In this document: positions 1 through 35,810 of the stretch, in pieces
Layout: each line of letters begins with the position of its first letter
Numbering within the stretch: the first letter of the stretch is position 1
NCBI GenBank assembly: GCA_024697295.1
Contig: JAILFZ010000075.1
Span: 1 to 35,810, forward strand
DNA: 35,810 nt
From: Treponema sp.
GTDB lineage: Bacteria; Spirochaetota; Spirochaetia; Treponematales; Treponemataceae
Direction: 5' to 3'
Translations under genes and position numbers: made by a program
Notes under the pieces: model-generated
Databases searched by the model: none
What the model saw: the letters and a program-made list of their open reading frames with translations, nothing else
What the model was told of the DNA's origin: nothing

Positions 1-1133
1 GTTTCAAATCCGTTCTGTGCAAATTCATTTTTAAGGGCTGTGATGCTGTCTTTGATTGCTTCATATGCTTCTTTTGAATGAACTGTAATCTGTCCCGAAA
101 TAACCTTGTCAGAAAGTGAAAGATTGATTTTTACGTTTCCGAGTTTTTCCGGGTGAAGAACGAGATTGATGCTTCCCTGGTTGTTGTCGCGTAAAACAAT
201 TGAACCGGCTTTTACAAATTCCGGAGCATTATCGATTACGGCATTTGACAGCATTGCCTGGAAAGTTGAACCGTTTGCAGAAGCGCTCTGCTGATTTGAA
301 GAAGTAATATTCTGTTCAGCGGCTTTTGAAAGGTCCATGGTCATTTGAATTGAATTTTTGCTTTCCTGCTTATAAGAAAGTTCCAATTCATTTCTCTGCC
401 TGCTTTTATGAACTACCTGATCCGGATTTTTTGCTTCTGATTTTACAGTCCTTAAATCCGAAACTTCGAAACGACTAAGTTTTTTGTCCTTTTTTGCCAG
501 CTTTGAAAAACTTTCTTTATCTTCAGAAAGTTCGTGTTGAGCAAATTTTATCTGGACACCATTTTTCTCTGCGTTTTCAAGAAATTCCTTTGGAGAAGTT
601 ACAGAAAAATTCTGAGCCTTGGTTAAAAGCTCTTCTTCGCTTTCAAGCCCCGGAACAAATTCCTGAGCGTCTTCAATCAAAGCAGCAAGTTCATCGTCAA
701 TTTTATTGTCGGATGAATTCTTGCCTTCTACTTCAAAAAGCCACTTAAGATTGTTCGGAACTACAAGCCTGTCATTTTTTGTTTCGACAACAAGCTGGCG
801 TTCGTCTTCCGAAAGTTCATTTTTATTGTTCTGAATTGCGCGCTGTTCAATCTTTTGCTTTACAGCAAGTTCTGGAGAGGCAATAACTTTTTCTTCCGGT
901 TCATTCTTCTGATTTTCTTCTGGAGTTTCTTTTGCAACGTCTTTTTTTACATCTGCTTTTTCTTTTACTGCAGGTTTTTCTTCCTTTTGTGGAACTTCTG
1001 CAAGTTTATCTTCTTTTTCCTGCAATGAACGCAACTCGTCCATAAAACGGGTATCGCCCGTTTTCAGGTCCTGAGGAGAAACTTGTACTGTTTGAATCTG
1101 CGGTAAAAGCTGCTCGATTTGAACGGCTTGCAT
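1..1133 (-). CDS. fliK: Flagellar hook-length control protein FliK (3' end cut by window edge)
   Basis: This is the first 377 codons of a gene that continues past the left edge with no stop. FliK measures the flagellar hook and switches export from hook to filament subunits; it acts at and through the flagellar export apparatus. The N-terminal half is low-complexity and rich in Glu, Lys and Gln, as in FliK proteins. The visible C-terminal part (about residues 300-377) contains LVLHPEKLGNVKINLSL followed by GQITV, the typical conserved FliK C-terminal pattern. The ATG at 1131-1133 follows a GGAGGT ribosome site at 1141-1146 with 7 bases between. It lies 55 bases after flbB, so the two are probably co-transcribed. 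In treponemes this gene (called tap1 in some species) heads the hook operon, so flgD and flgE are expected beyond the edge; that is inference. Confidence 0.85.
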   Translation of the reverse strand, partial: MQAVQIEQLLPQIQTVQVSPQDLKTGDTRFMDELRSLQEKEDKLAEVPQKEEKPAVKEKADVKKDVAKETPEENQKNEPEEKVIASPELAVKQKIEQRAIQNNKNELSEDERQLVVETKNDRLVVPNNLKWLFEVEGKNSSDNKIDDELAALIEDAQEFVPGLESEEELLTKAQNFSVTSPKEFLENAEKNGVQIKFAQHELSEDKESFSKLAKKDKKLSRFEVSDLRTVKSEAKNPDQVVHKSRQRNELELSYKQESKNSIQMTMDLSKAAEQNITSSNQQSASANGSTFQAMLSNAVIDNAPEFVKAGSIVLRDNNQGSINLVLHPEKLGNVKINLSLSDKVISGQITVHSKEAYEAIKDSITALKNEFAQNGFE

Positions 1134-1188
1134 CGGCACGACCTCCAATGTATAAATCGAAGATTTCGGCCGATTTCAGGGATGCCGC

Positions 1189-1818
1189 TTAGTCTAAAGA
1201 CTCAGGCTTGCTTGCCATTTTTCGCTGGATAACTGCGGCTCGTTCAGCAGGCATATTCATAAGCCAAACCGAAGTCATTGACGTAGTTCTTGCAGCGGCA
1301 GCCAGAGCATCTGTTTTGCGGAAGATGTCAATTACATCCTGATCATCCATTCCCATCAGCTGTTCGACGGCTGTTTTTGGCGGCATACTTGTCAAATAGG
1401 TCGAAATTTGTTCGATGTTAACATTTCTATCATCGTACTTTTTGACCTCATTGTTGAATGTTTTTTCTCTTTCTTCCTGACTTTTTTGTCTGTCTTCCAG
1501 TTCTTTGGCTACAGCTTCGTTTGCACTTTCAGTTCTGGAGATGTCCTGTTCCCTTTTATCGAGTTCCTGTTTGCGGATTTCCAGGGCTTCGAGACGCTTT
1601 GCGAGGCGGTCGCTGTCAAGGTCCGCTTCAAGAGGTTTTGTTGAAGTTGCAGTTGTAGAAGTCTGGGTCTGCTTTCCCAAAAGTTTATAAACCGGCGCAA
1701 AAACAGACTTTGCCTGTATTATGCCGAGATAGTCGAACCACAAAAGTCCGCCCAAAATGATAATTGCGATTAATAAAAGTAAGACTATAGATTTTCCTAA
1801 TCCGTTTCCTCTAGCCAT
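1189..1818 (-). CDS. flbB: FlbB / MotE-like periplasmic flagellar collar protein
   Basis: The product is a 209-residue membrane-anchored protein. One transmembrane helix lies at about residues 6-28, followed by a charged coiled coil (about 60-125, many KRLEALE-like heptads) and a C-terminal MgtE-N-like helical domain containing MPPKTAVEQLMGMDDQDVIDI. That order matches FlbB of spirochaetes, which in Borrelia forms the base of the periplasmic collar of the flagellar motor. I chose the ATG at 1818: a GTG three codons upstream lies within the ribosome site GAGGTG itself, so it cannot be the start. Neighbouring fliK downstream supports a flagellar role. The gene immediately upstream is a peptidase rather than fliJ, so this flagellar segment starts here; a candidate promoter lies at 1855-1883. 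Confidence 0.85.
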   Translation of the reverse strand: MARGNGLGKSIVLLLLIAIIILGGLLWFDYLGIIQAKSVFAPVYKLLGKQTQTSTTATSTKPLEADLDSDRLAKRLEALEIRKQELDKREQDISRTESANEAVAKELEDRQKSQEEREKTFNNEVKKYDDRNVNIEQISTYLTSMPPKTAVEQLMGMDDQDVIDIFRKTDALAAAARTTSMTSVWLMNMPAERAAVIQRKMASKPESLD

Positions 1819-1854
1819 TTTCCCCACCTCAAAGAAAACTCAAAACAATATTTT

Positions 1855-1883
1855 ATTTTACACCATTTTTTTCTACCAGGCAA
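1855..1883 (-). promoter_or_regulatory. Candidate sigma-70 promoter for flbB-fliK
   Basis: On the minus strand TTGCCT (1878-1883) and TAAAAT (1855-1860) are separated by 17 bases. The -35 box overlaps the end of the upstream peptidase gene. The predicted leader to the flbB ATG is about 30 bases and contains its ribosome site. It is supported only by motif match; read-through from the peptidase gene is the alternative. Confidence 0.4.
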
Positions 1884-4773
1884 GGTTTAAGTTAATTCCC
1901 CAGTCCCATTTTTCTTTGTTCAGGCCGTTAAAGTGGTACAAAATTGATGCGGCAAGTCCAAAGTTGCATTCACTTGAAGCAAGAAAGCCTGTATTTGGCG
2001 CCAGTGTCAGTTCAACAGTAAAAGCAAGCGTATCTTTATAATCTTCTTTCTTTAAGCCTCTGGCAATCGAATCAACTTTTTGAATATCAAAATTATCAGA
2101 GTTTTTATATTTTATTTGTCCGCTGTAACTGGTCATGAACGACAGCCGCTGCGCAAAAAGAGAGACCGCAGGAATTCCCTTATGAATTTCTTTATTGAAC
2201 AAAACTGCCGTTGCTGAGCCTTCGGCAAAATAGTCCATCTTAGGAAAGAGTGTCGCACTCAAAGAAAGCGGTACAAAACCCGGAAGCCTGATTGCAAGCG
2301 TTGCGCCCGCATTAAACTGCTCGTCCTTTTGAATTCTGTAGTCGTTATCTTTTGAGGCCCCCCAGACAAAAGGAGTAAGCTTAAAACCTGAATACTGGTA
2401 ATAACCCGGCGCAACCTTATGAACATTACTGTAAGTCAAAAGAGCCTTTGCCTGTGCATAATAACCTTTTGCATCCTTTGTCCTGCCGCTTTTTTCTTCG
2501 TCTTTATCAACGTATTCGCGGCCGTAAAGGCCGATAGCGCCCAGCCCCGCACTGATTGAACTTACATATCCATGATACAGGACAGCTGCCGTATCAACGG
2601 TTCCTGAGGCCTGCATAAAGCCTTTTTTATCAAAAACTACCGTTGCCTGTTCTACAAAACTCAATGAATCGTGTCCACTCTGCATCTGTTCTGAAAAGCC
2701 GCCCTGAAGTGTTGCAATGTCAAAGGCGCCGCTGACAGTTGTAATTTTATCTCCCCACGGATTTGAAGTGATAAAACTTGCCCCATAAGAAGGTGCCGCA
2801 TCTACATCAAAATCAAAGTCATAGATATTGATGCTGCCCCACGGCAAAATAACTCCGTTTTTTGCATAGCTCAGGGGTTTATAAGCTTCTGCTTCAGGGA
2901 GAATTTTGGTTTCTGCCTGATTCCCGTTTTCTGCTTGCCCGGCAGGTTCTTCTTTTGTAAGGAATGCAGAAGTTTCTACAGAAGGTCCGCCATTTTCGCC
3001 GTAAATCAGTGTTTCTGACAGGCCAGGCACAAATTCAATTTGAATATCGTTTATATCCAGCTCATAAAGCACATCGAATTCATAATGCTCGCCGTAGAAG
3101 GCAAGTTTTTCACAACCGGCGCCCCTGATTACAGCCGGCTCCTGAATACTGCCGTCGTAATCCTCACTTCCAAGAGCAAAGAGGTTTCCGTTCAAAAAGC
3201 CCGCCCTGCCGAACATTTTTCCGCTCCTGCCGATTCTTGCATAGCCGAACGAATATAAATTCTGTCCGTCTTTTTGTCCAAGATATTTGAGGGAACGCAT
3301 ATTAAGCGGATATTCATCGTCAGGAACAAAAATATTGGTTACGGATTTTGAAGATTCATCATATTCTGAAATTGACCAGCGCAGACCTTTTTTACTTATA
3401 TAAGACAGGTTTCCTTCGCGGCAGGTCAAACTGAACGGGATTTCGTCAGTTTTGAGCACTAATTTTTTATCAAATTTTACTTCAGAGCCTTTTAATTCAA
3501 CCGTATAAAAACAAATTGAATAAGGATTTTCTGCAACCTTTACCGCGGCAATTTTTACGCTGTTTTCACCGGCGTCTAAAATTACACCGTCGCGCAGGGA
3601 CTCATTTGCAATATTTATTTTTTTGCCTTTTTTAATGTCAAACAAAGTAAGTTCTGCCCGGGTGCTGGACTTTGAAACAAGACGGCTGATTAAAACATAG
3701 CGTCCGTCAGCACTTAAACTCAACTTTGAGACATTGCGTACTGCCATAATCTTTTTTGGCTTTGTGTATTTAAGGGACTGAGCGTCCCATTCAGATTTTT
3801 TAAGGCTTGCAGACTTTGTGTCCATAAAAACAATTGTATTTTTGTCTTTTGAAACTTCCAGATTTGAATACAAAGTTTTTTTCTGTTTGCTGAATAAATA
3901 ATCTTTTTGAGAAAGCGGTTTTATTTGAGGCGGATCCAACTGTTCATAAAACTCGTTCCAGACATCGGTCAAGTTTCTGCCATATGTTTTTTTAAAAACT
4001 CCGGCACAAAAAGTCAGGCTCAAAGAGCGTCCTGCCGTATACCAGAATTCTGCATATTTTGAAAAACCGTAGGTGTCCTGCAGGTATTTTGCAAATAAGC
4101 CGCCCCAGATGTAAGCGTCAGTTCCGCCCGGATAAGTATCACGTGCACCTGTAACGTCACGCCAGGATGGTTTTACACCGTCAATTTTTGCCTGATAAAC
4201 AATCTGTGTTGAATAAGGGTCATTCATTCGGCCCCCGCGAACACTGTCATGGCGTTCGAGCCCTTCTGTAGAAACAGTAGCGCCTTCAAACCAGAATGTG
4301 GTCAAAGTCAGTTGAGACGGGGTAAAGGCATCTGCAAAAAAAGACATTGCCTTAAAAAAGCCCGCCTTGATATTCATTGTTACCGCGTGTGTCAATTCGT
4401 GATAAAAAATTGTTTCAAGCGTTTTCTGGTTATTATTGATTCCTTCCGTAACGGCGGTGTCAAACAGAACAATCCGGTTATAGGGTACAAGGGCAAAGTA
4501 CGCGTTAATTTGTTCGACCCGTTTGGTAATGGTTACGGGAAAGCGCTGGTAAGGCTCGGTTTCAAAAAGCCTGCAGATTTCAAGATAGTACGAGTCACAG
4601 ACCGCTTCAATTTTTCTGGCGGCCTGTTCACACTCTTCCGGAAAGATAATGTCAAAATACTCAGTTTTATAGACTTTTAAGCCGCCCTTTGTTCCGGCCA
4701 GGACTCCCCCGTAAGAAAAAAGATTTACTGTAAAAATGAATGAAAAACTAAAAATCAAAAAAAATCTTTTCAT
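1873..4773 (-). CDS. Large exported HExxH metallopeptidase (peptidase MA-like, gluzincin)
   Basis: The product has 966 residues. A signal peptide (residues 1-20, MKRFF then a hydrophobic run) directs export. The zinc motif HELTH is at 125-129, and WFEGA at 161-165 supplies the likely third ligand Glu163, the spacing of the gluzincin / peptidase MA group. A middle region (about 300-620) with repeated beta-strand segments resembles a propeller of the TolB type. A Glu/Ala-rich linker follows, and the last 300 residues are rich in alternating aromatic and polar strands and end in Trp, which would suit an outer-membrane barrel. The propeller and barrel are inference. I start at 4773 rather than 4824, because the upstream codons overlap the hexokinase stop; the gap to hexokinase is 17 bases. 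Substrate is unknown. Confidence 0.75.
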   Translation of the reverse strand: MKRFFLIFSFSFIFTVNLFSYGGVLAGTKGGLKVYKTEYFDIIFPEECEQAARKIEAVCDSYYLEICRLFETEPYQRFPVTITKRVEQINAYFALVPYNRIVLFDTAVTEGINNNQKTLETIFYHELTHAVTMNIKAGFFKAMSFFADAFTPSQLTLTTFWFEGATVSTEGLERHDSVRGGRMNDPYSTQIVYQAKIDGVKPSWRDVTGARDTYPGGTDAYIWGGLFAKYLQDTYGFSKYAEFWYTAGRSLSLTFCAGVFKKTYGRNLTDVWNEFYEQLDPPQIKPLSQKDYLFSKQKKTLYSNLEVSKDKNTIVFMDTKSASLKKSEWDAQSLKYTKPKKIMAVRNVSKLSLSADGRYVLISRLVSKSSTRAELTLFDIKKGKKINIANESLRDGVILDAGENSVKIAAVKVAENPYSICFYTVELKGSEVKFDKKLVLKTDEIPFSLTCREGNLSYISKKGLRWSISEYDESSKSVTNIFVPDDEYPLNMRSLKYLGQKDGQNLYSFGYARIGRSGKMFGRAGFLNGNLFALGSEDYDGSIQEPAVIRGAGCEKLAFYGEHYEFDVLYELDINDIQIEFVPGLSETLIYGENGGPSVETSAFLTKEEPAGQAENGNQAETKILPEAEAYKPLSYAKNGVILPWGSINIYDFDFDVDAAPSYGASFITSNPWGDKITTVSGAFDIATLQGGFSEQMQSGHDSLSFVEQATVVFDKKGFMQASGTVDTAAVLYHGYVSSISAGLGAIGLYGREYVDKDEEKSGRTKDAKGYYAQAKALLTYSNVHKVAPGYYQYSGFKLTPFVWGASKDNDYRIQKDEQFNAGATLAIRLPGFVPLSLSATLFPKMDYFAEGSATAVLFNKEIHKGIPAVSLFAQRLSFMTSYSGQIKYKNSDNFDIQKVDSIARGLKKEDYKDTLAFTVELTLAPNTGFLASSECNFGLAASILYHFNGLNKEKWDWGINLNLAW

Positions 4774-4790
4774 AAAACACCCTGGATTAA

Positions 4791-6056
4791 TCAAACAAGT
4801 CCTGCAACGGCGGTTCCGATACAAATGTCGTCGTCCATTTTCATTAATTCATATTTTAATCCGTTTTGAACTGTTTTACTCTGATTCAAATTGAATTCAA
4901 TCCGTTCTTTTAATGCATGCATCCTGTAAAAAGTTGAACCGTTACACAAAACGCACACACCTGCGCCCGTATTTTCTAAGCCGCCCTGTGCGGTCAAAAT
5001 CAGGCTTGATTCAATAATGGAAGCGGCAATCTTTGCGCACCTGTCAACAAAAGCGTCCATAATTGCAAAGAGGGTCTTTTTGTCACTTTCTTCCTTAACA
5101 AAATCAAACAGGCTTTTTTGTCCTGAAAGATAATTGTTCACTTCGATTGTGCTGAGTGCCTTTATCTTTAAAATTGACTGCGATGCACTCGTACTAAAAA
5201 GGCCTTCCTTACAGGCAGCGTAAAGGGCTTTGAGAACCACCCCGCCCATATACGCGCCAGAGCAGCATTTTTCGAGCGGATACTGTCCGGGGTTTTCTGT
5301 AGTCTTATCAAATTCAATGTCAAAATCACTTAAAGGAACGCTCACGGATTTTCCGATTTCTTCTACGATAATCTGCCGTTCAATTTTTAAGGCATCGTTT
5401 TTATAGACAATTGCCGCGTTAATTCCGGTTCCAAGGATAAAACCGATGTATGAGCCGTAGTTTTTCCGTACTGAACACGCACAGCCTGCAAGCAAAGCCG
5501 CAGCAGTGTCATTCAAAAGTTTGATTGATTCAATGTTTTTCCAGCCGCGGTTATTCAGCACTTCCAGCAAGTTTTTGCCTACGGGCTGTCCGAGAACAGC
5601 TTTTGCCCTGATTTCCTTGCTGAATGCGTTCGGAATTCCGTCACCGTCTTTAGTAATTTCCATTGCGTACGAAAAACAAAATCCGATTCTGCAGGCCTTG
5701 TCTTTCAGGTAATCAATATTGTCTGCAATCGCGTTAAAAAATTCGTCCTTTGAAAACTCTCTGTCCAGAGCCGGCATAAAGGTTTTTCTAAAATCACTTA
5801 CAGAAAATTTTCCATTTTCGCCGATAGTCACAAGGCATGAACGGAAGTTTGTTCCCCCCGCATCGATTACGATAATTTTTGTATTTGAAGGCATTTGTTC
5901 CGGGACGGTCAGCCAGGTTTTAAACATGTCAGGACCGCGCCCCTTGTCTTTTAAACTCTTATCCTGTGTAAAAGCGCCTGTCATTTCTTGTACAAGCCCG
6001 TCAGTAATCATCACACTTTTAAAATTATGTGATGCAAAAAACTCGTCTGTTTTCAT
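4791..6056 (-). CDS. hxk: Hexokinase (eukaryotic-type family)
   Basis: The enzyme phosphorylates glucose or other hexoses with ATP at the entry of glycolysis in the cytoplasm. At 421 residues it is about the size of a one-domain hexokinase. It shows the phosphate-1 segment VIDAGGTNFRSCLV, the catalytic NDT in KLLNDTAAALLAG, GFILGTGINAA, and a phosphate-binding GGLENTGAG near the end. This family, rather than bacterial glucokinase, is typical of spirochaetes. Two starts are possible. The ATG at 6056 sits 7 bases after a TGATATAAT box and has no Shine-Dalgarno sequence; the ATG at 6107 is in frame but also lacks a good ribosome site and would lie upstream of that box. I prefer 6056. The metallopeptidase follows after 17 bases, so they are likely one transcript. 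Confidence 0.9.
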   Translation of the reverse strand: MKTDEFFASHNFKSVMITDGLVQEMTGAFTQDKSLKDKGRGPDMFKTWLTVPEQMPSNTKIIVIDAGGTNFRSCLVTIGENGKFSVSDFRKTFMPALDREFSKDEFFNAIADNIDYLKDKACRIGFCFSYAMEITKDGDGIPNAFSKEIRAKAVLGQPVGKNLLEVLNNRGWKNIESIKLLNDTAAALLAGCACSVRKNYGSYIGFILGTGINAAIVYKNDALKIERQIIVEEIGKSVSVPLSDFDIEFDKTTENPGQYPLEKCCSGAYMGGVVLKALYAACKEGLFSTSASQSILKIKALSTIEVNNYLSGQKSLFDFVKEESDKKTLFAIMDAFVDRCAKIAASIIESSLILTAQGGLENTGAGVCVLCNGSTFYRMHALKERIEFNLNQSKTVQNGLKYELMKMDDDICIGTAVAGLV

Positions 6057-6063
6057 TGTTCTT

Positions 6064-6072
6064 ATTATATCA
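6064..6072 (-). promoter_or_regulatory. Extended -10 promoter of hexokinase, leaderless configuration
   Basis: Minus-strand TGATATAAT (extended -10, TG-N-TATAAT) ends 7 bases before the chosen ATG. Initiation about 7 bases after the box would put the first mRNA base at or next to the ATG. No good -35 box is visible, which is usual for extended -10 promoters. Confidence 0.55.
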
Positions 6073-6156
6073 TTTTTCTCCCGTATAAAAAGGTCTCTGA
6101 AAGACATACGCAGATTTTCCGTTTATAAAATGCTTTTTTAATTTTGTATTTTGAAC

Positions 6157-6162
6157 TATAAT
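6157..6162 (+). promoter_or_regulatory. -10 box of the uvrD helicase gene, near-leaderless
   Basis: A consensus TATAAT lies 9 bases before the ATG at 6172. The bases between (CTCATTCCT) contain no ribosome site. A T-rich tract lies at the -35 distance. It shares the divergent control region 6057-6171 with the hexokinase promoter. Confidence 0.5.
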
Positions 6163-6171
6163 CTCATTCCT

Positions 6172-8268
6172 ATGGCAGCAGATTTATCTGACTTAAAAAA
6201 TGAACTAAACCCTGAGCAGTACGAAGCGGTTATGACAACTGACGGCGCGATTCTGATTATCGCAGGAGCCGGCAGCGGTAAAACACGCGTAATCACTTTC
6301 CGTATCGCACACATGCTTAATGAAGGAATTCCACAAAGTCAGATTCTCGCACTTACCTTTACAAACAAGGCCGCCCGCGAAATGAGCGAACGAATCCGCG
6401 AACTTACCGGCAAAAAGCTTCCGTTTCTGACAATTTCTACCTTCCACGCATTCGGCGTAAAAGTTTTGAGGCAGGACATCTCAAAACTCGGCTGGAGGGA
6501 AAACTTTTCCATTTATGATGAAACGGACCGAAACGCCCTGATTAAAGAAACAGGCCGCGAACTGCATTATTCCCCGGAGCAGCTTGATATTTACCAGATT
6601 GGAATTTTAATCTCCGACATCAAGACAGGCCGCAAACAGTGGAACCACGAAAACGAAATTTACAGACAGCTCTACGAAGCTTATCAGGAAGGACTCAAAC
6701 TTTACAACGCAGTAGACTTTGATGACTTAATCGTTCTTCCGATAAAACTTTTCCGTGAATTTCCGGAAATTTTGCAGTCCTACAAAGACCGCTACAAATA
6801 CATCATGGTTGATGAATTCCAGGATACGAGCCACCAGCAGTATGAACTTATGCACCTTTTATCCGACAAAAACGTTGCTGTCGTTGGTGACGACGACCAG
6901 AGCATTTACAGCTGGCGGGGTGCCGATTACCAGAACATCATCAATTTTGAAAAAGATTTTCCTGATGTAAAAGAAATCCGCCTTGAGCAAAATTACCGTT
7001 CAACAGGAACAATTCTTGCGGCGGCAAACGGTGTAATCAGGCACAATACAAACAGAAAAGACAAAAAACTCTGGTCCGGCAACGGCGAAGGCAAGCCCAT
7101 CGAAGTCCAGATGAGTGACAACGAGACCGCCGAATCGGATTTTATCGTAGATACAATTTTGTCCCTTGCCGTAACCGAAAAACGAAAGTACGATGATTTC
7201 TGCGTTTTAATCCGTGCAAACACCCAGAGCCGGCCGATAGAAGAAGCCTTTTTACAGAAAAACGTTCCCTACGTTATGAGCGGCGGAACTTCGTTTTTCC
7301 AGCGCAAGGAAATCAAGGACATTATCAGTTATCTCCGCGTAATTGCAAACCACGATGACGACGTAAACCTCTTGCGCATAATAAACACTCCCCGCCGCGG
7401 AATCGGACGCAGTGCAATCGAAAAGCTCAACACGGTTTCAAGGAACCTTGGCTGTTCACTTTACGAAGCGATGAAGTCAATTCTTGAACTTGGAGACGAC
7501 AAGGCAGAAGACTTATTGAATTCGATGGATCAGACAGGCCTTACCGAATCTTTTGCCGATTTTGGAGAGGCAACAAAGGATTCCTTCAAAGAGTTTGTTT
7601 CAATAATCGAAGACAACAAAACCATGCTTGGCGGACACGGTCTTGCAAAAAAAGTCCGCGCAATGGTTGAACAGATCCGCTACTTTGATTATCTGCTTTC
7701 CGAAAATCCAAAATCCGAAAAAGCAGCCCGATTCAAGTATCTGAATGTTGAATCCCTGATTAATTCAATGGAAATGTGGGAAAACAACCCTGAAACCTCA
7801 GATCCTAATCTTTATAACTATTTGAACCGAATTACACTTCTCTCACGCGATGACATGGACGACGATGATGACAAGGGTAAGGTAAATTTAATGACGATTC
7901 ACGCGTCAAAAGGCCTTGAATTTCCCGTTGTGTTTATCGCCGGATGTGAAGAAGGGCTTATCCCGCACGGACGAGCCGTCGATGAAGGCGGTCAGCAGGC
8001 TGTTGAAGAAGAAAGACGTCTCTTTTATGTTGCAATTACACGGGCGCGGGACAAGCTTTATATTTCTGCCTGCCGCCAGCGACGCCGCATGCAGTCTGTA
8101 GTTGAATCCCAGACAAGCCGCTTCCTGGATGAAATTCCTGCCAACCTCGTCAAATACGCCGAACCCGAAAAAGAAGTGGATTTAAAAACTGCAGAAGACT
8201 TTTTTGCCCAGATGAAGAAAAGATTTCAGGCACCTATTGTTCCGGGCTTTACATACAAACCAAATTAA
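6172..8268 (+). CDS. uvrD: UvrD/PcrA-family ATP-dependent 3'-5' DNA helicase
   Basis: This superfamily 1A helicase unwinds DNA during repair and replication restart. The 698-residue product carries all the expected motifs in order: Q-motif region LNPEQYEAV, Walker A AGAGSGKT (31-38), VDEFQDTS (from 213), GDDDQSIYSWRGAD, NYRSTG, TIHASKGLEF with the downstream GCEEGLIPH, and EEERRLFYVAITRARDKLY. Length and motif set fit PcrA/UvrD/Rep; I cannot separate these three from sequence alone. I chose the ATG at 6172. A TTG at 6151 is in frame, but the TATAAT box at 6157-6162 would then lie inside the coding region. The gene is divergent from hexokinase. Confidence 0.92.
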   Translation: MAADLSDLKNELNPEQYEAVMTTDGAILIIAGAGSGKTRVITFRIAHMLNEGIPQSQILALTFTNKAAREMSERIRELTGKKLPFLTISTFHAFGVKVLRQDISKLGWRENFSIYDETDRNALIKETGRELHYSPEQLDIYQIGILISDIKTGRKQWNHENEIYRQLYEAYQEGLKLYNAVDFDDLIVLPIKLFREFPEILQSYKDRYKYIMVDEFQDTSHQQYELMHLLSDKNVAVVGDDDQSIYSWRGADYQNIINFEKDFPDVKEIRLEQNYRSTGTILAAANGVIRHNTNRKDKKLWSGNGEGKPIEVQMSDNETAESDFIVDTILSLAVTEKRKYDDFCVLIRANTQSRPIEEAFLQKNVPYVMSGGTSFFQRKEIKDIISYLRVIANHDDDVNLLRIINTPRRGIGRSAIEKLNTVSRNLGCSLYEAMKSILELGDDKAEDLLNSMDQTGLTESFADFGEATKDSFKEFVSIIEDNKTMLGGHGLAKKVRAMVEQIRYFDYLLSENPKSEKAARFKYLNVESLINSMEMWENNPETSDPNLYNYLNRITLLSRDDMDDDDDKGKVNLMTIHASKGLEFPVVFIAGCEEGLIPHGRAVDEGGQQAVEEERRLFYVAITRARDKLYISACRQRRRMQSVVESQTSRFLDEIPANLVKYAEPEKEVDLKTAEDFFAQMKKRFQAPIVPGFTYKPN

Positions 8269-8351
8269 ATAACGGTATTTTACAAAACTAAGACAGTATA
8301 AAAAGCGGTAAGGTGATTATACTAGAAATATCTCAAATGGAGGAGATAAAA

Positions 8352-8924
8352 ATGAAATTGAACAAAATCGTTTCAACACTCGCAGCAATTGCAACAGTTG
8401 CAATGTTTGCTTCTTGTGGTTCATCTGAAGCTCCTGCTGCATCTGAAGCAGCTGCAGCACCTGCAGCATCAGAAAAACCTGCAGTAGCTACAGAAGCACC
8501 AAAGTACACATTCTCTGGTGATGTTCTCAAGATCGAACTTGAAAACATGTACTATGATGAATTCCTCGTATTCGCTGATGCATCTGCATCTGGCGGTTGG
8601 GCTGGAAAACTTCTCGGACCAGATTCATTCGCAGAAGCTATCGTAACTTTCCCAGCTGGTACATATGAAGGTCTCGTTAACGAAGACGCTCCAGATGGAA
8701 ACCACGACGCATTCAACGTAGTAGTTGGTGACAAATACTATCGTACATTCCCTTCTGATCCACCAATCGGAACATATGAATTGACAACACGTACACCAAT
8801 GAAACTTGTTTTCGATGCAGAAACAACTGTATCTGTTAAGATCGTTCAGAACGACCCTAACAAACCAAACAAACCAGGTGAAAACGGAATGAAGATCGAC
8901 TTCATCCAGTTCACAAAGAAATAA
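8352..8924 (+). CDS. Abundant-looking lipoprotein with CBM-like beta-sandwich domain
   Basis: I do not recognise the family by name. The 190-residue product has a lipoprotein signal peptide ending FASC, with Cys22 as the lipidated residue, then an Ala/Pro/Ser/Glu linker (23-50) and a globular domain (51-190). That domain has many beta segments, a PAGTYEG turn and a final MKIDFIQF strand, a pattern seen in CBM6/35-like jelly rolls; that assignment is weak inference. The ATG at 8352 follows a strong GGAGGAG site; earlier in-frame starts lie upstream of the site. Codon choice is unusually uniform: all nine Asn codons are AAC and ten of eleven Phe codons are TTC, which points to high expression. 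The gene is monocistronic, closed by a terminator at 8943-8977. Confidence 0.75.
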   Translation: MKLNKIVSTLAAIATVAMFASCGSSEAPAASEAAAAPAASEKPAVATEAPKYTFSGDVLKIELENMYYDEFLVFADASASGGWAGKLLGPDSFAEAIVTFPAGTYEGLVNEDAPDGNHDAFNVVVGDKYYRTFPSDPPIGTYELTTRTPMKLVFDAETTVSVKIVQNDPNKPNKPGENGMKIDFIQFTKK

Positions 8925-8942
8925 TCTAGTTTGATTTGATTG

Positions 8943-8977
8943 ATACCCGATGGAGATTTCTATCGGGTATTTTTTTT
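8943..8977 (+). terminator. Rho-independent terminator after the lipoprotein
   Basis: ATACCCGAT (8943-8951) pairs perfectly with ATCGGGTAT (8962-8970) around a 10-base loop, followed by T bases at 8970-8977. It separates the lipoprotein from the uracil permease. Confidence 0.92.
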
Positions 8978-9003
8978 GAATAAATCTCCGGAGAATATAA
9001 AAA

Positions 9004-10326
9004 ATGGAATTAATTTACGGTATCAAGGATAAACCTAGCTTTGGCAAAGTCCTTTTATTTTCTATTCAGCAGCTTCTTGCCATTATGGCTGCTACAATCG
9101 CCGTTCCGGCAATCATCGGACACGGCCTTACTGCTTCTGCTGCCCTCTTTGGCGCAGGCGTCGGAACAGTCGTTTACCTTCTGTTCACAAAAAGCGCAAG
9201 CCCGGTATTTTTGGGAAGTTCATTTGCCTTTATCGGTTCAATGCTCAGTGCCTTTGCTGGTGCAGCATCACTGCAGATCGGCTACTGGGGACTCATCATC
9301 GGTGCCCTTATGGCAGGTATGGTTTATGTAATTATCGCAATTATCGTTAAATTGTGTGGTGTTTCATGGATTGACAAACTCATGCCGCCGGTAATCATCG
9401 GACCTACAGTTGCAATCATCGGATTGAGCCTTGCTCCAAACGCAGTAAGCGACCTTATGAAAAGCACAGTTGAAGGCGGCAGTCCTTATGTTGCTCTTAT
9501 CTGTGGTCTTGTAACTTTGTTTGTAACAATGCTTTGTTCAACTTACGGCAAAAAACTCGGCCGCCTCATTCCATTCATCCTTGGAATTCTTGCAGGCTAC
9601 ATGCTCGCTTCTATCTTTGCATTGCTCGGTACTCTCCTCGAAATGCCGTCACTTATCGTTATCAACTATGCTGCAATCGAAAACATTGAAAGTTTCTTTG
9701 CACTACCTAAATTCACTTTCCTGATGGGCGGAAGCGAAGGCTTAAAGGGAATTACAGGCACTTACCTTCTTACAATCTTTGCTGCTTATGTACCAGTAGC
9801 ATTTGTAGTATTTGCAGAACACCTTGCAGACCACAAAAACCTTTCTACAATCGTAGGCGTTAATCTTCTCGAAAAACCGGGCCTTACACGCACCCTCCTC
9901 GGAGACGGTATCGGAACAATGGTAAGCACAGTCTTTGGCGGTTGTCCAAATACAACTTACGGCGAATCAATCGGTTGTGTTGCAATCACACGCAATGCTT
10001 CTACAATTTCCATCTGGGGATGTGCAGCCCTCTGTATTTTGTTCTCAATGATTTCTCCTCTCGTTGCATTTCTTGAAACAATACCAAACTGTGTAATGGG
10101 CGGTGTTTGTATAGCATTGTACGGCTTTATCGCAGTATCAGGATTCAAGATGTTCCAGACTGTTGATTTGAACAAAAACAAAAACCTCTTCGTTGCATCA
10201 ATTATCTTCATTACAGGTGTCGGCGGAATGGTTGTAAGTTTTGGACAGATTCAGATCCGAACAGTTGCCTGTGCTTTGATTCTTGGCATTGTTACAAATA
10301 TCATTCTTTCAAAAGAATCTGACTAA
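9004..10326 (+). CDS. uraA: Uracil permease, NCS2 (nucleobase-cation symporter 2) family
   Basis: This inner-membrane carrier imports uracil, probably with protons, for pyrimidine salvage. The 440-residue protein is almost entirely hydrophobic, with roughly 12-14 membrane segments. It shows family features: the N-terminal QQLLA segment, FLGSSFAF in the third helix, an FAEHLAD segment carrying a conserved substrate-site Glu, and the NCS2 signature GCPNTTYGESIG. The ATG follows CCGGAG at a suitable distance. The GH18 gene begins 12 bases after its stop, so the two are likely co-transcribed. Substrate could also be xanthine in this family, but the match to UraA features favours uracil. Confidence 0.88.
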   Translation: MELIYGIKDKPSFGKVLLFSIQQLLAIMAATIAVPAIIGHGLTASAALFGAGVGTVVYLLFTKSASPVFLGSSFAFIGSMLSAFAGAASLQIGYWGLIIGALMAGMVYVIIAIIVKLCGVSWIDKLMPPVIIGPTVAIIGLSLAPNAVSDLMKSTVEGGSPYVALICGLVTLFVTMLCSTYGKKLGRLIPFILGILAGYMLASIFALLGTLLEMPSLIVINYAAIENIESFFALPKFTFLMGGSEGLKGITGTYLLTIFAAYVPVAFVVFAEHLADHKNLSTIVGVNLLEKPGLTRTLLGDGIGTMVSTVFGGCPNTTYGESIGCVAITRNASTISIWGCAALCILFSMISPLVAFLETIPNCVMGGVCIALYGFIAVSGFKMFQTVDLNKNKNLFVASIIFITGVGGMVVSFGQIQIRTVACALILGIVTNIILSKESD

Positions 10327-10338
10327 CCTGGATTCGCT

Positions 10339-11367
10339 TTGAAATTGATAAACAATAAGATAGTGTTGTCCCTTACTGCGGCAACACTATTTTTTACCGC
10401 AACATCATGTAAATCACCTCCAGCCCCGATAGACGAAGACAGAAATGCCTATACATACGCCCGCTCTGTTTCAGCCGTTGAATTCAATGAAATCTGGGGT
10501 TACATAATGATTAAAAATGAAGACCGGTTTTCAAAAGAGTTTCCGATTTCTGATATCGGTTATTTTGTAAAAGCGGTCGACACTTACAGCCGTCTCCAGG
10601 AGGTTCCTCCAAAGGAAGAACACTTTGCTGACTTTACGGGAAGAGTTCACCTGGTTTCAAGTGCAGATTCAAAAGCTCAGACTCACCTTCTTTTAACACA
10701 AAAAGAAGTACGGGATCAGATTATTGAAGATTTGATAAAAGCATCAGAAACATACGACGGACTCCAGATTGACTGGGAACTTGTTCCTGCAAAGGATAAG
10801 GAAGCCTATCTTGAATTCTTGATGATTCTCAAGGAAAAACTTGGGCAAAAATGTCTTTCTGTTGCAGTTCCGGCAAGAGTTAAACCACTCAAATCCGACG
10901 CCTACGATTATGAAGCAATAAATAAAATTGCCGACAGAATTATCGTTATGGCTTACGATGAACACTGGTCAACAAGTGCACCGGGACCTGTAGCTTCAAA
11001 CGGATGGTGTAAAAAAATCGCTGATTACGCTAAGACAATTATTCCGCCGGAAAAGCTTGTAATGGGACTTTCTTTTTACGGAAGAGCCTGGTCTGATGAC
11101 ACTGAAGGAAAACGGGCCTACACATACGATAAACTTCAAAAGTTAAGGTATAACCGTAAGATAACTGATAAAAAAATCCAGAGAAGCGAAGAAGGAATTC
11201 CATATTTTACCTTCGAAAAACCGGTAATGATTACAGTCTGGTTTGATGATGTTAAGTCAAATACAGAACGCTGCCGGATATATCAGGAAAACGGAATTCA
11301 AAATATTTCGTTCTGGAGAGTTGGACAGGAATCAACGGGATTCTGGGACAATATCGGTTTAAAATAA
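10339..11367 (+). CDS. Glycoside hydrolase family 18 lipoprotein
   Basis: The product has 342 residues and a lipoprotein-like signal peptide (1-23, ending TATS before Cys24). The GH18 active-site motif is present as DGLQIDWE at 140-147, with Glu147 the catalytic acid. Later family elements are also present: VMAYDEHWS, MGLSFYGRAW and the C-terminal SFWRVGQE. GH18 enzymes cut N-acetylglucosamine polymers; this short form resembles the YaaH/SleL type that acts on peptidoglycan, though a chitin-oligomer role is possible. The start is a TTG at 10339 with only a weak ribosome site; I chose it because no ATG or GTG further upstream fits and it gives an intact signal peptide. Translation may be coupled to the permease, which stops 12 bases before. 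Confidence 0.85.
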   Translation: MKLINNKIVLSLTAATLFFTATSCKSPPAPIDEDRNAYTYARSVSAVEFNEIWGYIMIKNEDRFSKEFPISDIGYFVKAVDTYSRLQEVPPKEEHFADFTGRVHLVSSADSKAQTHLLLTQKEVRDQIIEDLIKASETYDGLQIDWELVPAKDKEAYLEFLMILKEKLGQKCLSVAVPARVKPLKSDAYDYEAINKIADRIIVMAYDEHWSTSAPGPVASNGWCKKIADYAKTIIPPEKLVMGLSFYGRAWSDDTEGKRAYTYDKLQKLRYNRKITDKKIQRSEEGIPYFTFEKPVMITVWFDDVKSNTERCRIYQENGIQNISFWRVGQESTGFWDNIGLK

Positions 11368-11407
11368 AAAAAGGAGCCGTCTAATAAAGTAACTTATTAG
11401 ATGCTCC
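11362..11407 (-). terminator. Terminator of the tRNA-Arg transcript
   Basis: On the minus strand GGAGCATCTAATAA pairs with TTATTAGACGGCTCC (two-base asymmetry), followed directly by a run of seven T bases and then ATTTT. It lies 6 bases after the tRNA. On the plus strand the hairpin is not followed by T bases, so it probably does not terminate the GH18 gene. Confidence 0.85.
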
Positions 11408-11412
11408 AGTAT

Positions 11413-11487
11413 TGACACTTGCCTGACTCGAACAGGCGACCCTCTGCTTAGAAGGCAGATGCTCTAATCCAGCTGAGCTAAAGTGCC
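11413..11487 (-). tRNA. tRNA-Arg (anticodon TCT)
   Basis: The 75-base gene folds into a full cloverleaf. The acceptor GGCACTT pairs with AAGTGTC with one G-T pair. The D arm is GCTC/GAGC. The anticodon stem TCTGC/GCAGA holds loop CTTCTAA, so the anticodon is TCT and reads AGA. The T arm is GCCTG/CAGGC with loop TTCGAGT. The discriminator base is A. The 3' CCA is not encoded and must be added by the CCA enzyme. It has its own promoter and terminator, so it is a single-tRNA transcript. Confidence 0.96.
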
Positions 11488-11496
11488 GGTAAATTA

Positions 11497-11525
11497 AATA
11501 TAACAAAAAGCGAGCCTTTTTGCAA
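11497..11525 (-). promoter_or_regulatory. Promoter of tRNA-Arg
   Basis: Minus-strand TTGCAA (11520-11525) and TATATT (11497-11502) have an exact 17-base spacer. The -10 box ends 9 bases before the mature tRNA 5' end, so only a few bases of 5' leader would need RNase P removal. The -35 box lies beyond the stop of the upstream lipoprotein gene. Confidence 0.8.
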
Positions 11526-11546
11526 CAGGTACAGAAATTTGGATTT

Positions 11547-12482
11547 TTAGTTGGATTCCTTTTTAATCGGAATAATTCCAAGATCAAGAACAAGCGAATA
11601 AGCGTAGGTACAGGTCGTTGTATCCATTGCAACCCCTACAGCATAAAAATGTACGTAGTAAGTTGCCTTGTTTTCGTCAGACCATGTTTCATTATACATA
11701 AAATCTTCGTCTCCGCTGACAGGTTCAGCGTTTTCTTCAAAGCCGGTATCGTTCTGGTCAAAAAAGTCAAAAGAACGGTTTTTACCGCTGAGGTTTCGGT
11801 ACGGTTCAAAAAATATTAAATCGCCATAATCCAAAGAATTTCCGTTTGTATCATACCATTCGCTGCTTGCTTTTACGTAGTTATAAGTTACAGCCTCCTT
11901 CCTGGTTGAATCATAACCGATGTATGAATACACTTCCCCGCCGTAACTTGAATTATAACCGTGCGGAATTGCAATCGAACTTCTAAAGTCAATTGAGTCT
12001 GAGGCTGCGTAAGTGTGAGGCCTGAAATATATCTTTCTGCTTGAACCCTTCTGCGGAACAAAAACTGAGTCGGAAGCCTCAACTACCGTGCCGGAAGTCA
12101 GGCGAACCTTTTTTAAAAGAGGCTGGTATTTGTAGGTACCTATCATCTTGGTAACTGCTGCATCACCGTTTGAAGTGTTATTTACGTTTTCGATACTACT
12201 CTGATAAGAAGTTGCATTTGAATAATTGTTGAATATTTTATAATAGACTTCAGTTCCCAAAAACGAACCGCCCTCTATATTCTGGTTGGAACTTGATTCA
12301 TTTGTCTGAAAATCTATGTACAAAACTGCATATTCTTCTGTCGAGTATGTCGGCGAATTATCCCGGATAGTCGGCGGTTCAATTGAAATGATTGTATCAA
12401 GTCCGCAGGACATAAAAAGAGCGCAGAAAAAGAAATACAAAAAAATTGTCTTTATTGTATTAAATATTCCTGCGCTTTTCAT
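11547..12482 (-). CDS. Lipoprotein of unknown function
   Basis: I do not recognise this family. The 311-residue product has a long signal peptide (hydrophobic at about 9-24) ending LFMSC, with Cys26 as the likely lipidation site. The mature part is rich in Ser, Tyr, Asn and Thr, as in surface-exposed or periplasmic beta-rich proteins, with no clear catalytic motif. The ATG at 12482 has no ribosome site at normal distance. The only candidate, CAGG at 12503-12506, is about 20 bases away, across four TTTA repeats. The gene lies 36 bases after the membrane TPR gene and is probably in the same transcript. Its stop is 22 bases from the tRNA-Arg -35 box. Confidence 0.7.
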   Translation of the reverse strand: MKSAGIFNTIKTIFLYFFFCALFMSCGLDTIISIEPPTIRDNSPTYSTEEYAVLYIDFQTNESSSNQNIEGGSFLGTEVYYKIFNNYSNATSYQSSIENVNNTSNGDAAVTKMIGTYKYQPLLKKVRLTSGTVVEASDSVFVPQKGSSRKIYFRPHTYAASDSIDFRSSIAIPHGYNSSYGGEVYSYIGYDSTRKEAVTYNYVKASSEWYDTNGNSLDYGDLIFFEPYRNLSGKNRSFDFFDQNDTGFEENAEPVSGDEDFMYNETWSDENKATYYVHFYAVGVAMDTTTCTYAYSLVLDLGIIPIKKESN

Positions 12483-12485
12483 ATA

Positions 12486-12501
12486 TAAATAAATAAATAA
12501 A
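12486..12501 (-). repeat. Four tandem TTTA repeats just before a lipoprotein ATG
   Basis: TTTA occurs four times in a row on the minus strand, 3 bases before the ATG at 12482 and just after the weak ribosome site CAGG. Change in copy number would alter the distance between site and start codon. Confidence 0.85.
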
Positions 12502-12518
12502 ACCTGTTTTAGTTACAA

Positions 12519-13193
12519 TTATTCAGCCTTAGGTGCTGCTGTAGAAATTGCAATTGAGCGACTCTTTGCAACAGAAGCCCATTTTGAAGTCGGGTGCAGG
12601 TCGTTGAGTTTTTCGTATGCTTTAAGGGCAGCTTCTGTATCGCCCTTAGCTTCGTTTACACGGCCAAGAGAGAAATAAGCATGGTCAACAAGGAAGAAGT
12701 CTTCTGCGTCGATTGATTTTTCGTAGTATTTAACTGCCGAATCAAGATCATTCAGATTTTCTGAACATACAGCTGCGTTATAATAGCAGATTGGTGCTGT
12801 ATAGATAGATTTTTTTGTTTCTGCGGCTTCAACCCATGCAGCGCGGCTTGATTCCCATTCTTTCTGCTGAAAAAGAATGTCTGCCTTAAGCATGTTAGCG
12901 CGTACACCAACAATACCTGATTTTGTTGTAAGTGTTTCAAGTCCTGTAAGTGCTGCGTTGCGTCTTGCTTCCCATTCTTCGTCTTTTACTGTGTCAGCAT
13001 CCTTTTTAAATGCATATTCAACAGCATCAAGAGCAGAAAGGTCTTTAGCGAGAGATTTGTTAGAAATTGTTGTGCCGAGTACGATGACAGCGACAAAAAC
13101 AAGTACAACTACTGCAAGTCCTATAAGAAATGCGCGGTACTTTACGATAGCCGCACTCAATTTTTCTGATGGTGTCTGTTCATTATTTGCCAT
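12519..13193 (-). CDS. Membrane-anchored tetratricopeptide protein
   Basis: The product has 224 residues. A transmembrane helix (about 22-42) follows a short cytoplasmic N-terminus, and the rest is helical with TPR-like pairs, clearest around YYNAAVCSENLNDLDSAVKYYEKS and SLGRVNEAKGDTEAALKAYEKL. This arrangement resembles YfgM-type ancillary proteins of the SecYEG translocon, but the similarity is one of layout and I do not assign that function. The ATG follows AGGGG at 6 bases. It is followed after 36 bases by a lipoprotein gene. A weak hairpin with a T run lies in the 53-base gap to the upstream sigma-54 activator gene. Confidence 0.75.
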   Translation of the reverse strand: MANNEQTPSEKLSAAIVKYRAFLIGLAVVVLVFVAVIVLGTTISNKSLAKDLSALDAVEYAFKKDADTVKDEEWEARRNAALTGLETLTTKSGIVGVRANMLKADILFQQKEWESSRAAWVEAAETKKSIYTAPICYYNAAVCSENLNDLDSAVKYYEKSIDAEDFFLVDHAYFSLGRVNEAKGDTEAALKAYEKLNDLHPTSKWASVAKSRSIAISTAAPKAE

Positions 13194-13216
13194 AATTAAC
13201 CCCTAATTTTTTTATC

Positions 13217-13241
13217 AAAAATCCCCTACGGAATCTTTTTT
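13217..13241 (-). terminator. Weak possible terminator or attenuator
   Basis: On the minus strand AAGATTCC pairs with GGGATTTT around GTAG, including two wobble pairs, and ends in T bases. It lies in the gap after the sigma-54 activator gene. The stem is weak, so partial read-through into the TPR gene is likely. Confidence 0.35.
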
Positions 13242-13246
13242 AATTT

Positions 13247-14803
13247 TTAATTTTCCCTGATATGCAGTTCGTTTAGCAAACGGGATACGTAGGTTCTCTG
13301 GATTCCGAGAATCTTACCTGCTTCGGTCTGATTCCAGGAAGTTTCATTAAGAACCTTTTTAACATAAGCTGCCTTGAACTTATTGATTGCAGTTTTAAGA
13401 GAACGGTCTCCGTCTGAGCCTTCAAGCACTTCTGACGCAATTTTATCAAAACAGGTTTTGGTATCAGCAGCTCCTGCACCGGCAGAAGAAATTCGCAAAT
13501 CTTCCGCCTGAATATAAGGAGGTTTTCCCAATACGCAGGCACGTTCAACTGAGTTTTCAAGTTCGCGGACATTTCCCGGCCAGTAATAAGCGTAAAGGGC
13601 GTTGATTGCTGAAGTTGAAAAACCTTCAAAATTCTTTTTTGTTTCGTTACTGAATTTTGTAAGAAAGAACTGTGCCAGAGGAAGAATATCTTCTTTTCTC
13701 TCACGCAAAGGAACGATATTTAAAGGCATTACATTCAATCTGTAATACAAATCACTTCTAAATGTACCCTCACTGACCATTTTTTCAAGGTCACGGTTTG
13801 TAGCTGCAACAATACGAACATCAACATTTATTGTCTTGCTTGAACCTACACGTTCAAAACTGTGGTTCTGTAAAACACGCAGCAATTTAGCCTGCAGTTC
13901 AAGAGGAAGTTCACCGATTTCGTCGAGGAAGAGTGTTCCTCCGTCGGCTGCTTCAAAACGGCCTTCTCTGTCACTTACAGCATCAGTAAAGGCGCCTTTT
14001 ACATGACCAAAAAGTTCGCTTTCAAGGAGTGCCGGAGACAAAGCCGCACAGTTTACACGGATAAATGGTTTTCCGTTGCGGTTTGACTTAAGGTGAATCT
14101 GTTCCGCAAAAAGTTCCTTACCTACACCGCTTTCGCCAGTAATCAGGATTGTTGTATTTGCAGTTGCAACTTCATCAATAACATGAAGAAGGTCGAGAAC
14201 CTGCGCACTTTTTGCAACAAACGAGTGATATTCAGTTCCGCTTGCTACATTACTCTGCAATACAGAAATATTATCTTTTGCTGTACGGAATGAATCTGCG
14301 TTTGTATAGGCGATAGCTGCCTGATTGGAAAGCAGTTCTAGGATTTCGAGGTCTTCGTTATCGAATTTTCGGTTATTTGATTTATTAAGCAGTTCAATTA
14401 CACCAATGCATTGTCCGCGGATACGCATTGGGATCGCAATCATTGTTGTTGTGATATATCCGGTTTTATTTTGAACTGTAGTAGAAAAACGCGGGTCAGA
14501 ACCAACATTGTCGATTACAACGGCCTCATTTTTTTCTGCTACCCAGCCTGCGATACTGCTCTTTTCTACGGGAATATTCATTGCCTCGGCACCTTTAGGG
14601 CCGAGAGCAACTACAAAGCGTAATGATTCATCTTCTTTATTCACCAAAAGGAGAGAAGAAGACTCACATTCAACAAGACGCATTGCTGATTCAAGAATAT
14701 AAACCATCAATGCGTTGACGTCAGAATAATTTGAATTTATTCGTCCGTTAATCTCGATGAGTGTTTTAAGTTTTTCTAAACTGAGAGAATTAAGCTCACT
14801 CAT
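13247..14803 (-). CDS. GAF-domain sigma-54-dependent transcriptional activator
   Basis: The product is a 518-residue bacterial enhancer-binding protein in the NifA/FhlA layout. A GAF sensor domain covers about residues 20-170 (ending LELLSNQAAIAYTNA), an AAA+ domain about 195-430 and a Fis-type helix-turn-helix the last 45 residues (NQTEAGKILGIQRTYVSRLL). Walker A GESGVGKE is at 223-230 and Walker B GGTLFLDE at 288-295. The sigma-54 contact loop reads GAFTDA (270-275), not the usual GAFTGA. The gene starts 9 bases after the cmk-rpsA stop and has no clear ribosome site, which suggests coupling to S1 translation. No response-regulator receiver domain is present, so input should come from a small ligand or redox signal bound by GAF. 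Target genes are not evident in this window. Confidence 0.9.
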   Translation of the reverse strand: MSELNSLSLEKLKTLIEINGRINSNYSDVNALMVYILESAMRLVECESSSLLLVNKEDESLRFVVALGPKGAEAMNIPVEKSSIAGWVAEKNEAVVIDNVGSDPRFSTTVQNKTGYITTTMIAIPMRIRGQCIGVIELLNKSNNRKFDNEDLEILELLSNQAAIAYTNADSFRTAKDNISVLQSNVASGTEYHSFVAKSAQVLDLLHVIDEVATANTTILITGESGVGKELFAEQIHLKSNRNGKPFIRVNCAALSPALLESELFGHVKGAFTDAVSDREGRFEAADGGTLFLDEIGELPLELQAKLLRVLQNHSFERVGSSKTINVDVRIVAATNRDLEKMVSEGTFRSDLYYRLNVMPLNIVPLRERKEDILPLAQFFLTKFSNETKKNFEGFSTSAINALYAYYWPGNVRELENSVERACVLGKPPYIQAEDLRISSAGAGAADTKTCFDKIASEVLEGSDGDRSLKTAINKFKAAYVKKVLNETSWNQTEAGKILGIQRTYVSRLLNELHIREN

Positions 14804-14812
14804 CGAAACTAA

Positions 14813-17173
14813 CTAGTTGTTTTTCTGGTCGTTAAGCATGTCGCCAAGGGTGTAAGCACCGTCACCGTCATTGTCTGAAGAAGACATGTACTGGTTTATT
14901 TCTTTACGTGCCTGAGCCTTTTTGAATTCTTTAACTGAAAAACCAACTTTTTCCTTATCAACGTTAATGTCAACAACGTAAACATTGAGTTTGTCGCCAA
15001 CATTGTATTTTTTAACTGCTTCTTCGTATGGAACTTCTTTGTCATCGCTAAGGTTTGCTTTGTTAACAAGACCTTCGATTCCTTCAGGAGCCTTTACAAA
15101 TACACCGAAGTCTGTGATAGAAGTGATTTCTCCTTCAAGTGTTGAACCTGTGCTGTATTTTGAAGCAAATTCCTTCCAAGGATTAGCAGTAAGCTGTTTG
15201 ATACCAACAGAGATGCGGCGCTGTTCAGGATTTACTTCGAGAATCTTAACATCAAGTTCCTGGTCAGCTGAAAGTTCAGAACCAGGGTGCTTAACTTTCT
15301 TTGTCCATGAAATATCTTCTGCACGGAGGAAACCTTCGATTCCGTCATCAAACTGTACGAATGCACCGGCGTTTGTGATTTTAACGATTTTTCCGTGAAC
15401 AGTTGAATCAACAGGATATTTTTCTGCAATTGAATCCCAAGGATTTGGAGTTGTCTGTTTGAGACCTAAAGATACGCGACCTGCCTGGATATCATAGCCC
15501 AAAATCATACACTTAACTTTGTCGCCAATCTTAACCATGTCAGATGCTTTGTTAATCTTTTTAGTCCAGCTGAATTCAGAAATGTGAGCGAGACCTTCAA
15601 TTCCTTCTTCGAGTTCAATGAATGCACCGAAGTCAGTAAGTTTTGTAACTGTACCTTCTACGATGTCTTCAACATGATATTTTTCCTCAAAGTGCATCCA
15701 AGGGTCTTCAGAAAAATGCTTGAGGGAAAGGTTGATTCTCTTATCTTCCGGATTGAGGCAGATAACTTTGAGTTCGATTTCCTGTCCTTTTTTAACAAAG
15801 TCTTTTGGACGAGTAACGTGACCCCAGCTCATATCGTTGATATGAAGAAGTCCGTCAAATCCACCGAGGTCGATAAATGCACCAAAGCTTGTAAATGATT
15901 TTACTGTACCTTTGACTGTGTCACCAACCTGAGTGTTAGCAAAGAACTCATCACGATTTTTGTTCATTGCTTCTTCGAGATATTTACGACGGTTAACTAC
16001 AACGTTAGCCTTGTTGTCTGAGTAAAGACGTTCGATATAGAACTTAGATTCAAGACCGATAAGTTTTTTAGGATCTTCAACCTTTGTGCTGTCTGACTGA
16101 CTGATTGGAAGGAATGCGTGGATGTCACCGCCGAGGCTTACATCAAAACCGCCTTTAACTTCTTTTTCGATTTTTCCTTCAATCGGTGTTTTTTCATCTG
16201 CGGCTTTGCGGAGATCTTTCCACAACTGTTTAGACTGTGCCTTGCTGAACGATACTTCAGGACCGTTGCGTCCATTCAAGTGTACAAGAACAACTGACAA
16301 AACATCACCGACATTTGGAATCTTTCCGGCAAATTCCTGAGTAGGAATCTTGCCTTCTGACTTAGCACCAATATCAATGAATACAAGCTCATCTGTAACC
16401 GAAACTACAGTACCATCAACAAACTGACCATCTTCAAGAGGTTTGAAACTCTTAAGAGACTCTTCTAATTGTGTCTGGATTGAAGTCTTTGATTCAAGAC
16501 CTTCACCATTTTCCACTTCCATCTGTTCCATATTAAACCCTTTTTTGTGAATTTTGGTTAATATTATCTCACAAACCTGCTCAATCGTCAAGGCAGATGT
16601 GTCAATATATACGGCATCTTCGGCCCGTTTAAGGGCGCCTTCTTTTTTGTTTCTGTCGATTTCGTCGCGTTTGATAATTGCCTGCTTTACTTCTTCCAGA
16701 GTCATGTTTGAAACCCCCTGGTCAAAGCGTCTTTGGGCCTGTACGTCAATTGACGCATCCAGGTAGAATTTATATTCAGCCTGCGGAAAAACGACTGTAG
16801 TCATATCACGGCCTTCACATATGATATCAAGGCTTTTTGTGATTTCCTGCATGCGTTCATTTACCAGGTGACGAACGTCCACATTGCTCGAAACCTGTGC
16901 TACTCTTGCGCTGACTGCGTCGTCATGGAGACGGTCTTCTACGTCTGTTCCATTGAGAACAAGCCGGCTGTTTACGTATTCAAGTTTTTGTGTTTTACAA
17001 AATTCAAGAACTTTCTGAGCATCTGTGATATCGATGTCAGTTCCATTAAGTGCAAGCGTAAGAGCCCTGTAAAAACTTCCGCTGTTCAAATAAGTAATGC
17101 CGAGTTTTTTTGCAATAATTGATGCGATAGTTGATTTTCCTGTTCCTGCAGGTCCGTCCATTGCGATGATCAT
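14813..17173 (-). CDS. cmk-rpsA: Cytidylate kinase fused to ribosomal protein S1
   Basis: This single 786-residue frame joins two enzymes usually separate. Residues 1-212 are cytidylate kinase (CMP/dCMP phosphorylation): P-loop GPAGTGKST (7-15), GRDMTTVVFP and a C-terminal RDEIDRNKKEGALKRAEDA-like lid segment. Residues 215-786 are S1 with six S1 RNA-binding repeats, beginning near FVDGTV, IEGKIE, VKGTVK, VEGTVT, VHGKIV and LEGEIT; this part is 572 residues, the normal size of S1. Fusion of these neighbours is known in Treponema pallidum to my knowledge. The ATG at 17173 follows GGAGG inside the end of rluB. An internal site before Met215 (16531) could also yield free S1. The sigma-54 activator follows 9 bases later. 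Confidence 0.93.
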   Translation of the reverse strand: MIIAMDGPAGTGKSTIASIIAKKLGITYLNSGSFYRALTLALNGTDIDITDAQKVLEFCKTQKLEYVNSRLVLNGTDVEDRLHDDAVSARVAQVSSNVDVRHLVNERMQEITKSLDIICEGRDMTTVVFPQAEYKFYLDASIDVQAQRRFDQGVSNMTLEEVKQAIIKRDEIDRNKKEGALKRAEDAVYIDTSALTIEQVCEIILTKIHKKGFNMEQMEVENGEGLESKTSIQTQLEESLKSFKPLEDGQFVDGTVVSVTDELVFIDIGAKSEGKIPTQEFAGKIPNVGDVLSVVLVHLNGRNGPEVSFSKAQSKQLWKDLRKAADEKTPIEGKIEKEVKGGFDVSLGGDIHAFLPISQSDSTKVEDPKKLIGLESKFYIERLYSDNKANVVVNRRKYLEEAMNKNRDEFFANTQVGDTVKGTVKSFTSFGAFIDLGGFDGLLHINDMSWGHVTRPKDFVKKGQEIELKVICLNPEDKRINLSLKHFSEDPWMHFEEKYHVEDIVEGTVTKLTDFGAFIELEEGIEGLAHISEFSWTKKINKASDMVKIGDKVKCMILGYDIQAGRVSLGLKQTTPNPWDSIAEKYPVDSTVHGKIVKITNAGAFVQFDDGIEGFLRAEDISWTKKVKHPGSELSADQELDVKILEVNPEQRRISVGIKQLTANPWKEFASKYSTGSTLEGEITSITDFGVFVKAPEGIEGLVNKANLSDDKEVPYEEAVKKYNVGDKLNVYVVDINVDKEKVGFSVKEFKKAQARKEINQYMSSSDNDGDGAYTLGDMLNDQKNN
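16529..16546 (-). promoter_or_regulatory. Internal ribosome binding site for free S1
   Basis: Inside cmk-rpsA, exactly at the domain boundary, the minus strand reads AAAAAAGGG, six bases, then ATG (Met215). The spacing is right for initiation. Use of this site would give a 572-residue stand-alone S1. Confidence 0.5.
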
Positions 17174-17178
17174 TTATA

Positions 17179-17922
17179 TCATGCCTCCATTTTTTTCTGA
17201 CACAAATCTAAAAGAGATTTGACTTCTCTCTCTGTTAATTCCCTGAATTCACCTTCCTGCAGGTTTCCAAGACGTAAATTTCCGATTCTTACGCGCTTAA
17301 GGCTTCTGACTGTGGCGCCGGCGTCTGAAAACACTTTTCGGATTTCGCGGTTTTTGCCTTCAACAAGGACAACGTCCATTTTGTGACTGCTCAAAACCCT
17401 TGCAGATTTAGCCTTGTAAAAAACACCTTCCACACGCAGTCCTTTTTCAAACTTTTTATCGAGGTCTTCGGGGAGAGGATAACTTGTTTCTACATAGTAT
17501 TCTTTTTCTATCTGACTTGAAGGATGACTTAGTTTTGCGGCAAAATCGCCGTCATTTGTAAAAATGATTGCACCGCGGCTGTACATATCGAGACGGCCGA
17601 CATTGTAAAGGCGCTCGGAGTATTTTTCTTTGAGCAGGGAAACTGCAACTGCCCTGCCCTTTTCGTCTGACTGTGAGCATACGAGGCCGGCAGGTTTATT
17701 CATCAAAATATAGAGTTTTCTTTCTTCGGGGGTAACCGTTTTTCCATCAACTGTTACTTTGTCAGTTGTAAGAACGCGAGTGCCCATTTCGGTTACGACA
17801 ACCCCGTTTACGGCTACACGGCCATCTGAAATTATTTTTTCGCTCGCACGCCGGCTTGCAACACCGCAATGAGCCAAAAAGGATTGAAGTCTGACTGGAT
17901 TTGTATCAGCGGGCAAGTTCAA
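17179..17922 (-). CDS. rluB: rRNA pseudouridine synthase, RsuA/RluB family
   Basis: The 247-residue enzyme converts uridine to pseudouridine in rRNA, probably 23S. An N-terminal S4 RNA-binding domain (about 10-65, RLQSFLAHCGVASRRASE) precedes the catalytic domain. Asp112 in VGRLDMYSRG is the catalytic residue; MNKPAGLVCS and EGKNREIRKVF are further family marks. The usual motif has Thr-x-Gly-Leu after the Asp; here it is Ser-Arg-Gly-Ala, a mild variation. Whether it is RluB, RsuA or RluE/F cannot be settled by eye. The start overlaps the end of scpB by 17 bases, the standard bacterial scpA-scpB-rluB order. Its last codons contain the ribosome site for cmk-rpsA. Confidence 0.9.
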   Translation of the reverse strand: MNLPADTNPVRLQSFLAHCGVASRRASEKIISDGRVAVNGVVVTEMGTRVLTTDKVTVDGKTVTPEERKLYILMNKPAGLVCSQSDEKGRAVAVSLLKEKYSERLYNVGRLDMYSRGAIIFTNDGDFAAKLSHPSSQIEKEYYVETSYPLPEDLDKKFEKGLRVEGVFYKAKSARVLSSHKMDVVLVEGKNREIRKVFSDAGATVRSLKRVRIGNLRLGNLQEGEFRELTEREVKSLLDLCQKKMEA

Positions 17923-18451
17923 ACCTCTCGTTTTCTTTTTCGTCGAGTCTTGGTAATTCTGAAATTGAATTAAGACCGAAGAATTTTAAGAATTCTTTTG
18001 TTGTTCCAAACTGAACAGGTCTTCCAGGGCCTTCCTTACGGCCGACTTCTTTAATCAACTGACGCTCAACAAGAAGCCGAATCATATTGTCAGGCGGAAC
18101 ACCGCGGATTGCTTCAATTTCTGCACGGGTTACAGGCTGTTTGTAAGCGATGATTGAAAGAACTTCCATTGCGGAACGGCTCAGGCGCCCTGCATTTTTG
18201 TTTCCGTAACGTTCCTTGAGGTTTTCCCAGTATTCTTTTTTAGGAGTTAAAGTCCAGCCGCCTGTAATAAGTGATAATTCGACACCGGATGTTTCCTGGG
18301 TATATTTTTCTTTCAGCGCTTCGATACAGCGTTCAACCACATCTTCTGAAAGCTCGGTAATTTTTGCAATTGCTTCTACAGTAAGCGGCTCGCTGTCCAG
18401 GAACAGTACGGATTCAACAAAGCCGACTTCTTTATCTAAATTTACTTCCAT
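17906..18451 (-). CDS. scpB: Segregation and condensation protein B
   Basis: ScpB is the winged-helix kleisin-associated subunit of the SMC-ScpAB condensin that compacts the chromosome. The 181-residue product has the two winged-helix domains, with the diagnostic segments LFLDSEPLTVEAIA, LSRSAMEVLSIIAYKQPVTRAEIEAIRGV and the GRPVQFGTTKEFLKFFGL end. Length is normal. The ATG at 18451 is preceded by AGGA at a slightly long distance. scpA lies upstream with a 57-base gap and rluB overlaps downstream, so all belong to one operon. Confidence 0.95.
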   Translation of the reverse strand: MEVNLDKEVGFVESVLFLDSEPLTVEAIAKITELSEDVVERCIEALKEKYTQETSGVELSLITGGWTLTPKKEYWENLKERYGNKNAGRLSRSAMEVLSIIAYKQPVTRAEIEAIRGVPPDNMIRLLVERQLIKEVGRKEGPGRPVQFGTTKEFLKFFGLNSISELPRLDEKENERFELAR

Positions 18452-18508
18452 CTCTTATTTAATTCCTGATTTTGTATTCTATATTATTTTTTTTAATTGT
18501 TTAAGGCT

Positions 18509-19285
18509 TTATGCAGCATTACAGCGACAAATTTTTATATCACCGAACATTCTGTTCTGCATGATTACTGCCATCTTGAATTTTACGGCTTCAAGAAGTG
18601 CCATAAAGGCGCAGATTACGTCGAGGACATTGCCCTTTCTGACAATCAGGTCTGTAAACATGCATTCATTTTTCTTTTCCAGAAGTTCGTTCATCAAAGT
18701 AATTTTTTCGTTTACAGAAATTTCTTCGTACATATCTATGATTTTTGAATCTGAATATGAACTGATTAAGTTCTGGAAGATTTTCTGCATCTGCTGCAGC
18801 AGGTCCCATGTATCAATTGTCTGCCACATATCTTCGTCTTCAAACGGAAGCACGCGCTGAATCTTTTTGCGTTCAAAATTCCATTCGCTTTCATCTTCTT
18901 TTTCTTCCATGAGGGCAGAAAGTTTCTTGAACTTCTGATATTCAATAAGTTTTTCTACAAGTTCTTCACGAGGATCCTCAAAATCAAGGTCATCCTCAAG
19001 TTTTACTTCTACCGGGAGCATCATGCGGCTTTTTATATAAACCAGTCTTGCCGCCATATTGTAGAATTCACTCAGGTCTCCGAGCTCTACCTGTGACGCG
19101 TAGTCCAGATACTCGAGGAACTGTTCTGTAATCTGTGCAATAGGAATATCATAAATATTGATTTTATTGTCGCGTATCAAAGCCCAGAGCAGATCAAGCG
19201 GACCTTCAAACTCGCCGACGGTATAGCGGTGTTTAACTTTTGTTGTATCTTCCTCTTCCATTGTTTGAATTAACTGTTCTTCCAT
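18509..19285 (-). CDS. scpA: Segregation and condensation protein A (kleisin)
   Basis: ScpA is the kleisin that bridges the SMC heads in condensin. The 258-residue protein has the conserved N-terminal segment FEGPLDLLWALIRDNKI, then QITEQFLEYL and the helix AARLVYIKSRMMLPVE, followed by an acidic middle and a C-terminal winged helix (about 190-250, LMNELLEKKNECMFTDLI and ICAFMALLEAVKF). The ATG follows GAGGTG, which lies inside the end of folK, and the gap to folK is 4 bases. The last residues (KICRCNAA) are unusual but short. Confidence 0.94.
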   Translation of the reverse strand: MEEQLIQTMEEEDTTKVKHRYTVGEFEGPLDLLWALIRDNKINIYDIPIAQITEQFLEYLDYASQVELGDLSEFYNMAARLVYIKSRMMLPVEVKLEDDLDFEDPREELVEKLIEYQKFKKLSALMEEKEDESEWNFERKKIQRVLPFEDEDMWQTIDTWDLLQQMQKIFQNLISSYSDSKIIDMYEEISVNEKITLMNELLEKKNECMFTDLIVRKGNVLDVICAFMALLEAVKFKMAVIMQNRMFGDIKICRCNAA

Positions 19286-19289
19286 TTTT

Positions 19290-19820
19290 TTACACCTCTA
19301 TATTTATAAAATCCCTGCTTTCACAAACCTTCTGGACGCCGCTGCTGTCAATCTCAAGCAGGTATTCTGCGAAGGTCTGCCTTATATTAGAATCGGCAGA
19401 TTGTCCCAAAATCTCAAGGGCCGGAACGAGTACAAATGCTCTTTCTTTTATGCGCGGATGAGGAATCTGTAGATTTTTTGTGTTGATTTGGCGCCCGCCG
19501 AAAATTTCGATATCGATATCGATTGAACGCGGTCCGTTTCTGATTTCTTTTTTTCTGTTACGGCCCAGTTCGGCTTCTATTTTGTTTACTGATTTTAATA
19601 AATCGAATGGAGAAACATCGTCTTCCGCATAGCCGCACACAGCCATATTGTAAAAGTCATCCTGATCTTCTACATACATGGGTTTTGTACGGTACACCGA
19701 AGAACACTTTAATTCTGAGAGCACGGCTCCAAGTTTATCAAAAGCAAGTCTGAGAAGTTTAAGTTTGTCATTCCCCTGCCATGACCTGTTGGATCCCACC
19801 CCCAGAATCACGAAAATCAT
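19290..19820 (-). CDS. folK: 2-amino-4-hydroxy-6-hydroxymethyldihydropteridine pyrophosphokinase
   Basis: FolK transfers pyrophosphate from ATP to hydroxymethyl-dihydropterin, a step of folate synthesis in the cytoplasm. The 176-residue product starts with LGVGSN, has SSVYRTKPMYVEDQDDFYNMAV for pterin binding, and carries the family signature RNGPRSIDIDI (94-104), where Asp101 and Asp103 would hold the two magnesium ions. The C-terminal IPHPRIKERAFVLVPALEI is also typical. It begins 3 bases after the recA stop with no clear ribosome site, so translation is probably coupled. No folP or folB is visible in the window. Confidence 0.94.
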   Translation of the reverse strand: MIFVILGVGSNRSWQGNDKLKLLRLAFDKLGAVLSELKCSSVYRTKPMYVEDQDDFYNMAVCGYAEDDVSPFDLLKSVNKIEAELGRNRKKEIRNGPRSIDIDIEIFGGRQINTKNLQIPHPRIKERAFVLVPALEILGQSADSNIRQTFAEYLLEIDSSGVQKVCESRDFINIEV

Positions 19821-19823
19821 TTT

Positions 19824-20984
19824 CTAAAAAAGTGCATCCTTTGCAGAAGGTGTAACTTCTACAGTTGAATCAGGCGTTACCTTTGCTTTTGTTTTTGCAG
19901 CATCCTTTGCAGCTTTTACCTGTTCAGGATAAACCGGTACACCCTCTTTGTTTTTTAAGACCTGTCCCGGAAAGACTTCGTTACGGATCTGAGCTTCAAT
20001 CTGTTTTGCGTAATCAGGATTCTGTTCAAGGAAATTGATTGCGTTTTCCTTACCCTGACCAACTTTTTCTTCGCCGCGTGTATACCAGGCACCGCGTTTA
20101 TCAATAATGCCGTGTTTAACCGCAGAGTCCAGAAGAGATGCAGTTGCAGAAATCCCCTTTCCAAAGTAAATATCAAGTTCAACCTTGCGGAACGGAGGCG
20201 CAACCTTGTTTTTAACAACCTTTACGCGGACCCTGTTACCAACAGCATCCTCTTCTCCCTTTCCGTCAATTGATTCAATACGACGAATTTCAAGGCGAAC
20301 TGAAGAATAGAATTTAAGTGCGTTACCGCCTGTTGTAGTTTCAGGGTTACCGAACATTACACCAATCTTCATACGGATCTGGTTGATAAATACAATCGTA
20401 CACTTGCTCTTGCTTACAATTGCGGTAAGTTTTCTCAAGGCCTGGCTCATAAGACGGGCCTGGAGACCTACCATTGCATCTCCCATATCACCTTCGATTT
20501 CTTTCTGTGGTGTAAGAGCTGCAACAGAGTCAACAACGATAATATCTACTGCCCCGGAACGAACGAGACTTTCTGTAATTTCGAGAGCCTGTTCACCGGT
20601 ATCCGGCTGAGAAACCCACAATTCATCAATATTTACGCCAAGATTCTTTGCGTAAACCGGGTCCAGCGCGTGTTCAGCATCGACAAAAGCTGCGATTCCG
20701 CCGAGTTTCTGAGCTTCGGCAATTGCGTGGAGCGCAAGGGTTGTTTTTCCGGAACTTTCAGGGCCGTACATTTCGATGATACGTCCGCGGGGATATCCGC
20801 CAACACCAAGTGCTTCGTCAAGTAAAATAGAGCCAGAAGGAATTACTTCTACGCCCTGTGCATCAGGCTGAGAGCCAAGCTTAATCAGAGAACCAGCACC
20901 AAACTGTTTTTCGATCTGAAGTCTTGCGGCTTCCAGCGCTTTGAGTTTTTCAGGCATTTCTGCCGTTTCTTTAGTGTCTGCCAT
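19824..20984 (-). CDS. recA: Recombinase RecA
   Basis: RecA forms the filament on single-stranded DNA for homologous recombination and SOS induction. The product has 386 residues, slightly longer than most because of an Ala/Lys/Thr-rich tail after residue 350. Walker A GPESSGKT is at 74-81; VDAEHALDP, the Walker B segment [12 protein letters not shown], loop L1 ([22 protein letters not shown] region) and L2 ([21 protein letters not shown] region) are all intact. I start at the ATG at 20984: the GTG three codons upstream lies inside the ribosome site AAGGTGG. The upstream 99-base gap contains a perfect inverted repeat and a possible -10 (TATAAA, 21016-21021) but no clear -35 box. folK follows after 3 bases. 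Confidence 0.98.
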
Positions 20985-21029
20985 TTTTGCCACCTTTTAA
21001 TTTCCTCCCACTCTATTTATAGGCAGTGA

Positions 21030-21060
21030 TTTTTCAAAATGCGTTAATGCTTTTGAAAAA
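21030..21060. repeat. Perfect 10-bp inverted repeat upstream of recA
   Basis: TTTTTCAAAA (21030-21039) and TTTTGAAAAA (21051-21060) are exact reverse complements around an 11-base centre. The centre of symmetry lies about 61 bases before the recA ATG. The stem is AT-rich and not followed by a T run on the minus strand, so it does not look like a terminator. It could be an operator for a dimeric repressor. It does not match the Leptospira LexA1 box known to me (TTTG-N5-CAAA), nor the Bacillus box. Confidence 0.5.
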
Positions 21061-21083
21061 AATCTTATAAAATACTGTTATAA

Positions 21084-22187
21084 CTAATCTTTCTGAACCG
21101 GCTGATAAACAGTCCGGCCAATCAGAGAGAGTTTTCCGTTTTCAATTCCAATTCTGGAAAGAATTTTTACCGGTCTTCCGCCTTCGATTTCTGGCTTTGG
21201 AGAAGGCGTAAACAAAACAGGAACAATTCCGTCAACGTGGTCAAGGTTTTCATACCCCACCAGAAGGTCACACTTAAACGAGTCTTCCATCGGACTTGCG
21301 TTGGAAATTCGTCCGGACCACACTACCCAGCAGCCGACATACAAAACAGGGTCCTGGGCAACATCCTGGTACGGAAAGTTGTCTGTAATTGTATCAAAAG
21401 TCGGCTCTTCAAAATACGACAAAAGCAAATCTGCCTTTTTCTTTATTGAAGAAGACGCATTTGAATTCAATATGCGGTTAACTTCTACACGCGCCATATT
21501 ATCACGATAATCCTGAAAGTACATCCGGGCATCATCGTAAGCCTGCATAATCTGTTTGTCCGTAAGAATATAACGGTAAACTCCGCCGGACAAATCTGTT
21601 TCGAGCACGTTTTGCTGCTCTTCTGCGGTAAGTGTAAGTTCACTTAAATCCGCGCGGTTACCAGCCTGCCTGCGACCCGTTCCAAGGTTCATAAAATTAA
21701 GAAGTATCAGCGCAAGCACTACTCCGGCTGCTGCCGAGACGAGTATGCGTACAAGTTCATTCATATTGCGGCCTAAAGGCGGATAAAACTTTTCTATTTT
21801 GCCGCTGTCGACCCATCTTACGATTGTTTCGTAGTTGCCCTGTGTGCGGATAAACTCCATTGCGGATTTTGCAATTTTATTCTGAGGTTCAATATCAAGA
21901 ACATCAAGATAATATTGAATTGCAAGGTCCGTGTCACCGCGGCGCAGAAAAAGTGCCGCCTGCCCCAGCAGAAGACGGGTATCCTTGATTTTTATATGCC
22001 GTGCCTTTTGAAAGTTCTGGTTTGCCGTTCCTGTATCACCTACATAAAGACAGGCTGTACCAAAGAGAAGATAATATTCAAAACTTTCGCGGTAAATCTC
22101 ACGCGAGTCTTCCAGGAGGTCTATTGCATCGGCAAACTTTCTTTTTTGAACAAGAGCGCGGGCAATATCAATAGTCGGTTTAGTCAT
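21084..22187 (-). CDS. Membrane TPR protein, treponeme-type
   Basis: The product has 367 residues. Cytoplasmic TPR-like helices fill residues 5-125 (AIDLLEDSREIY, ANQNFQKARHIK, AIQYYLDVLDIEPQNKIA). A transmembrane helix lies at about 147-167. A helical segment (180-270) and a final beta-rich domain (280-367, beginning YVGCWVVWSGRI) would be outside the membrane. I do not recognise the C-terminal domain. The start overlaps the preceding gene by 8 bases, which implies coupled translation. Together with the two exported proteins just upstream it forms a set of scaffold-like envelope proteins. TPR proteins serve in the spirochaete flagellar collar, but I see no specific evidence that this is one. 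Confidence 0.75.
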   Translation of the reverse strand: MTKPTIDIARALVQKRKFADAIDLLEDSREIYRESFEYYLLFGTACLYVGDTGTANQNFQKARHIKIKDTRLLLGQAALFLRRGDTDLAIQYYLDVLDIEPQNKIAKSAMEFIRTQGNYETIVRWVDSGKIEKFYPPLGRNMNELVRILVSAAAGVVLALILLNFMNLGTGRRQAGNRADLSELTLTAEEQQNVLETDLSGGVYRYILTDKQIMQAYDDARMYFQDYRDNMARVEVNRILNSNASSSIKKKADLLLSYFEEPTFDTITDNFPYQDVAQDPVLYVGCWVVWSGRISNASPMEDSFKCDLLVGYENLDHVDGIVPVLFTPSPKPEIEGGRPVKILSRIGIENGKLSLIGRTVYQPVQKD

Positions 22188-23526
22188 TGTTCTTCTGCTG
22201 CCTTATCTTTTCAAGAATTGCATCAAGTTCGCGGTTAAGCTGTCTTACTTCCTGACGGTCAACTGTCAAAGGATCGCTTTGCAATGCATTAATCCGGTCA
22301 ATGAGATTCTGGATGTATTCAGGGTCAAGCTGGCTGTCGCTGATTGAAGGCGAAACGATAAAATCTACGGCAGGCTTCTTTAATTCAACCTGATCATTTT
22401 TAACTTCAGTTACTTCTATAGGATTGTCAACCTTTTTATTCAACTGGTCGATGAATGCAAGTCCGTTTGGAACACGGCTGTCTACACCTGCAACGATATA
22501 GAAAGAGAATGAAGTAGTTTCTTCCGGCTTGAGAATCTGTGCAGGCCAGTTTACGGCAAGGGCCGAGTTATTGTATGCAAGAACCGTGTTAAAGCTTCTG
22601 TCATCAGTAATTTCCGGAATCCATGCACCCTTTGAAAGAGAATCCCTGTTTGCCATGGAAACCCAGTCAGGAGAAGCAATTGTCTGTCCGTGCAGAACAA
22701 ACTGAACTGAAGTTCTTGAATTTGTTGAAATGATTGAGCGTTCGGTTTTCATTGAACCGAATTTCTTTTCGCCCTTAATCTTTAATCCGGTAGAAGTTAT
22801 AAAGTGATAATCGGTTCCTTCTCCGAGAATTGTATCAAAAAGTCCTTTAATTGCGATTGTTTCCGGATTTTTTGAAATATTTGTCGAGTAAACGGTTACA
22901 CGAACCATATCTTCAGGAGCGCCCATTACAGAAGAAACAGGTGCAAAGTCTACGACAATCTGAGCCTTCTTTTCTACAGTGTATGCAAGCTGGGCACCGG
23001 AACTCAATTTGCGCAGTTCCTTGTTTACACCGGCGTCCTTATTCAATCTGTAAACCGTATTGTTTATTTTTGCAGAAAAATAAGTTGAACTTGAACCTTC
23101 ATACTTTGAAAGAAGTGCTGTTTCAGGTGTATCTTCGCCCTTTGCAAGCACATTGAATGAACCGGTTGCTCTCTTGAATGTAAGGCGCAGAAGTCCGCGC
23201 TTAATCTCGTATTTACTCTCAGGAACGTAAACGATACCCAGATATTTGTCTTTCTTTTCCCTTAATTTATCTTTTGCAAGCTGTTTGGCAAGACGGAGTT
23301 TTTCTTTTGCTGCGGCCTTTTCTTCCTGTGCCTTTTTCTTTGCTTCTGCCTGCTTGAGTTTTAACTCAGCGCGTTCTTCTATGAGTTCTTCCTTTGTTTT
23401 TTTAGGCTTTGTTTCTGTCTGTTCAGTTTTTTCTTCTTCTGCAGTCTCTTCCGCATCCTGCGCAATCAGAGGTACAACCATAAAAAGAGAAACTGCCAAA
23501 AGCAAAGTGCATTTTATTTTTTTCAT
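22180..23526 (-). CDS. Exported coiled-coil protein of unknown function
   Basis: The 448-residue product has a signal peptide (1-22, cleavage after LIAQ likely). Residues 25-95 are almost entirely Glu, Lys, Ala and Gln and should form a long charged coiled coil. The remaining part (about 95-385) is rich in beta strands without catalytic motifs that I recognise. The last 40 residues are again helical (INALQSDPLTVDRQEVRQLN). It follows AGGAG at 5 bases from the ATG. The gene sits between an exported TPR protein and a membrane TPR protein with an 8-base overlap, so the three are probably made together and may form a complex at the envelope; that is inference. Confidence 0.7.
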   Translation of the reverse strand: MKKIKCTLLLAVSLFMVVPLIAQDAEETAEEEKTEQTETKPKKTKEELIEERAELKLKQAEAKKKAQEEKAAAKEKLRLAKQLAKDKLREKKDKYLGIVYVPESKYEIKRGLLRLTFKRATGSFNVLAKGEDTPETALLSKYEGSSSTYFSAKINNTVYRLNKDAGVNKELRKLSSGAQLAYTVEKKAQIVVDFAPVSSVMGAPEDMVRVTVYSTNISKNPETIAIKGLFDTILGEGTDYHFITSTGLKIKGEKKFGSMKTERSIISTNSRTSVQFVLHGQTIASPDWVSMANRDSLSKGAWIPEITDDRSFNTVLAYNNSALAVNWPAQILKPEETTSFSFYIVAGVDSRVPNGLAFIDQLNKKVDNPIEVTEVKNDQVELKKPAVDFIVSPSISDSQLDPEYIQNLIDRINALQSDPLTVDRQEVRQLNRELDAILEKIRQQKNND

Positions 23527-23553
23527 AAAAACTCCTGTTAAGCCTTTTACAAA

Positions 23554-24540
23554 TTATTCTGAAGGATAGCGTTCGTCCAGAAGATACTGCAGGTGACGGG
23601 CCTTTCGCTTTAATGCCTCAACTTCAGGGTCTGTTCTGACCTTTGAATCAGTATTTGTTACCGCTGTCTGGGCAGTTGAATTCTGAACCTGTGTCTGACC
23701 AGGCGCTGCTGCAGCTGAAGCTGACGCCGTTGAACCTGCGGCCTTATTTGAATTCATGGCAGCCTTAAGCGCTTCATTTTTCTGAGATTCAAGCATTGCG
23801 GAATTTGACTTTTCTGCACTCAGCAGGGATTCAAGTTCTGCAATCCGTGCCTCGGCATCGGAAAGCGACTTACGCAGGCCCATCTTGTCTTCCGTCTGAT
23901 AGAGTTTAATCTGCCTCTCGTAATCTTCACGGGCGGCAAGATTTTCTTCTCCGGTTACCTTCAGAAGATAAACGAGTTTTTCTTCACGTTCGCGCTGTGC
24001 AATCATTTCGATGCGGTAGCGGCTGTCAGTTGCCTTTGCGTCTGCCGGAAAGTCCTGGACTACGCGTTCATAAAGCGAGCGTGCGTAATCAAAGTTGTAT
24101 TCGTTATAAAAGCATTCTGCAATCCAGTACAGGGCAGAAGCGTAAAGTTCGCTTTTAGGGTTCTGATGACAGAAATCGCTCAAAACAAGAACGGCGTCTT
24201 CGTTGTTTCCAAGAAAGTGAAGTGCCCTTCCCTTCTGAAAGTACATATAGGGCGCATATCTGCTTGAACCAAATTTCTGAAGGAAAAGGTTTGCGTCAGA
24301 AAGAGCTGATTTGTATTCATTTGCGTACATTTCGCTCATTACAAGCATGTAAAGAGTTTCCGGATCATAGCCGGTTGATGAACTGCCTGCCTTTCTCAAA
24401 AAGAACATTGCAGAAGTCCAGTCATTTTTACGGTAAGCGTCAAACCCCTGCTGCTGGTCTGAAGTATAGGAACCTGCAGAAAGAGGCAGACACAAAAATA
24501 ATGAAAAGACCGCCAGAGTAACAGCAAGAAACTTTTTCAT
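23554..24540 (-). CDS. Exported tetratricopeptide protein, YbgF/CpoB-like
   Basis: The 328-residue protein has a signal peptide (1-22, ending LPLSAG). Residues 28-190 contain about four TPR units, among them YFQKGRALHFLGNNEDAVLVL and ALYWIAECFYNEYNFDYARSLYERV. A coiled coil (about 195-265) and an Ala/Ser/Thr-rich linker come next, and a short conserved tail ends RHLQYLLDERYPSE. The layout recalls CpoB/YbgF, which couples Tol-Pal to cell-wall synthesis, but the order of coiled coil and TPR is reversed and no tol genes are present. I start at 24540, after GGGAG; the longer frame from 24618 overlaps rpe and would ruin the signal peptide. It begins one base after the rpe stop. Confidence 0.75.
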   Translation of the reverse strand: MKKFLAVTLAVFSLFLCLPLSAGSYTSDQQQGFDAYRKNDWTSAMFFLRKAGSSSTGYDPETLYMLVMSEMYANEYKSALSDANLFLQKFGSSRYAPYMYFQKGRALHFLGNNEDAVLVLSDFCHQNPKSELYASALYWIAECFYNEYNFDYARSLYERVVQDFPADAKATDSRYRIEMIAQREREEKLVYLLKVTGEENLAAREDYERQIKLYQTEDKMGLRKSLSDAEARIAELESLLSAEKSNSAMLESQKNEALKAAMNSNKAAGSTASASAAAAPGQTQVQNSTAQTAVTNTDSKVRTDPEVEALKRKARHLQYLLDERYPSE

Positions 24541-24541
24541 A

Positions 24542-25174
24542 TCAGTTCTCCCATTCAAAAGACCCGTTAAAGAAAGCGGATCCCGAAACGATAATATCTG
24601 CGCCGGCCTGAAGAACACTGCCTACAGTTTTATTGTTAACTCCACCGTCAACAGAGATTTTATAATTATAACCCTTTTCTTTGCGTAAAGCGACAAGTTC
24701 GCTCACTTTATCCACACAATATGGAATAAGTGACTGTCCGCCAAAACCCGGGTTTACCGTCATGACCAGAACCAGATCAACCTGGGCAAGAACCGGAAGA
24801 ATTGCACTTACCGGTGTCGAAGGCACGATTGAAATTCCAGCCTTTTTTCCAAGTGAATGAATATGGTTAATCAGGCGGTCAATGTGAACGCAGGCTTCCT
24901 GATGAAAGGTGATGTAATCTGCGCCTGAGTCTGCAAAAGTATCCACCATTTCTTCCGGGCGTTCTACCATAAGGTGGACGTCAAACGGAATTTCTGTAAG
25001 AGGACGGATTGATTTTATTACGGGCTGCCCATAAGTTATCTGAGGAACAAAGTGCCCGTCCATTACATCGATATGAATTAAACCTGCGCCTTTTTCTTCG
25101 CAGAGTTTAAGAGCTCCAGCAAGATCACCAAAGTTTGCAGAGAGCAAAGATGGTGCTAAAATTTTACCTTTCAT
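24542..25174 (-). CDS. rpe: Ribulose-phosphate 3-epimerase
   Basis: Rpe interconverts ribulose 5-phosphate and xylulose 5-phosphate in the pentose phosphate pathway. The 210-residue TIM barrel has all family marks: LAPSLLSANF, the metal-binding HIDVMDGHFVP, DVHLMVERPE, the loop TVNPGFGGQ and ISVDGGVN with the catalytic Asp, then a phosphate-binding GADIIVSGSA. Length is normal. The ATG at 25174 has AGGA only two bases before it; a promoter candidate at 25184-25212 places the -10 box 9 bases before the ATG. It is the first gene of the long minus-strand series ending near 13.2 kb, unless internal promoters divide it. Confidence 0.95.
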   Translation of the reverse strand: MKGKILAPSLLSANFGDLAGALKLCEEKGAGLIHIDVMDGHFVPQITYGQPVIKSIRPLTEIPFDVHLMVERPEEMVDTFADSGADYITFHQEACVHIDRLINHIHSLGKKAGISIVPSTPVSAILPVLAQVDLVLVMTVNPGFGGQSLIPYCVDKVSELVALRKEKGYNYKISVDGGVNNKTVGSVLQAGADIIVSGSAFFNGSFEWEN

Positions 25175-25183
25175 TATCCTATT

Positions 25184-25212
25184 ATGATAACAGAATATAG
25201 AGATAAAAACAA
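25184..25212 (-). promoter_or_regulatory. Candidate promoter of rpe
   Basis: Minus-strand TTGTTT (25207-25212) and TATCAT (25184-25189) are 17 bases apart. The -10 ends 9 bases before the ATG, so the leader would be only a few bases. Confidence 0.45.
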
Positions 25213-25250
25213 CATCTTATTTAATTTCAAAAAAAACACTGAATTAACTA

Positions 25251-25279
25251 TTGACAGATTTTTTCAAACAAAGTATAAA
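25251..25279 (+). promoter_or_regulatory. Upstream promoter of the TPR-greA pair
   Basis: TTGACA (25251-25256), 17 bases, then TATAAA (25274-25279). It is the closest match to consensus in the window. A start near 25286 would give a leader of about 70 bases. Confidence 0.75.
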
Positions 25280-25315
25280 CTTTATCCCAATTTTTCTAAT
25301 TTTTTGTAAGTTTTA

Positions 25316-25343
25316 TTGACTAAAAAGCCCATTTCGCTATAAT
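25316..25343 (+). promoter_or_regulatory. Downstream promoter of the TPR-greA pair, near-leaderless
   Basis: TTGACT (25316-25321), 16 bases, then TATAAT (25338-25343). The ATG lies 12 bases after the -10 box, so a leader of about 5 bases without a ribosome site is expected. It stands in tandem with the promoter at 25251. Confidence 0.65.
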
Positions 25344-25355
25344 TAAAATAATACT

Positions 25356-26285
25356 ATGAGTAATCAGTCTGAAGAAGGATTAAAAAATGCCTACTCTCTC
25401 ATGGAGCAGGGCAAAGCTAAAGCCGCCAAAGATATTCTCGCTGAACTTTATCAATACGATTTGAGTAACAGCGAACTGGTTTTTGCAGTCTGGTGCTGTT
25501 CCTACTGGAGTGATTACATTCAGAGCCTTCCGCAAATGGATTCTTTTGAACAGGGTGAAGGTTTGTGCTATCGGTGGAAATCCTTCGAAGACGAACTAAG
25601 CCGTAAAAAAGATGTATTTTCAAAGGCAGTATATTCAATGCAGACAGGCGTATTCAGCCTTGCATTAAAGATTTTTTCATCGCTTGACAGTCCGCATAAC
25701 ACCGTCCAGAAGGCAGAAATTGCCCTCAAAACAGGAATATGCAATAAAAAACTCGGCAAATACGATGAAGCACTCGCTTGTCTGACAGAAGCAAATTCAC
25801 TCTCCCAGTCCAGTGCACCGGTTCTGGCAGAGATGGCTGACTGTTACGCATTGAGCGGTTTGGAAAAGCAGGCAAAGGTACTTTTCAGGGAAGCTTTTTT
25901 TATTGATGCCCAGAAAATCGATCTTACACTGCTTGATTCAGAATTAATCCGTTGTCTGATTGAACAGGTCAGAGAGCGCGGTTATTCAGGTGCAGAACTT
26001 GGTGAATGGGTTCCGGTTTACGGAGTTTTGTACGGGGTTTTTAACGTACAGCGCGAACTTCGAAGCCAGGAAGTCGGAGAATTAAAACAGCATATTTTTG
26101 AAAAGGAAATCGAGATTAAGAATCCTTCGAATAATTCAAAGCTTCTTACACCTCGGCTCATTAATATGTATTTTTGGCTCATGGATCATTATGTCCAGAA
26201 AAATGACAGCGGAAGCAAGATAAACGACATTCTGCTTAAAATCAAAATTCTGGACAGAGACGTATACGACTTATACGTAAAATAA
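25356..26285 (+). CDS. Cytoplasmic tetratricopeptide protein
   Basis: The 309-residue protein has no signal peptide or membrane segment. TPR-like helical pairs occur at about 8-35 (AYSLMEQGKAKAAKDILAELY) and 95-190, clearest at GICNKKLGKYDEALACLTEA and AEMADCYALSGLEKQAKVLF. The C-terminal 100 residues are helical and unassigned. There is no Shine-Dalgarno sequence before the ATG, and two promoters stand in tandem upstream. The TPR-GreA fusion begins 64 bases after its stop with no terminator between, so both should be co-expressed. A role as partner of the TPR part of the GreA fusion is plausible but only inferred from this arrangement. Confidence 0.75.
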   Translation: MSNQSEEGLKNAYSLMEQGKAKAAKDILAELYQYDLSNSELVFAVWCCSYWSDYIQSLPQMDSFEQGEGLCYRWKSFEDELSRKKDVFSKAVYSMQTGVFSLALKIFSSLDSPHNTVQKAEIALKTGICNKKLGKYDEALACLTEANSLSQSSAPVLAEMADCYALSGLEKQAKVLFREAFFIDAQKIDLTLLDSELIRCLIEQVRERGYSGAELGEWVPVYGVLYGVFNVQRELRSQEVGELKQHIFEKEIEIKNPSNNSKLLTPRLINMYFWLMDHYVQKNDSGSKINDILLKIKILDRDVYDLYVK

Positions 26286-26313
26286 ATATCCGGTTGAGGG
26301 ATACAGCAATACA

Positions 26314-26326
26314 CCGGCAAAGCCGG
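26314..26326 (+). other. Short GC hairpin between the TPR gene and greA
   Basis: CCGGC, loop AAA, GCCGG forms a perfect 5-bp stem in the intergenic RNA, 12 bases before the greA ribosome site AGGAG. It is followed by A bases rather than T bases, so it is not a terminator. It might protect or mark a processed 5' end. Confidence 0.4.
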
Positions 26327-26349
26327 AAAAAAAGCGACAGGAGAAACAA

Positions 26350-29064
26350 ATGTCTGAAGAACTTGTAAAGTCAGTACAGGAAATGCTTAAGGAAGAAACC
26401 TGGACACGTGCAACCATCAGTAATTACACAAAGAACAACCTGATGGAATTGTCAGAAATAGTAGAAAAGGCACGTAATGAAAACTGTGTAGAAGAAGTAA
26501 AGAAAATCTGTGACGAACAGCTTGCCCACACAAAGGACAGTATCATTGCCCTTTATATTTCAGGCATGCTCGGTCTCAAGCAGGGTGATTTGGACGACTC
26601 TTCACTTGTTAACCTCGTTGATATCTTTGAAAAGAATCACAAGGAACCTGTTGTTACATACCTGTGCGAATCAATCCTCGACATAGCCCCTAACAACAAG
26701 TTTGCACTCCGCACTCTCGCAGAAATCTACCGCAATGCGAACGACGACAAAGCATGGGAAATTTACGAAAAAATCGTAAAGATTGACTATGAAGAAGCAG
26801 AAATTGCAAAAATTCTTGCTGAACACTACGAAAACGCAGGCGACAGCGACAGCGCAACCGCATACTACAAAAAGGCACTTCTCCGCTTTGTTAACGCAAA
26901 GAACATGACCGCTGTAAAAGAAACATGGACAAGACTCGTTTCAATGATTCCGGACGAAATTGATTTCTTCCTCCTCGTACAGCGCAAAATCGAAAAATCA
27001 ATCAGCGCAGACAAGAGCGCACTTCTCATGCACGACCTGTATCCGTATTACAAGGACAACTCAAAGTGGGACACTGCAATCGATATCCTCAAAATCATCT
27101 TGACAATCGATCCAAAAGACAATTGGGCTCGCAACGAAATCGCAGCCTGCTTCAAGGGTAAATACGCTGATCACTCAAATGTTGAAGAATACATCCGCTC
27201 ATCAAACCTCAATTCAAGCTTCCGCAACGTATTTGAAGCAATCAATGACTTTGAAAAACACATCGCATTCGACACAAAAAACTTTGTTTACCACAGAACA
27301 TGGGGTGTTGGTATCATCCGCAAGGTAGAAAACGACAAACTCCAGATTAACTTCGGTAAGAAAAACGGCGTAAAAGACATGTCCCTCAAGATGGCAGTAA
27401 GCGCATTGCAGCCGCTTGCAAAAGACCATATCTGGGTTTTGAAGGCTACTCAGTCAAAAGAAGCCCTTGTTAAAAAATTCAAGGAAGACAAAGACAAGTC
27501 ATGGGCTCTCAAAACAATCATCCGTTCATTCGGAAACAGCTGTGACCTCAAACGCATCAAGGCAGAACTTGTTCCTTCAATCCTTACTCCGAGCGAATGG
27601 ACAAGCTGGAATACAGCTGCCAAAAGAACACTTGAAAGCGACCCTACCTTCGGTATAAATCCTAACAACATCAACGAATACATGGTTCGTGACAAGAAAA
27701 TCTCGCCAGAAGAAAAACTCAGCAATGAATTCAAGGCACAGAAGCAGTTTATGCCTCGTGTTGAAGTATTCGGAAAATATCTCGATACAGAAGAAGCTGA
27801 TAAAGAAAATGATTTCTTCTCAGAAATGTACAATTACTTTGTAGGCTTCCTTAAAGCATACAGCCAGGTTAACGAAAACGTAGTAGGTTCATATCTCGTA
27901 GTACAGGAAGTAAGTTCACGTCTTCCTAACCTCGCATACAAACCGGGCTTCTCGTTTGCTGAACTGTACAAGGAAATCGACAATCCGCGCGAAATGTACG
28001 ATGCCCTCAAGGATGGAAAGACAATCAAACTCCAGGACAAATTCCTTGAATCAATCAAGCTTCTTCCTAACTGGGTTGATCAGTACCTTCTCCTCTTCCC
28101 TAGAGTTCTCAAAAAACAAATGCTCGACGACCTGGTTAAAGCAGGCCAGACAGAAAAAGTTCAGAAACTTGCAGCTGCAGCATTTGAAAACTACAAGGAC
28201 TACCGTGAAGCCGTGCTGTTCTTCTTTGAAAACTGCCAGAACGACGAATGGTTCAAGAGCGCAAACATCAGCACTCAGAAGCAGTTGATTTCCATCGTAA
28301 ACATCATTGGTCAGACATACCGCGAAATCGACAACCACATCAATACAACAGAAAACAAGAAGATCGGTAAAAACGCCAAAAAACTTATTTTCGGCGACGA
28401 AAAGTCACCTGTAAATGTATTTGCTGACTACATGCTCAGCTGCTCACAGGAAGAAATGTCTCACCTCTACACACTGGTAGACGATATTTCTGAACTTGAA
28501 CCGACAATCAAACAGACACTTCGAAACCGCATCCTCGAAAAATATCCGGATTACAAATTCCGCACACACGAAGAAAAGTCTTCTACACCAAAGGGAATGC
28601 TCGTTACAAAGGCAAAACTCGACGAAAAGAAGGCCCTCGAACAGAAGATGCAGACTGTCGACATTCCTGCAATTGCAAAGGAAGTTGCAGATGCAAAGGA
28701 AAAGGGCGACTTGAAGGAAAATGCCGAATATATCGCAGCAAAAGAAGCCCAGCACAAACTCAACAACGACCTCAAGCGCTTGCAGGGTGAACTTGCACGT
28801 GCTCAGATCTTTGACCCGACAACTGCTACAACTTCCATGGTTTCATTTGGTACAGTTGTTGTTCTTACAGACAACAATTCTGGCAAAGATGAAAAATTCA
28901 CAATCATGGGACCTTGGGAATCAGATCCTGATGCAGGTATTATTTCTTACATGTCACCGTTCGGAAACCAGCTCCTCGACAGCAAAGTTGGCGAAACACT
29001 TGAATTCACAATCAACGAACACAAGTACAACTATACTGTTAAGAGCATCAAACTTGCAAAATAA
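26350..29064 (+). CDS. greA: Long TPR protein with C-terminal GreA transcription elongation factor domain
   Basis: The product has 904 residues, against about 158 for ordinary GreA. Residues 1-745 are helical, with TPR-like repeats in the first 250 (AEIYRNANDDKAWEIYEKIVK, AEHYENAGDSDSATAYYKKAL). A segment around 310-360 reads like a small beta module (WGVGIIRKVENDKLQINFGKKNG). The last 155 residues are GreA: a coiled coil whose tip carries KGDLKENAEY, with Asp787 and Glu790 matching the acidic pair that stimulates RNA cleavage by polymerase, then the C-terminal globular domain ending in TVKSIKLAK. Long GreA fusions are known in spirochaetes. Codon use is strongly biased (AAC, TTC, CTC), suggesting high expression. 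Start: AGGAG, six bases, ATG. Confidence 0.92.
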   Translation: MSEELVKSVQEMLKEETWTRATISNYTKNNLMELSEIVEKARNENCVEEVKKICDEQLAHTKDSIIALYISGMLGLKQGDLDDSSLVNLVDIFEKNHKEPVVTYLCESILDIAPNNKFALRTLAEIYRNANDDKAWEIYEKIVKIDYEEAEIAKILAEHYENAGDSDSATAYYKKALLRFVNAKNMTAVKETWTRLVSMIPDEIDFFLLVQRKIEKSISADKSALLMHDLYPYYKDNSKWDTAIDILKIILTIDPKDNWARNEIAACFKGKYADHSNVEEYIRSSNLNSSFRNVFEAINDFEKHIAFDTKNFVYHRTWGVGIIRKVENDKLQINFGKKNGVKDMSLKMAVSALQPLAKDHIWVLKATQSKEALVKKFKEDKDKSWALKTIIRSFGNSCDLKRIKAELVPSILTPSEWTSWNTAAKRTLESDPTFGINPNNINEYMVRDKKISPEEKLSNEFKAQKQFMPRVEVFGKYLDTEEADKENDFFSEMYNYFVGFLKAYSQVNENVVGSYLVVQEVSSRLPNLAYKPGFSFAELYKEIDNPREMYDALKDGKTIKLQDKFLESIKLLPNWVDQYLLLFPRVLKKQMLDDLVKAGQTEKVQKLAAAAFENYKDYREAVLFFFENCQNDEWFKSANISTQKQLISIVNIIGQTYREIDNHINTTENKKIGKNAKKLIFGDEKSPVNVFADYMLSCSQEEMSHLYTLVDDISELEPTIKQTLRNRILEKYPDYKFRTHEEKSSTPKGMLVTKAKLDEKKALEQKMQTVDIPAIAKEVADAKEKGDLKENAEYIAAKEAQHKLNNDLKRLQGELARAQIFDPTTATTSMVSFGTVVVLTDNNSGKDEKFTIMGPWESDPDAGIISYMSPFGNQLLDSKVGETLEFTINEHKYNYTVKSIKLAK

Positions 29065-29094
29065 GGTTGAACTAAAGGCTAAACACAATTAGGC

Positions 29095-29137
29095 AAAAAA
29101 ATGCCGGGTTTCAGTTACTGGAACCCGGCATTTTTTT
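29095..29137. terminator. Bidirectional terminator between greA and the aminotransferase
   Basis: ATGCCGGGTTTCAG (29101-29114) pairs with CTGGAACCCGGCAT (29118-29131), 14 pairs with one wobble, around loop TTA. T bases follow on the plus side (29131-29137) and a run of A bases precedes (29095-29101), giving a T tract for the minus-strand gene too. The two genes converge here. Confidence 0.93.
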
Positions 29138-29138
29138 A

Positions 29139-30365
29139 TTATTCAAAAATCTTTTTAAGGGCTTTTATAAGCTGCAGGTTTTCTTCATGATTTTTAATTG
29201 AAACCCGGTACCATGACTGATCCATTCCATAAAAGTCAGAACAGCCGCGGATTACGATTTTAGAAAGGGCAAGGGCCTGACAAAGCGGTGCTGAGAACGG
29301 ACTTGGTGTATCATCATCACTGTTCACCAGAGCCTGCTTTTTAGGACCATTATGACCTGCCTTTTTCTTTGCCGGAGTAGCCTGAGATGCAGCGTAGTCA
29401 GAAGCCTTTTTCTGAAGTTCCTTATTAAGCTTAAGGAGAATATAATTCCCCTCGCCTTTCAAAACTTTTGCACCAATCTTTTTAAAATAGTCGCTGATGT
29501 ATTTGCGCTCTTCCTTTACAAGTTTGAGCATCTGCTTTTGCCATGGAGCTCCTTCAAGTTCACTGCGGATAACAGCCACACCGGTTACCTGGGCGTCAGT
29601 ACTGATTGTCCACGGACGCATTGAATTAACAAGCGGGTTATAAACATCTGAGCTGAAGCAGAGGGCATAGCCCAGACGCAGACCGGCCATTCCGTAAATC
29701 TTTGTAAAGGCGTTCAAAACGATCAGGTGAGGAAACTCTTTGTAGCGTTCAATCAGTTTACGTACATTTTTTTCTGCTTCTTCACTGAACTGACAGAAAC
29801 AGCTGTCAAGAACGAGAACAGTTCCGGCCTTTTCGCATTCTGAGGCAATTTTTACAAGCGTATCAAACGGAATTACATTTCCTGCAGGATTTGACGGGCT
29901 TGCCATAAACATCAGCGGAACGCCGCCCGAAAGAATCTTCTGCAGCCTTTCTAAATCAGCGTCTGTAAACTTAAAGTCATTTTTTTCTTCGAGAGTCAGA
30001 TGAAGGATTTTTTCGTCATCACACGCCATAATCAGCGCATTTTCGTATTCAGAAAAAGCCGGTTCAATAATCAGGTTGAACGCAGTTCCCTGAACATTTT
30101 TTCCAAAAACCATGGAAATGAGCTGGGTCAAATCCGCAGCCCCTGAACCGCAGAGAACAGGGCCTTTAAAATTCCAGTATTCGGAAAGAACTTCTTTTAA
30201 TTCCGAGCAGTTCGGGTCCGGATATGATGCCAGAATTGAAGGATCAAGAGAAAGAGCAAGCAAAGCTTTTGAAGCCGCTTTGTGCACACCCAGTGGACTT
30301 GTGTTTGCGCTGAAGTCCAGATAATCATCTATACGTCTTGAATTAGTACCGCCATGAAAAAACAT
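29139..30365 (-). CDS. PLP-dependent aminotransferase, HisC/CobD-like, with a low-complexity insertion
   Basis: This is a fold-type I PLP enzyme of 408 residues. It has HGG near the start, LDFSANTSPLG, the cofactor segment GSGAADLTQ, ASPSNPAGN, the aspartate region VLDSCF, and the PLP lysine Lys222 in NAFTKIYGMAGLRLGY; RVSIKNHEEN near the end carries the substrate carboxylate Arg. The HGG and SANTSPLG features fit L-threonine-O-3-phosphate decarboxylase (CobD) as well as histidinol-phosphate aminotransferase; I cannot choose, and no cobalamin or histidine genes flank it. Residues about 319-358 form a Lys/Ala/Ser/Asp-rich insertion not expected in the family. The ATG lies 6 bases after TGATATAAT with no ribosome site. 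Confidence 0.82.
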   Translation of the reverse strand: MFFHGGTNSRRIDDYLDFSANTSPLGVHKAASKALLALSLDPSILASYPDPNCSELKEVLSEYWNFKGPVLCGSGAADLTQLISMVFGKNVQGTAFNLIIEPAFSEYENALIMACDDEKILHLTLEEKNDFKFTDADLERLQKILSGGVPLMFMASPSNPAGNVIPFDTLVKIASECEKAGTVLVLDSCFCQFSEEAEKNVRKLIERYKEFPHLIVLNAFTKIYGMAGLRLGYALCFSSDVYNPLVNSMRPWTISTDAQVTGVAVIRSELEGAPWQKQMLKLVKEERKYISDYFKKIGAKVLKGEGNYILLKLNKELQKKASDYAASQATPAKKKAGHNGPKKQALVNSDDDTPSPFSAPLCQALALSKIVIRGCSDFYGMDQSWYRVSIKNHEENLQLIKALKKIFE

Positions 30366-30371
30366 ATTTCA

Positions 30372-30380
30372 ATTATATCA
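30372..30380 (-). promoter_or_regulatory. Extended -10 promoter of the aminotransferase gene, leaderless
   Basis: Minus-strand TGATATAAT ends 6 bases before the ATG at 30365. A start 7 bases after the box would be the A of the ATG. The same nine-base motif stands before hexokinase. Confidence 0.6.
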
Positions 30381-30448
30381 TCTTTGTATGGTAAAAAAAA
30401 GACGTTTGTGATAAGATTTCCTCCCAACAGTATTTTTTGGAGACTAAA

Positions 30449-31516
30449 ATGAATAAATACGTAAAACGCTATTTTATCGATGCGATGAGCGGAATGGCAC
30501 AAGGACTCTTTGCCTCATTACTCATCGGTACAATCATCAAAACACTCGGACAGCAGTTAATTCGTCTTGGCACAAACCCGTTTTTTGAATTCATGGTAAG
30601 CGCAGGAAACTTTGCGACAGACGCACATGTAGTCGGAGCTGCAATGGCTGTAGGCATCGGCTTTGCAATGCAGGTTCCGGCACTTGTTCTTTTTAGCCTT
30701 GTTACAGTCGGCAGCGCCGCAAACGTAACAGGTGGAGCCGGCGGTCCTCTTGCAGTTCTTTTTATAGCAGTCATTGCAGCAGAACTCGGTAACCTTGTAA
30801 GCAAAAAAACAAAGGTAGATATCATCGTAACACCTGCCGTAACAATTCTTTCAGGTGCACTTTTGACAGTAATTACTGCCAGATACATCGGAATGGCAGC
30901 AAGCTCACTCGGAAACCTTATTGTATGGGCAACAACTCTGCGTCCGTTCATCATGGGTATTCTTATTTCAACAATCGTTGGTGTAGCACTCACACTTCCA
31001 ATCAGTTCAGCCGCAATCTGTGCAGCCCTCGGTCTTACAGGCCTTGCAGGCGGTGCCGCAGTAGCCGGTTGTTGTGCACAGATGGTTGGCTTTGCCGTTC
31101 TTTCATTCCGCGAAAACCGCTGGGGCGGACTTCTCAGTCAGGGCCTTGGAACAAGCATGCTGCAAATGCCTAACATCATCAAAAATCCGCGCGTATGGAT
31201 TGCTCCAACACTTGCAGGAGTGATTACAGGCCCAATTTCAACCTGTCTCTTTAAAATGGAAATGAACGGCGCCGCAGTCAGTTCAGGAATGGGTACCTGC
31301 GGTCTCGTCGGTCAGATTGGTGTTATCACAGGCTGGTTCAACCCGTCTGAAGTTGCAATCGCTCACGGCGCACAGGCAATTTCTCCAAACGCAGCTGACT
31401 GGCTCGGACTTCTCCTTGTCTGCTTTGTTCTTCCTGCAGTTTTGACCTTTGCATTTGGCCTTTTGCTTCGCAAAATCGGCTGGATTAAGGAAGGAGACCT
31501 TAAACTCGGAGATTAG
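30449..31516 (+). CDS. PTS EIIC-like membrane protein of the PfoR type
   Basis: The 355-residue protein is a polytopic inner-membrane protein with about 9-10 helices, rich in Gly and Ala. Segments such as RYFIDAMSGMAQGLFASLLIGTI, ANVTGGAGGPLAVLF and a C-terminal GWFNPSE match the EIIC-2 / PfoR family as I know it. PfoR was named as a regulator of perfringolysin in Clostridium, but the family looks like sugar permease subunits without IIA or IIB domains. No other PTS gene is nearby, so the transport mode and substrate are unknown. I start at the ATG at 30449, after GGAG; the TTG at 30437 precedes that site. An MBL hydrolase follows after 7 bases. Confidence 0.8.
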   Translation: MNKYVKRYFIDAMSGMAQGLFASLLIGTIIKTLGQQLIRLGTNPFFEFMVSAGNFATDAHVVGAAMAVGIGFAMQVPALVLFSLVTVGSAANVTGGAGGPLAVLFIAVIAAELGNLVSKKTKVDIIVTPAVTILSGALLTVITARYIGMAASSLGNLIVWATTLRPFIMGILISTIVGVALTLPISSAAICAALGLTGLAGGAAVAGCCAQMVGFAVLSFRENRWGGLLSQGLGTSMLQMPNIIKNPRVWIAPTLAGVITGPISTCLFKMEMNGAAVSSGMGTCGLVGQIGVITGWFNPSEVAIAHGAQAISPNAADWLGLLLVCFVLPAVLTFAFGLLLRKIGWIKEGDLKLGD

Positions 31517-31523
31517 TTTGTAA

Positions 31524-32453
31524 ATGAAAGCAGAACTTTGCACACAACTTTCAAAGCACGTTTATCATTTAAGTTTGCCGACAAATATCGGAGTCATCGC
31601 GCTGGATTCAACAAACGGAGAAACTCCTGTTTATTTAATTGACAGCGGCAACGACGATTCCATCGCACAGATTCTGCTTGATTTGTTGAATGAAAAATTT
31701 ACAAATCCGAAACTTTGCGCTGTAATCAACACGCACTCACATGCAGACCATTGCGGCGCAAATAAATTCCTTAAAGAAAAAACCGGCTGCCAGATTTGGG
31801 CAAGCCGGGGTGAAGGCGCCATGATGGAGTTTCCTCAAATCGAGTCTTCACTCATCTGGGGCGGAAACGCTCTCAAAGACATCCGTACAAAATACTTTTT
31901 AGCGGCAAGCTGTCACGCAGACAAAAAATTCCTGAACAATGCAGTATTAATTGTCGGCGATTTAAAGGTTGAATCAATTCCGCTCCCCGGACATTATCTT
32001 GACCAGACAGGCTTTATCGTCCACGACACCGACGGAATCAGTACCGCATTTTTGGGCGATGCAATCAGCGGAAGAAACATCTTAAAAAAATACTGGATTC
32101 AATACCTTCTGGATGAACAGACAATGAAGGACAGTCTTGTAAAAATTTCAAAACTTAAAGCTGACTATTACATTCCGGGACACGGACAGATAGTTACAGA
32201 AATCGAAGGCCTTGCAGAATTGAATATCCTTGCCCTTCTGGAAACAGAAAACCTTATTCTGGAAGAACTTTCTTCTCCAAAAACTACAGAGCAGATTTTA
32301 AAGGCCGTCGCAGAACGCAACAGCCTTCAAATGAAATTAAGTCAGTATGTGCTGATTGGAAGTACAGTCCGCGCCTATCTGACTTCACTCTACGACGCAG
32401 AAAAAATAACTTACCAGATTAAGGACAATACTTTTTTCTGGAGCAGGCTCTAG
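31524..32453 (+). CDS. Metallo-beta-lactamase fold hydrolase
   Basis: The 309-residue cytoplasmic protein has the metal motif HSHADH at 71-76, a later PLPGHYLDQTGF (His ligand), FLGDAISG (bridging Asp) and YYIPGHGQIV (last His). That is the full set of MBL ligands. The C-terminal 80 residues are helical (EQILKAVAERNSLQM) and may be a winged-helix-like extension as in LACTB2-type proteins. Substrate is unknown. It begins 7 bases after the EIIC gene, so they are probably co-transcribed, which suggests a link to what that protein transports. Its stop codon is shared with convergent deoC. Confidence 0.87.
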   Translation: MKAELCTQLSKHVYHLSLPTNIGVIALDSTNGETPVYLIDSGNDDSIAQILLDLLNEKFTNPKLCAVINTHSHADHCGANKFLKEKTGCQIWASRGEGAMMEFPQIESSLIWGGNALKDIRTKYFLAASCHADKKFLNNAVLIVGDLKVESIPLPGHYLDQTGFIVHDTDGISTAFLGDAISGRNILKKYWIQYLLDEQTMKDSLVKISKLKADYYIPGHGQIVTEIEGLAELNILALLETENLILEELSSPKTTEQILKAVAERNSLQMKLSQYVLIGSTVRAYLTSLYDAEKITYQIKDNTFFWSRL

Positions 32454-33121
32454 CTTACAATCTGCACTCCGCATGAACAGCCGATTCTTGAAGCCCCAGC
32501 ATTAACCATGGCAACAGCATCTTCGTAAGTACGGATTCCGCCGCTTGCTTTAACACCGAGCGCATCCCCGACTGTTTTACGCATGAGTTCAACTGAGTGT
32601 ACGTCTGCACCACCCTTTCCAAAACCGGTAGATGTTTTTACAAAGTCAGCGCCTGCTTTTTGGGCACATTTGCATGATTCAATAATCTGTCTATCATTAA
32701 GATAACAGGTTTCAAGAATAACTTTTAGGACGATTTTTCTGTCGTCTCCTGTATCCACATCATTTATTGCACAGCGCACTGCAAAAATTTCTTCGTAAAC
32801 CTCATCCCACTTTCCGTCCATTACAAGGCCAAGGTTGATAACCATATCAACTTCCTGAGCGCCTTCTGCAACACAGATTGCAGCCTGACCGGCCTTGTCG
32901 TCGGCAGTATTTGCCCCCAGAGGAAAGCCTATGACAGTGCACACTTTTACATTTGAGTCCTGGAGCTCCTGTGCAACAAAAGAAACATAATAAGGGTTTA
33001 CACAGCAGCTTGCAAAACCGTATTTTTTTGCTTCGTCACAAAGCTTTTTTATTTCTGCTTCTTTTGCGCACGCATTAAGATTTGTATGATCGATTATTCC
33101 GGCAAGTTCTTTTTTATCCAT
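32450..33121 (-). CDS. deoC: Deoxyribose-phosphate aldolase
   Basis: DeoC splits 2-deoxyribose 5-phosphate into glyceraldehyde 3-phosphate and acetaldehyde, the last step of deoxynucleoside breakdown. The 223-residue class I aldolase has IDHTNL at the start, VCTVIGFPLGA, EVDMVINLG with Asp92, KTSTGFG with Schiff-base Lys162, and KASGGIRT with Lys191. Length is normal for the short bacterial type. The ATG follows GGGAG at 6 bases. No other deo gene is present. The last four bases overlap the end of the MBL gene on the other strand. Confidence 0.95.
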   Translation of the reverse strand: MDKKELAGIIDHTNLNACAKEAEIKKLCDEAKKYGFASCCVNPYYVSFVAQELQDSNVKVCTVIGFPLGANTADDKAGQAAICVAEGAQEVDMVINLGLVMDGKWDEVYEEIFAVRCAINDVDTGDDRKIVLKVILETCYLNDRQIIESCKCAQKAGADFVKTSTGFGKGGADVHSVELMRKTVGDALGVKASGGIRTYEDAVAMVNAGASRIGCSCGVQIVS

Positions 33122-33299
33122 TTTTTACTCCCGATTTAAAAAACATCTAACTTATATTAGCACAAGATAACGCCATAAAACAGAATATTCCCTTGTAAAA
33201 TTAAAATTCTTGTGTTAAATTAAATGTTATAAGGGAGGTAACGGGAGAAAGTCAGACTTCTGTTATCTTTTGAAAACTAATGTAAGAGAGGTACACACT

Positions 33300-33473
33300 A
33301 TGGCTTACAAAATCGACGCTAGTATTTGTGTAAACTGTGGTACATGCGAACCTGATTGTCCAGTTGGAGCAATCAGCGAAAACGGTGGTCACCGCGAAAT
33401 TGATTCTTCTAAATGCGTTAGCTGCGGAACATGTTCAAGCGAATGTCCGGCTGCTGCAATTTCTGAAGAATAG
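33300..33473 (+). CDS. Two [4Fe-4S] ferredoxin
   Basis: The 57-residue protein has two cysteine clusters, CVNCGTCEPDCP and CVSCGTCSSECP, each of the CxxCxxCxxxC(P) form, binding two [4Fe-4S] clusters as in clostridial ferredoxin. It would carry low-potential electrons for pyruvate:ferredoxin oxidoreductase or hydrogenase in an anaerobe. The ATG at 33300 follows GAGAGGT with good spacing; a longer frame from the TTG at 33270 lacks a ribosome site. The gap of 178 bases to deoC is long for this window and purine-rich (GGGAGGTAACGGGAG at 33233-33247); candidate promoters there are TTGTAA (33193) with TAAATT (33216) or TATAAG (33228), neither convincing. A strong terminator follows directly. Confidence 0.93.
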   Translation: MAYKIDASICVNCGTCEPDCPVGAISENGGHREIDSSKCVSCGTCSSECPAAAISEE

Positions 33474-33504
33474 AAAAAAAATCTGCCGAAAGGCAGATTT
33501 TTTT
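33474..33504 (+). terminator. Terminator directly after ferredoxin
   Basis: ATCTGCC, GAAA tetraloop, GGCAGAT, extended by flanking A and T runs to about 14 pairs. It begins at the base after the ferredoxin stop and ends 11 bases before the next ATG. Confidence 0.93.
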
Positions 33505-33515
33505 ATGGGAAAAAT

Positions 33516-33923
33516 ATGTTAAAAAATATTGTTGCAGGATACGGAAAAGTATTACTTCAGTTTGTTAAGATTTTTGCACTAGTTGCACTGTGCTGCATAA
33601 TCGGATCAGCCTTTGTCTATCCGCTCTGGTACTTTGCTACCACTCTTCCACACACATACACACTTGTATTTATGACCATTTTCTGCGCAGTTTTATTGTT
33701 CCTTGCAGTAAAAAAAGTTATCAGCGCAGGTTTTTATAAGACTTTTATCTTTCTGCTTAAAGTTCTTGTCATTCTCGCAGGAATCGCAGCATGTATCGCC
33801 CTGATTATGAGCGGCCGCAGATTTTTTGCAATTCCTGTTTTTATTGCTACCCTATTGATTTATGGAGTTCTTTCTTTTACCCTAAAACCAAAAGAACTGG
33901 TAGTCAATGAAAATCAAAACTAA
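33516..33923 (+). CDS. Small four-helix membrane protein of unknown function
   Basis: The 135-residue product has four predicted transmembrane helices (about 12-38, 48-66, 74-97 and 103-123) with short polar loops and a charged tail. I do not recognise a family. The ribosome site is weak (ATGGGA). It lies 42 bases after the ferredoxin stop, beyond a strong terminator, so its expression needs read-through or an unseen promoter. Its 3' end overlaps the M23 peptidase gene by 17 bases, so the two are translated together and this protein may anchor or assist the peptidase; that is inference. Confidence 0.7.
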   Translation: MLKNIVAGYGKVLLQFVKIFALVALCCIIGSAFVYPLWYFATTLPHTYTLVFMTIFCAVLLFLAVKKVISAGFYKTFIFLLKVLVILAGIAACIALIMSGRRFFAIPVFIATLLIYGVLSFTLKPKELVVNENQN

Positions 33924-34887
33924 GCATTCATTCATTTTTATTTTTTTTCTTTTATTGAATTTTACCTGTCCGGCTTTACAGACAAAAAAAATCATCAATG
34001 TGGACACTTCAAAGATTCCCCTGATACGAAAACCGGAGTCAAAAGATCTGATGTTCCGGCAGTTTGTTGAAGAAGCCGATTTTAATTCAAAAGTTTATGC
34101 CAATATGGGCTGGAACCTTTCAACTCCAAATTCAAAATCAAAAAACGAATACGGACAGCCGATTTACACTTTTTACAAGCTCGTTGTTCCTGAGGGAATG
34201 GATTTTATGTGGCTCAGCGCCCGCCTGTCACCGCTTTACAGGGAAACAGTTGCAACCTTGAATCAATTGAGCGGAGCCGACCAGAAAATCGAAGGCAAAA
34301 CACTTCTGGTAAGTACTTTCAGCGGGATTTTTGTTCCTCAAAAGCCGGCCTGCCCCTGGGAATTTCTGCTTCACAAACAGTATTTAACGGACGGTAAAAT
34401 CGCAGGTTCAATTGAATTCAATATCGACGGCAAAATATATTACTTTCTTGAACGGGAGCGCTTTGACAATTCAACTTATCTCTTTTTTGTCGACACAAAC
34501 ATGATAACTCCGCTCAAGCAAAGTGTGCTGACAAGCGAATACGGCTACAGAATCAGCCCGATAAGCGGAAAGTGGAAATTTCACTCGGGCATTGATTTGG
34601 CCGCCTCCGAAGGAACAGAAGTTTTTGCCTGCAAGGCCGGGGAAGTTACCTATACAGGCTTTAATGCAACCTACGGCAATTATGTCATCATTACCCACTA
34701 CAACGGAATGAAAAGCATCTACGCACATCTTTCCAAAATCATTGCACAACGCGGTCAGAAACTTAACGGCGGAACCTTAATCGGCAAAGTCGGCACCACG
34801 GGAATGAGCACAGGACCACACCTTCATTTTGAACTTATCAAAAATGGAAGTTCTACAGATCCTGAAAAATTGCTCAATATCAGGTAA
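33907..34887 (+). CDS. Exported M23 (LytM-type) metallopeptidase
   Basis: The 326-residue protein has a signal peptide (hydrophobic at 8-19), an N-terminal region of unknown fold (25-205) that includes a LysM-like stretch of doubtful quality, and a C-terminal M23 domain (about 205-326). Zinc ligands His226 and Asp230 (FHSGIDLA) and His307 in GPHLHFEL are present, with His274 (YAHL) and His305 as catalytic histidines. All key residues are intact, so it should be an active endopeptidase that cuts peptidoglycan cross-links in the periplasm. The start overlaps the preceding membrane-protein gene by 17 bases. Confidence 0.9.
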   Translation: MKIKTKHSFIFIFFLLLNFTCPALQTKKIINVDTSKIPLIRKPESKDLMFRQFVEEADFNSKVYANMGWNLSTPNSKSKNEYGQPIYTFYKLVVPEGMDFMWLSARLSPLYRETVATLNQLSGADQKIEGKTLLVSTFSGIFVPQKPACPWEFLLHKQYLTDGKIAGSIEFNIDGKIYYFLERERFDNSTYLFFVDTNMITPLKQSVLTSEYGYRISPISGKWKFHSGIDLAASEGTEVFACKAGEVTYTGFNATYGNYVIITHYNGMKSIYAHLSKIIAQRGQKLNGGTLIGKVGTTGMSTGPHLHFELIKNGSSTDPEKLLNIR

Positions 34888-34929
34888 CGACACTATACCA
34901 ATTTATAAAATTCAATTATTATTATATTT

Positions 34930-35810
34930 ATGATGAAAAGTATAAAAATAGCAAAAAAATATTTTTCATTTTCTCTCTTTTTCTTTGCTGCAGCATTTTT
35001 AAACGCAGAATCTTTCCGTGTCGCAAAAACCGCGCAGGTAAACATTCCGCAGGGCTATGAAGTGCAGACAGCAAGCTGCGGTGTTTTTGACGGCCTTGCA
35101 ATTTACCTTCCAAAAGACACAACTTTTATTTCCGGAATTGAATTGAATATAAAGGTGCCGGACACTGTAGCCCAGTGGCGTGACACAATCGCATACTTTT
35201 TATACGACAATGTAAGCCCTGCCCCTCAGAAAGATAAAATTGACTATTCAGGAAACAGACTTTCGGTAAATACAATTCCAGGCAAGTTGAATCTTACGGT
35301 ATATATTCCGCTTTCAAAAAAATTCAATGTAAAAGAAAGTCCGTACGCGACAATTCTCTCAGGATATTCAAATAAAAATGCAGACTTTGTTTTTTTGAGA
35401 TTTATTCTTGCAATGAAAGGCGCACCTGAATCGCTTGAACACGCAGTATTTGATATTTCGGTAAAACCTGTTTTGACAGATGAAGGCTACTTTGATCTGG
35501 CAGTAACACATCCACAGGGAAAAAGCGGAAGTTTTGAAGTATATATTGACGACAACCAGTTTACACCAAACCAGTTCCCGATAATCCTTAAATCCGGCGA
35601 ACACCACCTTTCTGTAACAAGCAAGGATTACCGCAACGAAACAAGAACCTTTATTGTTGAACAGGCCAAAAAAACTTCTCAGACTGTCCAGCTTAAGGGA
35701 ATTGAACCTCTTATCAAAATAATTTCTCCGGAAAACGCAAAGATTCTTCTGGACGGCGCAGATTTTACACATTCAAAAGAAGCTGTAATTATCACACCAG
35801 GCGACCACAC
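34930..35810 (+). CDS. Exported PEGA-like protein (3' end cut by window edge)
   Basis: The frame is open from 34930 to the right edge, 293 codons. A signal peptide (about 1-27, ending FLNAES) is followed by a beta-rich domain. From about residue 195 there are one or two PEGA-like repeats: GSFEVYIDDNQFTP with IILKSGEHHLSV, then IKIISPENAKILLDGADFT with IITPGDH. PEGA repeats occur in envelope proteins. Two adjacent ATG codons (34930 and 34933) can start it, neither with a ribosome site; AT-rich bases (TATTAT 34917-34922, TATATT 34924-34929) stand directly before, so a leaderless start is possible. Function unknown. Confidence 0.75.
   Translation, partial: MMKSIKIAKKYFSFSLFFFAAAFLNAESFRVAKTAQVNIPQGYEVQTASCGVFDGLAIYLPKDTTFISGIELNIKVPDTVAQWRDTIAYFLYDNVSPAPQKDKIDYSGNRLSVNTIPGKLNLTVYIPLSKKFNVKESPYATILSGYSNKNADFVFLRFILAMKGAPESLEHAVFDISVKPVLTDEGYFDLAVTHPQGKSGSFEVYIDDNQFTPNQFPIILKSGEHHLSVTSKDYRNETRTFIVEQAKKTSQTVQLKGIEPLIKIISPENAKILLDGADFTHSKEAVIITPGDH

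Follow-up and report, generated by a model that had tools for sequence, protein, structure and literature searches.

A conserved candidate promoter and ribosome-binding site for ribosomal protein S1 at the junction of a fused cmk-rpsA frame in Treponema

We analyzed a 35,810-nucleotide stretch of DNA from a Treponema sp. genome (the window), in which cytidylate kinase (Cmk) and ribosomal protein S1 are encoded by one continuous reading frame. The locus is best read as an ordinary cmk-rpsA (S1) pair from which the separating stop codon has been lost. We consider it likely that two routes of expression serve this frame: an internal promoter would yield abundant free S1, whilst operon mRNA that reads through into the locus would yield a minority Cmk-S1 protein, the fusion itself being near-neutral. 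The features on which this reading is built are collected in Table 1.

Table 1 Features of the Cmk-S1 locus and its upstream genes (positions in the window).
Feature	Position	Strand	Remarks
Fused Cmk-S1 reading frame	14813..17173	-	786 aa, 87.6 kDa
Cmk (CMP kinase) part	16544..17173	-	residues 1-210; PF02224 E=8.6e-67; TIGR00017 above cut-off
Predicted free S1 frame	14813..16531	-	ATG at 16531; 572 aa, 63.7 kDa
Shine-Dalgarno (SD) AAAAAAGGG	16538..16546	-	N6 before the S1 ATG
Predicted transcription start	16555..16557	-	leader about 25 nt; placed by distance to the -10
-10 element GATAAT	16563..16568	-	17-base spacer; A2 169/170, A4 166/170, T6 170/170 relatives
Extended -10 element TGTG	16570..16573	-	TRTG in 167/170 relatives
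-35 element TTGACG	16586..16591	-	Leu195-Thr196 codons
S4-domain pseudouridine synthase gene	17179..17922	-	upstream gene, 5 bases before cmk
scpB	17906-18451	-	likely upstream operon
scpA	18509-19285	-	likely upstream operon

The minus strand from 14813 to 17173 consists of a single uninterrupted frame of 786 codons followed by a stop. A first-pass annotation had described the fused frame as intact, leaving the strand unstated, and had given sizes of about 87 and 63 kDa for the long and short products; the frame is indeed open, and the sizes computed from the sequence agree (Table 1). Residues 1-209 form Cmk, and S1 begins at about residue 216. The Cmk part contains the P-loop GPAGTGKS, matches the Pfam family Cytidylate_kin (PF02224) over residues 3-209, and scores 206.9 bits with TIGR00017 against a cut-off of 135.55 (residues 1-207), which identifies a complete domain of the cmk family. 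The S1 part scores 607 bits with the NCBIfam rpsA model TIGR00717 (residues 233-748, cut-off 577), which places it in the bS1 family, and 689 with NF004952 (cut-off 524); five Pfam S1 stretches mark its repeated S1 domains. Both domains thus lie in one uninterrupted frame, and the gene qualifies at the sequence level as a bifunctional Cmk/S1. Bifunctional IspH (HMB-PP reductase)/S1 proteins (NF000907) also carry S1 behind an upstream metabolic enzyme, but the partner is different. Membership of that family was rejected, as the score was 521.9 bits against a cut-off of 624, the best-matching stretch lay in the S1 part and the N-terminal part is Cmk. The fused frame recurs intact, at 98-99% identity, in two assemblies made independently from near relatives, which rules out an assembly error. 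The Treponema draft genome, about 83% complete, contains a single cmk above the family cut-off.

The last Cmk codons hold a candidate sigma70 promoter with an extended -10, TTGACG-N17-GATAAT (16591-16563, minus strand), which was absent from the first-pass annotation. Its -10 element ends 31 bases before the S1 ATG. The site is the top promoter-like sequence of 5.4 kb on both strands, and the sole one of nine candidates with a TG before the -10. The window contains the full extended pattern a single time, and none of 100 shuffles contains it; for this window alone, a promoter this good arises in 5% of synonymous recodings. It shows the sequence characteristics of a sigma70 extended -10 promoter, namely hexamers at a spacing of 16-18, a TGn motif and conservation at the DNA level. 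The best promoter-like site of the ribosomal protein operon in this genome is TTGACT-N18-TATTAT. It lies about 80 bases upstream of the operon's first gene, which is that of S12 as identified by its sequence and place, so that this type of promoter plausibly serves such genes in this genome. Upstream of cmk, scpA, scpB and the pseudouridine synthase gene likely form its operon. Among the promoter-like sites listed, none lies on the minus strand between 16591 and 18476, hence none directly before cmk.

Of about 280 loci from which the junction was collected, 222 are distinct; 172, mostly from Treponematales, were placed in a tree. Among these 172 loci, 170 have the TTGAC element at the end of cmk, and promoter, SD and start are retained in nearly all, whether fused (84) or split (88). 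The same elements were found in two further families of the class; among the loci examined, they are absent from Borrelia-like and more distant spirochaetes. As an outgroup, 27 spirochaete loci (outside the class or from the Borrelia-like family) vary freely at the equivalent codons. The two loci lacking the TTGAC box are T. denticola-like; both are still fused and keep the SD and ATG. Another T. denticola-like locus carries TTGACT-N17-AAAAAT farther upstream, owing to an insertion. Several families have a weak -10 (GAAAGT, CAAATT). A T. pallidum-like genome of 1.1 Mb is fused; its junction shows TTGACC-N17-AAGAAT, a strong SD and, as the start codon, GTG.

The junction itself reads CACAAAAAAGGG-TTTAAT-ATG, with the ATG (16531-16529) at residue 215. 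The first-pass annotation had pointed to an SD and six further bases before an ATG between the two domains, and this arrangement is what we find. SD sequences with at least four Watson-Crick bases precede 31% of the other in-frame ATGs in these genes, so within the window alone the SD is no better than chance, and the relatives carry the case. S1 starts were assigned with a minimum distance of 50 bases from TTGAC; an SD with four or more matching bases accompanies the start in 81/82 fused and 87/88 split loci. The start codon is ATG in 169 of 170 loci, the exception being the GTG of the T. pallidum-like genome; among the 82 fused loci, the numbers are 81 and one. Thus, the SD and the internal start are both conserved in fused relatives, as expected from the sequence of a gene within a gene, and the check that the first-pass annotation had named, retention of the internal site in fused relatives, comes out in its favor. 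RNA folding of the leader revealed nothing beyond shuffles (z about -1).

In the mechanism that we propose, the internal promoter in the last cmk codons would drive a short mRNA with a leader of about 25 nt, on which the SD and the S1 ATG would direct synthesis of abundant free 572-aa S1. A weaker upstream operon transcript (scpA-scpB-pseudouridine synthase-cmk) would be translated through the junction to give a minority Cmk-S1 protein, and this would supply the CMP kinase activity. Internal initiation on the long mRNA could contribute some further S1 and would not be required. Codon usage was taken as a proxy for expression. Relative to 21 genes of the ribosomal protein operon, the codon adaptation index (CAI) is 0.57 for Cmk, about 0.44 toward its end, and 0.78 for S1, with the reference ribosomal proteins at 0.66-0.84. 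The CAI of S1 exceeds that of Cmk in 50/50 fused and 50/50 split members of the genus. A single polypeptide could hardly provide its two halves in unequal amounts. The same bias is also expected of two separate genes, and it therefore supports unequal expression, not the route by which it is reached.

The first-pass annotation had envisaged little fused protein and much free S1 arising from the internal start. The conserved start and SD and the better adapted codons of S1 argue for that outcome, whilst the mechanism was incomplete, as it omitted the conserved promoter. With a conserved sigma70 promoter at the junction, free S1 would most likely come from its own short mRNA and not only from ribosomes that enter the fused mRNA. 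We regard it as unlikely that free S1 is chiefly a product of ribosomes binding internally to the long fused mRNA, with no separate transcript. Conservation of the SD and ATG in fused members is compatible with such a scheme, as are the two T. denticola-like loci that keep both in the absence of the TTGAC box, but the conserved promoter directly upstream makes it unnecessary. Elongating ribosomes that cross an internal site should occlude it, which also speaks against this scheme, and the SD is weaker in fused loci, with at least five matching bases in 26% of them versus 66% of split loci.

To follow the fusion in evolution, a FastTree phylogeny was calculated from Cmk and S1 with the junction omitted (172 rows). 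On this tree, a minimum of 28 changes between the fused and the split state is required, versus 58 when shuffled, and loss of the TTGAC box accounts for 2 changes on the same tree. Splits arise through an in-frame stop (35 loci) or a frame change (53 loci); in draft MAGs, assembly errors may account for some of the split calls. Both states occur in cultured strains, T. berlinense and T. porcinum being fused, and T. zioleckii and T. ruminis split. The most frequent in-frame stop, a TAA at -12, falls within the SD (TAAGGG). It differs by a single base from the AAAGGG or CAAGGG of fused loci, whose SD is thereby one pair weaker. Since the signals are kept while the state flips at least 28 times, the fusion would be near-neutral, with selection holding the S1 signals. 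The best reading of these patterns is that the fusion represents a stop codon repeatedly lost or regained, and is probably secondary to the S1 signals. The first-pass annotation had suggested that the internal site would solve a dosage problem. An origin of the site as a remedy for a dosage imbalance brought about by the fusion does not fit, as split relatives share the promoter, SD and start; these are better understood as ordinary S1 expression signals. The locus thus offers a natural experiment in gene fusion, in which the junction has flipped at least 28 times with the downstream promoter and ribosome site fixed, and this implies that an open fused frame alone is weak evidence for a fused protein or a functional link.

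Selection for the fusion itself, with a ribosome-tethered CMP kinase or a Cmk-dosed S1 being functional besides free S1, seems improbable to us. About half of the sampled loci are fused, including deep lineages and T. pallidum-like and T. denticola-like genomes, and the state is clustered on the tree, which may be plain inheritance. However, the flips are very frequent, and the single base that separates TAAGGG from AAAGGG or CAAGGG fits neutral gain and loss. It is likewise doubtful, though conceivable, that across the order one gene encodes two working proteins, with the promoter dictating which Cmk C-terminal residues are allowed and a minor Cmk-S1 form tethering CMP kinase to ribosomes as a function of its own in fused lineages.

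Constraint at the DNA level was distinguished from constraint on the protein by comparing the codons used at conserved residues with the background use for each amino acid. The codon for Leu195, which opens the -35 element, is TTG in 100/100 genus sequences against a background of 16% (rank 3 of 413 columns) and in 71/73 sequences of the order (rank 1 of 347 columns). Ile203 is encoded by ATA in 91/91 genus sequences against a background of 13% (rank 2 of 413 columns). Residue 203 varies among I, K, R and T with the codon A-N-A kept in 165/170 loci, and residue 201 is C or Y, with the codon TRT, in 168/170; the loci for these two counts were selected for TTGAC, and the codon ranks of Leu195 and Ile203 are independent of that selection. 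The fixed bases at positions 201 and 203 would thus reflect the needs of the -10 and extended -10 elements and not those of the protein. It is very unlikely that TTGAC and GATAAT are kept for protein reasons (L-T-I...V-C-x-I-I) with no promoter: LTI-like residues are common at this position of Cmk and T6 is a second codon base that encodes hydrophobic residues, but synonymous choice is fixed at Leu195 and Ile203, A-N-A stays when residue 203 changes, and outgroup Cmk genes with the same residues choose other codons.

These codons bear equally on the possibility that only the full-length fusion is made, S1 working as its C-terminal portion and the signals inside being relics, which the open frame and deposited annotations of one bifunctional protein such as TDE2080 (PMC3914990) would favor, but which we hold to be scarcely credible, since relics would not hold the TTG, ATA, TRT and A-N-A codons through 28 state changes and codon adaptation jumps at the junction.

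The fusion as such is already known from annotation. TDE2080 of T. denticola is named cytidylate kinase/ribosomal protein S1 (PMC3914990), and the bifunctional annotations of TDE2080 and of TP0279 of T. pallidum have the same domain order as the protein described here. Those records treat it as one protein, whereas we propose an internal promoter and start. In the open-access literature searched, we found no description of a promoter or start inside the treponemal fusion, and TP0279 is not named in the main text of the T. pallidum proteome and transcriptome papers examined. In E. coli, rpsA has its own promoters near or inside cmk. In Yersinia, rpsA lies directly after cmk, and adjacent cmk and rpsA are a widespread arrangement (PMC3603445); the E. 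coli and Yersinia genes have the same order as here, but are separate. Gamma-proteobacterial rpsA is autogenously repressed and has no canonical SD (PMC10931766), in contrast to the conserved SD at the treponemal S1 start. An internal start that yields an N-terminally truncated product from a gene within a gene is found in RpnL/RpnS (PMC10327210). Nested genes of this type share with the present locus one frame, two starts and two nested proteins. The treponemal locus differs in that its shorter product, a ribosomal protein, has a promoter to itself, and in that only some of the relatives encode the longer form. Further bacterial genes within genes that use an internal start are infB and clpB.

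In the annotation of Treponema genomes, the syphilis agent's among them, the product is a bifunctional Cmk-S1. If our reading is correct, the main S1 product would be a separate 572-aa protein and the annotated start would be wrong for most S1 molecules, which would affect proteomics and work on ribosome structure.

Several further observations were made on S1 loci. Three loci of distant spirochaetes (L260, L257 and L262) have a Cmk-S1 fusion without the TTGAC promoter; L260 sits among split relatives and has an SD-like site before the S1 start. In three genomes of another spirochaete family (G324, G345 and G370, family f20), S1 lies inside open frames of about 1280-1300 codons, which suggests a different or larger S1 fusion. 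The T. pallidum-like locus (L186) has a ten-base poly-G tract at about 200-220 (MGTVIIALDGPAG), upstream of the likely Cmk start and inside a longer open frame. Variation in the length of this tract would change an N-terminal extension, if an upstream start were used. A role of the poly-G near tp0279 in T. pallidum phase variation was considered and set aside, since Cmk likely starts downstream of the tract. Early in S1, about 55-70 bases inside the gene, the codons for QTQLEE (16460-16477, minus strand) show a bias as strong as that of the promoter codons, with ACA-CAA-TTA in 89/89, 94/98 and 87/95 genus sequences, respectively. They may mark an unexplained DNA or RNA element, perhaps for S1 autoregulation.

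Downstream of the locus, a gene for a GAF and sigma54-activator protein (13247-14803, minus strand) starts 9 bases after the S1 stop. No terminator was found between the two, and with so short a gap this gene may be co-transcribed with S1. In T. denticola, the sigma-54 regulator TDE2079 adjoins TDE2080 (PMC3914990). Elsewhere in the window, the plus strand encodes a 904-aa long-form GreA (26350-29064, NF011309) with a C-terminal GreA domain and ribosomal-protein-like codon usage (CAI 0.74).
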